Origin: Deltaproteobacteria bacterium
GTDB lineage: Bacteria; Myxococcota; Myxococcia; SLRQ01
Direction of reading: 5' to 3'
DNA: 64,000 bases
NCBI GenBank assembly: GCA_029210625.1
Contig: JARGFU010000008.1
Span: 62,001 to 126,000, forward strand
Within the stretch, counting starts at the first letter, position 1. Every line of letters begins with the position of its first letter. Positions 1 through 64,000 of this stretch are shown here, in pieces. The notes beneath the pieces were generated by a model. That model ran no database searches. It was not told the origin of the DNA and saw only the letters and a program-made list of their open reading frames with translations. The position numbers were made by a program, and so were the translations under genes.

Positions 1-1108
1 CCCGCCAGCGCTTGAGGCCGCCGCCGAGCTGGGCGTAGGTCACGCCGTCGCTGCTCATGTCGCTGCCGCCCATGTACTGGTTGGTGAAGTAGCGCTTGGA
101 GGCGGCCGCGTCGTCCCACTTGCCCTGCCGCCGCGGCATGGAGCCGGAGATCAGCTCGGCCTCGATCCGGTCGCCCTCGATGCGGTCGGCCCGCTTCACC
201 ACGAGGGTGTGGCCGATGCCCCGGCGCTGCCAGCGCTCGAGGAGGGTGTCGCCCGGCCGGATGGCCTCCGGCACCAGGTTGTAGGTGTTGGTGGTCGAGG
301 CGAGGTTGACGCTGCCGAAGTAGGAGAGCAGCAGCAGCATGAAGTGGCCGGTGCGCTTGTTGAGGAAGATCTCGTCGAAGTAGGCGCCGGCGTGGGCGTC
401 CTCGCCGAGGAAGGGCTGGTCGTCGTCCTGGGAGCCACCGAGGCGCTTGGTGCGCAGGTAGCGGTCGCTGGGCCAGTCGCTCACGGCCGCGGCGCCGCGG
501 TCGCTGTAGTCCTTGTACTTGGACTTGTAGGAGGGCCCGAAGTTGCTGCCGTCCGACTTCAGGGCGCCGAAGTGCCCGAAGACCAGCCGGTTCGGCGGCG
601 AGCCGCCGGCCATGAAGAAGGGCAGGTTGTACCAGGAGGCGAAGGTCGCCCGCAGGAAGATCGAGGTCTCGGCGCACTCGAGGGCCGGGGCGGGCATGAC
701 CTTGCCCCAGGGCGTGGTCAGCTCGAAGGTCTGGTAGTAGCTCTCGTGGGCGCCCGTCTTCTGCATCGAGCTCACCCAGGCGGAGAACTTCTGGTCCCAG
801 TTGAGGCCGCTGTTGGCCGACCAGGCCATGCCGGCCTCACCCTCGATGTCCTCCCAGTCGCGCCGGACCTCCCAGACGGCCGAGGAGGCCGGGACGTTGG
901 CCTGGCGGATGGTCGTGGGGCCGTCGAGGCTGTCCGCCTTGCCGGCGTTGGGCTCGGGATCGAGGAGCGGCTTGCCGTACTCGTCCGAGAAGTCGGCCAG
1001 CGCCGGATCGTAGCCGTCGGGGAAGGCGTCCCCCTCGGCCGAGCCGCAGCCCAGGGGCAGCAGCAGCGTCACACAGGCCATCGCCGGAAGAAGGCTCTTC
1101 AGGTGCAT
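1..1108 (-). CDS. Lipoprotein with possible Cys/His active site (3' end outside window)
   Basis: This open frame starts with ATG at 1106-1108 and continues without a stop past the left edge, so the C-terminus is missing (369 codons visible). An AGGAGG-type ribosome site lies just upstream of the ATG. The N-terminus is a lipoprotein signal with the lipobox LPLGC, followed by an acidic linker (about residues 30-65). The rest is a globular secreted domain. Cys145 sits in ALECAETSIFLRATF and His300 in GIGHTLVVKRAD, an order and spacing like papain or NlpC-type thiol hydrolases. That comparison is inference from two local motifs; I recognise no family. Likely an outer-membrane or periplasmic lipoprotein. 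The gene reads away from serA, with about 100 nt between them. Confidence 0.75.
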   Translation of the reverse strand, partial: MHLKSLLPAMACVTLLLPLGCGSAEGDAFPDGYDPALADFSDEYGKPLLDPEPNAGKADSLDGPTTIRQANVPASSAVWEVRRDWEDIEGEAGMAWSANSGLNWDQKFSAWVSSMQKTGAHESYYQTFELTTPWGKVMPAPALECAETSIFLRATFASWYNLPFFMAGGSPPNRLVFGHFGALKSDGSNFGPSYKSKYKDYSDRGAAAVSDWPSDRYLRTKRLGGSQDDDQPFLGEDAHAGAYFDEIFLNKRTGHFMLLLLSYFGSVNLASTTNTYNLVPEAIRPGDTLLERWQRRGIGHTLVVKRADRIEGDRIEAELISGSMPRRQGKWDDAAASKRYFTNQYMGGSDMSSDGVTYAQLGGGLKRWR

Positions 1109-1208
1109 CTCGTCCCTCCTGGCGCCGCCGACAAAAGGGGCGACGCTGAAAACTCAAGCGATCATCTTAGGGGAGCGAAAACGTCCCGGCAATGATCTGG
1201 ACCCCGGA

Positions 1209-2411
1209 CTAGTGCGCGGAGACGCCCGCGGCGAAGACCCGCTCGTTGGCCCGGATCTCCTCGAGGGTCTCCTCCGAGGGCTCGCCCACGACGGCGATCC
1301 GCGCCACGGCGGCCGCGCCGCCGGAGAAGAGGATGTTCTGCATCTCCCCCACGTTGTGCCCGGCGCGCGAGAGGATGCCGAGCACCCCGGCGAGCACCCC
1401 GACCGCGTCGACGTGGCGCACCACCAGGGTGTGGGTCGCCGAGGTCTCCCGGGCCAGGTTCACGCAGTTGGGGATGGGCTCGCGCCGCTTGAAGGCCGCG
1501 ACGATCCGGACGACCTCGGCGCCGACGGCCTCCTCGGCCTCGTCGGTGCTCGCCCCGATGTGGTGGGTGCCGTAGACCCGCTCGTGCCGGCCGAGGGGAT
1601 CCTCGAAGCTGCCCTCCTTCCCCGAGGGCTCCCCGGGGAAGACGTCGAGGCCGGCGCGCAGCTCCCGGTCGGCCATCGCCGCCTCGAGCGCGGCGTGGTC
1701 GATGACCTCGGCGCGGGCGGTGTTGATCACGTAGCCGCCCCGCCGCATCACGGCGAAGACGCTCTCCCCGATCCGGCCGCGGGTCTCGGGGGTGGCCGCG
1801 AGGTGGACGCTGATCGCGTCGGCGCCCTCGGCGGCGAGCTCGGGGGTCTCGGCGTAGCCGACGCCGAGCGCCGCCGCCCGCTCGGGGGTGAGGGAGCGCG
1901 ACCAGGCCACCACCTCCATGCCCATCGCCCGGGCGATGCGCGCGGTGGCCTCACCGATCTGGCCGAGGCCCAGGATGGCGAGCTTGCGCCCGTGCAGCCC
2001 GCGGCCGGCGCCGAAGGTCTTCTTGTCCCAGCGCCCCTCCCGCAGGGCCGCCACGTTGTCGGCGATCCGGCGGTCGAGGTTCAGGAGGTGCCCGATGGCC
2101 AGCTCGGCCACCGCCGCGGCGTTCTTGCCGGGGCAGTTGGTCACGTAGACCCCGGTGGCCGAGGCGGCCTCGAGGTCGATGGTGTTCACCCCGGCGCCGG
2201 CCCGGATGAGCAGGCCCAGGGCGTTGGCCGCCGAGAAGTCCGGCGCCTGCACCTTCGTCGAGCGCACCACCAGCACGTGCGGATCGAGCTCGGCCAGCCG
2301 GGCGGTCAGGGCCTCGCCCGAGAGGGCGGGCTCGGTGAAGACCTCGGCCCCGAGATCCTGCAGCTGCGGCGCCACGAAGGCAGCCAGCTTGTCGGCCAGG
2401 AGAACACGCAT
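1209..2411 (-). CDS. serA: D-3-phosphoglycerate dehydrogenase (SerA type)
   Basis: 400 aa. It oxidises 3-phosphoglycerate to 3-phosphohydroxypyruvate with NAD+, the first committed step of serine synthesis in the cytosol. The D-2-hydroxyacid dehydrogenase fold is visible. An N-terminal substrate domain is followed by the nucleotide motif LAILGLGQIGEATARIARA (about residues 145-163), then the catalytic Arg in INTARAEVID and the His in GTHHIGAS. The C-terminal 75 residues form an ACT domain (THTLVVRHVDAVGVLAG), the usual serine-sensing module, without the long intervening domain of 520-residue SerA enzymes. The length matches the E. coli-type SerA. A close alternative is another ACT-containing 2-hydroxyacid dehydrogenase, but the ACT domain favours SerA. 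It lies 28 nt downstream of slyD on the same strand. Confidence 0.9.
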   Translation of the reverse strand: MRVLLADKLAAFVAPQLQDLGAEVFTEPALSGEALTARLAELDPHVLVVRSTKVQAPDFSAANALGLLIRAGAGVNTIDLEAASATGVYVTNCPGKNAAAVAELAIGHLLNLDRRIADNVAALREGRWDKKTFGAGRGLHGRKLAILGLGQIGEATARIARAMGMEVVAWSRSLTPERAAALGVGYAETPELAAEGADAISVHLAATPETRGRIGESVFAVMRRGGYVINTARAEVIDHAALEAAMADRELRAGLDVFPGEPSGKEGSFEDPLGRHERVYGTHHIGASTDEAEEAVGAEVVRIVAAFKRREPIPNCVNLARETSATHTLVVRHVDAVGVLAGVLGILSRAGHNVGEMQNILFSGGAAAVARIAVVGEPSEETLEEIRANERVFAAGVSAH

Positions 2412-2439
2412 CCCCGAAGTGCTCCTCGGTGGCTCTGGG

Positions 2440-2931
2440 TCAGTGGTGGTGGTGGCCGTCGGGGCCGTGGGGGTGCCCGTGCTCGAGCTCCTCCTCGGTC
2501 GCCGGCCGGAGGCTCTTCACCGTCACCTCGAAGTGGAGCTTCTTGCCGGCGAGGGGATGGTTGTGGTCGATGAAGACCCCGTCCTCCTCGAGCCCGGTGA
2601 TCCAAAGCTCCATCACCTCGCCCTCGTCGTTCTCGGCCAGGAAGGGCATCCCGATCTCGAGCTCGGCGTCGTCGGGGAAGGCGTCGCGCTCGACGCGCTG
2701 AGGGCCGGGGCCCTCCCGCTCGCCGTAGCCGTCCTCGGGCTCGACGTCGACGGTCAGCTCGTCGCCGACCGCCTTGCCGTCCAGGGCGTCCTCCAGACCG
2801 GGCACGATGTTCTCGGCTCCGTGGAGGTAGAAGAACTCCTCGTCACCGCTCTCGTCGATGAGGTCACCGTCTTCTCCGGTGAGGCTGTAGACGATGCCGA
2901 CGACGAGACCCTTTTCGATGGTGTCACTCAT
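2440..2931 (-). CDS. slyD: FKBP-type peptidyl-prolyl isomerase, SlyD-like
   Basis: 163 aa. A cytosolic prolyl isomerase and chaperone. The order is SlyD-like: a split FKBP domain (EKGLVVGIVYSLTGEDGDLID, then the second half DHNHPLAGKKLHFEVTVKSL) interrupted by an insert-in-flap chaperone domain of about 65 residues. The short C-terminal tail is His-rich (HGHPHGPDGHHHH), as in metal-binding SlyD proteins, so Ni or Zn binding is plausible. The start MSDTIEKG is chosen because the FKBP fold begins there; sequence further upstream in the same frame is an antisense-type artefact over the vWA gene. Confidence 0.92.
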   Translation of the reverse strand: MSDTIEKGLVVGIVYSLTGEDGDLIDESGDEEFFYLHGAENIVPGLEDALDGKAVGDELTVDVEPEDGYGEREGPGPQRVERDAFPDDAELEIGMPFLAENDEGEVMELWITGLEEDGVFIDHNHPLAGKKLHFEVTVKSLRPATEEELEHGHPHGPDGHHHH

Positions 2932-3014
2932 GGGGTGGCTGTGTAGCCCGGGAGACCGTCCACGTCCACGTCCACGTGTACGTGCACGGCCTCTCCCCCG
3001 GGTGACCGGGCCCG

Positions 3015-4505
3015 CTACCGTCCGTAGAGGTCGGTCTGCGGCGCCCCCTCCTCCAGGAGGGTGAGCAGCGCGCTGGCGAACTCGACCTCGGCCTGCAGGG
3101 AGGCGTCCTCGTAGACCTCGATGTCCGCCCGGTAGCGGTCGAGGGCGGCCTGCAGCACCGCGATCGCGGCGGCCGGGTCCGCGGCGTACTGCCGGGTGGC
3201 CTCCTGCATCCCCTCGCAGAGGAGGGCCAGGGCGACGGTCTTCCCGACCGAGGCCTGCTCGAAGTAGTGGCCGGCCGCATCGCGGGGCTCCTCCCCGGTG
3301 ACCCGCTGGAGGACGGGCTGCTCGACCCGGTGACCCTCGGGGGTCTCGTAGCGAAGCTGCCCGGCGATCTCGAGGCCGGTGAGGACGTGGGTGGCCGCGG
3401 AGGTGAGGGGCTGCAGCTGCACCAGCATCGCGCCGCGCTTGCGGGAGAGGAAGACGCTGGCCGCGTTCAGCTGGGGCGCCGTGGCAGCACCCACTTCCGG
3501 CGCCGGGAAGCCGTAGGCCTCGGTGACCTGGAAGCCCTGGGAGGCCCCGAGGGAGAGCTCGAGGTCGTAGGCGATGGGGGTCAGCATCCAGGGCCAGCTC
3601 TCCTCCATCAGGTCGGTGAGATCCTCCTGATCGAAGAGGGCGAAGGCGTTGCCGCCCCGCAGGTGGCTCATGGCCTCGAAGGTCTCGGGCCCGAGGCCCG
3701 CCCCCAGCCCGAAGACGGTGGTGCCCGCCCCGAGCGCGGCGGCCTCGGCCACCAGCCCCTCGAACTCGCTGGCCTCGGTCGCGCCCACGTTGGGGCGCAC
3801 GTCGGTGAAGAGCATGATCCGCACGTTGCTGGCGCCCTGCAGGTCCCGGGCGACCGCGATGGCCCGCTCCAGGCCGGCCTCCATGTTGGTGGAGCCCCCG
3901 GAGGAGAGCGCGTCGATCTCCCGCGTCACCGCGCCGGAGGTGGCCTCGGTGGGGGAGAGGCGCAGGCGCGAGGTGCTCCCGTAGGTGACGATGGCGACGC
4001 GATCGTTCGCGTCGAGGCGGGAGACGATCTCCTTCATCAGCAGGCGGGAGAGGGCGCCCGGGCTCGGGTACTCGCCGACCTCCTTGTAGTCCCAGCCCAT
4101 GGAGCCGGAGACGTCGACGGTGAAGATCAGGGTCTGCGCCGGGCGCTCCCAGGTCTCGGGATCGATCGTCGAGGACATCCCGACCTGCAGCCAGGCGGCG
4201 GACTCCCCGGCGGCGGTGGGCGCCAGGCCCAGGGCGGTGCGCAGGCAGAGGAGGGTCTGGCAGGGGGTCCCCTGGAGCGGCAGGTCGTGCTCCGAGAAGA
4301 TCCCCTCCACCGGGAAGGCCTCCGGCGGCGGGACCGTGCCCGCGGCGACGTACTCCCGGGCCAGGGCCAGATCCTGCACCCCGCCCTGGGTCGCGCCGAA
4401 GTCGCTGCCCCCCATGCCGCTCATGGCGCAGCCGGCGGCCGCGCCGAGCACCGCCACCAGACCCCCGATGTTCAGCCACCCACTGCGACCCTTCTTCCGC
4501 TTCAT
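3015..4505 (-). CDS. von Willebrand factor A domain lipoprotein
   Basis: 496 aa. The start ATG at 4503-4505 follows a strong GGGAGGAGACG ribosome site; a longer in-frame start lacks one and would bury the signal peptide. A lipoprotein signal (Lys/Arg-rich n-region, hydrophobic core, AAAGC box, Cys26) places the protein in the envelope. The vWA domain spans about residues 125-330 and has the MIDAS motif DVSGSM (Asp131, Ser133, Ser135). A helical C-terminal region of about 150 residues follows. The architecture resembles YfbK-like vWA lipoproteins. The domain normally binds divalent metal and mediates protein contacts, so a surface assembly or adhesion role is plausible but not shown. Confidence 0.88.
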   Translation of the reverse strand: MKRKKGRSGWLNIGGLVAVLGAAAGCAMSGMGGSDFGATQGGVQDLALAREYVAAGTVPPPEAFPVEGIFSEHDLPLQGTPCQTLLCLRTALGLAPTAAGESAAWLQVGMSSTIDPETWERPAQTLIFTVDVSGSMGWDYKEVGEYPSPGALSRLLMKEIVSRLDANDRVAIVTYGSTSRLRLSPTEATSGAVTREIDALSSGGSTNMEAGLERAIAVARDLQGASNVRIMLFTDVRPNVGATEASEFEGLVAEAAALGAGTTVFGLGAGLGPETFEAMSHLRGGNAFALFDQEDLTDLMEESWPWMLTPIAYDLELSLGASQGFQVTEAYGFPAPEVGAATAPQLNAASVFLSRKRGAMLVQLQPLTSAATHVLTGLEIAGQLRYETPEGHRVEQPVLQRVTGEEPRDAAGHYFEQASVGKTVALALLCEGMQEATRQYAADPAAAIAVLQAALDRYRADIEVYEDASLQAEVEFASALLTLLEEGAPQTDLYGR

Positions 4506-4721
4506 CGTCGTCTCCTCCCGACCCTTTTTCTTTCGTGACCGGGCGCCGCTCGCCGGGGCCCGGTGGTTGCCGGTGCGGTGGGGAGAGCAGGCTTCGTGCC
4601 AGATCGCGAGGCTCCTCAAGCTACCGAAACAACAGGAGTCGCAGGGACGCGCCGGTCAGGGACCCATGACAGCCGGGTCAGTGGCCCTGACAGACCTGTC
4701 GCGAGATCCGGGGGGCCGGGC

Positions 4722-5096
4722 TCAGCCGCCGGTGATCCGGTTGGCCGTGAAGATCATCCGGGTGTCGCCGATGGCGATCTCGTCCATGTGCTTGAGGCGC
4801 TGCCGGACGTTGGGCATCAGGGGCTTGCCGTTGAGCCGGGTCCCGTTGCGGCTGTCGAGGTCGACCACCTCGAAGACGGTGCCCCGGACGTGGATCGCAC
4901 AGTGGAACCCGCTGACCGCGGGATCCTCGAGGATCAGCTCGCAGGACTCGTCCCGGCCGACGGTGATCTTCTCCCGGGTGATCCGGGTGAAGCCGTCCGG
5001 GTCCGCGCCCTCCACGATGGCCACCGCGAGGACGTAGGGGTAGGCGAAGGCCTCCCTCACCGTCTGCACCTTCATCGTCCGGGGACGTTCCGCCAT
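4722..5096 (-). CDS. FHA domain protein
   Basis: 124 aa, essentially a single forkhead-associated domain, which binds phosphothreonine peptides. The core motifs are present in order: the strand ending in [17 protein letters not shown] (GR of the FHA signature), SGFHCAI (SxxH) and [15 protein letters not shown] (NG). There is no transmembrane segment or partner domain, so it is probably a cytosolic adaptor for Ser/Thr kinase signalling. It is divergent from gloA, with 45 nt between the starts. No kinase gene is adjacent, so the partner is unknown. Confidence 0.88.
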
Positions 5097-5141
5097 GATG
5101 CACAGATTCTACCAGCTTCGAAGCACGAAGGGACGAACCCC

Positions 5142-5570
5142 ATGCGCTACCTGCACACCATGGTCCGGGTCACCGATCTCGAGGCGAGCCTCGCCTTCTA
5201 CTGCGACGCCCTCGGCCTGCGGGAGGTCCGCCGCTCCGAGCACGAGCAGGGCCGCTTCACCCTGGTCTTCCTCACGGCGCCCGGCGAGGGCGAGGGGGGC
5301 GCCCCGTTGCTCGAGCTGACCTTCAACTGGGATCCCGAGGACTACGCGGGCGGCCGCAACTTCGGCCACCTCGCCTACGAGGTCGAGGACATCCACGCCG
5401 CCTGCCAGCGCCTGGCCGACCACGGCGTCACGATCGCCCGGCCGCCCCGGGACGGCCGGATGGCCTTCGTCCGCTCCCCCGACGGCATCAGCGTCGAGCT
5501 GCTCCAGGCGGGCGCGGCCCTCGAGCCCGTCGAGCCCTGGAGCTCGATGCCCAACAGCGGCAGCTGGTAA
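5142..5570 (+). CDS. gloA: Lactoylglutathione lyase (glyoxalase I)
   Basis: 142 aa. It converts the hemithioacetal of methylglyoxal and glutathione to S-lactoylglutathione. The two beta-alpha-beta-beta-beta modules are present and the four metal ligands can be placed: His5 (YLHTMVRV), Glu58 (PLLELT), His76 (FGHLAYEV) and Glu119 (ISVELL). The length fits the bacterial Ni-type enzyme (about 135 aa). The start MRYLHTM is chosen because homologues begin there; the longer upstream frame is antisense to the FHA gene. Confidence 0.92.
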
Positions 5571-5582
5571 CCGCCTGGCGGC

Positions 5583-7814
5583 CTACTGGCCGTCGAGCAG
5601 GAGGACGATCTCGCCGTCCTTCAGGTCGATGGTGACCTTGCCGCCCTTGGTCAGGCGGCCGAAGAGGATCTCGTCGCCCAGGGGGGTCTTCACCTCGTCC
5701 TCGATCACCCGGGCGAGCGGGCGGGCGCCCATCTTCGGATCGTAGCCGGCCTCGGCCAGGTAGGTGCGGGCGGCGTCGGTCAGGGCGACCGCCACCTTGC
5801 GCTCCTCGAGCTGCAGCTCGAGCTCGGTGACGAACTTGTCGACGATCAGCCCCATGACCTCGGGCGAGAGGGCGCCGAAGCGCAGGCGGGCGTCGAGGCG
5901 GTTGCGGAACTCGGGAGAGAAGAAGCGCTTGAAGGCCCGGTCGTCCTCGCCCTCGGTGCTGCGATCCCCGAAGCCGACCACGTTGCGGTCGAGCTCTCGC
6001 GCGCCGACGTTCGAGGTCATGATCAGGATGACGTGGCGGAAGTCGGCCTTGCGCCCGTTGTTGTCGGTCAGCGTCCCGTGGTCCATGACCTGCAGCAGGA
6101 CGTTGAAGATGTCCGGGTGGGCCTTCTCGATCTCGTCGAGGAGCACCACCGCGTGGGGGTTCTTGTTCACCGACTCGGTGAGCAGGCCGCCCTGGTCGAA
6201 GCCCACGTAGCCCGGAGGGGCGCCGATGAGGCGGGAGACCGTGTGGCTCTCCATGTACTCGGACATGTCGAAGCGGATCAGCTCGAGGCCCAGCGTGCGG
6301 GCGATCTGCCGTGCGACCTCGGTCTTGCCCACGCCGGTGGGGCCGGTGAAGAGGAAGGAGCCCACCGGCTTCTCGGGGTCGCGCAGGCCGGCCCGGGAGA
6401 GCTTGATGGCCGCCACCAGCCGGTCGATGGCCTCGTCCTGACCGAAGACCCGGGTCTTCAGATCGGCGGCGAGGTTGGCGAGCTGCGCCCGCTCGCTCTT
6501 GCCCACGCTCTTGGTGGGCACCTGCGCCATCGAGGCGACGATCTTCTCGACCTCGGCCACGCTCACCGCCTCGAGCTCCGGGTCCAGCTTCACCGCCGCG
6601 CCGGCCTCGTCGATGACGTCGATGGCCGAGTCGGGGAGGTGCCGATCCTTGAGGAAGCGCTTGGCGAGCTTCACGGCCTGCTCGAGGGTGGCCTCGCCGT
6701 AGGTGATGCCGTGGAACTCGGCGTAGCGATCCTCGAGGCCCTCGAGGATCTGCAGCGCCTCGTCCTCGCTGGGCTCCTTCACCTCGATCTTCTGGAAGCG
6801 CCGGGAGAGGGCGCGGTCCTTCTCGAAGTGACCCCGGTACTCCTCGTAGGTCGTGGAGCCGATGCAGCGCAGGTCGCCGCTCTGCAGGACCGGCTTGAGC
6901 AGGTTCGAGGCGTCCATGGCCGAGCCGGAGGCCGAGCCGGCGCCGATCACCGTGTGGATCTCGTCGATGAAGAGGATGGCGTTCTCGTGCTCCTTCAGGG
7001 CGCCGAGGACCGCCTTGATCCTCGCCTCGAAGTCGCCCCGGTACTTGGTGCCGGCCAGGGCGGCCCCCATGTCGAGGGCGTAGATCTGCGCGCCGGCCAG
7101 GGCGTCGGGCACCTCGCCTCCCTCGATCTTGCGGGCCAGGCCCTCGACGATGGCCGTCTTCCCGACCCCCGAGTCGCCCACCAGGATGGGGTTGTTCTTC
7201 CGGCGCCGGGCCAGGACGTGGACGATGCGATCGACCTCGAGCTGGCGGCCGATGAGGGGATCGATCTTGCCCGCGGCGGCGAGCGCGTTGAGGTGGGTGC
7301 AGTAGGCCTCGAGCGGGTCCTTCTTGGGTGCGCTGCCGGCCTCCCCCTCGGTGGGGTCGCCGGTGGGCACCAGCGACTCGCTCTGTCCGCCCCCGTGGGA
7401 GATGTAGCTGACGACCGCGAGGCGGCTCACGCCCATCTCCTCGAGGAAGCTCACCGCCGGGGAGTCGGGCTCCGAGAACATCGCCACCAGGACGTTGGGG
7501 CCGGCGACCTCCTCCTTGCCGGAGTGCTGCACGTGGAAGACCGCGCGCTGCACCACCCGCTGGAAGCCCAGGGTGGGCTCGGTCTCCAGCAGGCCTCCCT
7601 TCGGCTTTCCCGGCTCGAGCTCGTCGAGGTAGGTGTCGAGCTGCTCCTTGAGCTGCTCGAGGTCGGCCCCACAGTGGGCGAGCACCTCGACGGTGTCCGG
7701 ATCGTGGCAGAGGGCGAAGAGCAGGTGCTCGAGCCCCGCATACTCGTGCTGGCGCCGCGAGGCCTCGCCCATCGCGATCTGGAGCGCCGCTTCCAGCTCG
7801 GCTTTCAGCTTCAT
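5583..7814 (-). CDS. clpA: ATP-dependent Clp protease ATP-binding subunit ClpA
   Basis: 743 aa. An AAA+ unfoldase that feeds substrates to the ClpP chamber. Domains in order: Clp N-domain (about 1-145), AAA1 with GDSGVGKT and IDEIHTVIGAG, AAA2 with GPTGVGKTE and LLDEIEKAHPD, then the C-terminal small domain. A ClpP-docking loop tripeptide of the [LIV]GF type is visible (NVVGFGDRS), so it should pair with ClpP rather than act as a ClpB-type disaggregase; there is no ClpB coiled-coil insert. It overlaps clpS by 4 nt (ATGA), so translation is probably coupled. No clpP gene lies in the window. Confidence 0.95.
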   Translation of the reverse strand: MKLKAELEAALQIAMGEASRRQHEYAGLEHLLFALCHDPDTVEVLAHCGADLEQLKEQLDTYLDELEPGKPKGGLLETEPTLGFQRVVQRAVFHVQHSGKEEVAGPNVLVAMFSEPDSPAVSFLEEMGVSRLAVVSYISHGGGQSESLVPTGDPTEGEAGSAPKKDPLEAYCTHLNALAAAGKIDPLIGRQLEVDRIVHVLARRRKNNPILVGDSGVGKTAIVEGLARKIEGGEVPDALAGAQIYALDMGAALAGTKYRGDFEARIKAVLGALKEHENAILFIDEIHTVIGAGSASGSAMDASNLLKPVLQSGDLRCIGSTTYEEYRGHFEKDRALSRRFQKIEVKEPSEDEALQILEGLEDRYAEFHGITYGEATLEQAVKLAKRFLKDRHLPDSAIDVIDEAGAAVKLDPELEAVSVAEVEKIVASMAQVPTKSVGKSERAQLANLAADLKTRVFGQDEAIDRLVAAIKLSRAGLRDPEKPVGSFLFTGPTGVGKTEVARQIARTLGLELIRFDMSEYMESHTVSRLIGAPPGYVGFDQGGLLTESVNKNPHAVVLLDEIEKAHPDIFNVLLQVMDHGTLTDNNGRKADFRHVILIMTSNVGARELDRNVVGFGDRSTEGEDDRAFKRFFSPEFRNRLDARLRFGALSPEVMGLIVDKFVTELELQLEERKVAVALTDAARTYLAEAGYDPKMGARPLARVIEDEVKTPLGDEILFGRLTKGGKVTIDLKDGEIVLLLDGQ

Positions 7815-8149
7815 TCGGCCTCCATGGTGATGAGCAGGGGGTGACCCTCGTCCCGGGCCTGCCGGGTGGCCTCCGCCACCTTCGTCTCCGCAACATCCCG
7901 AGTGTAGACCCCGGCGACGCCGACGCCCTTACGATGCACCATCAGCATGATGAAGGTCGCCTCGGCGTTGGTCTTGGAGAAGTGCTTCATCAGCAGATCC
8001 ACCACGAACTCCATGGTGGTGTAGTCGTCGTTGTGCAGCAGGACCTTGAAGCGCCGGGGCTTCTTCGTCTGCCGGCGCTCCTCGACCGCCAGATCACCCT
8101 CGTGTTCGGGATCCTGGGGGTCACCAGGGATGGGGTCGTCTCCGATCAT
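7811..8149 (-). CDS. clpS: ATP-dependent Clp protease adaptor ClpS
   Basis: 112 aa. It binds the ClpA N-domain and delivers N-degron substrates. Recognised by KVLLHNDDYTTMEFVVDLL and the region MLMVHRKGVGVAGVYTRDVAETK. These hold the Asn-Asp and Met residues of the N-degron pocket and the conserved His. The N-terminal tail of about 40 residues is acidic and polar, as expected. The start at 8147-8149 (MIGDDPIPG) is chosen from homologue length; a 44-residue longer version lacks family support. First gene of a clpS-clpA operon. Confidence 0.93.
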   Translation of the reverse strand: MIGDDPIPGDPQDPEHEGDLAVEERRQTKKPRRFKVLLHNDDYTTMEFVVDLLMKHFSKTNAEATFIMLMVHRKGVGVAGVYTRDVAETKVAEATRQARDEGHPLLITMEAE

Positions 8150-8228
8150 CGCACCCCACAGTGTAACCGCCCCCGGTGAGGGGCAAGGGGCCATTTTGGG
8201 CGGCCCGGCTGGCAGCGCCGCCCTCCCC

Positions 8229-8340
8229 GGCCCATTTTGAGGGCTCGCCGTTGACCGGGCCGGATGGGCCAGGTAATCCAAGGCGCTTACGAAGCCCTTC
8301 GCGGGGCTGTGGTGTGAAGAGCGACCCGCGAAAACAGACG
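8229..8340 (+). promoter_or_regulatory. Structured ahcY leader with possible H-type pseudoknot
   Basis: The 218-nt gap before ahcY contains nested complementary segments. AGCCC (8293-8297) can pair with GGGCT (8304-8308). The six-base loop between them, TTCGCG (8298-8303), is complementary to CGCGAA (8327-8332), giving an H-type pseudoknot. Alternatively TTCGCGGG (8298-8305) pairs over 8 bp with CCCGCGAA (8325-8332), excluding the first stem. CGCT (8284-8287) and AGCG (8320-8323) could close an outer helix. Further upstream, GGCCCAT (8229-8235) pairs with ATGGGCC (8264-8270). Mutually exclusive pairing before an S-adenosylhomocysteine hydrolase gene suggests a cis-regulatory RNA. The known SAH riboswitch consensus is not evident. 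High GC makes chance complementarity possible. Confidence 0.4.
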
Positions 8341-8367
8341 TTTCCTTCCTTCGAGAGTGTTTTTGAA

Positions 8368-9696
8368 ATGAGCCAGCCCGCCATGAAGACCGAGACCCAG
8401 ATCCCCCCCTACCTCGTCGCCGACATCGGCCTCGCGGACTTCGGCCGCAAGGAGATCGCCATCGCCGAGACCGAGATGCCCGGCCTGATGGCCCTGCGGG
8501 AGGAGTACAAGGGCCAGAAGCCGCTCGAGGGCGCCCGGATCGCCGGCTGCCTCCACATGACCATCCAGACCGCGGTCCTCATCGAGACCCTCGTCGAGCT
8601 CGGCGCAGAGGTCACCTGGACCAGCTGCAACATCTACAGCACCCAGGATCACGCCGCGGCGGCCATCGCCGCCACCGGCGTCCCGGTCTTCGCCAAGAAG
8701 GGCGAGACCGAGGAGGAGTACTGGGAGTACATCGAGATGCAGCTCGCCAGCTTCAAGGACGGCGCCGGCCCCAACCTGCTCCTCGACGACGGCGGCGACC
8801 TGACCATCGTGGTCCACGAGAAGCACCCCGAGCTGCTCGCGCAGATCAAGGGCCTCTCCGAGGAGACCACCACCGGCGTGCACCGCCTCTACGAGATGGC
8901 CAAGAAGGGCACCCTCGGCTGCCCCGCCATCAACGTGAACGACTCGGTCACCAAGTCGAAGTTCGACAACCTCTACGGCTGCCGCGAGTCCCTGATGGAC
9001 GGCATCAAGCGGGCCACCGACGTCATGATCGCCGGCAAGGTCGCCGTGGTCGCCGGCTACGGTGACGTGGGCAAGGGCTGCGCCCAGAGCCTGCGCGGCC
9101 TGGGCGCCCGGGTGCTGGTCACCGAGATCGACCCCATCTGCGCCCTGCAGGCGGCGATGGAGGGCTACGAGGTCACCACCATGGAGGACGCCGCCCCGGT
9201 GGGCGACATCTTCGTGACCACCACCGGCTGCTGCGACGTCATCCGCGGCGAGCACCTCTCGGTGATGAAGAACGAGGCCATCGTCGGCAACATCGGCCAC
9301 TTCGACAGCGAGATCGACGTGCGCTGGCTCGAGGAGAACACCACCCTCGAGGAGATCAAGCCCCAGGTCGACCACTGCGTCTTCGAGGACGGGCGCAAGC
9401 TCATCCTGCTGGCCCGCGGCCGCCTGCTGAACCTCGGCTGCGCCACCGGCCACCCCTCCTTCGTGATGTCGAACTCCTTCTCCAACCAGGTGATCGCCCA
9501 GATCTCCCTCTGGAAGGAGTCCGATCGCTACGCGGAGAAGAAGGTCTACACCCTGCCGAAGGACCTCGACGAGAAGGTCGCCCGCCTGCACCTCGACAAG
9601 ATCGGCGTGAAGCTGACCCAGCTCTCGCAGAAGCAGGCCGACTACCTCGGCATCGCGGTCGAGGGCCCCTACAAGCCGGACCACTACCGGTACTAG
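8368..9696 (+). CDS. ahcY: S-adenosylhomocysteine hydrolase
   Basis: 442 aa. An NAD+-dependent enzyme that splits S-adenosylhomocysteine to adenosine and homocysteine, keeping methyltransferases from product inhibition. Signature stretches are present: [36 protein letters not shown] with the catalytic Lys and Asp, the nucleotide motif [20 protein letters not shown], and the C-terminus KPDHYRY that reaches into the neighbouring subunit's NAD site. The start MSQPAMKTE is chosen because the upstream frame runs through the structured leader; an ATG five codons later is also possible. The queD-like gene follows after 27 nt. Confidence 0.96.
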
Positions 9697-9723
9697 CGGA
9701 AGCGAGCGAGCGGAAGACACACC

Positions 9724-10080
9724 ATGGATCTCAACGTCGAGTTCCGCTTCTGCGCGGCCCATCGTCTGCCCAACTACGATGGGCCGTGCAACCGCGTCCA
9801 CGGTCACAACTACCGCTTCGAGGTCGAGGTGCGGGGTCAGCCCGATCCCCACTCGGGGATGATCCTCGACTTCGTCGAGATCGACCGCATCGTCCGGGAG
9901 AAGATCGTGGACGTGGTCGATCACCAGAGCCTCAACGACTTCCTCGAGAACCCCACCGCCGAGCTGATCGCGAAGTGGTTCTGGGAGCTCCTCGAGGGGC
10001 CCCTCCCGGGCCTGACCCAGATCCGCCTCTGGGAGGTGGACAACTGCTCGGTCATCTACCGGGGGCCGGATTCGCAGTGA
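9724..10080 (+). CDS. queD: 6-pyruvoyl/6-carboxytetrahydropterin synthase (QueD/PTPS family)
   Basis: 118 aa. Acts on dihydroneopterin triphosphate to make 6-carboxy- or 6-pyruvoyl-tetrahydropterin. Zinc ligands are His13 (CAAHRL), His26 and His28 (CNRVHGH). The catalytic Cys is Cys22, so it is the canonical Cys-type enzyme and not the Glu-type PTPS-III that substitutes for FolB. The active-site Asp and His in DVVDHQSLND and the C-terminal Glu in RLWEVDNC are also present. It is the first gene of a coupled run with folE, an SDR and folB, and no queC or queE is nearby. The product may therefore be a tetrahydropterin cofactor as easily as queuosine. Confidence 0.88.
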   Translation: MDLNVEFRFCAAHRLPNYDGPCNRVHGHNYRFEVEVRGQPDPHSGMILDFVEIDRIVREKIVDVVDHQSLNDFLENPTAELIAKWFWELLEGPLPGLTQIRLWEVDNCSVIYRGPDSQ

Positions 10081-10673
10081 AGCAGGAGGCCATGGCCGCG
10101 GCGATCGCCGACTTCCTCCGCGCGGCCGGCCTCGATCCGGATCAGGGCGAGCTCGCCGGCACCCCCGAGCGGGTGGCGCGCGCCTGGTCCGAGGAGCTGC
10201 TGGTGGGACAGGGCGCCGGGCCCGCCGAGCTCCTCGGCGGCCTCCCCCCCGTCGATGAGAGCGGCGGCCAGGAGCTGGTGATCTTCACCGGCATCACCTT
10301 CACCTCCTGCTGCCCCCACCACCTCCTGCCCTACCCCGGCCGGGCCCACCTGGCCTTCCGCCCGACCACCCACCTGGCGGGCTTCGGCGAGCTGGCCCGC
10401 CTCGTACGCGGGCTGGGCGCCCGCCTCGTCCTCCAGGAGACCCTCACCGCCGAGATCGCCGCGGCCCTCGAGAGCGTCCTCGGCGCGTCGGCGGCGGCCT
10501 GCGTGATCGACGGCTGGCCGATGTGCGTGGCCACCCGGGGGGCCCGGGAGCCCGGCAGCCGGGTGCGCACCGCCTCCTATCGTGGCGACTACGCCGGGGA
10601 CGGATCGACCCACCCCGACCTGCGCCTCTTCCTCGACGCGGTGGAGACCGCCGGGCGGGAGAGCGCCCGATGA
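10077..10673 (+). CDS. folE: GTP cyclohydrolase I (FolE)
   Basis: 198 aa from a GTG at 10077 that overlaps the queD stop as GTGA; an ATG at 10092 with a near GGAGG is an alternative start. Converts GTP to 7,8-dihydroneopterin triphosphate, the shared precursor of folate and other pterins. Zinc ligands Cys79 and His82 (SCCPHH) and Cys150 (PMCVATRG) correspond to E. coli Cys110, His113 and Cys181. The helix AGFGELARLVRGLGARLVLQ matches the substrate-binding region. It is somewhat shorter and more divergent than E. coli FolE (222 aa) but keeps the catalytic set. Confidence 0.9.
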   Translation: MKQEAMAAAIADFLRAAGLDPDQGELAGTPERVARAWSEELLVGQGAGPAELLGGLPPVDESGGQELVIFTGITFTSCCPHHLLPYPGRAHLAFRPTTHLAGFGELARLVRGLGARLVLQETLTAEIAAALESVLGASAAACVIDGWPMCVATRGAREPGSRVRTASYRGDYAGDGSTHPDLRLFLDAVETAGRESAR

Positions 10674-11374
10674 GCCTCGCGGGCAAGGTCGCCCTCGTGA
10701 CCGGCGCCAGCCGGGGCATCGGCCGGGCGGTCGCCGACGCCCTGCTCGGCGAGGGCGCCCGGGTCGGCCTGATCGCCCGCGACCCCGAGCGCCTCGCCGG
10801 CGCCGAGCGCGCCCTGCGCGAGGCCCACCCCGGCGGGGAGCTCGCGAGCCGGGCCGGGGACGTCGGCGACGCGGCCGCGGTAGAGCGGATCGTCACCGAG
10901 CTGGAGGAGCACCTCGGCCCGGTCGACCTCCTGGTGAACAACGCCGGGGTCGTCCACCGCAGCCCGGTGGCCGGTCACTCCCTCGAGGCCTGGGACGCGG
11001 TCCTCGAGACCAACCTGCGCGGCGCGTTCCTCTACATGCGCGCGGTCCTGCCCGGGATGATCTCCCGCGGCGCCGGGCGAATCGTGAACGTCTCCTCGAT
11101 CAGCGGCACCCTCGGCACCGCGGGCCTCTCGGCCTACTGCGCCTCGAAGTGGGGCCTCATCGGCCTGACCAAGTCGGCCGCCGAGGAGGTGCGCGAGCAC
11201 GGCATCCTCGTGGCGGCCGTCTGTCCGGGCTCGGTCGACACCGACATGCTGAAGCAGGGCGTCCCGGGCCTCCAGCCCGACATGAGCCCCGCCGAGGTCG
11301 CCCGCACGATCCTCTTCCTCTCGAAGGACGCCCCCCTCGCCATGACCGGTTCGGCCGTGGAGATCTTCGGATGA
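10670..11374 (+). CDS. Short-chain dehydrogenase/reductase in pterin cluster
   Basis: 234 aa, a classical SDR. The NAD(P) motif TGASRGIG (residues 11-18), NNAG (90-93), Ser143, Tyr156 and Lys160 (YCASK) form the full catalytic set. An Arg after the Gly-rich motif favours NADPH. By sequence alone it looks FabG-like. Its position, coupled by ATGA overlaps to folE upstream and folB downstream, points to a pterin substrate, for example a sepiapterin-type or dihydromonapterin-type reduction. That assignment rests on neighbourhood only. Confidence 0.87.
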   Translation: MSLAGKVALVTGASRGIGRAVADALLGEGARVGLIARDPERLAGAERALREAHPGGELASRAGDVGDAAAVERIVTELEEHLGPVDLLVNNAGVVHRSPVAGHSLEAWDAVLETNLRGAFLYMRAVLPGMISRGAGRIVNVSSISGTLGTAGLSAYCASKWGLIGLTKSAAEEVREHGILVAAVCPGSVDTDMLKQGVPGLQPDMSPAEVARTILFLSKDAPLAMTGSAVEIFG

Positions 11375-11844
11375 GCACCAAGACCAGCACCCCGCCCCCC
11401 CTCTCCGCCTCCTCCCCCACCCCTCCCGAGGGGGTCCGCACCGAGGCCGGCGTCATCGGCCTCGAGGGCCTGACCTTCGACGGCCACCACGGCTACTACC
11501 GCGGCGAGCGGACGCGGGCGCGCCCCTTCGGGGTGGACCTGCAGGTCGGCCGGCGGGTCGACCGCGCGGCGCACTCGGACGAGCTCGAGGACACCCTCGA
11601 CTACAACGGCCTGGCCGAGACGGCCGGCCGGATCGTGACCGAGACCAGCTTCCGCCTCATCGAGCGGCTGGCCGGCGCCATCGCCGACGCCCTCCTCGAG
11701 GAGCACCCCACCCTGCGCTGGGTGGAGGTCACCGTCCACAAGCCCTCGCCCCAGGTGGTGGGCAACCCGCGGGCCGCCTGGGTCCGCCTGCGGCGGGACC
11801 GGATCGACGTTTTGGCGACAGAGGGACACCCTGGACTAGAATGA
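11371..11844 (+). CDS. folB: Dihydroneopterin aldolase (FolB)
   Basis: 157 aa. Converts 7,8-dihydroneopterin to 6-hydroxymethyl-dihydropterin and glycolaldehyde in folate synthesis. The family core begins near residue 29 (VIGLEGLTFDGHHGYYRGER), with Glu46 at the conserved active-site Glu, Tyr78 in TLDYNGL, and the catalytic Lys124 in VTVHKPSP. The first 28 residues are a Pro/Ser/Thr-rich extension not typical of FolB (about 120 aa). The ATG overlaps the SDR stop (ATGA). No folP or folK lies in the window. Confidence 0.9.
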   Translation: MSTKTSTPPPLSASSPTPPEGVRTEAGVIGLEGLTFDGHHGYYRGERTRARPFGVDLQVGRRVDRAAHSDELEDTLDYNGLAETAGRIVTETSFRLIERLAGAIADALLEEHPTLRWVEVTVHKPSPQVVGNPRAAWVRLRRDRIDVLATEGHPGLE

Positions 11845-11875
11845 AACCGACCGGGGGGGTCTTGCGCGAACCGAC

Positions 11876-13027
11876 ATGAGCGAGCCTGACGTCACCGGTG
11901 CAGTAGAGCGGATCCTGGTCGTCGACGACGACCCGGCCATCCGCGAGGTCCTCGTCGATCTCCTGGAGCCCGAGGGGTACTACTGCGAGACGGCGGTGGA
12001 CGCCGAGGCCGGCCAGAAGCGCTTCCTCGAGATGGGCTTCGAGCTGGTCATCACCGACCTGAAGATGCCCGGCCACGACGGAGTCTGGCTCATCGATCAG
12101 ATCCTGGCCGACCGCCCCAACACCGCGGTGATCGCCGTCAGCGGCTTCGCCGAGACCGAGATGGCGGTGGAGTGCCTCCGGCGCGGGGCCTACGACTTCG
12201 TCTCCAAGCCCTTCCGCGCTGCCGAGCTCTACGCCTCGGTGCGGCGCGCCCTCCACCGGCGCGGCCGCCTCATCGACGATCACCGCTACCGGCTCGGCCT
12301 CGAGGCCGAGGTGGCCCTGAAGGCCGAGCAGCTCTCCGAGGCCCTGCGCAACCTCGACCACGCCTACCAGGCGACCCTCGAGGCCCTCGCCGGCTCCCTC
12401 GACGCGCGGGAGCGTGACACCGGCCGGCACTCTCAGCGGGTGATGCGCTTCACCGCGGCCATCGCCGCCCGGATGGGCATCCGCGGCACCCTCCTGATGG
12501 ACATCGCCCGCGGCGCGCTCCTCCACGACATCGGCAAGATCGGCGTGCCCGATCAGATCCTCCTGAAGCCCGGCAAGCTCACCCCCGACGAGTGGGTCGA
12601 GATGCGCAAGCATCCCGACGTGGGCTACGACATCGTCAAGGACATCCCCTACCTCCAGGTCGCCGCCGAGATCATCCTCTCCCACCAGGAGAAGTTCGAC
12701 GGGACGGGCTATCCCCGGGGGATGCGGGGCTTCGAGATCCCCCTGGGGGCCCGCATCTTCTCGGTGGCGGACACCTACGACGCCATCGTCTCCGACCGCC
12801 CCTACCGCGCGGGCCGCACCCACGCGCTGGCGGTGGAGGAGATCGTCCGCTGCGGCGGCACCCAGTTCGACCCGGCGGTGGTCGAGGTCTTCCAGACGAT
12901 CCCCGAGGAGACCTTCACCACCCTGCGCGACTCGCCGGGCCTGGTGGGCTTCGAGCTGGAGGTCGCCGCGCGCGAGGACGAGGCGAAGCGGGAGCTGCTC
13001 GCCGACCCGGAGGCCGTCCAGGCCTGA
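11876..13027 (+). CDS. Response regulator with HD-GYP output domain
   Basis: 383 aa. An N-terminal receiver domain (about 12-130) has the acidic triad Asp17-19, phosphoacceptor Asp61 (ITDLKMPGHDG) and Lys111 (SKPF). A helical linker leads to an HD-GYP domain (about 165-345) with HDIGKIGVPD (His217-Asp218), His246, HQEKFDGTGYP (His270, Asp275) and GYP at 278-280. HD-GYP proteins usually hydrolyse cyclic di-GMP, so phosphorylation should tune c-di-GMP levels. The motif HQEKFDGTGYP is close to the consensus HHExxDGxGYP. No cognate kinase is adjacent, so the partner is unlinked or the distant hybrid kinase at 54-56 kb. Confidence 0.92.
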   Translation: MSEPDVTGAVERILVVDDDPAIREVLVDLLEPEGYYCETAVDAEAGQKRFLEMGFELVITDLKMPGHDGVWLIDQILADRPNTAVIAVSGFAETEMAVECLRRGAYDFVSKPFRAAELYASVRRALHRRGRLIDDHRYRLGLEAEVALKAEQLSEALRNLDHAYQATLEALAGSLDARERDTGRHSQRVMRFTAAIAARMGIRGTLLMDIARGALLHDIGKIGVPDQILLKPGKLTPDEWVEMRKHPDVGYDIVKDIPYLQVAAEIILSHQEKFDGTGYPRGMRGFEIPLGARIFSVADTYDAIVSDRPYRAGRTHALAVEEIVRCGGTQFDPAVVEVFQTIPEETFTTLRDSPGLVGFELEVAAREDEAKRELLADPEAVQA

Positions 13028-13097
13028 CACCGGTGTCAGCGCAGGTGCCCGGAATCCCTTCGGTTCTCGCCGCCGCCGGGAGTAGACTCGCTCGCGA

Positions 13098-15074
13098 ATG
13101 GCGACCACCGATGCCCCGGGCGAGGTCCTCGCCCCGACCCCCCAGAACACGCCGACCCTCGGGCGCGGCACCCGCCGGGTCCTGACGGCGCTGGCCCGCG
13201 CGGCGATGCCCGCGGGCGAGCACCTTCCCGCGCCGGACGAGGAGGTCGCCGAGCGGGTCGAGCGCTTCTTCGCCGGCACCCCCGCGGTGGGGCGGCTCGG
13301 CTACCGGCTCTTGATCCTCGTGGTGCAGCTGGGCAGCCTGCTCTCGACCCTCCGTCCGCTGACGCGCCTGACCCCCGAGCGGGCCCAGGCCTTCGTCGAG
13401 CGCTGGTCGGCCTCGCGCAGCTTCATCCGCCGGGGCATCCTCCGCGCCGTCCTGACCCCGATCAAGGTGGCCCACTACGCCAGCCCCGAGATGTGCGCCC
13501 GGGTCGGCTACGTCCCCGAGCCCCCATCGGCCCCCGTCCCCCTGCCCCGCTGCTACGCCGAGCAGATGGCCGCGGCCGAGGAGCACGCCGGGGAGGTGAT
13601 CGACGCCGAGGTCGTGGTGGTGGGCTCGGGCCCCGGCGGCGCGGTGATGGCCAGCCGCCTCGCCGAGGCGGGAGTCGCCGTGGTCCTCCTCGAGGAGGGC
13701 GAGCACTACCGGCGCCAGGACTTCACCCGCCGCCCCTTCCAGATGTCCCAGCTGATGTACCGCGACGGCGGCATGACCGTCGCCCTGGGCGTGCCGGGCA
13801 TCCCGGTCCCCATCGGCCGGACGGTGGGCGGCACCAGCACCATCAACTCGGGCACCTGCTACCGCGTGCCCGGGCACGTGCTCGAGAGCTGGCGCGAGGA
13901 GCACCACCTCTCCCACCTCACCCCCGAGCACCTGGCCCCCCACTACGACGAGCTGGAGCGCTTCCTGAAGGTGCAGCCCGTTGCCGACGCGGTGAAGGGA
14001 AAGGTGGCGGAGGTCATCGCCCGGGGCTGCGAGGCCCTGGGCTACTCGCACCACCCGTTGATGCGCAACGCCGAGGGCTGCGAGGGCTCGGGGGTCTGCT
14101 GCTTCGGCTGCCCGACCGGCGCCAAGCAGTCGATGGACCTCTCCTTCGTGCCCCGCGCCCTCGAGCGCGGCGTCCGCCTCTTCACCGGCGCCCGGGTGGA
14201 GACGATCCTGCGGGAGGGCCGGCGCGCCACCGGGGTGGTGGCCCGCACGGCCTCGGGCGGCGCCCTCACCGTGAAGGCCTCGGCGGTGGTCCTGGCCTGC
14301 GGCAGCCTCGCCACGCCGGTGCTGCTGATGAAGAACGGCCTCGCCGGCGCCTCCGGCGCGCTGGGCAACAACCTCACGATCCACCCCGCCGCCAAGTGCG
14401 GTGCCCTCTTCGACGAGGAGATCCGCCTCTGGGAGGGCGTCCCTCAGGCGCACACCATCGATCACTTCCACGACGAGGGCCTGCTCTTCGAGGGCGCCAG
14501 CGTCCCTCCAGACTACGGCGCAATGGCCCTGGCCCAGGTGGGGAGCCGCTTCACCGAGATCATGGAGCAGTACGCGCACCTCGCCTTCTTCGGCTTCCTC
14601 ATCGAGGACAGCGGCACCGGCAAGGTGCGGCCGGGGCCCGGCGGCAGCCTTCGCATCCAGTACTCGGCCAACCAGCAGGACGTGGAGCGGCTCAAGCGCG
14701 GCACCCAGATCCTGGCCGAGGTCTTCTTCGCCGCCGGCGCCCGGAAGGTCTTCACCCCGGTGGCGGGGGTCGACGAGCTCGAGGACGCCAGGGAGATCGA
14801 GCGCCTGAAGGCGAGCGACATCCGGGCCAAGCACTTCGAGCTCTCGGCCTTCCACCCCCTGGGCACCTGCCGGATGAGCGTCGGGCCCGAGCGGGGCGTC
14901 ATCGACCCGGGCCTGGAGCACTGGGACCTCGACGGGCTCTTCGTCTCCGACGGGTCCATCTTCCCCTCCTCCCTGGTGGTGAACCCGCAGATGACGATCA
15001 TGGCCATGGCCTCCGATGGCGCCCGGAACGTCGCCGATCGCCTCGGCGGCGCCGGCCGCTGGGGCACCCACTAG
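13098..15074 (+). CDS. GMC-family FAD-dependent oxidoreductase
   Basis: 658 aa. A flavin-dependent alcohol dehydrogenase or oxidase of the glucose-methanol-choline family. An unusual N-terminal region of about 165 residues precedes the flavin domain. It contains a hydrophobic stretch (RLLILVVQLGSLLSTL, about 75-90) that could peripherally attach the protein to membrane. The dinucleotide motif VVGSGPGGAVMASRLAEAG follows, then a Cys-containing segment (GSGVCCFGCPTGAKQ) seen in long-chain alcohol and sterol oxidase-like members. The C-terminal catalytic motif is FHPLGTCRMS, then VVNPQMTIMAMA. Substrate cannot be read from sequence; a hydrophobic alcohol or sterol is a fair guess. The GlcD-type gene starts 3 nt downstream. 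Confidence 0.87.
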   Translation: MATTDAPGEVLAPTPQNTPTLGRGTRRVLTALARAAMPAGEHLPAPDEEVAERVERFFAGTPAVGRLGYRLLILVVQLGSLLSTLRPLTRLTPERAQAFVERWSASRSFIRRGILRAVLTPIKVAHYASPEMCARVGYVPEPPSAPVPLPRCYAEQMAAAEEHAGEVIDAEVVVVGSGPGGAVMASRLAEAGVAVVLLEEGEHYRRQDFTRRPFQMSQLMYRDGGMTVALGVPGIPVPIGRTVGGTSTINSGTCYRVPGHVLESWREEHHLSHLTPEHLAPHYDELERFLKVQPVADAVKGKVAEVIARGCEALGYSHHPLMRNAEGCEGSGVCCFGCPTGAKQSMDLSFVPRALERGVRLFTGARVETILREGRRATGVVARTASGGALTVKASAVVLACGSLATPVLLMKNGLAGASGALGNNLTIHPAAKCGALFDEEIRLWEGVPQAHTIDHFHDEGLLFEGASVPPDYGAMALAQVGSRFTEIMEQYAHLAFFGFLIEDSGTGKVRPGPGGSLRIQYSANQQDVERLKRGTQILAEVFFAAGARKVFTPVAGVDELEDAREIERLKASDIRAKHFELSAFHPLGTCRMSVGPERGVIDPGLEHWDLDGLFVSDGSIFPSSLVVNPQMTIMAMASDGARNVADRLGGAGRWGTH

Positions 15075-15077
15075 AAC

Positions 15078-16502
15078 GTGGCGACGGTCTCGCAGATGAA
15101 CGCGCCGCTGCCGCGGCCCTCGCCGGCTTCCCTGCAGAAGCTCCGGGACGCGCTCGGCCCGAGGCTGCCCGAGGGCGTGCTCCGCGACGACCCCGAGCTC
15201 CTCGAGACCTATGGCGGCGACGAGTCCGGGGCCGCGCCCCACCTCCCCGATCTCCTCGCCCGCCCCACCACCACCGAGGAGGTCTCCCTGATCCTCGCGG
15301 CCGCCAGCGCCGCGAGGGTGCCGGTGACTCCGCGGGGGGGAGGCACCGGAAGGGCCGGCGGCGCCATCCCGCTGGCCGGCGGGCTGGTCCTCTCCCTGGA
15401 GAGGATGAAGGGCATCATCGCCCTCGACCCGGCCTCCCTCACGGTGCGGGTGCGGCCGGGGATGATCCTCGGGGAGCTGCACGCCGCGGTGGAGGCCGAG
15501 CGCCTCTTCTACCCCCCGGACCCCAACTCGCTGGAGAGCTGCCACCTCGGCGGCAACGTCGCCACCAACGCCGGCGGTCCCCGGGCGGGCAAGTACGGCG
15601 TCACCCGAGATCACGTGCTGGGGGTCGAGGCGGTGCTGGCCGACGGCACGATCCTGCGCGTCGGCCGCCAGACCCTGAAGGGCGTGGCGGGCTACGACCT
15701 CACCGGCCTCCTGGTGGGCAGCGAGGGAACCCTGGCGGTGATCACCGAGGTGACCCTGCGGCTGCGGCCCCTGCCCACCCGGGTCGAGACCGCGCTCTGC
15801 TTCTTCCCCGACGTGCACGCCGCCGCCCGCGGCGTGCTGGCGATCCAGCGGGCCGGGCACGTCCCGCGCGCACTCGAGCTGATGGACGCGGCCGCTATCG
15901 ACGCCGTCCGGGGCAAGACCGCCTTCCCCTTCCCCGAGGGAGACGCGGCCGCCCTCCTCCTCGAGCTCGACGGCCACGGCGAGGCCGTCTTCGAGGAGCT
16001 CGGCGTCGTGGCCGAGCTCGCCAGCGAGGCCGGCGCCCACGAGGTGCTGGTGGCGCGCAGCCTCTCCCAGAAGAACGAGCTCTGGGGCGCCCGCCGGATC
16101 CTCTCCCCCTCCCTGCGCGAGGCTCACGCCCACAAGATCGCCGAGGACATCGCCGTCCCCCTCGCCGCGATCCCGGCCTGCATCGAGGGCATCCACGCCA
16201 TCGCCGCGCGCGAGGGCCTCGCCTGCGCGGTCTACGGCCACGCCGGCGACGGCAACCTCCACGCCAACCTGCTCTGGGATGATCCGGGCAAGGGCGAGGC
16301 GGTGGATCGCGCCGTCGTGGCCCTCTTCGAGCTGGCCGTCGGCCTCGGCGGAACCATCACTGGCGAGCACGGGATCGGCCTGACGAAGCGGGACTACCTG
16401 CCCCTCGAGCAGAGCCCCGCGCTCATCGCGCTGCAGCGCCGCCTCAAGGACACCTTCGATCCGGCCGGGATCCTCAATCCCGGCAAGATCTTCTCGCTCT
16501 AG
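15078..16502 (+). CDS. FAD-linked oxidase, GlcD/D-lactate dehydrogenase family
   Basis: 474 aa from a GTG at 15078; an ATG six codons later is an alternative. It oxidises a 2-hydroxyacid such as glycolate or D-lactate. The FAD-binding PCMH domain is at the N-terminus (VPVTPRGGGTGRAGGAIPLAGG; PPDPNSLESCHLGGNVATNAGG; GLLVGSEGTLAVITEVTL). The C-terminal FAD-oxidase cap carries VYGHAGDGNLHANLL and TITGEHGIGLTKRDYL with the metal and catalytic His residues. No GlcE or GlcF partner is adjacent, so a stand-alone D-lactate dehydrogenase is the more likely form. Probably co-transcribed with the GMC gene. Confidence 0.9.
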   Translation: MATVSQMNAPLPRPSPASLQKLRDALGPRLPEGVLRDDPELLETYGGDESGAAPHLPDLLARPTTTEEVSLILAAASAARVPVTPRGGGTGRAGGAIPLAGGLVLSLERMKGIIALDPASLTVRVRPGMILGELHAAVEAERLFYPPDPNSLESCHLGGNVATNAGGPRAGKYGVTRDHVLGVEAVLADGTILRVGRQTLKGVAGYDLTGLLVGSEGTLAVITEVTLRLRPLPTRVETALCFFPDVHAAARGVLAIQRAGHVPRALELMDAAAIDAVRGKTAFPFPEGDAAALLLELDGHGEAVFEELGVVAELASEAGAHEVLVARSLSQKNELWGARRILSPSLREAHAHKIAEDIAVPLAAIPACIEGIHAIAAREGLACAVYGHAGDGNLHANLLWDDPGKGEAVDRAVVALFELAVGLGGTITGEHGIGLTKRDYLPLEQSPALIALQRRLKDTFDPAGILNPGKIFSL

Positions 16503-16607
16503 GCGAGCGGTCCACGCCCGCCCCACCCGCGGCAGAAGCGCGCGAAGGCGGCGCGCAGCCGCCGCAGCGCAGCGGTCCCCGAGACCCCGGGCCAGAGCTG
16601 GGGGGTG

Positions 16608-16634
16608 GTAGGGGGGAGCATAGCTCCCCCCTAC
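16608..16634 (-). terminator. Strong hairpin abutting the ribA stop codon
   Basis: GTAGGGGGGAGC (16608-16619) and GCTCCCCCCTAC (16623-16634) are perfect complements, a 12-bp stem with a three-base loop. It begins at the stop codon of ribA and lies between convergent ribA and the GlcD-type gene, so it could end transcription from both sides. There is no T-tract. A similar hairpin abuts the rubrerythrin stop at 22145-22168, and both are preceded on the plus strand by GAGCTGGGGG. Confidence 0.55.
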
Positions 16635-17257
16635 TAGTCCGGAAGGTGGCCCATGCGGGCGACCTTGGTGTCGAGGTAGGCGCGCGCCTCCTCCGACTGC
16701 GGCACGACCAGCGCCTCGCGCCGCACGACCTTCACGCCCGCCGCGCTCAACCCCTCGACCTTGGAGGGGTTGTTGGTGAGCAGGCGGATCGATTTCACGC
16801 CGAGGTGCCCGAGCAGCTCGGCCGCGGAGTCGTAGCGCCGGGTGTCGTCGGGCAGGCCGAGGGCGCGGTTCGCGTCCACCGTGTCCAGGCCCTCGTCCTC
16901 CTGCAGGGCGTAGGCCCGCAGCTTGTCGACCAGGCCGATCCCCCGGCCCTCCTGCCGCAGGTAGATCACCATCCCCCGGCCCTCACCCGCGACCGCGGCC
17001 AGGGCCGCGTCGAGCTGGGAGCGGCAGTCGCACTTCAGGGAGTGGAGGACCTCCCCGGTGAAGCAGGCCGAGTGCACCCGGCAGAGCAGCTCCTCGGCGC
17101 CCTCCGGATCGCCGACCACCATCGCCAGGTTCACCTCGCAGGGATCCTCGGGCTCGGGCGCCTTGAGGCTCCCCGGCCGGGGGCCGCGGCGAAAGGCGAT
17201 GCACTCGAAGAGCCCGTGGCGGGTGGGCAGCGGCGTGCGAGCGAGGATCTCGACCAT
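16634..17257 (-). CDS. ribA: GTP cyclohydrolase II (RibA)
   Basis: 207 aa. Opens GTP to the pyrimidine precursor of riboflavin. Zinc site CFTGEVLHSLKCDC, the loop YLRQEGRGIGLVDKLRAYALQ, and NRALGLPDDTRRY are the hallmark sequences. Only the cyclohydrolase II domain is present, without a RibB (DHBP synthase) fusion. The start MVEILARTPL follows a GAGG-type ribosome site and matches homologue length; the longer frame runs into the upstream gene. It lies 10 nt downstream of the DUF2203 gene. Confidence 0.93.
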   Translation of the reverse strand: MVEILARTPLPTRHGLFECIAFRRGPRPGSLKAPEPEDPCEVNLAMVVGDPEGAEELLCRVHSACFTGEVLHSLKCDCRSQLDAALAAVAGEGRGMVIYLRQEGRGIGLVDKLRAYALQEDEGLDTVDANRALGLPDDTRRYDSAAELLGHLGVKSIRLLTNNPSKVEGLSAAGVKVVRREALVVPQSEEARAYLDTKVARMGHLPD

Positions 17258-17267
17258 GAGGAGGAAC

Positions 17268-17720
17268 CTAGTTGTAGACGATCCCGGTGCTCTGGCGGCC
17301 CGGGAGGGGCTGACGTCCAGCGAAGCCCCCCTGGAGGGAGTGGTAGAAGGCGACCTCGTCCTCTCCATACTGCCAGCAGAGGTAGACCGGCTCTCCGTCG
17401 ATGACGGAGTAGAAGTCCACCAACCCCATCCGCAGATCCTTGATCTCGCAGCCCATGGCGTGGATGGCGCCCACCGTGCGCTCGACCTCGCGCACCATCT
17501 GCTTGAAGCGCGCGGCCACCGACCGGAGCTCGGGGCCGAGCTCGGAGGGATCGAGGGCGTGGATCTCGTCCTCGTCCTCGACCCGCAGGCCGCCCGCGGT
17601 CATCTGCCGGTAGGCCTCGGTGATCTTCTCGCGCAGCCGCTCCAGCCGCTCGAAGGCGGCCGAGAGGTGCGGGATCGTCGCGTTCGCCTCGTCCAGGCTG
17701 AAGAGTCGATGCTCGTCCAT
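17268..17720 (-). CDS. DUF2203 family protein
   Basis: 150 aa, a soluble, largely helical protein. I recognise the DUF2203 pattern: N-terminal FSLDEANATIPHL, a coiled central region, then GCEIKDLRMGLVDFYSVIDG, VYLCWQYGEDEVAFYHSLQG and GFAGRQPLP. Members are widespread, small and without known function. It lies between rpoH and ribA on the same strand, but the rpoH terminator separates it from rpoH, so it is probably transcribed with ribA. Confidence 0.85.
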   Translation of the reverse strand: MDEHRLFSLDEANATIPHLSAAFERLERLREKITEAYRQMTAGGLRVEDEDEIHALDPSELGPELRSVAARFKQMVREVERTVGAIHAMGCEIKDLRMGLVDFYSVIDGEPVYLCWQYGEDEVAFYHSLQGGFAGRQPLPGRQSTGIVYN

Positions 17721-17785
17721 CGATCAACCAGGGTGGCACCGCAAGGAGGTACCTGCAACCTCGATCCGCGAACCCCAAAACGCGA

Positions 17786-17818
17786 CCGGGCTGTCACCCC
17801 ACGAAGGTGACAGCCCGG
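17786..17818 (-). terminator. Intrinsic terminator of rpoH
   Basis: CCGGGCTGTCACC (17786-17798) and GGTGACAGCCCGG (17806-17818) form a perfect 13-bp stem with a 7-nt loop, 26 nt after the rpoH stop on the minus strand. Read in that direction the stem is followed by TCGCGTTTTGG, a short T-run. This is the clearest intrinsic terminator in the window. Confidence 0.82.
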
Positions 17819-17843
17819 CGCAAGTCGAATCACACCAAAAAAC

Positions 17844-18716
17844 TTAGGCGAGCGCCTCGGCCACCAGCTCGGGCGTGTCCCGCTTGAGCAGCTTGCCGAT
17901 CCGCTCCTTGGCCAGCGCCTCGAGCTGCCGCACCCGCTCCCGGGAGAGGCCGAGCTCGTCACCGATCTCCTGGAGGGTGACCTTCTCGTCGGCGAGGAAG
18001 CGGCGGCGGATGATGTACTGCTCCCGCTCGCCGAGATCGGCCAGCGCCTTGTCGATGGCGCCACGAAGGGCATCCTGCTCCACCTGGGCGGTCACCACCT
18101 CGTCCTGATCGGGGCCGAGGTCGGGCAGCACGTCCTCGAGGGTGCGATCCCCCTCGGTGGCCGCCAGAGGCGTGGCCAGGGACATGTCGCGGCCGTAGAC
18201 CCGCTGCTCGGCGGAGCGGACCTGCTCCTCGGTGGCGTTGAGCTGGTTGGCCAGGATGGCGAGGACCTCGTTCGGGTCGCCGTTCGCCAGTTCACCCAGC
18301 TCCCGCTTCGCCTTGGGCAGGCGGTAGAAGAGGCGCCGCTCGGCGTGGGTGGTGCCCACCCGGACCATCGACCACTGCTTGAGGATGTAGGCCCGGATGT
18401 AGGCCCGGATCCAGTGGACGGCGTAGGTCACCAGGCGGAAGCCCCGCTCGGGATCGAACTTCTCGACCGCCTGCATGAGGCCGAGGTTGCCCTCCTGGAT
18501 CAGGTCCAGGGCGCGCAGCCCGTAGCCCCGGTACTGGAGGGCCACCTTGACGACGAAGCGCAGGTTGGCCGTGACCAGCCGCTCCTCGGCGCTGCGGTCG
18601 CCGGCCCGGGCCTTCCGGGCGAGCTCGCGCTCCTCCTCGGGGGTCAGCAGGTCGTGCCGCTGAATCTCACGGACGTAGCGAAGGTACTCGGGGTCTTCGA
18701 GAATCGACTTGGACAT
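17844..18716 (-). CDS. rpoH: RNA polymerase sigma factor, RpoH/SigB-type
   Basis: 290 aa. A sigma-70-family factor with regions 1.2 (DPEYLRYVREIQRHDLLTPE), 2 (LDLIQEGNLGLMQAVEKFDP; VTYAVHWIRAYIRAYI), RpoH-box-like WSMVRVGTTHAERRLFYRL, and region 4 (LQEIGDELGLSRERVRQLEA). The size and the GTTHAERRLF segment fit sigma-32, which directs heat-shock transcription. In myxobacteria the developmental sigma factors SigB and SigC belong to the same branch, so a stress or developmental role is an alternative. The AT-rich upstream region contrasts with the surroundings, consistent with a regulated promoter. Confidence 0.9.
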   Translation of the reverse strand: MSKSILEDPEYLRYVREIQRHDLLTPEEERELARKARAGDRSAEERLVTANLRFVVKVALQYRGYGLRALDLIQEGNLGLMQAVEKFDPERGFRLVTYAVHWIRAYIRAYILKQWSMVRVGTTHAERRLFYRLPKAKRELGELANGDPNEVLAILANQLNATEEQVRSAEQRVYGRDMSLATPLAATEGDRTLEDVLPDLGPDQDEVVTAQVEQDALRGAIDKALADLGEREQYIIRRRFLADEKVTLQEIGDELGLSRERVRQLEALAKERIGKLLKRDTPELVAEALA

Positions 18717-19099
18717 TGGGAGCCTCCTTGGAGTCGTTGTCCTCGCCCTACGATCGAGAAGCTAACCTAACAGAGAATGATTTGCCAATAGGAAAAATGA
18801 CGATTCTCACAAAAAATTGAACGTGATCCCGGTCACACACTTTTTCCCAGAGGTTTCCTAGGTTTAGCGCTTGGCTGCCGGATCGGCGGAGCACTCGACT
18901 GGCCTCGACTCTTGGAGCCAGCCCCGTGGCCGACCGATGCGTGGAGGCGAGGGCCTTTTTCTTGATCGGCCCTTCCCGGCAGGGCTAGATTCGGAAAACC
19001 GGGGCTCGTTTCAGGCGGTTAGCGAGCCTCTCCAGTGGATAGTGAGGAACTCCGGGATCGGTGCCACAGCGGTGCCTCCCGGTGGAAAGGCGGGTTTCC
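18717..19099 (-). other. 383-nt divergent intergenic region, rpoH / MBL hydrolase
   Basis: The longest gap in the window. The rpoH side (18765-18865) is strikingly AT-rich for this genome and holds GAGAAT (18773-18778) and ACGATTCTC (18800-18808), an inverted pair that resembles the half-sites before rubrerythrin and the PerR-like gene. On the plus strand, TTGATC (18962-18967) and TAGATT (18986-18991) are 18 nt apart and could be a weak sigma-70 promoter for the MBL gene. I see no ORF with coding character here. Confidence 0.5.
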
Positions 19100-20086
19100 A
19101 TGTATCGGGATGGCGGCGAACTGACCGTGCGTTTCTGGGGAACGCGCGGATCCCTTCCCTCGCCGGGGCCGGAGACCCCCCGCTACGGTGGCAACACCTC
19201 CTGCATCGAGGTCCGGGCGGGCGAGCACCTGCTGATCTTCGATGCCGGCAGCGGCATCCGGGAGCTGGGCAACCGGCTCCTGCGGGACATGCCGATCACG
19301 GCCCACGTCTTCTTCACCCACTATCACTGGGACCACATCATGGGGTTCCCCTTCTTCGGCCCGCTCTTCGTGCCGGGGAACGAGATCAACCTCTACGGGG
19401 AGACCAAGGACGACCAGGACGTCCTGCAGATCCTCAAGGGACAGATGCGCGGTCCCTACTTCCCGGTGACGATGGAGCAGGAGGCCCGCTCCACCTTGCG
19501 CTCTCACGAGCTGATCCCGGGCAGCGAGGTGATGGTGGGCGACGCCAGGGTCACGACCTGTCGGCTGCACCACCCCAACGACGCGCTGGCCTTCCGCATC
19601 GATCACCACGGTCGGGCGGTGGTCTACGCCACCGACATCGAGCACGACCCGGCGCTCGATCGGCCGCTGATCGAGCTCTGCCGCGGCGCCGACGCGCTCA
19701 TCTACGACTCGACCTACACCGACACCGAGTACGCCGGTCACATCGGCTGGGGCCACTCGACCTGGCGCGCCGGCGTCGACATCGCGAAGGCCGCGAAGGT
19801 CAAGCAGTTCATCATCTTCCACCACCTCCCCGAGCGGACCGACCGGGAGGTCGCCGGCATCGAGCGGGCGGCCCGCCGGGTCTTCCCCGGCGCGATCGCC
19901 GCCCGGGAGGGGATGGAGCTGACCTACCCCGCCGCGGCCCGGGTCACGTCCTCCGCCCGAAACGGCGTCAAGCCGGCCGGGAAGAAGGCGTCGAAGAAGC
20001 CCGCCAGGACCGCGACGGCTCCGAAGAAGCCCGCGACCGCGAAGAAGGCCACCAAGAAGAAGGCGGCCAAGAAGGCGCGGAAGTAG
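19100..20086 (+). CDS. MBL-fold metallohydrolase with lysine/alanine-rich tail
   Basis: 328 aa from ATG at 19100. Residues 1-275 are a metallo-beta-lactamase fold hydrolase with the metal motif HYHWDH (His74, His76, Asp78, His79), ATDIEHD and IFHHLPE. It resembles cyclic-nucleotide phosphodiesterase or PhnP-like MBL proteins; the substrate is unknown. The last 50 or so residues are unrelated low-complexity sequence, repeats of KKPA/KKATKK like histone H1 tails, which probably bind nucleic acid or polyanions. A paralogue at 60886-61752 shares RFWGxRGS and GGNT but lacks the tail. Confidence 0.88.
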   Translation: MYRDGGELTVRFWGTRGSLPSPGPETPRYGGNTSCIEVRAGEHLLIFDAGSGIRELGNRLLRDMPITAHVFFTHYHWDHIMGFPFFGPLFVPGNEINLYGETKDDQDVLQILKGQMRGPYFPVTMEQEARSTLRSHELIPGSEVMVGDARVTTCRLHHPNDALAFRIDHHGRAVVYATDIEHDPALDRPLIELCRGADALIYDSTYTDTEYAGHIGWGHSTWRAGVDIAKAAKVKQFIIFHHLPERTDREVAGIERAARRVFPGAIAAREGMELTYPAAARVTSSARNGVKPAGKKASKKPARTATAPKKPATAKKATKKKAAKKARK

Positions 20087-20090
20087 GCCC

Positions 20091-20663
20091 CTAGCTCAGA
20101 TCGCCGAGCAGGGAGTCCTTCATCCCCTGCCAGAGGACGGTCTGGTGCTCGTAGCCGGGGTGCTCGATGGCCAGCACCACCTCGTCGGCGGCGCCGAAGG
20201 CCTCGATGGCCGCGGCGTCGAACTCGAAGGAGATGTACTGCACGGCGGAGATGCGCTCCTCGGTCTCGCGCCCCTCCTCGAAGCGGGCCGGCAGGGCGTG
20301 ATCTCCGAAGCGGAGCCTCACGTTCTCCATCATGCCCACCAGCTTCTTGCGTTCGGCCCGGATGTCCGCGGTGGAGGAGAAGGCGATCATCACGGTGGCC
20401 GAGAGCTGCCCGTCGTCCGGGAGGATGCCGTTGTAGATCGCCAGCTCGCTGGCGATGGCCTCGGGGTCGGTGATCTCCTCGCAGCGCAGGATCTCCTGCA
20501 CCTGGAAGAGGGTGGTCTTGCGATCCTCGAAGACGAAGGTGACCTGCGGCCCGACCTCGATCCGGCGGTTCTTCTTGTGCTCGATGATGTCCCGGCGCAT
20601 CTGCTCGCGCACCTGGAGATAGGCCCCGAGGGGCAGGATCGTCTCGGTGGTGATCGGCTTCAT
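20091..20663 (-). CDS. DUF3501 family protein
   Basis: 190 aa. Matches the DUF3501 pattern: ITTETILPLGAYLQVREQMR, VFEDRKTTLFQVQEILRCEE and a C-terminal half ending in EHPGYEHQTVL. No catalytic function is known for the family. It is regularly encoded beside rubrerythrin and a CCG-domain Fe-S oxidoreductase, as here, so a peroxide or oxygen defence role is likely. It starts 15 nt after the Fe-S oxidoreductase stop on the same strand. Confidence 0.83.
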   Translation of the reverse strand: MKPITTETILPLGAYLQVREQMRRDIIEHKKNRRIEVGPQVTFVFEDRKTTLFQVQEILRCEEITDPEAIASELAIYNGILPDDGQLSATVMIAFSSTADIRAERKKLVGMMENVRLRFGDHALPARFEEGRETEERISAVQYISFEFDAAAIEAFGAADEVVLAIEHPGYEHQTVLWQGMKDSLLGDLS

Positions 20664-20678
20664 CGCTTCACTCCTTTC

Positions 20679-21959
20679 TCATTCTTCCCGCGCGAGCCCG
20701 TAGGCCCGGTGGAGGATCTCGATCGGGTGGAGGGGGCGCGGGGCGCCGGCGTCCTCCACCTGGAGGGCCGCCATCGAGCAGTCGGAGGCCGTGAGCTCGG
20801 CGCCCGCGCTCTCGATCCGGCCCACCAGCTTCTTCGCCTGCTTCGACGAGAGCTCGTAGTACTCCTTCTTCATGCCCCAGGTGCCGTCCATGCCGGAGCA
20901 GAGGTCCACGATGGTCACCTTGGCGCCGAGCAGCTTCATCAGCCGCTGGGCCGGCACCCCGATGTTCTGGACCTTGAGGTGGCAGGGCTGGTGGTAGGCC
21001 ACGCTCTCGGGCCGCCAGACGAACTCCTCGACCAGGCGCTCCTCCTTGTGCAGCTTCCAGAGGAACTCGCCGGCGTCGTGGGTGTGCTCGGCCACCACCT
21101 TCGCCCGATCGTCGCCGAGGAGCTCGGGGTAGTCCTTGCGGATCATCAGGGAGCAGCTCGGCCCCGGGACGACGATCTCCTGCCCGGCCTCGACGGCGGC
21201 GTGGAGGGCCTCCAGGTTCGTCAGGCCCCAGGCCCGGGCGGTCTCGATGTCACCGCCGTCCAGGGCGGGCATCCCGCAGCACTTCTGATCGGGGATCACC
21301 ACCTCGAAGCCGTTGTGCTCGAGCACCTCGACCAGCGCCTTGCCGGTGCCCGGCCAGTGCTGCTCCACCGAGCAGGTGTGGAAGAGGGCCACGGTCCCCT
21401 GCGGGGGGGCGTCCTCCCGGGGGCGGCTCGGGCCGCGCCGCGCGAACCAGGCCGAGAAGGTCTCCTCGGCGATGGGGGGCAGCTTGCGCTCCGCGGCGAT
21501 GCCCATCGTCAGCTCGAGCATCTTCCGGGGCAGGCTGCCCGGAGTGTTCACGGCGTTGGTGAGCTTCGGCGCGATGCCCCCGATCTTCCCCACCAGGCCG
21601 GGGTTCCCCAGGAAGCGATCCTGGGTGGTGAGCCCCTCGTGCTTGGCCCGGACGGCCTTGGCCCGGAGCATCAGCGCCGGGAAGTCCAGCTCGTACTCGT
21701 GGGGCGGGATGTAGGGGCACTTCGGGAAGCAGAGCTTGCAGTTGTAGCAGAGGTCCACCACCCGCCACCGCTCGGCCGCCGTGAGCTCCGAGGCGTGCTC
21801 GTACTCGTTCTCGTCCATGGCGTCGAAGAGCGCCGGGAAGGAGGGGCAGAGGTTGAAGCAGAGACGACAGCCGTGACAGATGTCGTTGATCCGATCCATC
21901 TCCCGGTCGAGGTCGTCTCGATCGAAGAAGTCGGGGTGCTTGGGGTCGAAGCCTCGCAT
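20679..21959 (-). CDS. Fe-S oxidoreductase (GlpC/HdrD-like, two 4Fe-4S and CCG domains)
   Basis: 426 aa. Two ferredoxin-type cluster motifs, [13 protein letters not shown] and [13 protein letters not shown], occupy residues about 25-85. Two CCG domains follow ([20 protein letters not shown] with [11 protein letters not shown]), as in GlpC, LutA and HdrD, which can bind a special 4Fe-4S cluster. It likely passes electrons between a soluble or quinone pool and a partner. The start MRGFDPKH is preceded by AGGAGACG. Its operon neighbours are DUF3501 downstream and rubrerythrin upstream, so it may reduce the rubrerythrin; this is inference. Confidence 0.88.
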
Positions 21960-22144
21960 GGCGAACGTCTCCTGTGAGAGTGGGAGCGGTTCGAGGGAGC
22001 GAACTCGAGGGGGATAACACGAAGGGCCGCCGCGATCCCTCGCCGGCGGCCCTTGCCTCCGGCGCGCTCGATTCGGAGCGACCGGAGGCGGCGCCCAGCC
22101 GGCGAAGGGAGTGGAGCTATCCACCCCCGTCTCGAGCTGGGGGT

Positions 22145-22168
22145 TCGGGGGAGCTGACGCTCCCCCGA
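22145..22168 (-). terminator. Hairpin abutting the rubrerythrin stop codon
   Basis: TCGGGGGAGC (22145-22154) and GCTCCCCCGA (22159-22168) form a 10-bp stem with a 4-nt loop, starting right after the rubrerythrin stop in transcript direction. There is no T-tract. The same stem core and the same upstream GAGCTGGGGG occur at the ribA stop (16608-16634), pointing to a recurring element or shared terminator style. Confidence 0.5.
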
Positions 22169-22588
<420 letters not shown>

Positions 22589-22637
22589 CTTCACGTCTCC
22601 TGCCCTGCTGGGGGTCTTCTCGGGTTTGCGGGATGAC

Positions 22638-22657
22638 TCTCCTTATGGAGAATCGTT
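22638..22657 (-). promoter_or_regulatory. Candidate Fur/PerR-family operator of rubrerythrin
   Basis: TCTCC-TTAT-GGAGA (22638-22651) is a perfect 5-4-5 palindrome. It extends into GGAGAATCGTT (22647-22657), which is the reverse complement of AACGATTCTCC found before the PerR-like gene. It sits about 50 nt upstream of the rubrerythrin start, where a promoter should lie. Confidence 0.5.
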
Positions 22658-22728
22658 CTTGATTAGGGAATGGAGGTAGACCTCCCCCGATCCAGGGGGA
22701 GGCCCGGGAGCCGGCCGTCGCGGACCGG

Positions 22729-23175
22729 CTAGCCCGCGCTGCCGCAGTCCGGGCAGCGCCCGGTGAACTGCACGGAGTGGGTGAAGACCTCGAAGCCGCT
22801 CGCCTGCTCGGCCGGGACCTTCAGCTGGTCGAGGAGGCCACTGGAGAGGTCGACCACCCGCTTGCAGTCCACACAGATGAGGTGGTGGTGCGGCTCGGTG
22901 TTGCCGTCGAGGCGCATCCGATCGTGGAGGGGGCTGACGTCGGCGATGACTCCCAGGGCCCGGAAGGTGTCCACGGCCTTGTAGACCGTCGCCAGGGAGA
23001 GGGTGGGCATCTGGGCCCGGACCTTCTCGAAGAGGATCTCCGGGGAGGGGTGCTGATCGGTGGAGACGAGCTCCCGGTAGAGGGCCAGCCGCTGCGGGGT
23101 GACCGAGTAGCCGTTCTGGCGGCAGGCGACGACGAAGGCGTCCACTCGCTCCTGGATCTGCTCTGAATTCAGCAT
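22729..23175 (-). CDS. Fur-family regulator, PerR-like
   Basis: 148 aa from MLNSEQIQ, preceded by AGAGGTGG. A Fur fold: winged helix (YSVTPQRLALYRELV; LSLATVYKAVDTF) and dimerisation domain with HHHLICVDCKRVVDL. Two CxxC pairs (CVDC, CPDC) form the structural zinc site. His42, Asp90, the His cluster near 96-98 and Asp109 align with the PerR regulatory metal site; Fur proteins usually have Glu where Asp109 is. Together with the rubrerythrin and Bcp neighbours this suggests peroxide-sensing repression. It is divergent from bcp with 97 nt between them, and a candidate operator lies there. Confidence 0.87.
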   Translation of the reverse strand: MLNSEQIQERVDAFVVACRQNGYSVTPQRLALYRELVSTDQHPSPEILFEKVRAQMPTLSLATVYKAVDTFRALGVIADVSPLHDRMRLDGNTEPHHHLICVDCKRVVDLSSGLLDQLKVPAEQASGFEVFTHSVQFTGRCPDCGSAG

Positions 23176-23198
23176 CTTGGCCCACCTCTTTCCCGATG

Positions 23199-23212
23199 GA
23201 TAACGATTCTCC
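23199..23212. promoter_or_regulatory. Candidate Fur/PerR half-site between fur-type gene and bcp
   Basis: GATAACGATTCTCC begins with GATAACGATT, one base from the first ten bases of the Fur-box consensus GATAATGATT, and contains AACGATTCTCC shared with the rubrerythrin site. It lies 24 nt upstream of the regulator start and 61 nt upstream of bcp, so it could control both. A clear second half is missing. Confidence 0.45.
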
Positions 23213-23272
23213 AAAACGATGGTCCTGGGTCGGGGTCCTGTCAAGGGAAGCGAAACGTTCTAGTCTCCGGCC

Positions 23273-23746
23273 ATGGCTACCCTCATGGACCTCGTGGGCA
23301 AGCGCGCCCCCGCCTTCAGCCTGAAGGGCGATGACGGCGAGCAGCACGCGCTGAAGGACCACCGCGGCAAGGCGGTGGTGATCTACTTCTACCCGAAGGC
23401 CATGACCCCGGGTTGCACGACCGAGTCCCGGGACTTCTCGGCCTCGCTGAAGGCCTTCGAGAAGGCCGGCGCGGTGGTCCTGGGGATCTCTCCGGACGCC
23501 CCCGAGCGCCTGGCCCGCTTCCGGGAGAAGGAGGGGCTGACCCACGTCCTCCTCTCGGACCCGGACCACGTGGTCGCCGAGAAGTACGGCGCCTGGGGGG
23601 AGAAGAAGCTCTACGGCCGCTCCTTCGAGGGGATTCTGCGCTCGACGGTGCTGGTCGGGCCGCAGGGGAAGGTGCTGCGGGCCTGGCCCAAGGTGAAGGT
23701 GAAGGGGCACGCGCAGGCGGTGCTGGAGGCCCTCCTCGAGGGCTGA
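23273..23746 (+). CDS. bcp: Thioredoxin-dependent peroxiredoxin (Bcp/PrxQ family)
   Basis: 157 aa. Reduces hydroperoxides through a peroxidatic Cys in YPKAMTPGCTTESRDF. In most Bcp proteins the motif is TPGCTxEAC, with a resolving Cys five residues later; here that place is Arg-Asp (ESRD), and no other Cys is seen, so it looks like a 1-Cys enzyme needing an external thiol. The catalytic Thr and Pro before the Cys are kept, and the C-terminal RSTVLVGPQGKVLRAW is typical. Divergent from the PerR-like gene. Confidence 0.92.
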   Translation: MATLMDLVGKRAPAFSLKGDDGEQHALKDHRGKAVVIYFYPKAMTPGCTTESRDFSASLKAFEKAGAVVLGISPDAPERLARFREKEGLTHVLLSDPDHVVAEKYGAWGEKKLYGRSFEGILRSTVLVGPQGKVLRAWPKVKVKGHAQAVLEALLEG

Positions 23747-23939
23747 TCCCGGACCGCGAAAAATCCGGGAAAAACCCCTTTTTCCCCGGTGGCGCAACGC
23801 GTCGCGTCGTGCCATGCTCCGCCCCGTTCGGCCCCCGGATCGGCCTCGTTTCGAGGACGTTTTCTCGGTCGGTCGGCGTTCGCTCCCCAACCTCTCCCCC
23901 TCTACCCCCCGTGCTCCAGAACGCGGGCGAGGCAAGTCG

Positions 23940-25805
23940 ATGGCAACACCAGAGGCGAAGAACACCGAGACCGCCACCACCGAGCTCGATCAGGTCATCA
24001 TCCGATTCGCGGGCGACTCGGGTGACGGCATGCAGCTCACCGGCACCCAGTTCACGAACACCAGCGCGATGGCCGGCAACGACCTCTCGACGCTGCCGGA
24101 CTACCCCGCCGAGATCCGCGCGCCGGCCGGCACCGTGGCCGGTGTCTCCGGATTCCAGGTCGCCTTCTCCAGCAAGGAGGTCTACACGCCGGGCGATGAG
24201 CTCGACGTCCTGGTCTGCATGAACCCCGCGGCGCTCAAGCGCTATCTGCACGACGTGAAGAGCGGCGGCACCTTGCTCGTCAACTCCGGCGCCTTCACCG
24301 ATCGCGGTCTGAAGATCGCGGGCTACGAGGAGAACCCGGTCAACGACGGCTCGCTCTCGGGCTACCGGGTGATCGAGATCGACATCACCGCGCTGACCGC
24401 CCAGGCGCTCTCCGAGACTGAGCTGACCCCCAAGCAGATCGATCGCTGCAAGAACTTCTACACCCTCGGCGTCCTCTATTGGATGTACAGCCGGGACCTC
24501 CAGCCGACGCTCGACTGGATCGCCGACAAGTTCAAGGGCAAGGGCAAGGAGAAGTTCGCCGAGGCCAACGCGCTCGCCCTCAAGGCCGGCCACGCCTACG
24601 GCGAGACCGCCGAGATCTTCCAGGGGCGCTACGAGGTCGGCTCGCGCAAGAACATCGAGCCGGGCACCTACACCGCCCTGAACGGCAACCGCGCCGTGGC
24701 CCTCGGGATGGTCGCCGCCTCCGAGCGCGCCGGCATCCCCCTCTTCCTGGGCAGCTACCCCATCACCCCGGCCTCGGAGATCCTCCACGAGCTCTCCTAC
24801 CTGAAGCACCACGACGTGGTGACCTTCCAGGCCGAGGACGAGATCGCCGCCGCCTGCTCGATGGTCGGCGCCTCCTTCGCGGGTCACCTCGCCCTGACCA
24901 CCACCTCCGGTCCGGGCCTGGCCCTCAAGACCGAGGCCATCGGCCTGGGCGTCATCGCCGAGCTGCCGATGGTCATCGTCAACGTGCAGCGGGGCGGCCC
25001 CTCCACCGGCCTGCCCACCAAGACCGAGCAGGCCGACCTGATGCAGTCGATCTACGGCCGCAACGGTGAGGCGCCGGTCCCCGTCCTGGCGGCCCGCAGC
25101 CCGGCGGAGTGCTTCCACGCCGCGGTCGAGGCCGCCCGGATCGCCGTGAAGTACATGACGCCGGTCATCCTCCTCACCGACGGCTACCTCGCCAACGGCT
25201 CCGAGCCCTTCCGGGTCCCCACCCTCGAGGAGCTCCCCGAGATCAACGTGAAGTTCGCCGACGATCCGGCGACCTTCCAGCCCTACTCCCGGGACGAGAA
25301 GACCCTGGCGCGGCCCTGGGCCATCCCGGGCACGCCCGGCCTCGAGCACCGCATCGGTGGTCTGGAGAAGCAGGACGTCACCGGCGGTGTCTCCTACGAT
25401 CCGGACAACCACCACAAGATGATCGGCTACCGCGCCGAGAAGATCCGCCGGATCGCCAAGGACATCGAGGCCCCCGAGATCAACGGGGACGATAGCGGCA
25501 AGCTCCTCATCCTCGGCTGGGGCTCAACCTTCGGGGTCATCGCCACCACCGTCGAGCGGCTGCGCAAGGAGGGCAAGTCGGTCTCGCAGATGCACCTGCG
25601 GCACCTCTTCCCCATGCACGCGAAGGTGGGTGAGACGCTCAAGAAGTTCGACAAGGTGCTCGTCCCCGAGATCAACTTCGGGCAGCTCGACAAGCTCCTG
25701 CGCCTCGAGTTCCTCGCCGACAACCTGGTCTCCCTGGGCATCGCCCGGGGCCTTCCGCTCAAGACCGCCGACATCATGGCCAAGGCCAACGAGCTCCTGG
25801 GGTAA
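23940..25805 (+). CDS. korA: 2-oxoglutarate:ferredoxin oxidoreductase, fused gamma-alpha subunit
   Basis: 621 aa from MATPEAKN; upstream in-frame sequence is non-coding in character. Decarboxylates 2-oxoglutarate to succinyl-CoA with reduction of ferredoxin. The N-terminal 200 residues are the gamma domain (IIRFAGDSGDGMQLTGTQF). The alpha domain follows, with GNRAVALGMVAASERAG, YPITPASEILHEL, TSGPGLALKTEAIGL and PTKTEQADL. The C-terminal domain has LLILGWGSTFGVI and PEINFGQLDKLLR. The fused form is typical of aerobic or microaerobic KorAB enzymes. korB follows after 5 nt. Confidence 0.93.
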   Translation: MATPEAKNTETATTELDQVIIRFAGDSGDGMQLTGTQFTNTSAMAGNDLSTLPDYPAEIRAPAGTVAGVSGFQVAFSSKEVYTPGDELDVLVCMNPAALKRYLHDVKSGGTLLVNSGAFTDRGLKIAGYEENPVNDGSLSGYRVIEIDITALTAQALSETELTPKQIDRCKNFYTLGVLYWMYSRDLQPTLDWIADKFKGKGKEKFAEANALALKAGHAYGETAEIFQGRYEVGSRKNIEPGTYTALNGNRAVALGMVAASERAGIPLFLGSYPITPASEILHELSYLKHHDVVTFQAEDEIAAACSMVGASFAGHLALTTTSGPGLALKTEAIGLGVIAELPMVIVNVQRGGPSTGLPTKTEQADLMQSIYGRNGEAPVPVLAARSPAECFHAAVEAARIAVKYMTPVILLTDGYLANGSEPFRVPTLEELPEINVKFADDPATFQPYSRDEKTLARPWAIPGTPGLEHRIGGLEKQDVTGGVSYDPDNHHKMIGYRAEKIRRIAKDIEAPEINGDDSGKLLILGWGSTFGVIATTVERLRKEGKSVSQMHLRHLFPMHAKVGETLKKFDKVLVPEINFGQLDKLLRLEFLADNLVSLGIARGLPLKTADIMAKANELLG

Positions 25806-25810
25806 CCGAC

Positions 25811-26845
25811 ATGACTTCCACAGCAACGACCGACACTCCCGTGAAGCTGACCAAGAAGGACTTCGACGCTGGCATCGACGTGCGCTGGTGCCCGGGCTGC
25901 GGCGACTTCGCCATCCTCGCAGCCGTGCAGCGGACCCTTCCCGAGCTGCCCTACAAGAAGGAGGACTACGTCTTCGTCTCGGGCATCGGGTGCAGCTCGC
26001 GCTTCCCCTACTACATGGCCACCTACGGCTTCCACACCATCCACGGCCGCGCTCCGGCCATCGCGATGGGCGTGAAGGCCACCCGCCCCGAGCTCTCGGT
26101 GTGGGTCGCCACGGGTGACGGTGACGCCCTCTCCATCGGCGGCAACCACTTCATCCACACCCTGCGTCGCAACCCGGACATCAACATCCTGCTCTTCAAC
26201 AACCGGATCTACGGCCTGACCAAGGGGCAGTACTCGCCGACTTCCGAGACGGGCAAGAAGACCAAGTCCTCTCCGCTCGGCTCCATCGACCACCCCTTCA
26301 ACCCGGTGAGCGTCGCCCTCGGAGCCGAGGGCACCTTCATCGCGCGAGTGGTGGATCGGGACGCGAAGCACGTCTCGGAGATCCTCAAGGCGGCCGCCCT
26401 CCACAAGGGCACCTCCTTCATGGAGATCTACCAGAACTGCCTGATCTTCAACGACGGCGCCTACAACCACATGACCGAGCGCTCGGTGAAGGCCGAGAAC
26501 GTGCTCTACCTCGAGGAGGGGAAGCCCCTGCTCTTCGGTGAGAAGAACGAGAAGGGCATCGTCCTGGACGAGCTGGGTCAGCCCAAGGCCGTGCGGGTCG
26601 AGGACGTCGGCATCGACGCCATCCTCAAGCACGACCCGAAGTCGCCCGATCCCTCCTACGCCTTCATGCTCTCGCGCATGGGTCTCGACGGCGTCCTGCC
26701 CACGCCGGTGGGTATCTTCCGCGCCGTCGAGCGGCCGACCTACGAGGACATGCTGCACAAGCAGATCGCCGACGCCAAGCCGGACGGCAAGAAGGCCGAC
26801 CTCCACGACCTGCTCACCTCGGGCAGCTCCTGGACGATCAGCTAG
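25811..26845 (+). CDS. korB: 2-oxoglutarate:ferredoxin oxidoreductase, beta subunit
   Basis: 344 aa. Carries thiamine diphosphate and a 4Fe-4S cluster. The cluster Cys residues are in WCPGCGDF and the following GIGCSSR; a further Cys lies in EIYQNCLIF. The TPP motif is GDGDALSIGGNHFIHTLRRN with LLFNNRIYGLTKGQYSPTS. The C-terminal 80 residues (FMLSRMGLDGVLPTPVGIF) match the long aerobic-type beta subunit. It forms the complete KorAB enzyme with the preceding gene. Confidence 0.94.
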   Translation: MTSTATTDTPVKLTKKDFDAGIDVRWCPGCGDFAILAAVQRTLPELPYKKEDYVFVSGIGCSSRFPYYMATYGFHTIHGRAPAIAMGVKATRPELSVWVATGDGDALSIGGNHFIHTLRRNPDINILLFNNRIYGLTKGQYSPTSETGKKTKSSPLGSIDHPFNPVSVALGAEGTFIARVVDRDAKHVSEILKAAALHKGTSFMEIYQNCLIFNDGAYNHMTERSVKAENVLYLEEGKPLLFGEKNEKGIVLDELGQPKAVRVEDVGIDAILKHDPKSPDPSYAFMLSRMGLDGVLPTPVGIFRAVERPTYEDMLHKQIADAKPDGKKADLHDLLTSGSSWTIS

Positions 26846-28323
26846 CCCGCCGAGGCTTCCGGATCCGACGAAGGGGGAGTGGGGCCGTCCGGGCCTGCTC
26901 CCCCTTCTTCTCTGGTTTCTGCCTCGTCCTCGGACTCCCGGTCACCTTCGTCCTCTGACCGGTCGGCGGGCTCCACGGCGGGCTCCTCCGGGGGATCCTC
27001 CGCGAGGGAGGGCGTCGGTCCCGGCTCGGGCTCCGGAGGAGCCTCGAGCTCGACCTCCGGCTCCGGCTCCGGCTCCGGCTCGACCTCGGGCTCGAGCTCG
27101 GCTTCGGCCGCCGGCTCGGGCTCGGGAGGCTCCAGCTTCGGCGAGGCAAGGACCCTCTTCGCGAGGCAGGCCGAGGCGGAGCGCGGCGCCGGATCCCGGG
27201 GCAGGTAGACCCGCAGACCCTGCGGCAGCGAGATCCTCCCGGCCAGGGCCGCCTCGTCGAGGGCGGGGTTGAGGCGGGCGAAGGTCTCCTGCTCACCCTG
27301 CTCGAGGCAAGGCCCCCGGTAGAGCTGATCGAGGGTCGCGCTGCGCGGGAGCTCCAGGGGATGGAGGCGCACCGGAGGGCTCGCCACCCAGTCACCGAAG
27401 TGCTCGGCGCGAGCATCGAGGACCCTGCGCGCCGCGAGGAACTCGGCGTAGAAGTTCTCGCTGGCGAAGCCCCAGCTCGGCGAGCTGTAGCGAGCGATGA
27501 GATCGATCAGATCGCTCGAGCCCACCTGCCTCACACCCCGGGCCACGCCGTTGGGGCCGTGATTGTAGCCGGTCAGGGCCAGCGGCCAGTTGCCCAGGCG
27601 CTCGTAGTTGCGCCGGAGCATCCTGGCGGCCGCCCGGGCCGCCAGGATCGGATCACGCCGCTCGTCGTAGCCCGGCCCCCGACGCAGGCCCAGCTCCCGG
27701 GCCGTGGCCGGCATCAGCTGGAGGATGCCCGCCGCGCCGACGTGCGAGCGCGCGCCCGGATCGAAGAGCGACTCGACGAAGGGCAGCGCGGTGAGCTCCC
27801 GGGGCAGGCCCGCGGCAGCGAACTCCGCCGTCACCAGCTCCTCCCAGGCCTCGAAGCGGGCGATGCCTCCCTGGAAGCGATCGGCCAGCCCGTACTGCCA
27901 GCGTAGACGGCCGGCGGCACCGGCGATCATCTCGAGCCGACCGGCCTCCTCCAGCCGATCGTGGAGCTCACGAGCGAAGCCCTCCGGCCGGGCCCCGCGG
28001 CGCCGGGCTGCCTCGATCTCTCCCAGCGCCGCGCCGACCCGGGCGAGCTCCTCCTCGATCTTCGCCTTGCGGCCAGCCCGCCGCGCCAGGCGCTCCTCGC
28101 TCGTGCCGGTGTCCGGGAAGAGCCAGAAGGGGCCCAGGTCGAAGACGTGGTAGACGACGTCCAGGTGCCGGGTGTCGTGGATCACGACCTGGTCGCTCCG
28201 GTACCTCGAGTAGACGGACTCCCAGAACCGGACGTTCGGCTCCAGCGCCTCGGGTGCGGGGAACTCGGCCGGCACGGCCACCAGGGTGGTGGCGAGGAGG
28301 AGGAGACCCGCGGCCTGACTCAT
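26842..28323 (-). CDS. Lytic murein transglycosylase (MltD-like, GH23) with acidic Pro/Glu tail
   Basis: 493 aa. A periplasmic enzyme that cleaves the MurNAc-GlcNAc bond of peptidoglycan. A signal peptide (AAGLLLLATTLVAVPA) is followed by a helical region and the GH23 domain. The catalytic Glu is in LPFVESLFDPGARS, with GAAGILQLMPATARELGL and GYNHGPNGVARGV. The MltD-type pattern continues to about residue 350. The last 100 residues are extremely rich in Glu, Pro and Asp and replace the LysM repeats of typical MltD. The ATG overlaps the dacB stop (ATGA), so the two peptidoglycan genes are coupled. Its own last 4 nt overlap the convergent korB end. Confidence 0.9.
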   Translation of the reverse strand: MSQAAGLLLLATTLVAVPAEFPAPEALEPNVRFWESVYSRYRSDQVVIHDTRHLDVVYHVFDLGPFWLFPDTGTSEERLARRAGRKAKIEEELARVGAALGEIEAARRRGARPEGFARELHDRLEEAGRLEMIAGAAGRLRWQYGLADRFQGGIARFEAWEELVTAEFAAAGLPRELTALPFVESLFDPGARSHVGAAGILQLMPATARELGLRRGPGYDERRDPILAARAAARMLRRNYERLGNWPLALTGYNHGPNGVARGVRQVGSSDLIDLIARYSSPSWGFASENFYAEFLAARRVLDARAEHFGDWVASPPVRLHPLELPRSATLDQLYRGPCLEQGEQETFARLNPALDEAALAGRISLPQGLRVYLPRDPAPRSASACLAKRVLASPKLEPPEPEPAAEAELEPEVEPEPEPEPEVELEAPPEPEPGPTPSLAEDPPEEPAVEPADRSEDEGDRESEDEAETREEGGAGPDGPTPPSSDPEASAG

Positions 28324-30596
28324 CCGCCGCTCGTCGCTCGCACCGCCGCGCCCAGGGCAGCTGCGCCAGGGGAGGGTGCCGGCAGCGCCTGGGGGCCCGC
28401 GCCCCTCGCCTCGGGGGCCTTCGGCTCCGTGGCGAGCTGCCGGGCCAGGTCGACCTCGGTCCGGATCGCCTCCAGGCGCACGCGCGCCTCGGGATCGACC
28501 TCGGCCGCGGCCCGCTCCTTGACCACCTTGTTCAGCGGGTGCTTCCCGGGGCCGGCGGCCCGGATGCCCTCGGCCAGGATCCGCACCACGGTGTTTCCTT
28601 GCGGAGCCTCGGTGCGCAGCAGCGCCGAGAGGATCTCCTCGGGGGCGGTCCGGGCGACCTCGGCCAGGGTCACCGCCAGCTCGGCCACCAGCCCGACGTC
28701 CTCGCGCCCGGCGTAGGCCGCCGAGAGCAGGCGGTCGAGCGCCGTCTCGTCGCCCTCGGCCGCCACGTCCGCCACCGAGGTGAGGACCGGCGTGCCCGCT
28801 CGATCCTGGGAGTAGGTCAGGGAGCGCAGCCTGCCGAGGAGCTCGGTCGTCGGCGCGAAGGTGTCCAGGAGGATCCGGCGTCCGACGTCCGGATCCGAGA
28901 GGAAGATCGCCTCGGCGACCACCGCCCGGATCAGGGGGTCCTTCTCCGTGCGCAGCGCCGAGCGCAGGAAGCGCACGTTGCGCGGGTCCCTCGCCCTGCC
29001 CAGGCTGGAGTAGGTCTGGAGGCGATCCTGGATCGCCTGATCGTCCTCCTGGGGGCCGTTGCCGAGCGCCAGGTTGCTGGTGGTGGGGCGCGGCTGCCCA
29101 CCGTAGGTGGCCACCGCCGCGGCGATGGTGTCCACGCCCTCGATGATGGTCGAGTAGCGACCCGGGTGATCGTTCACGAGGATGGAGAAGGCCACGGTCT
29201 CCCCGGAGAGGGTGCGGGCATAGCCGCAGAGGGCCGAGACGTTCTCCAGGGTGCCGGTCTTGGCGCGCACCCGTCCGGCGGTGTCGGTGTCGTCGAGGCG
29301 ATACTGGGTCGTGCCGTCCCGGCCCGCCACCGCCAGGGAGGCCACGAACTCGGGCGCCACCTGGAAGTGGTTCGCCGTGTGGGCGAGGATCGCGGTCATC
29401 TGCCGGGGAGAGAAGCGGTTGGTGTCGTTGAGCCCCGAGCCGTTCTTCATCACGTAGGCCCCGCGCGGGATGCCGACCTCCTTCTCGAGGAAGGCCTCGA
29501 CGGCCTGCACACCGCGGGGCCAGCTCCCGGGGGGACCGATGGCCTCGGCGCCCACGGTCTTGAGGAGCTGCTCGGCGATGTGGTTCTGGGAGACCTTGTT
29601 CATCGTCGAGACGATCCGGCCCAGGGGCTGACTCAGCGAGCGGTGGAGGAGCTCGGCGTTGGCGGGTACGGTCCCCAGCTTGACCCGGCCCCGGGCGAAC
29701 TTGATGCCTCGCCGCTTGGCGTACTCCTTGAGGGTGTGGCCGAAGTAGACCGGCGGGTTGTCGATGCGCCGGTAGTAGACCCCAGGGGCACCGTCGAGAG
29801 GGTGGCGCCCCCGCACCATGATCCGCTGCCGGGTACCCTCGCCGATGGAGGAAGGGATGTGCCGGCGCCGGGTGCGCTCGGCGGAGGTGGTGACCCGGTT
29901 GTCGATCACGAAGTAGTCCGAGGCGGGATCCACCGCGACGACGGCCGTCTCTCCGACCTTGGTCCCGGCGCGCACATGGATGGCGACGGCGTTGTAGTTC
30001 AGCGAGACCGCGCCGGTGGGGGCGATGTAGGCCCGATCCGAGCTCTCCTGCTCCCACCCCGGCCCCTCCCGCACGGTGTCGAAGTAGGTGTCATCGATGA
30101 TGATGTCGCCGGTGATGCGGCGAAGCCCCAGCTGCCAGAGATCCTCCACCAGGCGGAACATCCGCTCGGAGACGAAGGTGGGGTCCCCCTCCCCCTTCAC
30201 GTAGAGGTTGCCCTTGAGCACCCCGTCGGAGCCGATCGCCTGAAGGCCGTAGAGCTCGGTCTCGAAGCGGAACTCGGGGCCGAGCAGCTCGAGGGCCGCC
30301 GCCGCCGTGACCACCTTCATGTTGGAGGCCGGGTTGAGGAGGGTGTCGGCGGCCCGGGCGTAGAGGGTCGTGCCATCGCTGACCGAGCGAACGTGGATGC
30401 CGACCCGGGCGTCGTCGAAGCCCGAGTCGTGGATCGCCTTGCCGATGACCCGGGCGAGCTCCTGGCGGGCGGCGACCTGCTCCTGGGCGTCGAGGCGCCG
30501 GCGGGGGCCGTCGGAGCCCACCGGCTCGGCCAGCGCAGGCAGCAGGAGGAAGGCGGCCATCACACCCACCAGGGGGGAGAGGATCGTCCGTCTCAT
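28320..30596 (-). CDS. dacB: D-alanyl-D-alanine carboxypeptidase, PBP4/DacB family, with helical extension
   Basis: 758 aa from MRRTILSP, preceded by GGAAGGACG. A signal peptide targets it to the periplasm. Penicillin-binding motifs are Ser91-x-x-Lys94 (SNMK), SQN and KTG (AKTGTLENV), with the large PBP4 insert (LYVKGEGDPTFV; DDTYFD). After the catalytic domain, about 240 residues of Ala/Leu-rich helical repeats resembling HEAT repeats follow (DPLIRAVVAEAIFLSDPDVG; GLVAELAVTLAEVA). E. coli DacB has 477 residues, so this extension is a real addition. It may be a docking platform for partners. The MltD-like enzyme follows with an ATGA overlap. Confidence 0.92.
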   Translation of the reverse strand: MRRTILSPLVGVMAAFLLLPALAEPVGSDGPRRRLDAQEQVAARQELARVIGKAIHDSGFDDARVGIHVRSVSDGTTLYARAADTLLNPASNMKVVTAAAALELLGPEFRFETELYGLQAIGSDGVLKGNLYVKGEGDPTFVSERMFRLVEDLWQLGLRRITGDIIIDDTYFDTVREGPGWEQESSDRAYIAPTGAVSLNYNAVAIHVRAGTKVGETAVVAVDPASDYFVIDNRVTTSAERTRRRHIPSSIGEGTRQRIMVRGRHPLDGAPGVYYRRIDNPPVYFGHTLKEYAKRRGIKFARGRVKLGTVPANAELLHRSLSQPLGRIVSTMNKVSQNHIAEQLLKTVGAEAIGPPGSWPRGVQAVEAFLEKEVGIPRGAYVMKNGSGLNDTNRFSPRQMTAILAHTANHFQVAPEFVASLAVAGRDGTTQYRLDDTDTAGRVRAKTGTLENVSALCGYARTLSGETVAFSILVNDHPGRYSTIIEGVDTIAAAVATYGGQPRPTTSNLALGNGPQEDDQAIQDRLQTYSSLGRARDPRNVRFLRSALRTEKDPLIRAVVAEAIFLSDPDVGRRILLDTFAPTTELLGRLRSLTYSQDRAGTPVLTSVADVAAEGDETALDRLLSAAYAGREDVGLVAELAVTLAEVARTAPEEILSALLRTEAPQGNTVVRILAEGIRAAGPGKHPLNKVVKERAAAEVDPEARVRLEAIRTEVDLARQLATEPKAPEARGAGPQALPAPSPGAAALGAAVRATSGG

Positions 30597-30725
30597 CGTC
30601 CTTCCGCTGCTGCGCCGCACTCGCCTGGAACCCCGGCCTTCTTTGCGTCCCTGGATCACTCAACCGCCTTCAAATCGGGACTTTTTCGGTTCGGGCGGTG
30701 TTCGAAGTGGGGGTAAGGTACCACG

Positions 30726-32282
30726 GTGGATCCGCGGCCCGCAAAATGCCGACCTCCATGGTTGCTGCTCTATTCCCTCTCGCTGCTGGTCCCCGCCTGC
30801 CGGGCGCCGGCCCCGCCCGCGGACACCCTCCGGGTGGTGGTGGACGCGGCCCCCGAGACCCTGGATCGGCGCTACACCCTCTCGGCCACCGCCCAGCGGA
30901 TCGCCAGCCTCATCGCCCCGGGGCTGGTCCGCATCGCCGACGACGGCAGCATCGCCCCGGACTTGGCCGAGTCCTTCGAGCGGATCGGTGAGAAACGCTA
31001 CCGCTTCGTCCTGCGCGAGGGCCTGCGCTTCCACGACGGCCGCCCCCTCGAGGCCGCCGACGTGGTCTACACCTACGGCTCGCTGAAGGATCCGGAGGCC
31101 GGCTCGCCCCTGGGCCCGAAGTACCAGGCCATCGCCAGGGTGGAGGCCATCGATGCGCGGACGGTGGAGATCGAGCTGGCGGAGCCCTTCGCGCCCATCC
31201 TCCTGGATCTGACCATGGGCATCGTGCCCCGGCCTGCGAGCGGGGAGGGCCCGGGCGCCCGGGAGCACCCCATCGGGGCCGGACCCTTTCGCTTCGCGGG
31301 CCGGCCGGACGAGGAGACCATCGTCCTCGAGGCCTACGAGGATCACCACGCCGGGCGGCCGGGGGTGGAGCGGCTGGTCTTCACGGTCGTGCGGGACGAG
31401 ACCACCCGGGTCCTCGCCGCCCTCCACGGCGAGATCGATCTCCTGCCGGGTGGGGTCTCGCCGATCCTCCTGCCGCGCATGGCCCGCTCGGAGCTCCTCG
31501 AGGTAGAGCAGCGGCCCGGGCCGGGCTACGCCTACCTCGCCTTCAACCTCGACCACCCCCTGCTGGCCCGGCCCGAGGTGCGGCGCGCCATCGCCCACGC
31601 CATCGACCGGGAGGCGCTGGTGCGCTTCAAGTTCAAGGGCGCCGCGAAGCTCGCCGACTCGATGCTGCCGGCCGGGCACTGGGCCCACCGGGCCTCCGCG
31701 GCGCCGGCCTACGATCCCGCGAAGGCCCGGGCCCTCCTCGACGCCGCCGGCCTGCCGGACCCCGACGACGACGGCCCCGAGGTGCGCTTCCGGATCTCCT
31801 ACAAGACCTCCACCGACCGCTTCCGCAAGTCGGTGGCCCTGGTGCTCGCCGCCCAGCTGGAGGCCGTGGGGATCGGCGTCGATCTGCAGGCCTACGAGTG
31901 GGGCACCTTCTACGGAGACGTGAAGCGGGGCCGCTTCGAGATCATCACCCTGAAGTGGACGCCGGTGATCGAGCCTCACCTCTACCAGTGGGTCTTCCAC
32001 CAGGACTCGATCCCCTCGGAGGAGAACGAGTGGACCGGTGGCAACCGCGGCGCCTACCGCAACCCGGAGGTGGACCGCCTGATCGACGAGGCCGCCCGGG
32101 AGCTCGACCGAGAGCGCCGCGCCGCGCTCTACGCCGAGGTGCAGGAGCACCTCGCCCGCGATCTGCCCTACGTCTCCCTCTGGCACGAGGATCAGCTCGC
32201 CATCGTGCATCGCCGCACCGAGGGCTTCGAGCTCTCTCCCTTCGGCTTCTTCACTCCCCTGGCTGGAGTGTCGCTGCCTTGA
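30726..32282 (+). CDS. Peptide/solute ABC transporter substrate-binding lipoprotein (SBP family 5)
   Basis: 518 aa from a GTG at 30726. A lipoprotein signal (WLLLYSLSLLVPAC) anchors it. The SBP_bac_5 pattern is clear: TLRVVVDAAPETLDRRYTLS, LVRIADDGSIAPDLAESF, FVLREGLRFHDGRPLEAADVVYTYG, YAYLAFNLDHPLLARPEVRRAIAHAID and YRNPEVDRLIDEA. Substrates of the family are peptides, opines or nickel; this one cannot be assigned. It is coupled to two permease genes, but the ATPase genes that should follow are absent. Confidence 0.9.
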   Translation: MDPRPAKCRPPWLLLYSLSLLVPACRAPAPPADTLRVVVDAAPETLDRRYTLSATAQRIASLIAPGLVRIADDGSIAPDLAESFERIGEKRYRFVLREGLRFHDGRPLEAADVVYTYGSLKDPEAGSPLGPKYQAIARVEAIDARTVEIELAEPFAPILLDLTMGIVPRPASGEGPGAREHPIGAGPFRFAGRPDEETIVLEAYEDHHAGRPGVERLVFTVVRDETTRVLAALHGEIDLLPGGVSPILLPRMARSELLEVEQRPGPGYAYLAFNLDHPLLARPEVRRAIAHAIDREALVRFKFKGAAKLADSMLPAGHWAHRASAAPAYDPAKARALLDAAGLPDPDDDGPEVRFRISYKTSTDRFRKSVALVLAAQLEAVGIGVDLQAYEWGTFYGDVKRGRFEIITLKWTPVIEPHLYQWVFHQDSIPSEENEWTGGNRGAYRNPEVDRLIDEAARELDRERRAALYAEVQEHLARDLPYVSLWHEDQLAIVHRRTEGFELSPFGFFTPLAGVSLP

Positions 32283-33214
32283 GCCGCTTCTTCCTCGGCC
32301 GCCTCGCCTCGACCCTGGTCTCCCTGGCCGGCGTGACCCTGATCGTCACCCTCTTCCTGAACTTCATCCCGGGGGACCCGATCGAGGTGATGCTGGGAGA
32401 GCAGGCCGAGCAGGTCGACCGGGAGGCCCTGCGCGCCGCCATCGGGCTGGATCGGAGCGCCCCGGAGCAGGTCTGGATCTTCGTCCGGGACCTCACCAGC
32501 GGTGAGCTGCGCACCTCCCTGCCCCCCTTCCAGACCAAGGTGCTGCCACGGATCGCCGAGAAGATGCCCCGGACGATCCTCCTGGCCGTCGTCTCCGTGC
32601 TCTTCGCGGTGCTCCTGGCCATCCCCCTGGGGGTCTACAGCGCCCGCAAGCGGGGGAAGGCCGGCGACCACGCGGCGATGCTCTTCTCGCTGACCGGCGT
32701 GAGCCTGCCCCGGGCCTGGTTCGGTCCCCTGCTGATCCTGGTCTTCGTCGTCCAACTCGACTGGCTGCCCGCCCTCGGCGAGCCCGGGCCGACGACCATC
32801 GTGCTTCCCGCCCTCACCCTCGGCCTGGCGATGATGGCCATGCTCTCCCGGATGACCCGGGCCTCGGTCCTCGACGTGGATCGCGAGGACTTCGTGACCA
32901 CCGCGCGCGCCAAGGGCCTCTCCGAGCGCACGGTGGTCTGGCGACACATCGTCCGCAACGCCCTCATCCCGGTGATCACCATCGTGGGCCTGCAGTTCGG
33001 CACCCTCCTGGCCGGCGCGATCGTCACCGAGAAGATCTTCAACTGGCCGGGGATGGGCACCCTCCTGCTGACCGCCATCCAGCAGCGCGACTACAACACG
33101 GTGCGAGCCTGCGTGCTCCTCTTCACCACCCTCTACGTGGGGGTGAACCTGCTCACCGACCTGGCCTACGGCCTGGTGGATCCGCGGGTGCGGGTCGGAG
33201 GGACGGCGCGGTGA
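32279..33214 (+). CDS. ABC transporter permease, DppB family
   Basis: 311 aa. The frame best supported by homology starts at TTG (32279-32281), which overlaps the upstream stop as TTGA; the first residues SRFFLGRLASTLVSLAGVTL match DppB N-termini and no ATG lies nearby. About six membrane segments are visible. The EAA-type cytoplasmic loop that contacts the ATPase is YVTTARAKGL-like (DREDFVTTARAKGLSERTVV). The C-terminal signature is NWPGMGTLLLTAIQQRDY. It forms the importer pore with the next gene. Confidence 0.9.
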   Translation: MSRFFLGRLASTLVSLAGVTLIVTLFLNFIPGDPIEVMLGEQAEQVDREALRAAIGLDRSAPEQVWIFVRDLTSGELRTSLPPFQTKVLPRIAEKMPRTILLAVVSVLFAVLLAIPLGVYSARKRGKAGDHAAMLFSLTGVSLPRAWFGPLLILVFVVQLDWLPALGEPGPTTIVLPALTLGLAMMAMLSRMTRASVLDVDREDFVTTARAKGLSERTVVWRHIVRNALIPVITIVGLQFGTLLAGAIVTEKIFNWPGMGTLLLTAIQQRDYNTVRACVLLFTTLYVGVNLLTDLAYGLVDPRVRVGGTAR

Positions 33215-34047
33215 GCCGCTGGCAGGTCTTCACGCGCGGCGCCCGACGCTACCCCGGCGCCTACGCCGGCGGGCTGCTGGTGGCCATCGTCTGCGTGGCC
33301 GCCCTGCTCGCCCCCTGGCTCTCGCCCTTCTCTCCCGAGGCGATGGACCTGCCCGCCGAGCTCACCGGCCCCACCGGGACCCACCCGCTGGGCACCGGCG
33401 ACAACGGCGTCGACGTGCTCACCCACGTGCTCCACGGGGCGAGGGTGTCGCTCTACGTCGCGCTCTTCACGACCCTGATCTCGGTCCTGCTCGGCGTGCT
33501 GGCCGGGCTCTACGCCGGCTACTTCGGCGGCTGGGTCGACGAGGTGCTGATGCGCATCGTCGACATCCTCCTGGCCTTCCCCGGCATCCTCCTGGCGATC
33601 TTCATCACCGCCGTGCTGGGGCCCGCCATCGAGCACCTGGTGCTGGCCCTCGCCCTCACCGGGTGGGTGGGCTACGCCCGCCTGGCCCGGGCGCAGGTCC
33701 TCGCCCTGCGGGAGCGGGAGTTCGTCCTGGCGGCGCGGGCCCTCGGCGCGCGCACCCCCCGCATCTTCCTCAAGCACCTGGTCCCGAACATCGCCGGGCC
33801 GATCATCGTCCAGGCCACCTTCGGGCTGCCCGGCGTGATCCTGGCCGAGGTCGCCCTCTCCTTCCTCGGCCTGGGGGTCCCGCCGGGGACCCCCTCCTGG
33901 GGCGCCCTGCTCGAGGCGGGCGCTCAGTACCTCCTCGTGGCCCCGCACCTGGCCACCGCACCGGGCATCGCGGTGGTGATCACCGTGCTGGGCTTCAACT
34001 TCCTCGGAGACGGCCTGCGCGACCGCCTCGACCCTCGCTCCCACTGA
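33211..34047 (+). CDS. ABC transporter permease, DppC family
   Basis: 278 aa from a GTG overlapping the preceding stop (GTGA). DppC features: HPLGTGDNGVDVLTHVLHGARVSL, membrane helices, and the EAA loop EFVLAARALGARTPRIFLKHLVPN. The ending GVPPGTPSWGALL and NFLGDGLRDRLDPR is diagnostic. It pairs with the preceding permease. The next gene is a NicO-type transporter rather than DppD/DppF ATPases, so energising subunits must be encoded elsewhere. Confidence 0.92.
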   Translation: MSRWQVFTRGARRYPGAYAGGLLVAIVCVAALLAPWLSPFSPEAMDLPAELTGPTGTHPLGTGDNGVDVLTHVLHGARVSLYVALFTTLISVLLGVLAGLYAGYFGGWVDEVLMRIVDILLAFPGILLAIFITAVLGPAIEHLVLALALTGWVGYARLARAQVLALREREFVLAARALGARTPRIFLKHLVPNIAGPIIVQATFGLPGVILAEVALSFLGLGVPPGTPSWGALLEAGAQYLLVAPHLATAPGIAVVITVLGFNFLGDGLRDRLDPRSH

Positions 34048-34058
34048 TCCACGCCTCC

Positions 34059-34766
34059 ATGTCCGAGAGCCAACTCCTCCTCGCCACGGCCGCCTCGATC
34101 GCCTTCCTCCACACCGTCCTCGGACCGGATCACTACCTGGTCTTCACGATGATGGGGCGGGCGAGGGGCTGGACCTTGCGCCGCACCCTGGCCGTCACCT
34201 TCGGCTGCGGGGTGGGCCACATCCTCTCCTCGGTCCTGCTCGGGGTCGTCGGCCTCGTCTTCGGCGCCGAGCTCGGCGCCCTGGTCCGCCTGGAGGGGGA
34301 GCGCGGCGACCTCGCGGGGTGGGCGCTCCTGGCCGTGGGCCTCGTCTATCTCGCCTGGGGCCTCCGCCGCGCCGGCCAGCGCCGGCGGCACAGCCACCTC
34401 CACCACCACGAAGGCGTCGCCCACGCCCACGAGCACGACCACCACCGCGAGCACGCCCACGTCCACGACGCGAGGGCGGGCGGGAGCCTCGCCCCCTGGG
34501 CGATCTTCGTGGTCTTCGTCCTCGGCCCCTGCGAGGCGCTCATCCCCCTCTTCATGTACCCGGCCGCCCGGCAGAGCCCCTCGCTGGTGCTCTGGGTCGC
34601 CCTGGTCTTCGGCCTCGTGACCCTGCTGACGATGATGGCCTCGGTCGCCGCGCTCTTCCTGGGCCTGCGCCGCTTCGCGCTGCCCAGCCTCGCCCGCTGG
34701 GATCACGCCCTCGCCGGCGGGACGATCGCGCTCTGCGGCGGCGCCATCACCTTCCTCGGCCTCTAG
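34059..34766 (+). CDS. NicO/UreH-type metal transporter with His-rich loop
   Basis: 235 aa, an integral inner-membrane protein with about six segments. The first helix ends in HTVLGPDHYLVF, the NicO/UreH signature of the HxxDPDH type. The cytoplasmic loop at about residues 105-150 is packed with histidines (HSHLHHHEGVAHAHEHDHH), typical of nickel or cobalt carriers such as RcnA. FVLGPCEALIPLFMYPA is the second conserved half. Direction (uptake or efflux) and metal cannot be read from sequence. It starts 11 nt after the DppC gene. Confidence 0.85.
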   Translation: MSESQLLLATAASIAFLHTVLGPDHYLVFTMMGRARGWTLRRTLAVTFGCGVGHILSSVLLGVVGLVFGAELGALVRLEGERGDLAGWALLAVGLVYLAWGLRRAGQRRRHSHLHHHEGVAHAHEHDHHREHAHVHDARAGGSLAPWAIFVVFVLGPCEALIPLFMYPAARQSPSLVLWVALVFGLVTLLTMMASVAALFLGLRRFALPSLARWDHALAGGTIALCGGAITFLGL

Positions 34767-34789
34767 AGGCCCCCTCTCCCGTGAGGCCC

Positions 34790-35590
34790 ATGCGCACCAC
34801 GCTCCTCCTCTCGCTTACGGGCTGTCCAGAGGATCCTCCGCCAGGAGAGAGCTGCGGCACCCCGCTCTTCGGCCGCCCGGCGGCGAACACCGACCTGGGC
34901 CCGGAGCTGTGCAGCGCGGCCTGCGCCTGCCAGGCCGCCCTCTTCACCGCCGGCACGCCCGACGGGGTGACGATCGACGCGCTGGCGGCGACCACCCTCC
35001 TCGACGCCCCGGCGGTGCCCGAGCAGGACCCCTACGCCGCCGGGACGGCGCCCGCTTCGCTGGGCGACCTGGTCTGCGCGGTGCTGCCGGAGATCGGGCA
35101 GCCGGGCACCTACCGCGTGCGCTCGCTGCCCCTGGGCCTGGCCGGCACCGCGCTGGTCACCCACCACGACGCCTGCGGGCTCTGCTCGTCGCTGCAGGAC
35201 CTCTCGGTCTACATGCGCTACCCGGACCTCACCGAGCCGGTGCGCGAGTGCGGGCTGCGCTCGATGACCGGCACCGACGAGGAGGCCATCGCCTGCCTCG
35301 AGGCCCTCGGCTTCACCCGGCCCTGCGCGCGGATCTGGTTCTTCAACACCCGCAACACGCGCCGGGAATGCCTCGGCGAGTGCCTCCTCGCCCTCGACGA
35401 GCCCTACCACCTGCCCGACGGCAGCCTGAACGACGGCCTGCTCTGCGACGAGGAGAAGAGCGGCCCGGTCTTCAAGGCGGTCGCGGGCCGCACCCGCCGC
35501 AACACCGGCCTCGCCTCGGCCCTCTGCCGGCCCTGCGCCGAGGTGCGCCCCCTGGCTCACGACTACTCGGCCGTGATCGGAGAGAGGTAG
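34790..35590 (+). CDS. Cysteine-rich lipoprotein of unknown function
   Basis: 266 aa. A short signal with lipobox LTGC (Cys12) leads into a protein with about 20 cysteines in motifs such as CSAACACQ, CGLCSSLQDL, CLGECLL and CRPCAEV. Spacing is irregular, suggesting disulphide-stabilised extracellular structure rather than haem or Fe-S binding. I do not recognise the family. The segment CSSLQDLSVYMRYPDLTEP looks like a conserved core. It lies 23 nt after the NicO gene and 6 nt before an MBL hydrolase gene. Confidence 0.78.
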   Translation: MRTTLLLSLTGCPEDPPPGESCGTPLFGRPAANTDLGPELCSAACACQAALFTAGTPDGVTIDALAATTLLDAPAVPEQDPYAAGTAPASLGDLVCAVLPEIGQPGTYRVRSLPLGLAGTALVTHHDACGLCSSLQDLSVYMRYPDLTEPVRECGLRSMTGTDEEAIACLEALGFTRPCARIWFFNTRNTRRECLGECLLALDEPYHLPDGSLNDGLLCDEEKSGPVFKAVAGRTRRNTGLASALCRPCAEVRPLAHDYSAVIGER

Positions 35591-35596
35591 CGGGCC

Positions 35597-36445
35597 GTGC
35601 GGATCGTCCGGCGCCACCGGCACGGCGACGTCGAGGCCTACGAGCTGGGCTACTCCCACCTCGGGCAGCCCTTCATGACCGTGCGCTTCTACCGGGTCGG
35701 GGATCTGCTCATCGACAGCGGCCAGAGCCGGATGCAGCCGGAGGTCGTTGGGCTCGCCACCGAGAGGCCCTTCTCCCGCCTGCTCCTCACCCACCACCAC
35801 GAGGACCACTCGGGCAACGCCGCGGCGATCCAGGGAGCGACCGGCGCGCCGGTCCTCGGCCACCCCCTCTGCGCCGAGAAGCTGCGCGGCGGCTTCCGGA
35901 TCCTCCCCTACCAGGAGCTCGTCTGGGGGAGGGCGGCCCCCCTCGAGGTCGCGCCCCTGCCGGAGGTGGTGGAGGGCGAGGGCGTGCGCCTCGAGCCGAT
36001 CCACACGCCCGGCCACAGCAAGGACCTGACCATCTTCCTCGATCGGGAGCGGGGTCTGCTCTTCTCGGGCGACCTCTACCTGGCCGATCGCATCAAGTAC
36101 TTCCGCGCCGACGAGCGGATCGCCGATCAGATCCGCTCCCTGCGGCGCGCCGCCACCCTCGACTTCGAGGGCCTGCTCTGCGCCCACCGGCCGGTGGAGA
36201 CCGGCGGCCCCGAGCGCCTCCGGCGCAAGCTGGGCTTCCTTGAGGAGCTCGTGGGCGAGATCGCCCGCCTGCACGCCCGGGGCCTCGGTGCGCACGCCAT
36301 CCGGCGCGCCCTCCCCCAGGACGAGGTCTGGGGGACCGTCGCCTTCACCCTGGGCAACGTGGGCTTCATCCACCTCGTCCGCTCCACGCTCGCCGCCATC
36401 GAGGCGGGGGAGCTGGAGGGCGATCGGGTTCGCGACGCCCTCTGA
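35597..36445 (+). CDS. MBL-fold hydrolase
   Basis: 282 aa from a GTG preceded by AGAGAGG. Metallo-beta-lactamase fold with the metal motif HHHEDH (LLTHHHEDHSGN), the ligand His in IHTPGHSKDLTIF, SGDLYLADR with the bridging Asp, and a final His in CAHRPVE. The C-terminal 70 residues are helical. Glyoxalase II-like and LACTB2-like hydrolases share this plan. Substrate unknown. Probably co-transcribed with the two genes upstream. Confidence 0.87.
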   Translation: MRIVRRHRHGDVEAYELGYSHLGQPFMTVRFYRVGDLLIDSGQSRMQPEVVGLATERPFSRLLLTHHHEDHSGNAAAIQGATGAPVLGHPLCAEKLRGGFRILPYQELVWGRAAPLEVAPLPEVVEGEGVRLEPIHTPGHSKDLTIFLDRERGLLFSGDLYLADRIKYFRADERIADQIRSLRRAATLDFEGLLCAHRPVETGGPERLRRKLGFLEELVGEIARLHARGLGAHAIRRALPQDEVWGTVAFTLGNVGFIHLVRSTLAAIEAGELEGDRVRDAL

Positions 36446-36449
36446 AGGC

Positions 36450-37280
36450 CTACTGCAGGCCGTCGTCGCCGAGCACCTGCACGCTCACGCCCTTCGGGGG
36501 GGTGAACTCGAACTGCTTCGCGTCGAGGCCGGTGTTCAGCTTCGCCTTGGAGAAGATGATGTGGTTGGTGTTGCCCTGGGCGTCGAACACCGTGGACTCG
36601 AGGACCTGCCCGGTCTTCGGGTCGACCACGAAGCGCAGGGAGGCGAAGCCCGGCTGCGCCGTCTTCGGCACCAGCTTCAGCGTGTTCTCGGCCGCCAGGG
36701 TGATGTCGAACTCGTCGGCGAGCTTGCCCTTGCCCCAGAGGAAGGTGATCGAGCTCGAGAGCGAGTCGGGCTCGAAGTTCGGGCGCTTGATGACGCTGTG
36801 ATCCTCGGGGGAGTACATCCAGAGGGTCTCCCCGTCGACGATGAAGGCCTTGGGCCGGGGCTTCAGGTAGTCCCAGCGCATCAGGCCCGGCTTCTTGAAG
36901 GAGACCGTCCCGCTGCTCTTCGAGGTCCGGCCGAGGATCTTGTAGGTGTAGCGCTGCTCGAAGCTGGCCGTGAAGTCGGCGGTCTCCTCGTAGAAGGCCT
37001 GCACCTTCGCGGTGAGCGCCATCGCGGGCTCGGCGGCGTCCGGCGCGGCCTGGGGCCCAGGCGCGGTGACCGGGGCCGGCTTCTTCGGAGCCGGCTTCTT
37101 CGCCGGCTTCGCCGCGGCGGGCGCCTCGGGCTCGGCGGCGGCCTGGGCCAGGACCACCGGCGCGTGCTGGGCCGTGACGAGGATCACGGGCGAGGGCAGG
37201 GTCACGCTCACGGCCGAGGCGGCGAAGACCTGAGCCGCCACGAGGTTGAGGAGGGCGGTGGTGGTGCTGGCGGTGAACAT
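36450..37280 (-). CDS. lolA: Outer-membrane lipoprotein carrier LolA
   Basis: 276 aa from MFTASTTTAL, preceded by AGGAG. Ferries lipoproteins across the periplasm to the outer membrane, fitting the many lipoproteins here. Recognised by FYEETADFTASFEQRYT, SSGTVSFKKPGLMRWDY, FIVDGETLWMYSPEDHSV and the ending NTNHIIFSKAKLNTGLDAKQFEFTPP. Unusual for the family, about 60 Ala/Pro/Lys-rich residues (AKPAKKPAPKKPAP) lie between the signal peptide and the LolA domain; E. coli LolA is only 203 aa. Confidence 0.9.
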   Translation of the reverse strand: MFTASTTTALLNLVAAQVFAASAVSVTLPSPVILVTAQHAPVVLAQAAAEPEAPAAAKPAKKPAPKKPAPVTAPGPQAAPDAAEPAMALTAKVQAFYEETADFTASFEQRYTYKILGRTSKSSGTVSFKKPGLMRWDYLKPRPKAFIVDGETLWMYSPEDHSVIKRPNFEPDSLSSSITFLWGKGKLADEFDITLAAENTLKLVPKTAQPGFASLRFVVDPKTGQVLESTVFDAQGNTNHIIFSKAKLNTGLDAKQFEFTPPKGVSVQVLGDDGLQ

Positions 37281-37323
37281 GGGCGGCTCCTGTGCGCTGC
37301 CGGTGCGTATGGAGGGGCTGCGT

Positions 37324-39212
<1,889 letters not shown>

Positions 39213-39257
39213 CTAGCGTGAGGGCCGACCGGAGGATCCGATCGGCCCGATCGCAGC

Positions 39258-39521
39258 TTACGCCTCGGCGAGCGGCTGGACCGAGACCTGCTTCCGGTCC
39301 CGACCCTTGCGCTCGAAGGCCACGTGGCCGTCGATGAGAGCGAAGAGCGTGTGATCCCGACCCATCCCGACGTTCTTGCCGGGGTGAATCCGGGTGCCGC
39401 GCTGACGCACGATGATGTTGCCCGCCCGGACCTCCTCGCCGCCGTACTTCTTCACGCCGAGGAACTTGGGCTTGGAGTCGCGACCGTTCCGGGAGGAACC
39501 CTGTCCTTTTTTGTGAGCCAT
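39258..39521 (-). CDS. rpmA: 50S ribosomal protein L27
   Basis: 87 aa. A large-subunit protein whose N-terminal tail reaches the peptidyl-transferase centre. [18 protein letters not shown] and [19 protein letters not shown] are diagnostic, and there is no Firmicutes-type cleavable leader. It lies 3 nt after rplU. Confidence 0.97.
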
Positions 39522-39524
39522 GGG

Positions 39525-39827
39525 TCAGGCCTCGATTCCGGTGATCTCGAGTTCGGTGAAGAGCTGACGGTGGCCCCGGATCTTGGACCAACCGTTCTTC
39601 CACTTCTTGAAGGAGATGACCCTCTTGTGCTTCGCCTCGCGCACGACCTTCGCCGTGACCTTGGCGCCGTCGACCAGCGGAGTGCCCACCTTGGGCTCGC
39701 TCCCGCCGATCATCAGCACGTCGAAGTCGAGGGTCGCGCCTGGCTCGGCGTCGATCTTCTCGACCCGCACCACGTCGCCCTTCTGGACGCGATACTGCTT
39801 TCCACCGGTGGCAATCACGGCGTACAT
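39525..39827 (-). CDS. rplU: 50S ribosomal protein L21
   Basis: 100 aa, the first gene of the L21-L27-ObgE-TrmH operon. MYAVIATGGKQYRVQKGD and the C-terminal RHRQ-type segment (SKIRGHRQLFTELEITGI) identify it. The start is preceded by TAGGAGC. The upstream leader of about 95 nt holds a hairpin. Confidence 0.97.
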   Translation of the reverse strand: MYAVIATGGKQYRVQKGDVVRVEKIDAEPGATLDFDVLMIGGSEPKVGTPLVDGAKVTAKVVREAKHKRVISFKKWKNGWSKIRGHRQLFTELEITGIEA

Positions 39828-39879
39828 CTCGATGCTCCTAACGAAAGATACTGCTGAAAACGTGGTTTCACCCCGCCGG

Positions 39880-39951
39880 ATGAGCCCGAGGGCTTCATTC
39901 CCCGACGGCGCAAGGAGGCGGAAATTAGGCGGATGCCCCCCTCCCTGTCAA
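39880..39951 (-). promoter_or_regulatory. Likely sigma-70 promoter and leader hairpin of rplU operon
   Basis: Read on the minus strand, TTGACA (39946-39951) is a perfect -35 box. It lies 18 nt before TAATTT (39922-39927), a weak -10 box, about 95 nt upstream of rplU. The -35 overlaps the stop codon of the multiheme cytochrome gene. In the leader, segments at 39880-39898 can pair as ATGAGCCC with GGGCTTCAT (one bulge). It may regulate ribosomal protein expression; this is inference. Confidence 0.5.
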
Positions 39952-41885
39952 GGATCGGGATCGAGGATCGTCGCCGCCTCTCCCAGGAGGGCCCGCGCCC
40001 GGGCCGGCCCGTGGACGCCCGCGGCCCGATCCGCCGCCACCAGCCCGGCCAGGTGCTGGGCCCGCGCCCGGTCCGGATCGGCCGGGAGGCGCCAGGGGAG
40101 GTGCTCCCCGCCCGGGGGCGCCGGCTGTCCCAGGAGGCGCAGGGCCTCCCTCCGGAGGGTGGCGCTCGGGTCGGGCGGGAGCCCCTCCTCGTGACATTCG
40201 ACGCAAACCTTTGAATTAACTTTGAAATCCTTGAGGGGGTGGCAGCCGAGGCAGGCTCCGGGGACCTCCCGGTGGGGGTTCTCCTCGCTGCCTCCATAAT
40301 AGAGGTCGGCCACGCTGCTCCGGGGAGCCCCCTCGTCCGGGGGCGCGGCGTGGCAGGGCAGGCAGACCCGGACCTCCTCCGGCGGCGCCTCGATCCGCAG
40401 GTGGGGCGGGATCGGGGGCTGGCGCAGGCCGAAGGGGCCGGCGTCCTCCCGGTGGGGGGCGTGACAGGCCGCGCAGGCGATCCCCGCCGGGCCGGGCTGG
40501 GCCTCGCCCTCCGGGACCACCGGGCGGGAGAGATCGCCGATCGACTCCAGGAAGCCGCCGGTGGTGTGGCAGCGGGCGCAGGGCCCCCGCCGGGTCTCGG
40601 GCCGAAGGTCGGCGCGGCTCATGGCGCCCTGCCGCCACCGCTCGACCAGCCCGTAGCGGGGCGGCGCGTCGTGGCAGGTGGCGCAGACCGACGAGCGCAG
40701 GATCACCCAGCTCGAGCGGTGGTCCGGCAGGCTGCCCGGCCCATGACAGGGGGTGCAGCCGATCCCCGCCACCCGCCGCAGATCCCGGGGGAGGCTCTCC
40801 CAGGTGCCGGGCGCGCCCCGCTCGGGCAGGGCGAAGCCGAGCTCGCGCGCGACGTGGAGCGCGCCGCCATCCGGGAGGCCGGGCTCGGAGGTCCCGTGGC
40901 AGGCGATCGCGCAGCGCGGATCGAAGTCGGGGCCGAGCTCCCCCTCGAGGCCCCGCCGGCCGATGGTGCTCATGGCCCCGCGGGCGAACGCGCGCGCCTC
41001 GGCCGGGTGGCAGTCGGCGCGCCCGCAGTCCATCCGGGTGCGATCGTGGCGGCGGGCCGAGAGCTGCAGCTCGCTCCCGTCCGGGCGGCGCAGGAAGTAG
41101 CGCCCCGGCACCGTGGGCCGGAAGGTGGCGCGCCCCCCGGTGGCGGGCGCGGCGGGCGAGAGGGCCTCCTCTCCTCCGGCCGGGATCCGCGCCGGCGCGA
41201 GGTCGGCCTCCGCGAGCGCCACCGACTGCCCGAGGGCCACCGCGGGGAAGCCCGTCGCCCGGGGCCAGGCGTCGATCCGCAGCGAGCGCTCGTAGCTCGC
41301 CTTGCCGGCCAGGAAGCGCCCCCGCAGCTCCAGCCCGACCGCCTGCGCGGGCGAGCGCGGCACGACGCCACCCTCGGGGGCGGGCGGGGGCAGCGGCTCG
41401 ACGAGGGCGACGGGGACGCGCCGGCCCTCCTCCTGCGTCGGATGGACGCGCTCCTCCCCGGCGGCGACGCGCCACTCGAGGCGCCCCTCTCCGGCCTCGG
41501 GGCAGCGGTCGGGGAGGTGGACCTCCCCCCGCAGCGCGCCGAGCACGCGCCGCGCTCCCCCCGCGCCATGGCGACCCTGGAGCTCGACCGGCAGGAGCTT
41601 GCCGCAGCCGGGCGCCTCCAGCTCGACCGGGCAGGCCCCGGGCAGCTCGAGGCGCACCCGGCGCCCCTGCCCCTCGGGCAGCACCTGGAGGAGGCGCTGA
41701 CCGGGAGGCGCGCCGGGGATCGCCCTCATCGCCCCGGCCGGCGCCCAGCGCAGCGCGCCGAGCTCGAGGCCCGCGCCCGGCTCTCCCTTCACCCAGATCA
41801 GGGCGCAGGGCTTCTTGCTCGCCGGATCGGCGCAGGCGCCCAGCAGGAGGACGAGGCCGATCGCGATCGCGCGCCCGACGCTCAC
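39948..41885 (-). CDS. Multiheme c-type cytochrome lipoprotein
   Basis: 645 aa from a GTG at 41883-41885 that overlaps the upstream stop (GTGA). A lipoprotein signal (IAIGLVLLLGAC) precedes a 280-residue beta-rich region without haem motifs. The C-terminal half has seven CxxCH motifs: CTPCH, CATCH, CARCH, CAACH, CLPCH, CLGCH and CVECH. Two wider variants, CxxxxCH (CGRADCH) and CxxxCH (CAIACH), lie before them, so up to nine haems are possible. It is probably an outer-membrane or periplasmic electron carrier. Its operon contains two more Cys-rich lipoproteins. Confidence 0.85.
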   Translation of the reverse strand: MSVGRAIAIGLVLLLGACADPASKKPCALIWVKGEPGAGLELGALRWAPAGAMRAIPGAPPGQRLLQVLPEGQGRRVRLELPGACPVELEAPGCGKLLPVELQGRHGAGGARRVLGALRGEVHLPDRCPEAGEGRLEWRVAAGEERVHPTQEEGRRVPVALVEPLPPPAPEGGVVPRSPAQAVGLELRGRFLAGKASYERSLRIDAWPRATGFPAVALGQSVALAEADLAPARIPAGGEEALSPAAPATGGRATFRPTVPGRYFLRRPDGSELQLSARRHDRTRMDCGRADCHPAEARAFARGAMSTIGRRGLEGELGPDFDPRCAIACHGTSEPGLPDGGALHVARELGFALPERGAPGTWESLPRDLRRVAGIGCTPCHGPGSLPDHRSSWVILRSSVCATCHDAPPRYGLVERWRQGAMSRADLRPETRRGPCARCHTTGGFLESIGDLSRPVVPEGEAQPGPAGIACAACHAPHREDAGPFGLRQPPIPPHLRIEAPPEEVRVCLPCHAAPPDEGAPRSSVADLYYGGSEENPHREVPGACLGCHPLKDFKVNSKVCVECHEEGLPPDPSATLRREALRLLGQPAPPGGEHLPWRLPADPDRARAQHLAGLVAADRAAGVHGPARARALLGEAATILDPDP

Positions 41886-42645
41886 GGGGCCCCCTCCTCG
41901 CACTGGCCCAGGCGGCAGGCGCCGCCGCCGCAGTCGCGGGAGGTCCAGCAGGTGGGCGCCGGCGCCCGGGGCGGCAGGCAGTGGCCCGAGAGGCAGGCGG
42001 TGGCCTCCGGGCACTCGGTCTGGGCGGCGCAGGCCTGGCCCACGCGCGGCGCGCCCTCCGGACCCGGGGACACGCAGGCCCGGGGCTCCCCCGGCGCGAG
42101 GGTGAAGCGGCAGACGAGGTCGCCGGCCTCGTGGCCGGGCGGGAGATCGGGCGAGAGGTCCACGCAGATCCGCGGGTCTCCTCCGCAGCGCCAGGCGGGG
42201 TCGGGGGGGCCGGCGATCACCCCGGCGCTCTCGCCGTGGTGGCGGCAGATCACCACCCCCGCGGTCTCGGTGCACTCCCACTCCCCGTCGTCCGGGCGGC
42301 GAGGGTGAACGCGGCGACAGCCCCCTCCTGCCTGGCATCTCCAGGGACCGGCGCCCACCGCGCGCGGCCGACAGCGGCGGGCCTCACCCGCTCCCCAGCA
42401 GCGCCAGCCTCCGGGGACGTCGAGGGGAGGCACCGCTCGCGGCAGGAGGCGGGGCGGCCTTCCCTCCGCGGGCCAGCAGACCCGCAGCCCGGCGACGTCC
42501 AGGCAGTCGTCCGCGCCGTCGGCGAGGGAGGGGGCGGGCAGGGAGAGGCCCGGGCCGAAGCCCGGGGGTCCCGGAGCAGAGGGGCCGGCGCCGCGGCAGG
42601 CCCCCAGCCCGAAGAGGACGACGAGGAGGGACGACCTGAAGAGAC

Positions 42646-42655
<10 letters not shown>
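41882..42655 (-). CDS. Cysteine-rich lipoprotein in cytochrome operon
   Basis: 257 aa from a GTG at 42653-42655, which lies 10 nt inside the end of the upstream gene. The signal ends in lipobox LGAC. It has more than 15 cysteines, many in paired WxCxxxxxARRC or C(x)nWECTETAGVVICR units. Near the C-terminus EGF-like or ASPIC-like segments (CAAQTECPEATACLSGHC; CWTSRDCGGGACRLGQC) resemble the Cys-rich repeats of myxobacterial surface proteins. No haem motif. Function unknown; a surface partner of the cytochrome is plausible. Confidence 0.72.
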
Positions 42656-43836
<1,181 letters not shown>

Positions 43837-43998
43837 CGTCACCCTCGCTCCTCTCGCGTTGCCGCCCCTTTTCGAACGCCTTCAAACTAGCACCCGGCGC
43901 GCCGCCCCGGGAGACGGCGGGCACCCGCGGCCGGGGAGACGTAAGGGCCCTTCCGCGGGCCTCTCCCGCAGCCTCTCTTTCGTACTACTTTCTTGGCC

Positions 43999-44709
43999 AT
44001 GCCCTGGAAGACCTCTCCTCCCCGCTGGCTGCTGGCCACCGGACTGCTCGCGGCGCTGCTCCTGCCGCGCGCCGGACGGGCCGCCACCCCCACCCTCCTC
44101 GGCGAGGCCCTCCGCCTCGGCCCGGCGACCTACCAGAGCGAGGAGGCCGGCGCGCCGGCCGAGCCGGAGGCCAGCCCCGCGCCGGCGCCCGAGGCGGCGC
44201 CGGAGGAGACGCCCCCGGCCGCCGCGCCGGAGGCCGCGACCGAGGAGCCGCCCGCGCCCGAGGCCGCCACCGCCGTGGCCGCGCCGGCCCCCGAGGCGCC
44301 CGCCGCCGCGAGCGCCCGCGTGAAGCGACCCTGGGCCCACGAGCTGGTGGCGGGCCTGATCGCCGGCTCCCTGAGCCTGCCGACCACCGCGATCATCAGC
44401 GGCGCCATCGGCCGGGGACCCGGCAACCTCCTGGCCGCGGCCCTCCCCGCCGCCCTCCTCTACCTGGCGCTCCCGCCGCTGGCCGTGACCTTCGCCTCCT
44501 ACGGGGTGGGCCTCTTCTTCTCCGACCGGGAGATCGGCTGGTCGCCCGCCTTCTGGCTGGCCCTGGGGGTGCAGGTGCTCGGCTTCGCCCTCACCGCTCT
44601 CTCGGGCTTCAACACCCAGCGGGCGAACGATCTGGTGGCCATCACCGCGGTCCACACCCTGGCGCTGGGGGCGGTCGTCACCCTCACCCTCCCCTGGGGG
44701 AAGCCATGA
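43999..44709 (+). CDS. Membrane protein with Ala/Pro/Glu-rich linker
   Basis: 236 aa from MPWKTSPP. A signal-like first helix (WLLATGLLAALLLPRAGRA) leads to about 75 residues of Ala, Pro and Glu (PEAAPEETPPAAAPEA). After HELVAGLIAGSLSLPTTAII come four hydrophobic segments to the end. The extended linker would lie in the periplasm if the signal is cleaved. I do not recognise the family. It overlaps the next gene by 4 nt (ATGA). Confidence 0.7.
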   Translation: MPWKTSPPRWLLATGLLAALLLPRAGRAATPTLLGEALRLGPATYQSEEAGAPAEPEASPAPAPEAAPEETPPAAAPEAATEEPPAPEAATAVAAPAPEAPAAASARVKRPWAHELVAGLIAGSLSLPTTAIISGAIGRGPGNLLAAALPAALLYLALPPLAVTFASYGVGLFFSDREIGWSPAFWLALGVQVLGFALTALSGFNTQRANDLVAITAVHTLALGAVVTLTLPWGKP

Positions 44710-45866
44710 GCCGCGCCCCTCGCGTCGCCCTCCTCCTCTCGGTGCTCGCGCTCCTCGGCGCCGGGGAGGCGCGCGCCCAGAGCTGCCCGAGCCGCGCCTT
44801 CTACCCCACCGACGTCTGGTCCTCGCGGGCCGGCCTGGTCGAGAGCTCGCGCGCCGCCGAGATCGCCGCGCTCGAGGACTACGCCTTCACCCTCCAGGGC
44901 GAGGACGCCGAGCGCCTCGGCCCCCGCACCGACGCGGTGCTGATCGTCCAGGGCGGCGAGATCGTCTACGAGCACTACGCCCGGGGCTGGACCTACCAGA
45001 TGCCCCACCTGGCCTGGTCGGTCACCAAGTCCACCATGAGCGCGCTGACGGGCATCGCCGTGGGCAGCGGCCTCCTGAACCTCAACGACTCGATCTGCAT
45101 CCACGTCGAGCCGGCCCTCGAGGAGCTCTGCGACGTCACCGTGCAGGATCTCCTCGAGTTCGCCAGCGGCATCGACTGGAAGGAGACCTACGAGAACGAG
45201 TCGAACCAGCAGTCCTCGGTCCTCGCCATGCTCTACGGCGAGGGCCGGGAGGACGTGGTGCGCTTCATCACCTCCCACCCGCTGCGGCACCCCCCCGGCG
45301 AGACCTACACCTACTCCTCGGGGGACACGACGCTCCTCGCGGGCGTGCTCGCTTCGGCCTTCGAGCCCCTCCACGGCCGCGAGTGGCCCCACGCCCTGCT
45401 CTACGAGCGCCTCGGGATGCGGACGGCGGTGCTCGAGCGCGACGCCCGGGGCGTCCCCATCGGCTCCAGCTACCTCTACGCCACCGCCCGCGACCTGGCC
45501 CGCTTCGGCCTCTTCGCCCTCGACGACGGCTGCTGGGAGGGCGCCCGCCTGCTGCCCGTCGGCTGGATGGACAGCTCGACCACCGTCTCCCGTCCCTTCG
45601 AGAACGATCCCCGGGAGACCGGCGAGACCGACGTGCAGGGCTGGCAGTGGTGGCTCAACCAGCCGGTGCCGGCGCAGGAGGTGAGCACGCCCTACCCCGC
45701 CCTGCCCGAGGACGCCTTCATGGCCAACGGCCACTGGGGTCAGCAGATCGTGATCATCCCCTCGCTGGACATGGTGATCGTCCGGGTGGCCGACGACCGG
45801 GACGGCAGCTTCGAGCGCAACACCTTCTTCGAGCTGGCCCTCGCCGTGGGGAGGGAGACGCCATGA
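44706..45866 (+). CDS. Serine hydrolase, beta-lactamase/class C esterase family
   Basis: 386 aa with a cleavable signal peptide (LLLSVLALLGAGEARA). Beta-lactamase fold with the nucleophile motif SVTKST (SxxK), YSSGDT (YxS/N), and NGHWGQQIVI in place of KTG (HxG form seen in class C-type esterases and 6-aminohexanoate dimer hydrolases). It is therefore more likely an esterase or amidase than an antibiotic-resistance enzyme. Overlaps neighbours on both sides by 4 nt, suggesting an operon of envelope proteins. Confidence 0.87.
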   Translation: MSRAPRVALLLSVLALLGAGEARAQSCPSRAFYPTDVWSSRAGLVESSRAAEIAALEDYAFTLQGEDAERLGPRTDAVLIVQGGEIVYEHYARGWTYQMPHLAWSVTKSTMSALTGIAVGSGLLNLNDSICIHVEPALEELCDVTVQDLLEFASGIDWKETYENESNQQSSVLAMLYGEGREDVVRFITSHPLRHPPGETYTYSSGDTTLLAGVLASAFEPLHGREWPHALLYERLGMRTAVLERDARGVPIGSSYLYATARDLARFGLFALDDGCWEGARLLPVGWMDSSTTVSRPFENDPRETGETDVQGWQWWLNQPVPAQEVSTPYPALPEDAFMANGHWGQQIVIIPSLDMVIVRVADDRDGSFERNTFFELALAVGRETP

Positions 45867-46189
45867 AGCGCCTGCTTCTCCTCCTCGGCCTCGCCGCCCT
45901 CACCTCGGGCGCCGCCGCCTGCGGTGACGACCACCCGCGGCCCTACGCCAACAACGACCTCGAGCTGATCACCGCCTACACCGCGAAGGAGGTCTGCTCC
46001 TGCCGCTTCGTGATGAACCAGACGGCCGAGTACTGCCAGGCCTGGACCAAGGCCAGCCCGCCGGTCGCCACCTTCCGGGTGGACGAGAAGCACAAGGTCG
46101 TCTCGGCGGCCGCCCTCGGCCTCTGGAGCGGCCGCGCCCGGTGGATCTCCGCCACCGAGGGCTGCCGCCTGGAGCGCGCCAGTGAGTAG
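45863..46189 (+). CDS. Small lipoprotein of unknown function
   Basis: 108 aa. Lipoprotein signal KRLLLLLGLAALTSGAAAC, then about 88 residues with four further cysteines (CSC, YCQAW, GCRLE), which could form two disulphides. No family recognised. The ATG overlaps the upstream stop (ATGA), and the aminotransferase gene starts 8 nt before its end. Confidence 0.75.
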   Translation: MKRLLLLLGLAALTSGAAACGDDHPRPYANNDLELITAYTAKEVCSCRFVMNQTAEYCQAWTKASPPVATFRVDEKHKVVSAAALGLWSGRARWISATEGCRLERASE

Positions 46190-47384
46190 CGCCTGGAGTC
46201 AGCGCTTCGTCCTCGAGGAGGGCCTCGACTTCCTCAACCACGGCTCCTTCGGAGCCTGCCCCCGGGCCGTGCTCGACCACCAGCAGGCCCTGCGCGAGGA
46301 GCTCGAGCGGCAGCCGATGAGCTTCATGGTGCGCCGGCTGCAGCCCCGGCTGGACGAGGCTCGCGCCCGGCTGGCCGCCTTCGTCGGGGCGAGCCCCGCG
46401 GACCTGGTCTTCGTGAACAACGCCACCACCGGGGTGAACGCCGTGCTGCGCAGCCTCGAGCTCCAGGCCGGCGACGAGCTGCTCACCACGAGCCACGCCT
46501 ACAACGCCTGCGCCAACGCCCTGCGCTTCGTCGCCGGGCGGGCGGGGGCGACGGTGAAGGTGATCGAGCTGCCCTTCCCCCTGAAGGATCCGGCCGAGGT
46601 CGTCGAGCGCGTCCTCGACGCGGTGAGCGATCGCAGCCGCCTGCTCCTGATCGACCACATCACCAGCCCCACCGGCCTGGTGCTGCCCATCGAGGCGATC
46701 GTCCCCGAGCTCGAGCGGCGCGGGATCGCCGTGCTGGTCGACGGCGCGCACGGCCCGGGGATGGTCGAGCTCGACCTGCCCGCCCTGGGGGCGAGCTACT
46801 ACACCGGCAACTGGCACAAGTGGTGCTGCGCCCCCAAGGGCGCGGCCTTCCTCTGGGTCCGCGAGGATCGCCGGCGCGAGGTGCGCCCGGTGGTGATCTC
46901 CCACGGCGCCAGCCTCGAGGCGGCGGGCCTCGACCGCTTCCACCCCGAGTTCGACTGGGTGGGCACCGACGATCCCACCGCCTGGCTCAGCGCCGCCGAG
47001 GCCCTGCGCTTCCTCGAGGCCACGGTCGAGGGGGGCTGGCCGGCGATCCGGGCGCGGAACCGCGCCCTCTGCCTCGAGGCGCGCGATCTCCTCTGCGAGG
47101 CCCTCGAGATCGAGCGGACCGCCCCCGACGCGATGATCGGCACCCTGGCCGCCCTCCCCCTCCCGGACCGGCCCCGGCCCGAGGCGCGCCCCCACCTCGA
47201 CCTCGACCCCCTCCAGGAGGTCCTCCTCGCGGACCACCGGATCGAGGTGCCCATCGTCCCCTTCCCCGCGCCGCTCGGCCGGCTGGTGCGCATCTCGGCG
47301 CACCTCTACAACCACCGGGCCCAGTACCAGCGCCTCGCCGACGCCCTGCCCGCGGCGCTGGAGAAGGTCGACTCCCGAGCCTGA
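46182..47384 (+). CDS. Class V aminotransferase, isopenicillin N epimerase-like
   Basis: 400 aa from a GTG. A PLP-dependent fold-type I enzyme. NHGSFGACPRAVLDHQQALREE and FVNNATTGVNAVLRSL are the family N-terminal motifs; VDGAHGPGM has the PLP-pyridine Asp, and YYTGNWHKWCCAPKGAAFLW the Schiff-base Lys. Members include epimerases, cysteine lyases and desulphurases; the isopenicillin N epimerase name marks similarity only. Cytosolic. Starts inside the small lipoprotein gene. Confidence 0.87.
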   Translation: MSSAWSQRFVLEEGLDFLNHGSFGACPRAVLDHQQALREELERQPMSFMVRRLQPRLDEARARLAAFVGASPADLVFVNNATTGVNAVLRSLELQAGDELLTTSHAYNACANALRFVAGRAGATVKVIELPFPLKDPAEVVERVLDAVSDRSRLLLIDHITSPTGLVLPIEAIVPELERRGIAVLVDGAHGPGMVELDLPALGASYYTGNWHKWCCAPKGAAFLWVREDRRREVRPVVISHGASLEAAGLDRFHPEFDWVGTDDPTAWLSAAEALRFLEATVEGGWPAIRARNRALCLEARDLLCEALEIERTAPDAMIGTLAALPLPDRPRPEARPHLDLDPLQEVLLADHRIEVPIVPFPAPLGRLVRISAHLYNHRAQYQRLADALPAALEKVDSRA

Positions 47385-47398
47385 CGCCTGAGGAGAGG

Positions 47399-48028
47399 AT
47401 GAACGAGAAGAGCCTCGACCGTCTGATCGCGACCCTGCCCTGCGCGCTCTACGAGTACGTGCGCTGGCCGGACGGCAGCAGCAAGTTCATCTACGTGAGC
47501 GCGCAGGTCGAGGACCTCTTCGGCTGGAGCGCCCCGGAGGCCATGGAGGACGCGATGAAGCTCTGGGGCGCGGTGCACCCGGAGGACCTCGAGCGGCTGC
47601 TCGCCGAGGACAAGGAGGCCAACGAGAGCCGGACGCGCTTCGACTCCGAGTTCCGGATCCTCGCCCGCTCCGGCGAGACGAAGTGGCTCCACCTGACCTC
47701 GATGCCCAGCGACGAGACCCACGAGGGCCAGGAGATCTGGCGTGGCGTGATGCTCGACGTCACACCCCGCAAGAGCGCGGAGCTCGAGCAGGAGCGGCTG
47801 CGCGGAGAGCTGAAGGTGGCCCACGCCGACCTCGAGGCCCTCTCCGGGCTGCTCCCCATCTGTCTCTACTGCAAGAAGATCCGCGACGACGCCGGCTACT
47901 GGCAGAAGGTCGAGAGCTACCTCGCCCGGCACAGTCAGGCGAAGTTTAGCCACGGCTGCTGCCCCGACTGCGCCGATCGGCTCTCCCACGAGGCCGGCCT
48001 CGAGGCCACGGCCGAAGAGGCGAGCTAG
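47399..48028 (+). CDS. PAS domain protein with C-terminal Cys-cluster motif
   Basis: 209 aa. PAS domain with a PAC tail (about residues 8-130: YVSAQVEDLFGWSAPEAM; RWRGVMLDVTPRKSAE-like ending), a short helix, then LPICLYCKKIRDDAGYWQKV and FSHGCCPDC. This C-terminal CxxCK...SHGxCPxC segment occurs after PAS or receiver domains in other bacteria and probably binds metal; its function is unknown. No kinase or GGDEF output is present. It stands 25 nt before the pseudokinase gene and may sense a signal for that operon. Confidence 0.83.
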   Translation: MNEKSLDRLIATLPCALYEYVRWPDGSSKFIYVSAQVEDLFGWSAPEAMEDAMKLWGAVHPEDLERLLAEDKEANESRTRFDSEFRILARSGETKWLHLTSMPSDETHEGQEIWRGVMLDVTPRKSAELEQERLRGELKVAHADLEALSGLLPICLYCKKIRDDAGYWQKVESYLARHSQAKFSHGCCPDCADRLSHEAGLEATAEEAS

Positions 48029-48053
48029 AGAGGAGCGAGGACGAGCGCGGACC

Positions 48054-49052
48054 ATGCCGACCTTCGTCGAAGAGCTCTGCCCCCGCTGCGGGGCGCCCCT
48101 GCCGGCCCGGGCCGCGACCGGCATCGTGCACTGCGAGTACTGCGCGACCGAGCTGATCCCGGAGTACGGCAGGCTGCGCCTGGTCGAGACCCGCGACGAG
48201 GATCTGCCGGATCCGGACCGCCCCCGGCTCTGGATCGGCGGCCGGCGCTACGTGCTCCTCGGGAGGCTGGCGAGGGGGGAGTGCTCCGACGTCCACCTCG
48301 GCCGCCGGGATCACCGGCTCACCGAGCAGGTGGTGGTGGCGGTGCTGCGGGATCCGGAGCACCGCGAGCGGCTCGCGCAGGCCTGGTCGATCCTCGAGGC
48401 CCTCCAGCGCTCCACCCGCCAGGGCCGCGACCACTTCACCCGCCTCCTGCCCCAGCCGGTCGCGCACGGAGAGGCTCGCCTGGGACTCCACGGCACCGAG
48501 GGCAGCGTCCCGGTGTCGGTCTTCCGGCACGCCCCCGGCTTCATCCACACCCTCGAGGACGTCCGGCAGGCCTACCCCCGGGGCGTCGCGCCCGAGGCGG
48601 CGGTCTGGCTCTGGAAGCGGATCGTCGAGCTGCTCGCCTGGCTGCACCAGTCCGACCAGGTCCACGGCGGGGTGCTGCCCGAGCACCTGCTGATCCATGC
48701 CCGGGATCATGGCGTGCGCCTCGTCGGCTGGTCGCGCTCGGTCCGCGCGGGCGAGCCGCTGCCGGCCTTCACCGCCGCGCGACGCGAGCTCTACCCGGAG
48801 GCTGCCTGGGCGGGCGGCGAGGCCCGCCCGGCGACCGATCTCACCATGGCCGCCCGCTGCATCCGCTGGACCCTCGGCGACACGCCGGCGCCGCCCCCCC
48901 TCGACGATCTGCTGGAGCGCTGGGCCACCGGCGAGGGCCGAGGCGAGGGCTGGGCGCTCCTCGAGGCCATCGACGCGGCCGCCCGCCAGGCCTTCGGCCC
49001 ACCCCGCTACGTACCCTTCCCGATGCCGGGCTGGCCCGGCCTCGAAGCCTAG
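48054..49052 (+). CDS. Zinc-ribbon pseudokinase
   Basis: 332 aa. An N-terminal zinc ribbon (CPRC, Cys9/12; CEYC, Cys27/30) is followed by a protein-kinase-like fold from about residue 64. The glycine-rich strand YVLLGRLARGECSDVHLGRR is recognisable, but the VAIK Lys is Leu98. The HRD catalytic Asp is gone (VHGGVLPEHLLI; His204-Gly205-Gly206), and the DFG Asp is replaced (RLVGWS, Gly225). With all three catalytic signatures lost it should be a pseudokinase that may bind nucleotide or partners. Two vWA genes and a PurA-like gene follow at 15, 7 and 6 nt, which implies a joint complex. Confidence 0.8.
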   Translation: MPTFVEELCPRCGAPLPARAATGIVHCEYCATELIPEYGRLRLVETRDEDLPDPDRPRLWIGGRRYVLLGRLARGECSDVHLGRRDHRLTEQVVVAVLRDPEHRERLAQAWSILEALQRSTRQGRDHFTRLLPQPVAHGEARLGLHGTEGSVPVSVFRHAPGFIHTLEDVRQAYPRGVAPEAAVWLWKRIVELLAWLHQSDQVHGGVLPEHLLIHARDHGVRLVGWSRSVRAGEPLPAFTAARRELYPEAAWAGGEARPATDLTMAARCIRWTLGDTPAPPPLDDLLERWATGEGRGEGWALLEAIDAAARQAFGPPRYVPFPMPGWPGLEA

Positions 49053-49067
49053 AAGAGGAGAACCACG

Positions 49068-49958
49068 ATGGGCTACGGCTCCTATAGCTATGACGCGCAC
49101 CAGGCGCTCACCCGCTCCCGCCAGGGGCTCTCGGCCGACGCCGTCTTCACCCAGACCGTCATGCACCCCGCGATGGACCCCAAGGGCGTCCGCTTCCGCG
49201 AGTCGCGGGACAGCGAGGCGCACCCCGACTCCCTGGGCATCGTCTTCGCCCTCGACATCAGCGGCTCGATGGCCCAGATCCCGGTCAGCATCGCCTGCGA
49301 GCAGCTGCCGGGCTTCATGAAGCTCCTCGAGGACTGCCGGGTGGCCGACCCCCAGGTCCTCTTCATGGCTTTCACCGACCTGCAGGGGGACGGCCGCCCG
49401 CTGCAGGTGGGGCAGTTCGAGACGACCGCCGAGCTGATGGACCAGTGGCTCACCCGCTGCTCCCTCAAGGGAGGCGGCAACGAGCTCTACGAGCTCGCCA
49501 TGCACTTCGCCGCCCACCACACGGCGATGGACTGCTGGGAGCGGCGTCAGAAGAAGGGCTACTTCTTCATCACCGGCGACGAGCCCACCAGCGAGACCCT
49601 CTCCGCCGCGGTGGTCGAGCGCTTCCTCGGCACCAGCATCCAGGACCAGCCCCTCGAGGCGGTGGTGGAGGATCTGAAGAAGACCTACGAGCCCTTCTTC
49701 CTCATCCCCGACCGGAGCCGGGGCTCGCGCATCGCCGACTTCTGGCGGCGCTACCTGGGCGACCGCACGATCGTGCTCGAGAGCCCCGACGACACCTGCG
49801 GGGCCGCCGCCGGCCTGGTCGCCCTCGGCGAGGGCACTGTCTCCGATCTCTCCGAGCTCCAGGCGCGCCTCGTGGCGGCCGGCACCTCGAAGGCCCGCGC
49901 GGGCGCCATCGCCGGCGCCCTGAAGCCCTGGGCCGAGAGCAGCGAGCGGGGCCGGTAG
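49068..49958 (+). CDS. von Willebrand A domain protein, copy 1 of tandem pair
   Basis: 296 aa, cytosolic (no signal or membrane segment). The N-terminus MGYGSYSYDAHQALTRSRQG is almost repeated in the next gene. The vWA core has MIDAS DISGSM (Asp63, Ser65, Ser67), a Thr in AFTDLQGD and an acidic FITGDEPTSE, so metal binding looks intact. The C-terminal region includes YEPFFLIPDRSRGSRI and ends in a helical cap. Copy 2 aligns over the whole length. Lies between the pseudokinase and copy 2 on one strand. Confidence 0.85.
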   Translation: MGYGSYSYDAHQALTRSRQGLSADAVFTQTVMHPAMDPKGVRFRESRDSEAHPDSLGIVFALDISGSMAQIPVSIACEQLPGFMKLLEDCRVADPQVLFMAFTDLQGDGRPLQVGQFETTAELMDQWLTRCSLKGGGNELYELAMHFAAHHTAMDCWERRQKKGYFFITGDEPTSETLSAAVVERFLGTSIQDQPLEAVVEDLKKTYEPFFLIPDRSRGSRIADFWRRYLGDRTIVLESPDDTCGAAAGLVALGEGTVSDLSELQARLVAAGTSKARAGAIAGALKPWAESSERGR

Positions 49959-49965
49959 CGCGGCG

Positions 49966-50949
49966 ATGGGCTACGGCGCCTACAGCTACGAGGCCCACCG
50001 GGCCCTCACCCTCACCCGCCAGGCGAAGCCCGCCCAGGAGGTCTTCCAGCAGCGCGCCTGCCACCCGCTGATGGATCCGCAGGGCATCACCCTGCGAGAG
50101 AGCCGGGACTCCCCCGAGCACCCCGAGTCCCTCGGCATCGTCTTCGCCCTCGACGTCACCGGCTCGATGGGCGCCATCCCCCAGAAGCTCGCGACCCGCG
50201 ACCTCCCGGGCTTCCTCCAGCGCGTGATCGCCCTGGGGATCGACCACCCCCAGGTGCTCTTCCTGGGCGTGGGCGACGCCACCGGCGATCGCGCACCGCT
50301 GCAGATCGGTCAGTTCGAGTCCACCGCCGAGCTGATGGATCAGTGGCTGACCTCCTGCTGGCTGGAGTCGGGGGGCGGCCGCGGCGATCGCGAGTCCTAC
50401 GAGCTCGCCCTCTTCTTCGCCGCCCGCCACGTCGCGATGGACTGCCACCTCAAGCGCGGGCAGCGGGGCTACCTCTTCCTCACCGGCGACGAGAAGCCCT
50501 ACCCGCGCCTCGCCCGCCAGATCGTCCTCTCGGTGCTGGGGCACGAGATCGACACCGACTTCCCGACAGCCGCGGTGGTCGAGGAGGTGCAGCACCTCTT
50601 CGAGCCCTTCTTCCTCATCCCGGATCTGGCCCGCCGCTCGGCTTGCGAGCGCGAGTGGCGCGACCTGCTGGGCGACCGGGTCGTCTGCCTCGAGCACCCG
50701 GACGACACCTGCCTCGCCGCCGCCAGCCTGATCGCCCTCGACCGCGGGCTGCGCGACCTCGATCAGATCGCCGCCGGCCTCGCCGAGGACGGGGAGCCGC
50801 GGGAGCGGGTGAACCGCATCGCGCGGGCGCTGATGCCCTTCGCCGCCTCGCTGGGGCGGGACGGCTGCCCCTCGCCCTCGATCGACCCGGGCGTCCCCGT
50901 CCCCGGGGTGGCGATGGGCGCCTCGCCCTACCGCCTGCCGGACGACTAG
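49966..50949 (+). CDS. von Willebrand A domain protein, copy 2 of tandem pair
   Basis: 327 aa, a paralogue of the preceding gene, with shared blocks MGYGxYSYxAHxAL, RESRDSxEHPxSLGIVFALD, ETTAELMDQWLT-like and FFLIPDxxR. The MIDAS is DVTGSM, with Thr65 in place of the first Ser, which is still a possible metal ligand. An extra 30-residue Pro/Gly-rich tail follows the common region. The two copies could form a heterodimer. PurA-like gene begins 6 nt downstream. Confidence 0.85.
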   Translation: MGYGAYSYEAHRALTLTRQAKPAQEVFQQRACHPLMDPQGITLRESRDSPEHPESLGIVFALDVTGSMGAIPQKLATRDLPGFLQRVIALGIDHPQVLFLGVGDATGDRAPLQIGQFESTAELMDQWLTSCWLESGGGRGDRESYELALFFAARHVAMDCHLKRGQRGYLFLTGDEKPYPRLARQIVLSVLGHEIDTDFPTAAVVEEVQHLFEPFFLIPDLARRSACEREWRDLLGDRVVCLEHPDDTCLAAASLIALDRGLRDLDQIAAGLAEDGEPRERVNRIARALMPFAASLGRDGCPSPSIDPGVPVPGVAMGASPYRLPDD

Positions 50950-50955
50950 GGCGCC

Positions 50956-52263
50956 GTGGCCTCCCGGGCGTGGATGGTCGTCGACCTCGGCTTCGGCGAC
51001 GCGGGCAAGGGCGCGGTCACCGATCACCTCGTGCGACACGAGGGCGCGCGCTGGGTGATCCGCTTCAACGGCGGCGCGCAGGCTGGCCACAACGTCGTCA
51101 GCCCGCAGGGGCGGCACCACACCTTCTCCCAGCTCGGCGCCGGCACCTTCGTGCCCGGCGTGCGCACCTACCTGGCCCCGCCGGTGGTCTTCCACCCCGG
51201 CGCGGTGCGCTTCGAGGCCGCGCACCTGCGGGAGGTAGGCGTCGAGGACGCGCTGTCGCGCCTGCACCTCGCCTCCACCTGCCGGGTCACGACCCCCTTC
51301 CACCAGGCCCTCGGGCGCCTGCGCGAGCTCGCCCGCGGCGCCTCGCCCCACGGCACCTGCGGGGTCGGCGTCGGCGAGACGGTGCGCGACGCCCTCGACC
51401 ACCCGGGTGACGTGCTGCGCGCCGGCGACCTGCGGGACGCCGATCCGGGCGAGCGGCTCGAGCGGATCCGCCACCGGTGTCTCCGGGCGGCGGAGGCGCT
51501 CGCCCTCGACCTCTCTGACCCGCGCTGCGAGGAGGAGCTCGCGCTCCTGCGCGACCCCGAGGTCGTGCTTCGCTGGCGCGAGCTGATCGCTCCGGTCCTC
51601 GAGGCGATCCACCTCGAGGAGGACGAGGCCCTCGACGACGCCACCTTCGGCGAGGGGCCGCTCGTCTTCGAGGGGGCCCAGGGCGTCCTCCTCGACGAGC
51701 GGGCCGGCTTCCATCCCCACACCACCTGGAGCCGCTGCACCAGCGAGGGGGCCGAGGGCTGGCTCGCCGCCCGGGCGCTGCCCCAGCTCCCCCTTCGCCT
51801 CGGCGTCCTGCGGATCTACGCCACCCGCCACGGCCCGGGCCCCTTCCCCTCCGAGGCCCCCGAGCTCGCCTCCCTCCTGCCCGAGCCCCACAACGGCGGG
51901 CCCGGCTGGCAGGGTTCCTTCCGCCGGGGCTGGCTCGACCCGCCCCTGGTTCGTTACGCCATCGCCGCGAACGGCGGGATCGACGGCCTCGCCCTCACCC
52001 ACCTCGATCGCCTCGGCGCGCTGCCGGCCTGGCAGCAGGTGGAAGAGCACGAGGGCCTCGACCGCCCCCTCGCGCCCCCGCCCGCCCCGGGCGAGGACCT
52101 CGAGGCCCAGGCGGCGCTGGGCCGCGCGCTGGCGAGCGCGACCGCGCGCCTCGCGCCGATCCGCGCCCGCGGCGAGGCGGCCTACCTCGCCTGGCTGGAG
52201 CGCACCCTGGAGGCGCCGGTCCGCTTCGTGGGCCGGGGGCCCGCCAGCGGCGCGCTGCGCTGA
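50956..52263 (+). CDS. Divergent adenylosuccinate synthetase (PurA) paralogue
   Basis: 435 aa from a GTG. PurA joins IMP and Asp using GTP. The fold is clear: LGFGDAGKGAVTDHL (E. coli WGDEGKGK; catalytic Asp15 kept), NGGAQAGHN (catalytic His45 kept), FEGAQGVLLDE, ATRHGPGPFPSE and FRRGWLDPP. Motifs that hold the IMP base and the GTP guanine are altered. GTTGRGIGP becomes GTCGVGVGE, the TYPYVTSSN signature becomes FHPHTTWSR, and TKLD becomes THLD. Reaction on a related but different nucleotide is likely. It is the last gene of the vWA/pseudokinase run. A true PurA is presumably elsewhere. Confidence 0.83.
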   Translation: MASRAWMVVDLGFGDAGKGAVTDHLVRHEGARWVIRFNGGAQAGHNVVSPQGRHHTFSQLGAGTFVPGVRTYLAPPVVFHPGAVRFEAAHLREVGVEDALSRLHLASTCRVTTPFHQALGRLRELARGASPHGTCGVGVGETVRDALDHPGDVLRAGDLRDADPGERLERIRHRCLRAAEALALDLSDPRCEEELALLRDPEVVLRWRELIAPVLEAIHLEEDEALDDATFGEGPLVFEGAQGVLLDERAGFHPHTTWSRCTSEGAEGWLAARALPQLPLRLGVLRIYATRHGPGPFPSEAPELASLLPEPHNGGPGWQGSFRRGWLDPPLVRYAIAANGGIDGLALTHLDRLGALPAWQQVEEHEGLDRPLAPPPAPGEDLEAQAALGRALASATARLAPIRARGEAAYLAWLERTLEAPVRFVGRGPASGALR

Positions 52264-52349
52264 ACCTACCCCCTCGCGGGGCGCCGCTTGACAAGCGCCA
52301 CGCCATGGCCTTGTCTGCGCCCGCTTCTCGAACCCTCTTTTCTTGAGCA

Positions 52350-54410
52350 ATGGAGACCGGCGTGAATCGATGGATCTTCCTGACGACGATGGTGGCCGCG
52401 GCGGCGGCCTGCACCCCCAGGACCGGTGAGGCGCCGAGCGAGGCGGTGGAGAAGATGACGAAGAGCGAGGGCGAGACCCAGCCGGCGAAGGACGAGGCGA
52501 ATACGCCCCGCAGCGAGGCGGCGAAGGCCTATGAGGCCGAGTGCGACGCCCTGCTGAAGACCACGAAGGAGCAGATCGCCGCGCTCGAGGCTCTCGAGGG
52601 CGAGAAGACCGTCGACTCGGTGCTGGAGCCCCTCAACGAGATCTGGATCGGCCTGGACCGGGGCGCGAACACGGCCTCGCTGATGCGCGAGGTCCACCCG
52701 GACGCCTCCTTCCGCGAGGTCGCCGACCGCTGCGAGCAGGAGTTCGAGAAGCTGGTCACCGCCCTGGGTCTCTCGCGGCCCCTCTTCGACGCGGTCTCGG
52801 CGCTCGACGTCAGCCAGGAGGACGAGGTCACCCGGCGCCTGGTCGATCACCTGCTGCGGGACTTCCGCCGCTCCGGCGTCGACAAGGACGAGGCCACCCG
52901 CAAGAAGGTCACCGCCCTCCAGGAGGAGCTGGTCACCATCGGCCAGGCCTTCGGCAAGAACATCCGCGAGGACGTCCAGAAGATCGAGCTCGACTCGGTC
53001 GAGCGGCTGGCCGGCCTGCCCCAGGACTACATCGACGCCCACGCCCCGAACGAGGCGGGCAAGATCATCATCACCACCGACTACCCCGACTACATCCCCT
53101 TCCTCACCTACGCGAAGGACGACGCCGCCCGGCTCGAGCTCTACCGGGTCTTCAAGCAGCGCGGTCACCCCCAGAACCTGGAGGTGCTCGGGCAACTGCT
53201 GAAGAAGCGCCACGAGCTCGCCACCCTGCTGGGCTACGAGAGCTGGGCCGCCTACGTCACCGAAGACAAGATGATCAAGAGCAACGCGGCGGCTCGCGAC
53301 TTCATCGAGAAGATCGCGAAGGCCTCGAAGGCCCGCGCGGACCGCGACTACGCCGAGCTGCTGGCGCGCCTCCAGAAGGAGCTACCCGAGGCCAAGGAGG
53401 TGGGCGACTGGCAGAAGGGCTACCTCGAGGAGCTCCTGAAGAAGGAGAAGTACGCCTTCGACTCCCAGAAGGTCCGGGAGTACTTCACCTACGCCAAGGT
53501 GCGCGACGGCATCTTCGCCATGACCGGCCGCCTCTTCGGCGTCGAGATCCGCAAGGTCGAGGCCGAGACCTGGCACGAGAGCGTCGAGGCCTACGAGCTG
53601 CTGGATGGCGGCCAGGTCATCGGCCGCTTCTTCCTCGACATGCACCCCCGCGAGGACAAGTACAAGCACGCCGCCGCCTTCCCGATGGTCACCGGCATCG
53701 TCGATCGCCAGGAGCCCATGGCCACCCTCGTGTGCAACTTCCCCGCCGAGGGGCCGATGGAGCACGACCAGGTGCAGACCTTCTTCCACGAATTCGGCCA
53801 CCTCATCCATCACCTCTTCGGGGGTGATCACCGGTGGGTCGAGGTCTCGGGCTTCCGCACGGAGTGGGACTTCGTCGAGGCGCCCTCCCAGATCCTCGAG
53901 GAGTGGGCCTGGGACGCCAGCACCCTGAAGACCTTCGCCACCAACGCCAAGGGCGAGCCGATCCCCGACGAGCTGGTGAAGGCCATGCGCCGGGCCCGCG
54001 ACTTCGGGAAGGGGACCTTCACGGCGCACCAGATGTTCTACGCCTCGGTCTCCCTGAACTTCTACGAGGCCGATCCCGCCACCATCGACACGACGGCCCT
54101 GCTCAAGGAGCTGCAGGCCCGCTACAGCCCCTTCGCCTACGTCGAGGACACCTACTTCCAGACCAGCTTCGGCCACCTCTACGGCTACTCGGCGATCTAC
54201 TACACCTACATGTGGTCGCTGGTGATCTCGAAGGACCTCTTCAGCGTCTTCCAGAAGGAGGGCATCACCAACCCCGAGGTCGCCGCGCGCTACCGCAAGC
54301 TCGTGCTCGCGCCGGGCGGCTCGAAGGACGCGGCGGTGATGGTCCGCGACTTCCTCGGCCGCGACTACGGCTTCGAGGCCTACGAGGCCTGGCTCAACGC
54401 CGGCGACTGA
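52350..54410 (+). CDS. M3-family metallopeptidase lipoprotein (oligopeptidase)
   Basis: 686 aa. Lipoprotein signal (IFLTTMVAAAAAC) rather than the cytosolic form usual for the family, so it acts in the periplasm or on the outer membrane. Zinc motif HEFGHLIHH (His480, Glu481, His484), third ligand Glu in FVEAPSQILEEW. Thimet-oligopeptidase-like helical fold (YEADPATIDTTALLKELQ, TSFGHLYGYSAIYYTYMWS with the catalytic Tyr/His loop). It should cut short peptides. Its 3' end overlaps the convergent histidine kinase gene by 31 nt. Confidence 0.9.
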   Translation: METGVNRWIFLTTMVAAAAACTPRTGEAPSEAVEKMTKSEGETQPAKDEANTPRSEAAKAYEAECDALLKTTKEQIAALEALEGEKTVDSVLEPLNEIWIGLDRGANTASLMREVHPDASFREVADRCEQEFEKLVTALGLSRPLFDAVSALDVSQEDEVTRRLVDHLLRDFRRSGVDKDEATRKKVTALQEELVTIGQAFGKNIREDVQKIELDSVERLAGLPQDYIDAHAPNEAGKIIITTDYPDYIPFLTYAKDDAARLELYRVFKQRGHPQNLEVLGQLLKKRHELATLLGYESWAAYVTEDKMIKSNAAARDFIEKIAKASKARADRDYAELLARLQKELPEAKEVGDWQKGYLEELLKKEKYAFDSQKVREYFTYAKVRDGIFAMTGRLFGVEIRKVEAETWHESVEAYELLDGGQVIGRFFLDMHPREDKYKHAAAFPMVTGIVDRQEPMATLVCNFPAEGPMEHDQVQTFFHEFGHLIHHLFGGDHRWVEVSGFRTEWDFVEAPSQILEEWAWDASTLKTFATNAKGEPIPDELVKAMRRARDFGKGTFTAHQMFYASVSLNFYEADPATIDTTALLKELQARYSPFAYVEDTYFQTSFGHLYGYSAIYYTYMWSLVISKDLFSVFQKEGITNPEVAARYRKLVLAPGGSKDAAVMVRDFLGRDYGFEAYEAWLNAGD

Positions 54411-56590
54411 TCGAGCTGCTCGCGGAGCTTCCGGGCGAGCTCCTCGATCCGGTAGGGCTTCTGCAGGAAAGCGCAGCCCTGCTCCATCAGGGCTGCGGTC
54501 GACTGCTCGACGCTGTAGCCACTGGAGAGCAGGACCCTCGCCTCACAGGGGATCTGCCGGATCCGCTCGAAGGTCGCCGGACCGTCGAGCCCCGGCATGA
54601 CCATGTCGAGGATGATGAGGTCCACGCGGGCCGGGTCCGCCTCGAGCAGCTCGAGGGCCGCGCGACCGCTGCTGGCGGTGAGGGTCCGGTAGCCGAGCAT
54701 CTCGAGGAGCGGCTGGATGGAGCTCAGGATCAACGCCTCGTCGTCGATGACGAGGATGGTCTCGCTGCCCCCCGGGAGCTCTTCCGCCACCTCCTTGCGC
54801 TGCACCGGCTCCTCCTCCGGCTCGGCCGGGACCAGGACCCGGAAGGTCGAGCCCTCTCCCGGCGCGCTCTCCACCTCCACGGCGCCACCGTGGTTGCGGA
54901 CGATCCCGTAGGCGGAGGCGAGGCCGAGGCCCGTGCCGCGCTCCTGTTCCCGGGTCGTGAAGAAGGGCTCGAAGATCCGGCGGCGGACCTCCTCGGTCAT
55001 GCCCACCCCCGTATCCACGACGGCGATGCAGACGTAGACGCCAGCCCCGAGGTCCATGGCGGCCGCGTGATCCGCGTCGAGCTCGAGGTTCCGGGTCCGG
55101 ACGGCGAGCTCCCCTCCCTCGGGCATGGCCTGCCAGCCGTTGAGCAGCAGGTTGAGGAGGACCTGCTCGAGCTGGTGCCGGTCCACCCGGGCGCTCCAGA
55201 GGTCCTCCTGGAGATCGAGGACCGGGGTGAGGGACTTGTGGGTGCGGGCGAACAACTCGAGCGACCGCTGGACGAGCTGGTTGAGATCCGTGACGGCCGG
55301 CTGGTACTTGCCACCCCGCGCCAGCCCCAGGAGCTGGCGGGTGAGGCCCGCGGCGCTCTCGATGTGCTCCTCGATGACCGAGAGGTGGGTGAGGGCCCCC
55401 TCCGGGACGTCCTTCCGGGCGTGCAGGAGCGAGACCCTCCCCTGGATCCCCATCAACAGGTTGTTGAAGTCATGGGCCATCCCCCCGGCCAGAGTACCCA
55501 CCGCTTCCATCTTCTGTGCCTGAGCGAGGTGCTTCTCGACCCGCCGCTTCTCGCTGATGTCGATGACGATGCCCCGCAGGCCGATCAGCTCGCCGCCGCG
55601 GTGGACCGGGGCGGAGCGCAGGAGGATCGGGATCTCGGCGCCGCTCTTGTGGCGCGCGGTGTACTCCCGCAGGCCCAGGTCCTCGCCCCTCATCACCCGC
55701 ACCATCCCGCTCGCGGCGCGCTCGACGTCGTCGCGGACGAGCATGTCGATGGCCGTCATCCCCGAGGTCAGCTCGGCCTCGGTGTAGCCGAAGACCTCGA
55801 CGCAGGCCCGGTTCACGAAGGTGAGCCGCGCCTCCAGATCCGTCTCGAAGACGGTCTCGGGGAGGAGCTCGGCGAGCTGCCGGAAGCGCCGCTCGCTCTC
55901 TCCGAGGGCCGCCTCGGCCACGATGCGGGCCTCCACCTCCTGCCGGAGCTTCCCGACGGTGCGGGTGAGGTCCTCCGTCTTGCGCTCCTCCTCCCGGAGA
56001 GAGAGCTGCAGACGGCGACGGAAGGTCTCGGGGGCGAGGATCAGCACGAGGGCGAAGAGGGTGATGATCATGGCCGCGGTGATCCACGCCACCGGGGAGT
56101 AGGTGGTCAGGAGCGCCTCGCTCTCGGGCTGGACGAGGCCCGTCAGCAGCGCCGCGCCTGCCACGATCACGCTGACGATGGAGAGCGCCAGGACCGCGAG
56201 GCCCGCCCTGACACCGTAGAGGATGGCGGCGATCACCGAGAAGGCGGTGAGGGCCGCCACCCCGACCCCCCCCAGGCCCACCCGGAAGAGATCGGTGACG
56301 CCGATCCCCACCCCGAAGACGAGGAGGGCGTTGGCGCGGACCCGGAAGGAGAGCCGCCGGCCCAGCACAGCGGCGAGGAAGACCATGGCGTAGAGCACGG
56401 GATAGGCCAGGGCGAAGACGGGCTGATCGTTCCGGAGCGACAGGTAGCTGCCGAGGCCGACCGGAGCGGCAGACAGGATCGTGAAGCTCAGCAGCAAGAG
56501 CGCGAGCAGCTTCTCCCGCATCTCGACGATCTCCGGAGCAGGATCGTCGGTGGCGGTGATCGACGCCAGGAACGGCTTGATGAATTCCAC
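54380..56590 (-). CDS. Hybrid sensor histidine kinase (membrane, PAS, HisKA, receiver)
   Basis: 736 aa from GTG at 56588-56590; an ATG at 56519-56521 (MREKLLAL) with a GGAG site is an equally reasonable start (713 aa). Order: about six membrane helices (residues 25-195), a coiled linker, PAS (FRQLAELLPETVFETDLEA; PAC IVIDISEKR), HisKA with the phospho-His in GGMAHDFNNLLMGI, HATPase with NGWQAMPEGG and GTGLGLASAYGIVRNHGG, and a C-terminal receiver with phosphoacceptor Asp in LIILDMVMPGLDG. A complete hybrid kinase that likely passes phosphate to an unlinked partner. Its last 31 nt overlap the M3 gene end. Confidence 0.87.
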   Translation of the reverse strand: MEFIKPFLASITATDDPAPEIVEMREKLLALLLLSFTILSAAPVGLGSYLSLRNDQPVFALAYPVLYAMVFLAAVLGRRLSFRVRANALLVFGVGIGVTDLFRVGLGGVGVAALTAFSVIAAILYGVRAGLAVLALSIVSVIVAGAALLTGLVQPESEALLTTYSPVAWITAAMIITLFALVLILAPETFRRRLQLSLREEERKTEDLTRTVGKLRQEVEARIVAEAALGESERRFRQLAELLPETVFETDLEARLTFVNRACVEVFGYTEAELTSGMTAIDMLVRDDVERAASGMVRVMRGEDLGLREYTARHKSGAEIPILLRSAPVHRGGELIGLRGIVIDISEKRRVEKHLAQAQKMEAVGTLAGGMAHDFNNLLMGIQGRVSLLHARKDVPEGALTHLSVIEEHIESAAGLTRQLLGLARGGKYQPAVTDLNQLVQRSLELFARTHKSLTPVLDLQEDLWSARVDRHQLEQVLLNLLLNGWQAMPEGGELAVRTRNLELDADHAAAMDLGAGVYVCIAVVDTGVGMTEEVRRRIFEPFFTTREQERGTGLGLASAYGIVRNHGGAVEVESAPGEGSTFRVLVPAEPEEEPVQRKEVAEELPGGSETILVIDDEALILSSIQPLLEMLGYRTLTASSGRAALELLEADPARVDLIILDMVMPGLDGPATFERIRQIPCEARVLLSSGYSVEQSTAALMEQGCAFLQKPYRIEELARKLREQLDQSPALSQAS

Positions 56591-56645
56591 GGTAGGGATC
56601 GGAGGCGGAGCCGGGGTCGTTCTTCTTCGAGGCCAGGGACCCTCC

Positions 56646-57200
56646 CTAGCCGTCGAAGTGTTCCACCTCGAAGGCCTCGATGCGAGCGCCGGGATCCCTC
56701 CAGGCGCCGTCGGGCAGGCCGGCCTTGTTGCAGAGGCGATCGAGGAAGGTCGGCAGGTCGTAGCCGTGCTCGGTGGCGACCTGAGGCAGCAGGAAGCCCC
56801 GGTGCCCGTGGTGGGTGAGGAGGAGGCCATCCCTCCCGAGGACGATGGCGCCCGGACGATCCGGCTCCTCCACCACGCGCCGGCCGTGGAGGAGGGAGAT
56901 GTCGAGCTCGAGGCCCTCGAGCTCGTCGGGACGATAGGGCGCGAAGCGGGGGTCGTCGAAGGCGGAGAGGCGAGCGATCTCCGGAACGATCTCCCACAGG
57001 GGGCCATGGGCATCGAGGATGCCCCGGCAGCCCCGCAGGCGCCCCGAGTTGCGCACCGTCACGAAGACCCCGCAGCGCTCGGAGAGCCGCTCGCGCTCCG
57101 CCTCGCTCGGCGGCGTGAGCGCGCGCTGATCCAGCTCGGCCTCGATGGCGGCGCGGGCGCTGGCGAGGAGGGCCTCTTGCTGGCTGCGGGAGAAGGTCAT
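56646..57200 (-). CDS. AMMECR1-domain protein
   Basis: 184 aa from MTFSRSQQ. Family pattern GVFVTVRNSGRLRGCRGIL, FAPYRPDELEGLELDISLL, IVLGRDGLLLTHHGHRGFLLPQVATEHGYD and TFLDRLCNKAGLPDGAW. AMMECR1 proteins are found in all domains, often with MEMO1 and radical-SAM genes; neither is adjacent. Biochemical role unknown. It is divergent from the homocysteine methyltransferase gene (81 nt). Confidence 0.88.
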   Translation of the reverse strand: MTFSRSQQEALLASARAAIEAELDQRALTPPSEAERERLSERCGVFVTVRNSGRLRGCRGILDAHGPLWEIVPEIARLSAFDDPRFAPYRPDELEGLELDISLLHGRRVVEEPDRPGAIVLGRDGLLLTHHGHRGFLLPQVATEHGYDLPTFLDRLCNKAGLPDGAWRDPGARIEAFEVEHFDG

Positions 57201-57281
57201 GACCTGTCCCCAGCATAGCCGCCTTGCCGCCGGCCGGCACCGCCACACACCCACCCGGGAAAACCGGTAGCATCGGAAGCG

Positions 57282-58124
57282 ATGCCGCGCTTCGACGACC
57301 GGGAGCTGATCCTCCTCGACGGCGCCATGGGCACCGCCCTCGAGGCCTCCGGCCTCGCGCTGCCGGCCCCCGACTGGAGCGCGCACGCCGTCCTCCACCA
57401 CCCGCAGGCGGTGCGTGAGCTCCACCTCGCCTACGCCCGCGCCGGGGCCGAGGTGCTCACCGCCTGCACCTTCCGCACGACCTTCCGAGCCCTCGGTGAG
57501 GGCTGGGAGGAGGTCGCCCACCGCGCGGTGGAGCTCGCCCGGGAGGCCGCCGCGAGCGTGGACCACGAGGTACGGGTGGCGGGCTCCATCGCGCCCCTCG
57601 AGGACTGCTGGCGCCCCGATCTCTCCCCTCCGGATCCCGGCCCCGAGCACCGCGCCCTGGCGGGGGTGCTCGCCGACGCGGGGGTGGACCTCCTACTCTG
57701 CGAGACCTTCACCCACGTGGGCGAGGGGCACAGCGCCGCCCGGGCCGCGGCGAGCACCGGCCTGCCGGTCTGGCTCTCCTTCAGCGCGGGCCCCTCGGGC
57801 GACCTGCTCGACTTCGACGATCTCGTGGACGCCTTCGACAACGCCAACCTCACCGGCGCCGACGCGCTGCTGCTCAACTGCGTTCCGCTGGCGGTGGTCG
57901 AGGCGGTCTACCCGCTCCTGGGTGAGTTCGGGCTCCCCTGGGGGGTCTACCCGAACGCGGGGGCGGTCCAGGAGGGGCACGCGGGGCCGCCCCTGGACCC
58001 CGCCACCTTCGCCCGGGTGGCGCAGCGCTGGGTCGAGGCGGGGGCGAGCATCGTGGGGGGGTGCTGCGGCACCACCCCCGCTCACCTCGAGGCGCTCGCC
58101 GCCCGCCTGGCCGGCCGCCGGTAG
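57282..58124 (+). CDS. Homocysteine S-methyltransferase family protein
   Basis: 280 aa. A TIM barrel of the Pfam S-methyl_trans family that transfers a methyl group to homocysteine or a related thiol. LLDGAMGTALEASG starts the domain; the zinc Cys triad is in LLNCVPL and VGGCCGTTPAH. No B12 domain follows, so it is a stand-alone enzyme (MmuM or BHMT-like), with possible donors S-methylmethionine or betaine. Together with ahcY at 8.4 kb it fits a methyl-cycle role. The 3' end overlaps the convergent PAP2 gene by 43 nt. Confidence 0.87.
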   Translation: MPRFDDRELILLDGAMGTALEASGLALPAPDWSAHAVLHHPQAVRELHLAYARAGAEVLTACTFRTTFRALGEGWEEVAHRAVELAREAAASVDHEVRVAGSIAPLEDCWRPDLSPPDPGPEHRALAGVLADAGVDLLLCETFTHVGEGHSAARAAASTGLPVWLSFSAGPSGDLLDFDDLVDAFDNANLTGADALLLNCVPLAVVEAVYPLLGEFGLPWGVYPNAGAVQEGHAGPPLDPATFARVAQRWVEAGASIVGGCCGTTPAHLEALAARLAGRR

Positions 58125-58774
58125 AGCCACCAGCGGAAGAAGAGCGCCATGGCCGTCCCGGCCACCGCGTCGAGGAGGTAGTGCTGACGCACGAAGAGGA
58201 CCGAGAGGGCGATCCAGAGGATCACGGCGTAGACCGGCCAGCGCAGGGCGGGCCGGTCCTCGATGAGGACCAGGCCGGAGAAGACCCCGAGGCAGAGGTG
58301 CATCGAGGGGAAGAGGTTCAGCGGCGGGTCCACCGAGTAGAAGAAGGCCGTGAGCGCCGCGCTCACCCCCTCCATCCTCCCGGCGAGCTCGTCGGGCCGG
58401 CCGACCATCCTCACCGGCACCAGGATGAAGACGACGAAGGCGATCGAGGACTGGATCAGGAAGCCCCGCGCCGCCTTCAGGAAGATCTCTCGATCCCGGA
58501 CCAGGAGGATGATGAGGGCGATGAGGCCGAAGATCGAGGCGTAGCCCCAGGAGAAGCCGACCCAGAGCGGGATCCGGTGATCGATGGGGAGGGAGAGGTC
58601 GTAGAAGACCCCGCGCCAGGCCACCAGCTTGCCCACCACGAACCAGCCGAAGAGGTAGTAGCTCACGGCGACGACCAGCCAGAAGATGCGCTCGCGCCAG
58701 TCGTAGCGCTCGGGAGGTGGGGTGCCCCAGGGTGTCGTGAGTCGGACCCAGAGGCCCCGCTTCTCGCTCCCCAT
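58082..58774 (-). CDS. PAP2-type membrane phosphatase/phosphotransferase
   Basis: 230 aa with about five membrane helices. Acid-phosphatase signature: FPSMHLCLGVFSG (C2 motif, PSMH) and LSVLFVRQHYLLDAVAG (C3 motif with RxxxxxHxxxD). The first signature KxxxxxxRP is weak. Members dephosphorylate lipid phosphates such as undecaprenyl pyrophosphate or act as inositol-phosphoceramide synthases. The start MGSEKRGL is chosen because the coding pattern fades before it; ribosome site weak. Confidence 0.8.
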   Translation of the reverse strand: MGSEKRGLWVRLTTPWGTPPPERYDWRERIFWLVVAVSYYLFGWFVVGKLVAWRGVFYDLSLPIDHRIPLWVGFSWGYASIFGLIALIILLVRDREIFLKAARGFLIQSSIAFVVFILVPVRMVGRPDELAGRMEGVSAALTAFFYSVDPPLNLFPSMHLCLGVFSGLVLIEDRPALRWPVYAVILWIALSVLFVRQHYLLDAVAGTAMALFFRWWLYRRPARRAASASR

Positions 58775-59004
58775 GGGCTCACTCTGACCGAAGGGGCGCT
58801 CCGGATACAACGGCGCGGTCCTCCCTCGTCCGTTTTCAGTGGTCGCTCTCCGGCTTCCAATCGTATGACCCGCCAGGACGGACCGATGACCGAAGACCGA
58901 TGACCGAAGTCTCGGCGGTCCTTGACCGCCCCTCCGCACCGCGCTACCGCTTCGGTGCCAACGCAGTACCCACAGCTCACTCCGATTCAAAAGGGGGCGT
59001 AGTG

Positions 59005-59901
59005 ATGAAGCGTTTCATGGGAACCATCGTGGTGGCGGGCATCCTCGCGACCGGCTGCGTGAGCCAGAAGAAGTACGACGCCCTCCAGGCGCAGCTCGAC
59101 GCCACCACCCGGGCGATGCAGACCCAGATCGACGACCGCGACGCCCGGATCGTCGACGCCGAGCAGGCCCTGGCCGGTGAGCGGCAGAAGGTCGACCAGC
59201 TCAACCGCCGCATCGAGGAGCTCGGCCGCCGCCTCACCAAGGCCGAGGCCGATCGCGTCACCCTCGAGCAGGAGCGCGCCGGCCTGCAGGAGCAGCTGGC
59301 CGAGACCGTGCGGGACAAGTCGAAGCTCAAGGGCTCCATCGAGGAGATGAAGGAGGCGCTGGCGGATCTGAAGGCCCGTAAGGCCGCCGCCGAGGCGCGG
59401 ATCGCCGAGTTCCGCAGCCTCCTCGATCGCTTCAAGCCCCTCATCGACACCGGAAAGCTCAAGGTGAAGATGGTCGACGGCCGGATGGTCGTGGCCATGG
59501 CCACCGACGTGCTCTTCACCTCCGGCTCCGCCGCCCTCTCCCAGGAGGGCAAGGACGCCATCGTGGAGGTCGCCGGCCTCCTGGCCGCCATGGAGGGCCG
59601 CCGCTTCCAGATCGAGGGCCACACCGACGACGTCCCGATCCGCACCGCCAAGTTCAACTCCAACTGGGAGCTCGCGTCGGCCCGGGCCACCAACGTGGTC
59701 AAGGCGATGATCGACGGCGGCCTGCCCCCGCAGCGGGTCTCGGCGGCGAGCTTCGGCGAGTACAAGCCCACGGCCTCCAACGAGACGAAGGAGGACCGCG
59801 GCCTCAACCGCCGCATCGAGATCGTGCTGGTGCCGGACCTCGACAGCCTGCCGGGCTTCGACGAGCTGAAGCGGATGAGCGAGGCGGGCGGCGACAGCTA
59901 G
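59005..59901 (+). CDS. OmpA-family lipoprotein with coiled coil
   Basis: 298 aa. Lipoprotein signal FMGTIVVAGILATGC, then a 110-residue coiled coil (about 25-140) with heptad pattern (QLNRRIEELGRRLTKAEADR), then an OmpA/MotB C-terminal peptidoglycan-binding domain. Its motifs are VLFTSGSAALSQEG, EGHTDDVPIRTAKF, NWELASARATNVV and NRRIEIVL. It tethers the outer membrane to peptidoglycan across a long helical spacer. Strong GGGGG site before ATG. Confidence 0.92.
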   Translation: MKRFMGTIVVAGILATGCVSQKKYDALQAQLDATTRAMQTQIDDRDARIVDAEQALAGERQKVDQLNRRIEELGRRLTKAEADRVTLEQERAGLQEQLAETVRDKSKLKGSIEEMKEALADLKARKAAAEARIAEFRSLLDRFKPLIDTGKLKVKMVDGRMVVAMATDVLFTSGSAALSQEGKDAIVEVAGLLAAMEGRRFQIEGHTDDVPIRTAKFNSNWELASARATNVVKAMIDGGLPPQRVSAASFGEYKPTASNETKEDRGLNRRIEIVLVPDLDSLPGFDELKRMSEAGGDS

Positions 59902-59909
59902 GCCGCGGC

Positions 59910-60635
59910 CTACTTCTTCCTGGCCGCCTTCTTCTTGGCGGCGGCCTTCTTGACCGCCTTCTTGGCGGCCGTCTTCTTCGTCGCCTTCTTGGCGGTCTTC
60001 TTGGCCGCCTTCTTGACGATCTTCTTCTTGGCGACCTTCTTGGTGGTCTTCTTCGCCACCTTCTTGGCCGCCGGCTTGGCCGCCTTCTTCGCGACCTTCT
60101 TCGCGGCTTCGGCCTTCGAGGGCTTGTTCCGCTTCCGGCCACCCGCCATCCGCTCGGCCTGGGAGCGCTGCTTGGCGCGCTTCGCCCGGGCCTGGCTCGT
60201 CTTGCGGGCAGCCTCGGCGGCGACGCGGGTCCGCGGAGCGCCGGTGGCGAAGTAGGCCCGCATCGGCGCCAGGTAGAAGTCTCGCCAGCCCTGCTCGTAG
60301 CGCTTGCCGAGACCCCTGGGGACGTTGGTGTGCTCGATCACCACCCGGGTCCCGCCCTCGGCGGGCTCGAAGAGGACCTCGATCGTCGAGTCGTCCGCGC
60401 CGGAGGGGAAGTCGGTCGAGCGCCAGGACTGGAGGATCCGCCGGCTGGGGTCCAGGTCCTGGTTGATCCCCCAGATGTACCCTCCCCAGGCGGTGTGCCG
60501 CCCCCCGGGCCAGGGCTCGCAGGAAGCCTTCTCGCCGGTCATGGCGCCATGTTCCAGACCGTTGAGCCAGGCCTGGTAGATTCGGTAGGGGCTGGCAGGA
60601 ATCACTGCCGACACCCGGATGGTCTCGGTGGCCAT
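59910..60635 (-). CDS. SRPBCC/AHSA1-domain protein with histone-H1-like tail
   Basis: 241 aa from MATETIRV, preceded by GGAGAGG. Residues 1-140 form an SRPBCC fold of the AHSA1 type (VIPASPYRIYQAWLNG; VLFEPAEGGTRVVIEHTNVP), which binds hydrophobic ligands or chaperone clients. From about residue 140 the protein is Lys/Ala-rich repeats (KKAAKKTAKKATKKTAAKK) to the end, like histone H1 tails. The tail is likely to bind DNA or other polyanions. Divergent from the sigma-54-controlled MBL gene. Confidence 0.85.
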   Translation of the reverse strand: MATETIRVSAVIPASPYRIYQAWLNGLEHGAMTGEKASCEPWPGGRHTAWGGYIWGINQDLDPSRRILQSWRSTDFPSGADDSTIEVLFEPAEGGTRVVIEHTNVPRGLGKRYEQGWRDFYLAPMRAYFATGAPRTRVAAEAARKTSQARAKRAKQRSQAERMAGGRKRNKPSKAEAAKKVAKKAAKPAAKKVAKKTTKKVAKKKIVKKAAKKTAKKATKKTAAKKAVKKAAAKKKAARKK

Positions 60636-60804
60636 GGGCCTCTCCGCTTGCTTCGGGCAGGTCAAGGGCGCCCGGTGGCGCGACAATTCCTCCGCCATTT
60701 CAACCATCCAGAAGGTTCAGGTCAAGAAATGCTCGAATTCCGGTCCTGAATTGAATCATTTCGACGCAGACGATTGACTCGAAGTGGCTCAATTCGAAGC
60801 GGCG

Positions 60805-60822
60805 GTACCTGATTTCAGGTAC
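60805..60822 (+). promoter_or_regulatory. Palindromic operator candidate
   Basis: GTACCTGA-TT-TCAGGTAC is a perfect 8-2-8 palindrome. It ends 8 nt upstream of the TGGCAC -24 box of the next feature, in a 250-nt divergent gap. Its position and perfect symmetry suggest a dimeric regulator binding site, perhaps the enhancer-binding protein encoded downstream or a repressor. Confidence 0.6.
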
Positions 60823-60830
60823 TTGGAGAG

Positions 60831-60846
60831 TGGCACGCTGACTGCA
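60831..60846 (+). promoter_or_regulatory. Sigma-54-type promoter of MBL gene
   Basis: TGGCAC (60831-60836), five bases, then CTGCA (60842-60846) matches the -24/-12 consensus TGGCAC-N5-TTGCA with one change. It lies 40 nt upstream of the ATG at 60886. The GC-rich surroundings and the sigma-54 activator gene directly downstream support it. Confidence 0.7.
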
Positions 60847-60885
60847 GTCTGGAGAGGTCGAATGACCCACCAAGGAGGCAGTGAG

Positions 60886-61752
60886 ATGAAGATCCGGTTC
60901 TGGGGCGTGCGAGGCTCGGTGGCCAGCAGCGGACCGGCCACCCGGAAGATCGGCGGCAACACCACCTGCGTCGAGGTCGAGAGCCAGGGTGAGCGGCTCA
61001 TCCTGGACGCCGGCACCGGGGTGCGCGCCCTGGGGGATCACCTCCTGGAGGCGGCCCGGCAGGGCGACCGCCGCGTGCCGATCGAGGCCTCCTTCCTCTT
61101 CACCCACCTGCACTGGGACCACATCCAGGGCTTCCCCTTCTTCGCCCCGGCCTACGTCCCGGGCACCGAGCTGACCCTCTACGGCCCCTCCGAGGCCGCC
61201 GGCGGGAGCGAGGAGCCCATGGACCTGCGCGGGGCCCTGGCCCGTCAGATGGAGGCGCCGAACTTCCCGGTGCCCCTCGAGGCGATGGGCGCGGACAAGC
61301 GCTTCCGGGACCTGGACGACGGTGACCGGCTCGCCCTGGGGCCCTTCGAGATCCTCACCCGGCGCCTCGAGCACCCCCAGGGCTGCCTGGGCTACCGCAT
61401 CGAGGCGGAGGGCCACAGCGTCTGCTTCGCCACCGACACCGAGCACCGCGCGGACGGAGAGCTCGACGAGGCCCTCCTCCAGCTCGCCCGCGGGGTGGAC
61501 CTGCTCATCTACGACGCCCAGTACACGCCGGACGAGTACGAGGGCACCTTCGGGCCGAGCCGCCGGGGCTGGGGTCACTCCACCCACGAGGCGGCCGCCC
61601 GGATCGCGCGGGCCTGCGGGGCCAAGACCCTGGCCCTCTTCCACCACGACCCCACCCACGATGACGCCTTCGTCGCCCGGATGGAGCGCGACGCCCGGGG
61701 GCTCTTCCCCTGGACCCGCGCCGCCCGGGAGGGCGAGGTGGTGAGGTTCTAG
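60886..61752 (+). CDS. MBL-fold metallohydrolase (sigma-54 promoter)
   Basis: 288 aa from MKIRFWGV, preceded by AAGGAGGC. Metallo-beta-lactamase fold with HLHWDH in [20 protein letters not shown] and [10 protein letters not shown]. It is a paralogue of 19100-20086 (both RFWGxRGS, GGNTxC, DAGxGxRxLG) but lacks the lysine-rich tail. The class resembles cyclic nucleotide phosphodiesterases of the PhnP-like group; substrate unknown. It starts 40 nt after the sigma-54-type promoter, and the activator gene begins 1 nt after its stop. Confidence 0.87.
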
Positions 61753-61753
61753 G

Positions 61754-63304
61754 GTGGCCATCGCACGCGCCAGGATTCGAGATAGACTGCGAGGCGCGGT
61801 GGGCACCTCTCCTCCACGACCTGGCGACCCGCTCCTGGTGCTCGGTGAGCTCCTCGACCGGGAGGTCGCCCTCGGCGAGCTCCTGACCGGGGTGGTGCGC
61901 CGCATCGCCCAGGCCATGCGGGCCGACCGGGGCACCCTCTACCTGCTGGACCGGGCGCGGGAGGAGCTCTTCTCCAAGGCCGCCGACCTGCCCGAGCTCT
62001 CGGAGATCCGGCTGGCCCTCGGCCAGGGGGTGGCCGGGCACGTCGCGCAGACCGGCGAGACCCTCAACGTGCCCACCACCAACGCCGACCCCCGCTTCTT
62101 CTCGGGGATCGACGCCCGGACGGGCTACGAGACGCGCTCGATCCTGGCGGTGCCCCTCCGGGACAGCCAGGGCGACCTGATCGGGGTCGTGCAGCTGCTC
62201 AACAAGCAGGGCGGCCCCTTCACCCGGGACGATGAGATGACCCTCACCGCCCTGGCCGAGCAGGCCGCGGCCGCGGTGGAGGCCACCACCCTCTACGACG
62301 CCCTCTTCCGGGGCGAGGCCGCCCCCGCCGGGGTCGCCCAGGGGAAAGTCGACAGCCGCTTCAACCGGATCATCGGCGAGTCGGCGGTGATGCAGCGCGC
62401 CTACGACCTCACCACCCGCGCCGCCCGCTCCGAGGCCACGGTGCTCATCCACGGCGAGAGCGGCACGGGCAAGGAGCTCTTCGCCCGGGCGGTGCACGTG
62501 AACTCCCGGCGCAGCGAGGGCCCCTTCGTGAAGGTGGACTGCGCCGCCCTCCCCGAGAGCCTCATCGAGAACGAGCTCTTCGGCCACGAGAAGGGCGCCT
62601 ACACCGGCGCCGACGCCCGGGCCGAGGGGAAGTTCGACGCGGCCGCCGGCGGCACCCTCTTCCTCGACGAGATCGGGGAGCTGCCCCTCTCCGCCCAGTC
62701 CAAGCTGCTGCGCGTCCTGCAGGATCACACCTTCCTGCGGGTGGGCGGCACCGAGCAGGTGGAGGCGGACGTCCGGGTGGTCACCGCCACCAACCGCGAC
62801 CTGGAGCAGATGGTGAAGGAGGGCCGCTTCCGGAGCGACCTCTACTACCGGGTGCGGGTGGTCGACATCCTCCTGCCCCCGCTGCGGGAGCGCGGAGAGG
62901 CCGACCTGCGGCGCCTGGTGCTGCACTTCATCCAGAGCACGGCCCGGCGCCACGGCCGCGAGGTCCCGGCCCTCTCCGAGGGGGCCTGGAGCCGGCTGCT
63001 CTCCTACCGCTGGCCCGGGAACGTGCGGGAGCTCGAGCACTGCATCGAGAGCGCGGTGGTCATCTGCGACGAGACCGTCATCCAGCCCGCCGACCTGCCC
63101 CTGCCCGATCGGGGGGCCGAGCGGAGCCGCGCGGGGGAGCCCGGCGCCCTCGAGCTCGGGCCCGCCGCCACCCTCGAGGAGGTCGAGCGGGAGCACATCC
63201 GGCGGGTCCTCGAGAGCGTGGACGGGAACCGCAGCGAGGCCGCCCGCTCGCTGGGGATCGGCCGCAGCACCCTTCTGCGCAAGATCGCCCGCTACGGGCT
63301 CTAG
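61754..63304 (+). CDS. Sigma-54-dependent transcriptional activator with GAF domain
   Basis: 516 aa from a GTG. A GAF domain (about 25-175: [39 protein letters not shown]) senses a small molecule. The AAA+ domain has Walker A GESGTGKE and Walker [13 protein letters not shown]. The sigma-54 contact loop is GAYTGA, the Tyr variant of GAFTGA. A Fis-type helix-turn-helix ends it ([18 protein letters not shown]). No receiver domain, so control is by the GAF ligand, maybe a cyclic nucleotide. Its place behind a sigma-54-driven MBL gene suggests it controls its own operon. Confidence 0.92.
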
Positions 63305-63429
63305 AGCCGGGCCTTACGTTCCGGCCCCCCAGGCGCCTGGCACTTCCGGAACCGGTCCCGCTTCGGCTAGGTTCCCGACCGGGTTCGATGAGTCGGCCGT
63401 GCTGTCCGCGGTGCCGTATTGGGGGTCCG

Positions 63430-64000
63430 ATGACTTTCGAGAGTGTTCGTTCGAGGGGTCTCTTCCTGCTGTCCGGGCTGGCGCTCGTGCTGCTGGTGTC
63501 CTCCGGCTGCCGCAAGGAGGGCATCATCGCCGCCCAGCGGCTGATGGCCCCCTCGGGGGACAGCATCGACTTCGGCAACGTCCTCCTGGCCCAGGCCGAC
63601 GAGCGGACCATCACCCTGGCCAACAACGGGGATCTGCTGGTCTCCCTCGGGGACATCACCGGCGACACGATGGGCGGCGCCTTCGCCATCGAGTACGACG
63701 AGACCGAGATCCAGCCCCGCCGCAGCACCACCCTGCGGGTGCGCTTCGCCCCCATCCGCGAGGGCGAGTACTCCACCTCCTTCGTGGTGAACAACGACAG
63801 CACCAACCTGCCGGAGTACCTCCTGACGGTGACCGGCTTCGGCATCGACCCCGGCCCCTGCCACGGCGTCGACTGCAGCACGCCCCCCTCCCCCTTGTGC
63901 CTCAACAGCACCACGGCCCGGGTCTACCTCCCGGGCGGCCGCTGCGTGGACGGGACCTGCGAGTTCGAGACCAGCGACGAGACCTGCACCTTCGGCTGCA
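63430..64000 (+). CDS. Lipoprotein with ASH/choice-of-anchor-like domain (5' part, runs off window)
   Basis: At least 190 aa; the stop lies beyond the right edge. Lipoprotein signal LFLLSGLALVLLVSSGC, then an Ig-like domain of the ASPM-SPD-2-Hydin or choice-of-anchor D type (DFGNVLLAQADERTITLANN; RRSTTLRVRFAP; YLLTVTGFGID). A Cys-rich segment with PxPxC and GxCxxGTCxF spacing begins at about residue 145 and continues. Surface proteins of this kind are common in myxobacteria and relatives. The ATG is chosen from the signal peptide; no strong ribosome site is seen. Confidence 0.72.
   Translation, partial: MTFESVRSRGLFLLSGLALVLLVSSGCRKEGIIAAQRLMAPSGDSIDFGNVLLAQADERTITLANNGDLLVSLGDITGDTMGGAFAIEYDETEIQPRRSTTLRVRFAPIREGEYSTSFVVNNDSTNLPEYLLTVTGFGIDPGPCHGVDCSTPPSPLCLNSTTARVYLPGGRCVDGTCEFETSDETCTFGC

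Follow-up and report, generated by a model that had tools for sequence, protein, structure and literature searches.

A pseudokinase (KIN), a MIDAS-type vWA protein and an enzyme of a new PurA-like clade are encoded together as a conserved, horizontally mobile three-component module. We encountered it in a deltaproteobacterial contig (JARGFU010000008.1; phylum Myxococcota), of which a stretch of 64,000 nucleotides, hereafter the window, was analysed. The first-pass annotation had pointed to four closely packed genes on one strand, and the ORF list confirmed them at 48054-52263 (+) with gaps of 15, 7 and 6 nt (Table 1). The locus is flanked by a PAS protein gene 25 nt upstream and an M3 peptidase gene downstream, both of which were dropped as module members since they were not found at other loci. 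A larger Myxococcaceae cluster, considered because a second vWA gene lies 22-30 kb off in genomes G033, G037 and G043, was also rejected, as the intervening genes are unrelated and differ among these genomes. No earlier description of a KIN-vWA-PurA-like module was found in the open-access literature searched, and an earlier mention elsewhere is possible.

Table 1. Genes and sequence features of the module in the window
Feature	Position	Strand	Evidence
KIN, zinc-ribbon pseudokinase, 332 aa	48054..49052	+	ORF; AlphaFold2/Foldseek; motif audit; PHROG 3043 'kinase' (3e-18)
KIN N-terminal zinc ribbon, Cys9/12/27/30 (CxxC...CxxC, residues 9-30)	48078..48143	+	Sequence
vWA1, 296 aa, MIDAS DISGS at residues 63-67	49068..49958	+	AlphaFold2/Foldseek; PHROG 2971 (function unassigned; 3e-42)
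vWA1 MIDAS motif	49254..49268	+	D63, G66 and S67 invariant over 39 homologues
vWA2, 327 aa, MIDAS DVTGS	49966..50949	+	vWA family profile; alignment with vWA1
vWA2 MIDAS motif	50152..50166	+	Sequence; alignment with vWA1
PurA-like enzyme, 435 aa, GTG start	50956..52263	+	Pfam PF00709; vWA-linked clade in tree
PurA-like Asp15 (E. coli D13) to His45 (E. coli H41), retained; N38 position is Gln42	50998..51090	+	Alignment
PurA-like Gln242 (E. coli Q224), retained	51679..51681	+	Invariant in 149 sequences
PurA-like His292, invariant replacement of E. coli V273	51829..51831	+	149/149
PurA-like Trp318-Gln319-Gly320, in place of aspartate-binding loop T300-T301-G302	51907..51915	+	Gln at 301 in 149/149

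When loci were collected by a scan seeded with vWA alone, vWA and PurA-like genes occurred together at 148 of 160 loci, nearly always adjacent and usually with KIN first. The homologues are strongly linked in many lineages, contrary to the refuting case, named in the first-pass annotation, of homologues that never are. The median gap is 7 nt from vWA to PurA-like (122 pairs) and 28 nt from KIN to vWA (76 pairs), and because the identical order recurs in about 150 loci, the window gene set is beyond chance. The set is found on plasmids and in large phages as well as in more than ten bacterial phyla, with copies in hundreds of viral contigs and about 200 phage records. All three families co-diverge: Mantel r between vWA and PurA-like proteins is 0.75 for 46 bacterial loci and 0.85 for 65 viral loci, and comparisons with KIN gave values of 0.74-0.97. 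The earlier view of a two-vWA system stands for the window, which does carry a tandem pair, but the pair is limited to some Myxococcota; a definition as a four-gene system with two vWAs was rejected, since most loci have one.

KIN was modelled by AlphaFold2 with a pLDDT of 90.6, and the top Foldseek matches of its kinase fold are the Aurora A and PknB kinases. The motif audit placed A96, G206 and G225 at the positions of the VAIK Lys, HRD Asp and DFG Asp, respectively, confirming the catalytic loss noticed at the outset, and the pseudokinase assignment extends to the whole family, as no KIN examined retains all three residues. The zinc ribbon is conserved as CPxC...CxYC in most bacterial homologues, and a DnaJ-like HPD segment takes its place in KIN of Actinomycetota and phages. 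KIN is absent at about one third of the loci, many of which encode a small helical protein instead; the pseudokinase is therefore not obligatory. The model of vWA1 (pLDDT 94) matched integrin and vWF A domains (vWA/I domains) in Foldseek. vWA2 is 53% identical to vWA1 in alignment and is the nearer of the two to the family vWA profile (502 versus 474 bits). Both carry the D-x-S/T-G-S MIDAS motif attributed to them, and DxS/TGS is present in 164 of 168 vWA proteins across the family.

The TerY-P triad consists of a vWA protein, a Ser/Thr kinase and PP2C, exemplified by yegI-yegK-yegL of E. coli. Genes for a zinc-ribbon kinase, PP2C and vWA have also been reported (PMC7159879), and the module shares with both a stand-alone vWA beside a zinc-ribbon kinase-fold protein. 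It departs from the triad in that its kinase is degenerate in all copies examined, the PurA-like enzyme occupies the place of PP2C, and TerC and TerD are missing; among the clustered neighbour genes, no recurrent additional neighbour fitted PP2C, and TerD and TerC were likewise not seen. PRTase and HAD are enzyme types named for biosynthesis of Ter-type nucleoside signals (PMC7824862), and a Rhizobium phage copy of the module lies near PRTase_3, HAD hydrolase and Nudix genes, but this arrangement was seen in one phage group only and the core genes are not those of Ter. The likeness to tellurium-resistance systems drawn in the first-pass annotation is a loose one.

The PurA-like enzyme matches Pfam Adenylsucc_synt (PF00709, 4e-55) but reaches 148 bits against an NCBIfam purA cut-off of 402 and stays below every NCBIfam PurA/PurZ cut-off; seven other family members likewise fall under the purA cut-off, whereas the canonical PurA of the window genome passes it with 582 bits. 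The tree separates the PurA-like proteins from canonical PurA as a single clade (support 100/100) on a branch of 2.9 changes per site. The proposal that catalytic residues are kept and substrate motifs altered was upheld across the 149 sequences of the family: the GTP/phosphoryl-transfer positions D13, K16, H41, Q224 and D333 (E. coli numbering) are retained, as is R272, and fixed or near-fixed changes replace N38 by Q, T129 by C/V, R131 by V/L/M, V273 by H and T301 by Q. In addition, T300 is W/F/Y, and R303 and R143 are non-Arg. On the basis of structural work on E. coli PurA, we take T300/T301/R303 and R131 to be the aspartate-binding residues, and N38, T129 and R143 to contact the IMP phosphate. 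The module enzyme thus shares fold and phosphoryl-transfer residues with canonical PurA (PF00709, TIGR00184) and differs from it in its replaced aspartate and IMP-phosphate contacts, in forming its own clade below curated cut-offs, and in being additional to PurA. It is not the organism's only PurA homologue, for a separate canonical PurA is encoded in the window genome (579 versus 187 bits), as it is in 12 of 12 outside genomes checked. The 'adenylosuccinate synthetase' labels of many phages and bacteria apparently cover a separate clade with another substrate, in which case these annotations and the claims about phage purine genes built on them would be wrong.

PurZ of the 2-aminoadenine (Z) DNA phages is likewise a phage-borne PurA relative, a resemblance that extends to the PHROG 1211 label '2-aminooxy adenylosuccinate synthetase'. 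The window enzyme, however, scores 43.7 bits against the NCBIfam PurZ cut-off of 300 and has different motifs, and its identification as PurZ was ruled out by the model score and by the tree, in which the S-2L PurZ branch is very long and its own position unsure. S-2L PurZ adjoins MazZ and DatZ; no DatZ, MazZ or DpoZ was noticed in the module neighbourhoods read.

From these residue patterns and gene contexts, we infer, with confidence slightly short of even, that vWA and pseudokinase form a scaffold controlling a GTP-dependent ligase, which would make a nucleotide other than adenylosuccinate during stress or phage conflict linked to NAD/ADP-ribose; product, gating and role in the cell are all part of this proposal. 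The gating of modified-nucleotide synthesis suggested in the first-pass annotation is consistent with the data. Like PurA acting on IMP, the PurA-like enzyme would use GTP to phosphorylate a lactam-type oxygen of its purine-like substrate. Since other conserved residues replace the IMP-phosphate and aspartate contacts, its substrate or incoming amine probably differs from that of PurA, and the product would be a modified nucleotide distinct from adenylosuccinate. The vWA protein, Mg-dependent and peptide-binding, would act together with KIN as scaffold and regulator of the enzyme or of its target. If this is true, the vWA and kinase-fold regulatory pair known with phosphatases also governs a nucleotide-forming enzyme. 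The module is a defined, clonable operon, and its product can be searched for by metabolomics.

The putative trigger is suggested by the recurrence of NrtR and NAD-salvage genes beside the module in several independent lineages. NrtR, an ADP-ribose-sensing regulator, adjoins it in Oxalobacteraceae, Rhodocyclaceae, Nocardiopsis, Actinomadura and Agrobacterium, and NrtR_WHD matches identified this Nudix-type repressor beside the Betaproteobacteria, Actinomycetota and Agrobacterium copies, with none at the window locus. A NUDIX/NrtR-like gene neighbours the module in Rhodococcus and Tsukamurella, and in Rhodocyclaceae/Accumulibacter the genes for NAPRTase, NadE and NadM-Nudix lie upstream, so that a pncB-nadE-nadM operon has the module at its 3' end. 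NADAR lies near a Vibrio phage copy. The NAD link holds in a minority of lineages, comprising 9 of 79 loci on bacterial contigs and three plasmid lineages, and does not extend to the window locus; NrtR could be a common regulator without a common pathway. ARG-centred ADP-ribose systems similarly combine Nudix/WYL repressors with vWA chaperones (PMC9503650). The module resembles them in its Nudix-type repressor, vWA and ADP-ribose link but is built on a PurA-like enzyme and a pseudokinase, and no ARG domain was found among the Pfam matches of phage neighbours (first 25 of 69 families) or in the sampled bacterial neighbourhoods. The module would be induced, or its substrate formed, upon disturbed NAD/ADP-ribose balance, for example during phage-host conflict. 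Large phages carry their own versions. Only tentatively do we extend this to a nucleotide-ligase system common to large phages and many phyla, in which a vWA/pseudokinase-controlled PurA-family enzyme would make a novel modified nucleotide or NAD-derived molecule for stress or phage-host conflict tied to NAD/ADP-ribose. Whether the module senses or remodels NAD/ADP-ribose in stress or infection can be tested directly thanks to its NrtR and NAD-salvage neighbours.

The operon position and the recurrent NrtR pairing would also suit an accessory of NAD metabolism with no conflict role, in which the PurA-like enzyme would serve the repair or salvage of an NAD-related nucleotide, either damaged or rare, and its partners would be chaperones or regulators. 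We consider this rather unlikely, since the module is patchy within phyla (2 of 296 Actinomycetota and 3 of 300 genomes of the Massilia order), phage copies are numerous, and NAD neighbours are absent in most lineages.

The abundance of viral copies, together with an occurrence that is uneven even within genera, fits a phage-conflict module that would signal through a small molecule and work for defence in bacteria and for counter-defence or takeover in phages. NADAR and TROVE are found among phage contexts, and KIN gives weak matches to the kinase-type defence models of PADLOC. We nevertheless judge this explanation quite unlikely, as the module has no nuclease or pore effector and the neighbours at the window locus are housekeeping genes.

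Quite improbable as well is protein modification, in which vWA and the J-domain/zinc-ribbon pseudokinase would hold a client and the PurA-like enzyme would couple an activated purine nucleotide to a client amine and not to free aspartate. We know of no precedent for a PurA-fold enzyme acting on a protein. The enzyme does lack the Asp-binding residues while keeping those for phosphoryl transfer, the DnaJ-like N-termini of phage and actinobacterial KIN point the same way, and vWA has been described as a peptide-binding chaperone (PMC9503650). At 18 loci the phage module has an R2K ATP-grasp gene beside it or close by, from a family for which ligation of amino acids to proteins has been predicted (PMC4431377), but these neighbours are limited to one group of phages. 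A redundant adenylosuccinate synthetase isozyme, favoured by the PurA fold with D13, H41 and Q224, is very improbable given the other fixed residues at the substrate contacts, the canonical PurA always co-present in the genomes checked and the long branch that separates the two clades.

Four closely spaced genes lie on the plus strand of the window, as first described, and the identity proposed for each in the first-pass annotation is supported. Gene 1 (KIN) had been read as a kinase fold without the VAIK Lys, HRD Asp and DFG Asp; it carries A96, G206 and G225 at these positions and a Cys4 zinc ribbon N-terminal of the fold, and its model (pLDDT 90.6) gave Aurora A and PknB as best Foldseek matches. 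Genes 2 and 3, claimed as tandem vWA paralogues, are 53% identical, and the gene 2 model (pLDDT 94) has integrin and vWF A domains as structural matches. Gene 4 encodes a PurA homologue (Pfam 4e-55) scoring below every curated PurA or PurZ cut-off, and it is not the organism's sole adenylosuccinate synthetase, since an ordinary PurA is also encoded. Upstream of KIN, 25 nt away and in the same orientation, lies a gene for a PAS-domain protein with a Cys-rich tail; this gene showed no conservation at other module loci. Elsewhere in the window, PTPS/QueD-like, GTP cyclohydrolase I and other genes overlap at their ends and form a small operon of pterin or deazapurine type.

Gene calling in relatives revealed that KIN, vWA and PurA are kept together while their flanks vary, and the unit was therefore restricted to these four genes, excluding neighbours. 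Among 58 related genomes surveyed, divergent PurA was present in all ten with complete vWA genes, and others held fragments; in three relatives (L041 in G029, L044 in G013 and L042 in G054) the vWA gene, the PurA-like gene or both persist as truncated pieces, which suggests recent module loss within that genus. Scanning 84,980 species genomes with a vWA profile yielded 79 loci in Myxococcota, Chloroflexota, Betaproteobacteria, Planctomycetota, Verrucomicrobiota, Acidobacteriota, Fibrobacterota, Eremiobacterota, candidate Uhrbacteria, Actinomycetota, Bacteroidota and others (lineages as named in the records), with PurA-like genes immediately 3′ of vWA in nearly all and KIN 5′ of vWA in most. 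The same scan of viral contigs gave 80 further loci, 78 with a PurA-like gene. Because vWA alone was the seed, the PurA linkage is not built into the search, and co-occurrence across genomes was recovered in many phyla, with vWA and PurA-like genes both present in 148 of 160 loci (annotated phage and plasmid records included), mostly with KIN in bacteria. Median gaps, as placed by a simple purpose-written gene caller, are 7 nt (vWA to PurA) and 28 nt (KIN to vWA). Distribution is patchy (35/195 Myxococcota, 2/296 Actinomycetota and 3/300 genomes of the Massilia order), and plasmids are also among the carriers. Three relatives (G033, G037 and G043; loci L023-L028 and L031-L032) have a second vWA paralogue 22-30 kb from the module, directly 3′ of a large sensor-kinase-like gene.

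In a PurA tree with nine canonical PurA proteins and S-2L PurZ for comparison, all 45 vWA-linked PurA-like proteins form a single group (support 100/100) whose branch measures 2.9 changes per site; the group divides into a mainly KIN-type part and a second of mainly phage proteins. The three families co-diverge, with vWA-PurA Mantel r of 0.75 (46 bacterial pairs) and 0.85 (65 viral pairs) and 0.74-0.97 with KIN (p 0.0005, the lowest attainable with 2,000 permutations), correlations to which common species history adds. The active site was compared using E. coli PurA numbering, with position roles as in published PurA structures. As claimed for gene 4, the catalytic Asp and His are intact and the substrate motifs altered: of 149 sequences, all or almost all retain D13, K16, H41, Q224 and R272, and D333 is almost always kept. 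Gln replaces N38 in 146, Cys or Val stands in place of T129 and Val, Leu or Met in place of R131, and V273 and T301 have become His and Gln in all 149. Arg is not retained at 303, and at 305 it is retained in one alignment and absent from the other, an alignment gap making both placements uncertain. Retention of the phosphoryl-transfer residues, together with substrate and amine pockets in which different residues have become fixed, speaks for a conserved new specificity and against decay.

No aligned KIN protein has all three catalytic residues, and the window's has none; most proteins of the bacterial type keep VAIK Lys, and HRD Asp and DFG Asp each occur in some. Most bacteria have a zinc ribbon at the N-terminus; in Actinomycetota and phages its place is taken by a DnaJ-like HPD segment (weak Pfam DnaJ match, 0.0003, for the KIN of locus L117). 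A helical protein of 112-128 aa takes KIN's place 5′ of vWA at 38 viral loci (about half) and five bacterial ones, including Electronema, Winogradskyella and Mesonia; it has no PHROG match, and the Electronema member no Pfam match.

NrtR (Nudix plus NrtR_WHD), a repressor family sensing ADP-ribose (PMC9503650), adjoins the module or lies a few genes off in Massilia, Janthinobacterium, Rhodocyclaceae/Accumulibacter, Nocardiopsis, Actinomadura and Agrobacterium; Rhodococcus and Tsukamurella have Nudix neighbours with weak NrtR_WHD matches. As genomes of 1-12 Mb hold only none to three NrtR genes, chance proximity is well below 1% per genome, and nine cases were observed at the 79 loci against fewer than one expected, related genomes being counted repeatedly. 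In three Rhodocyclaceae/Accumulibacter-type genomes, NAPRTase and NadE genes precede the module, two also with NadM-Nudix; the first gene of this operon is nicotinamidase-like by eye, without a Pfam match. The window's own locus has no NrtR or NAD-type neighbour. In Massilia (L084, L089 and L102), a Band-7/SPFH gene between NrtR and KIN is apparently in one operon with both. Phage neighbours include NADAR (upstream, Vibrio phage), NAMPT-type, TROVE-type (near ten loci) and, in a Rhizobium phage, PRTase_3, HAD, Nudix and HIRAN genes.

Pairing of a vWA protein with a kinase fold is known already, and the module's regulatory half is similar to the vWA-kinase-PP2C arrangement (PMC7159879), although the module falls outside it on both kinase and phosphatase. 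ARG-centred ADP-ribose systems (PMC9503650) likewise combine Nudix repressors and vWA, but the ARG domain was not seen among the first 25 of 69 Pfam families of phage neighbours or in a sample of bacterial ones. The enzyme half is below the model cut-offs of both PurA and PurZ, and what is new is this clade of PurA-like proteins, as is its link with a vWA and kinase-fold pair. The families are catalogued singly (PHROG 1211, 2971, of unknown function, and 3043), and no description of the module was found in open-access full texts. Beyond the module, the clade and its motif changes, which are observed, the best-supported reading is a vWA/pseudokinase scaffold around a PurA-derived ligase. With confidence falling in order, this enzyme would be active and GTP-dependent, would turn a new substrate into a new product and would be gated by the scaffold, and the whole may be deployed when NAD/ADP-ribose balance is disturbed and when phage and host are in conflict. 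The main rivals to this gated ligase are a protein-modifying variant of the module and a plain NAD-metabolite repair function.

In one group of large phages, genes for R2K ATP-grasp (18 loci) and for DNA/RNA-ligase-like proteins follow the module closely on its 3′ side. An apparent intein splits the vWA protein of Mycobacterium phage Pinkcreek (gp241) within the conserved GYxFxTGDE motif (GY/CNTPDAP... to ...ASSN/C, slashes at its ends; weak Hint/intein Pfam matches); the vWA gene is unbroken in other cluster C phages.

Coordinates of the module and associated features
Feature	Location	Position
KIN-vWA1-vWA2-PurA-like module	window, + strand	48054-52263
PAS-domain protein gene	window, + strand	47399-48028
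Pterin- or deazapurine-type operon	window	9724-11844
Band-7/SPFH gene	L084, Massilia	6026-7018
Small helical protein	L173, viral	7630-8001
Examples of R2K ATP-grasp or DNA/RNA-ligase-like genes	L174; L184, viral	4488-5306; 2935-4323
Intein-split vWA (gp241)	L156, phage Pinkcreek	5965-7788
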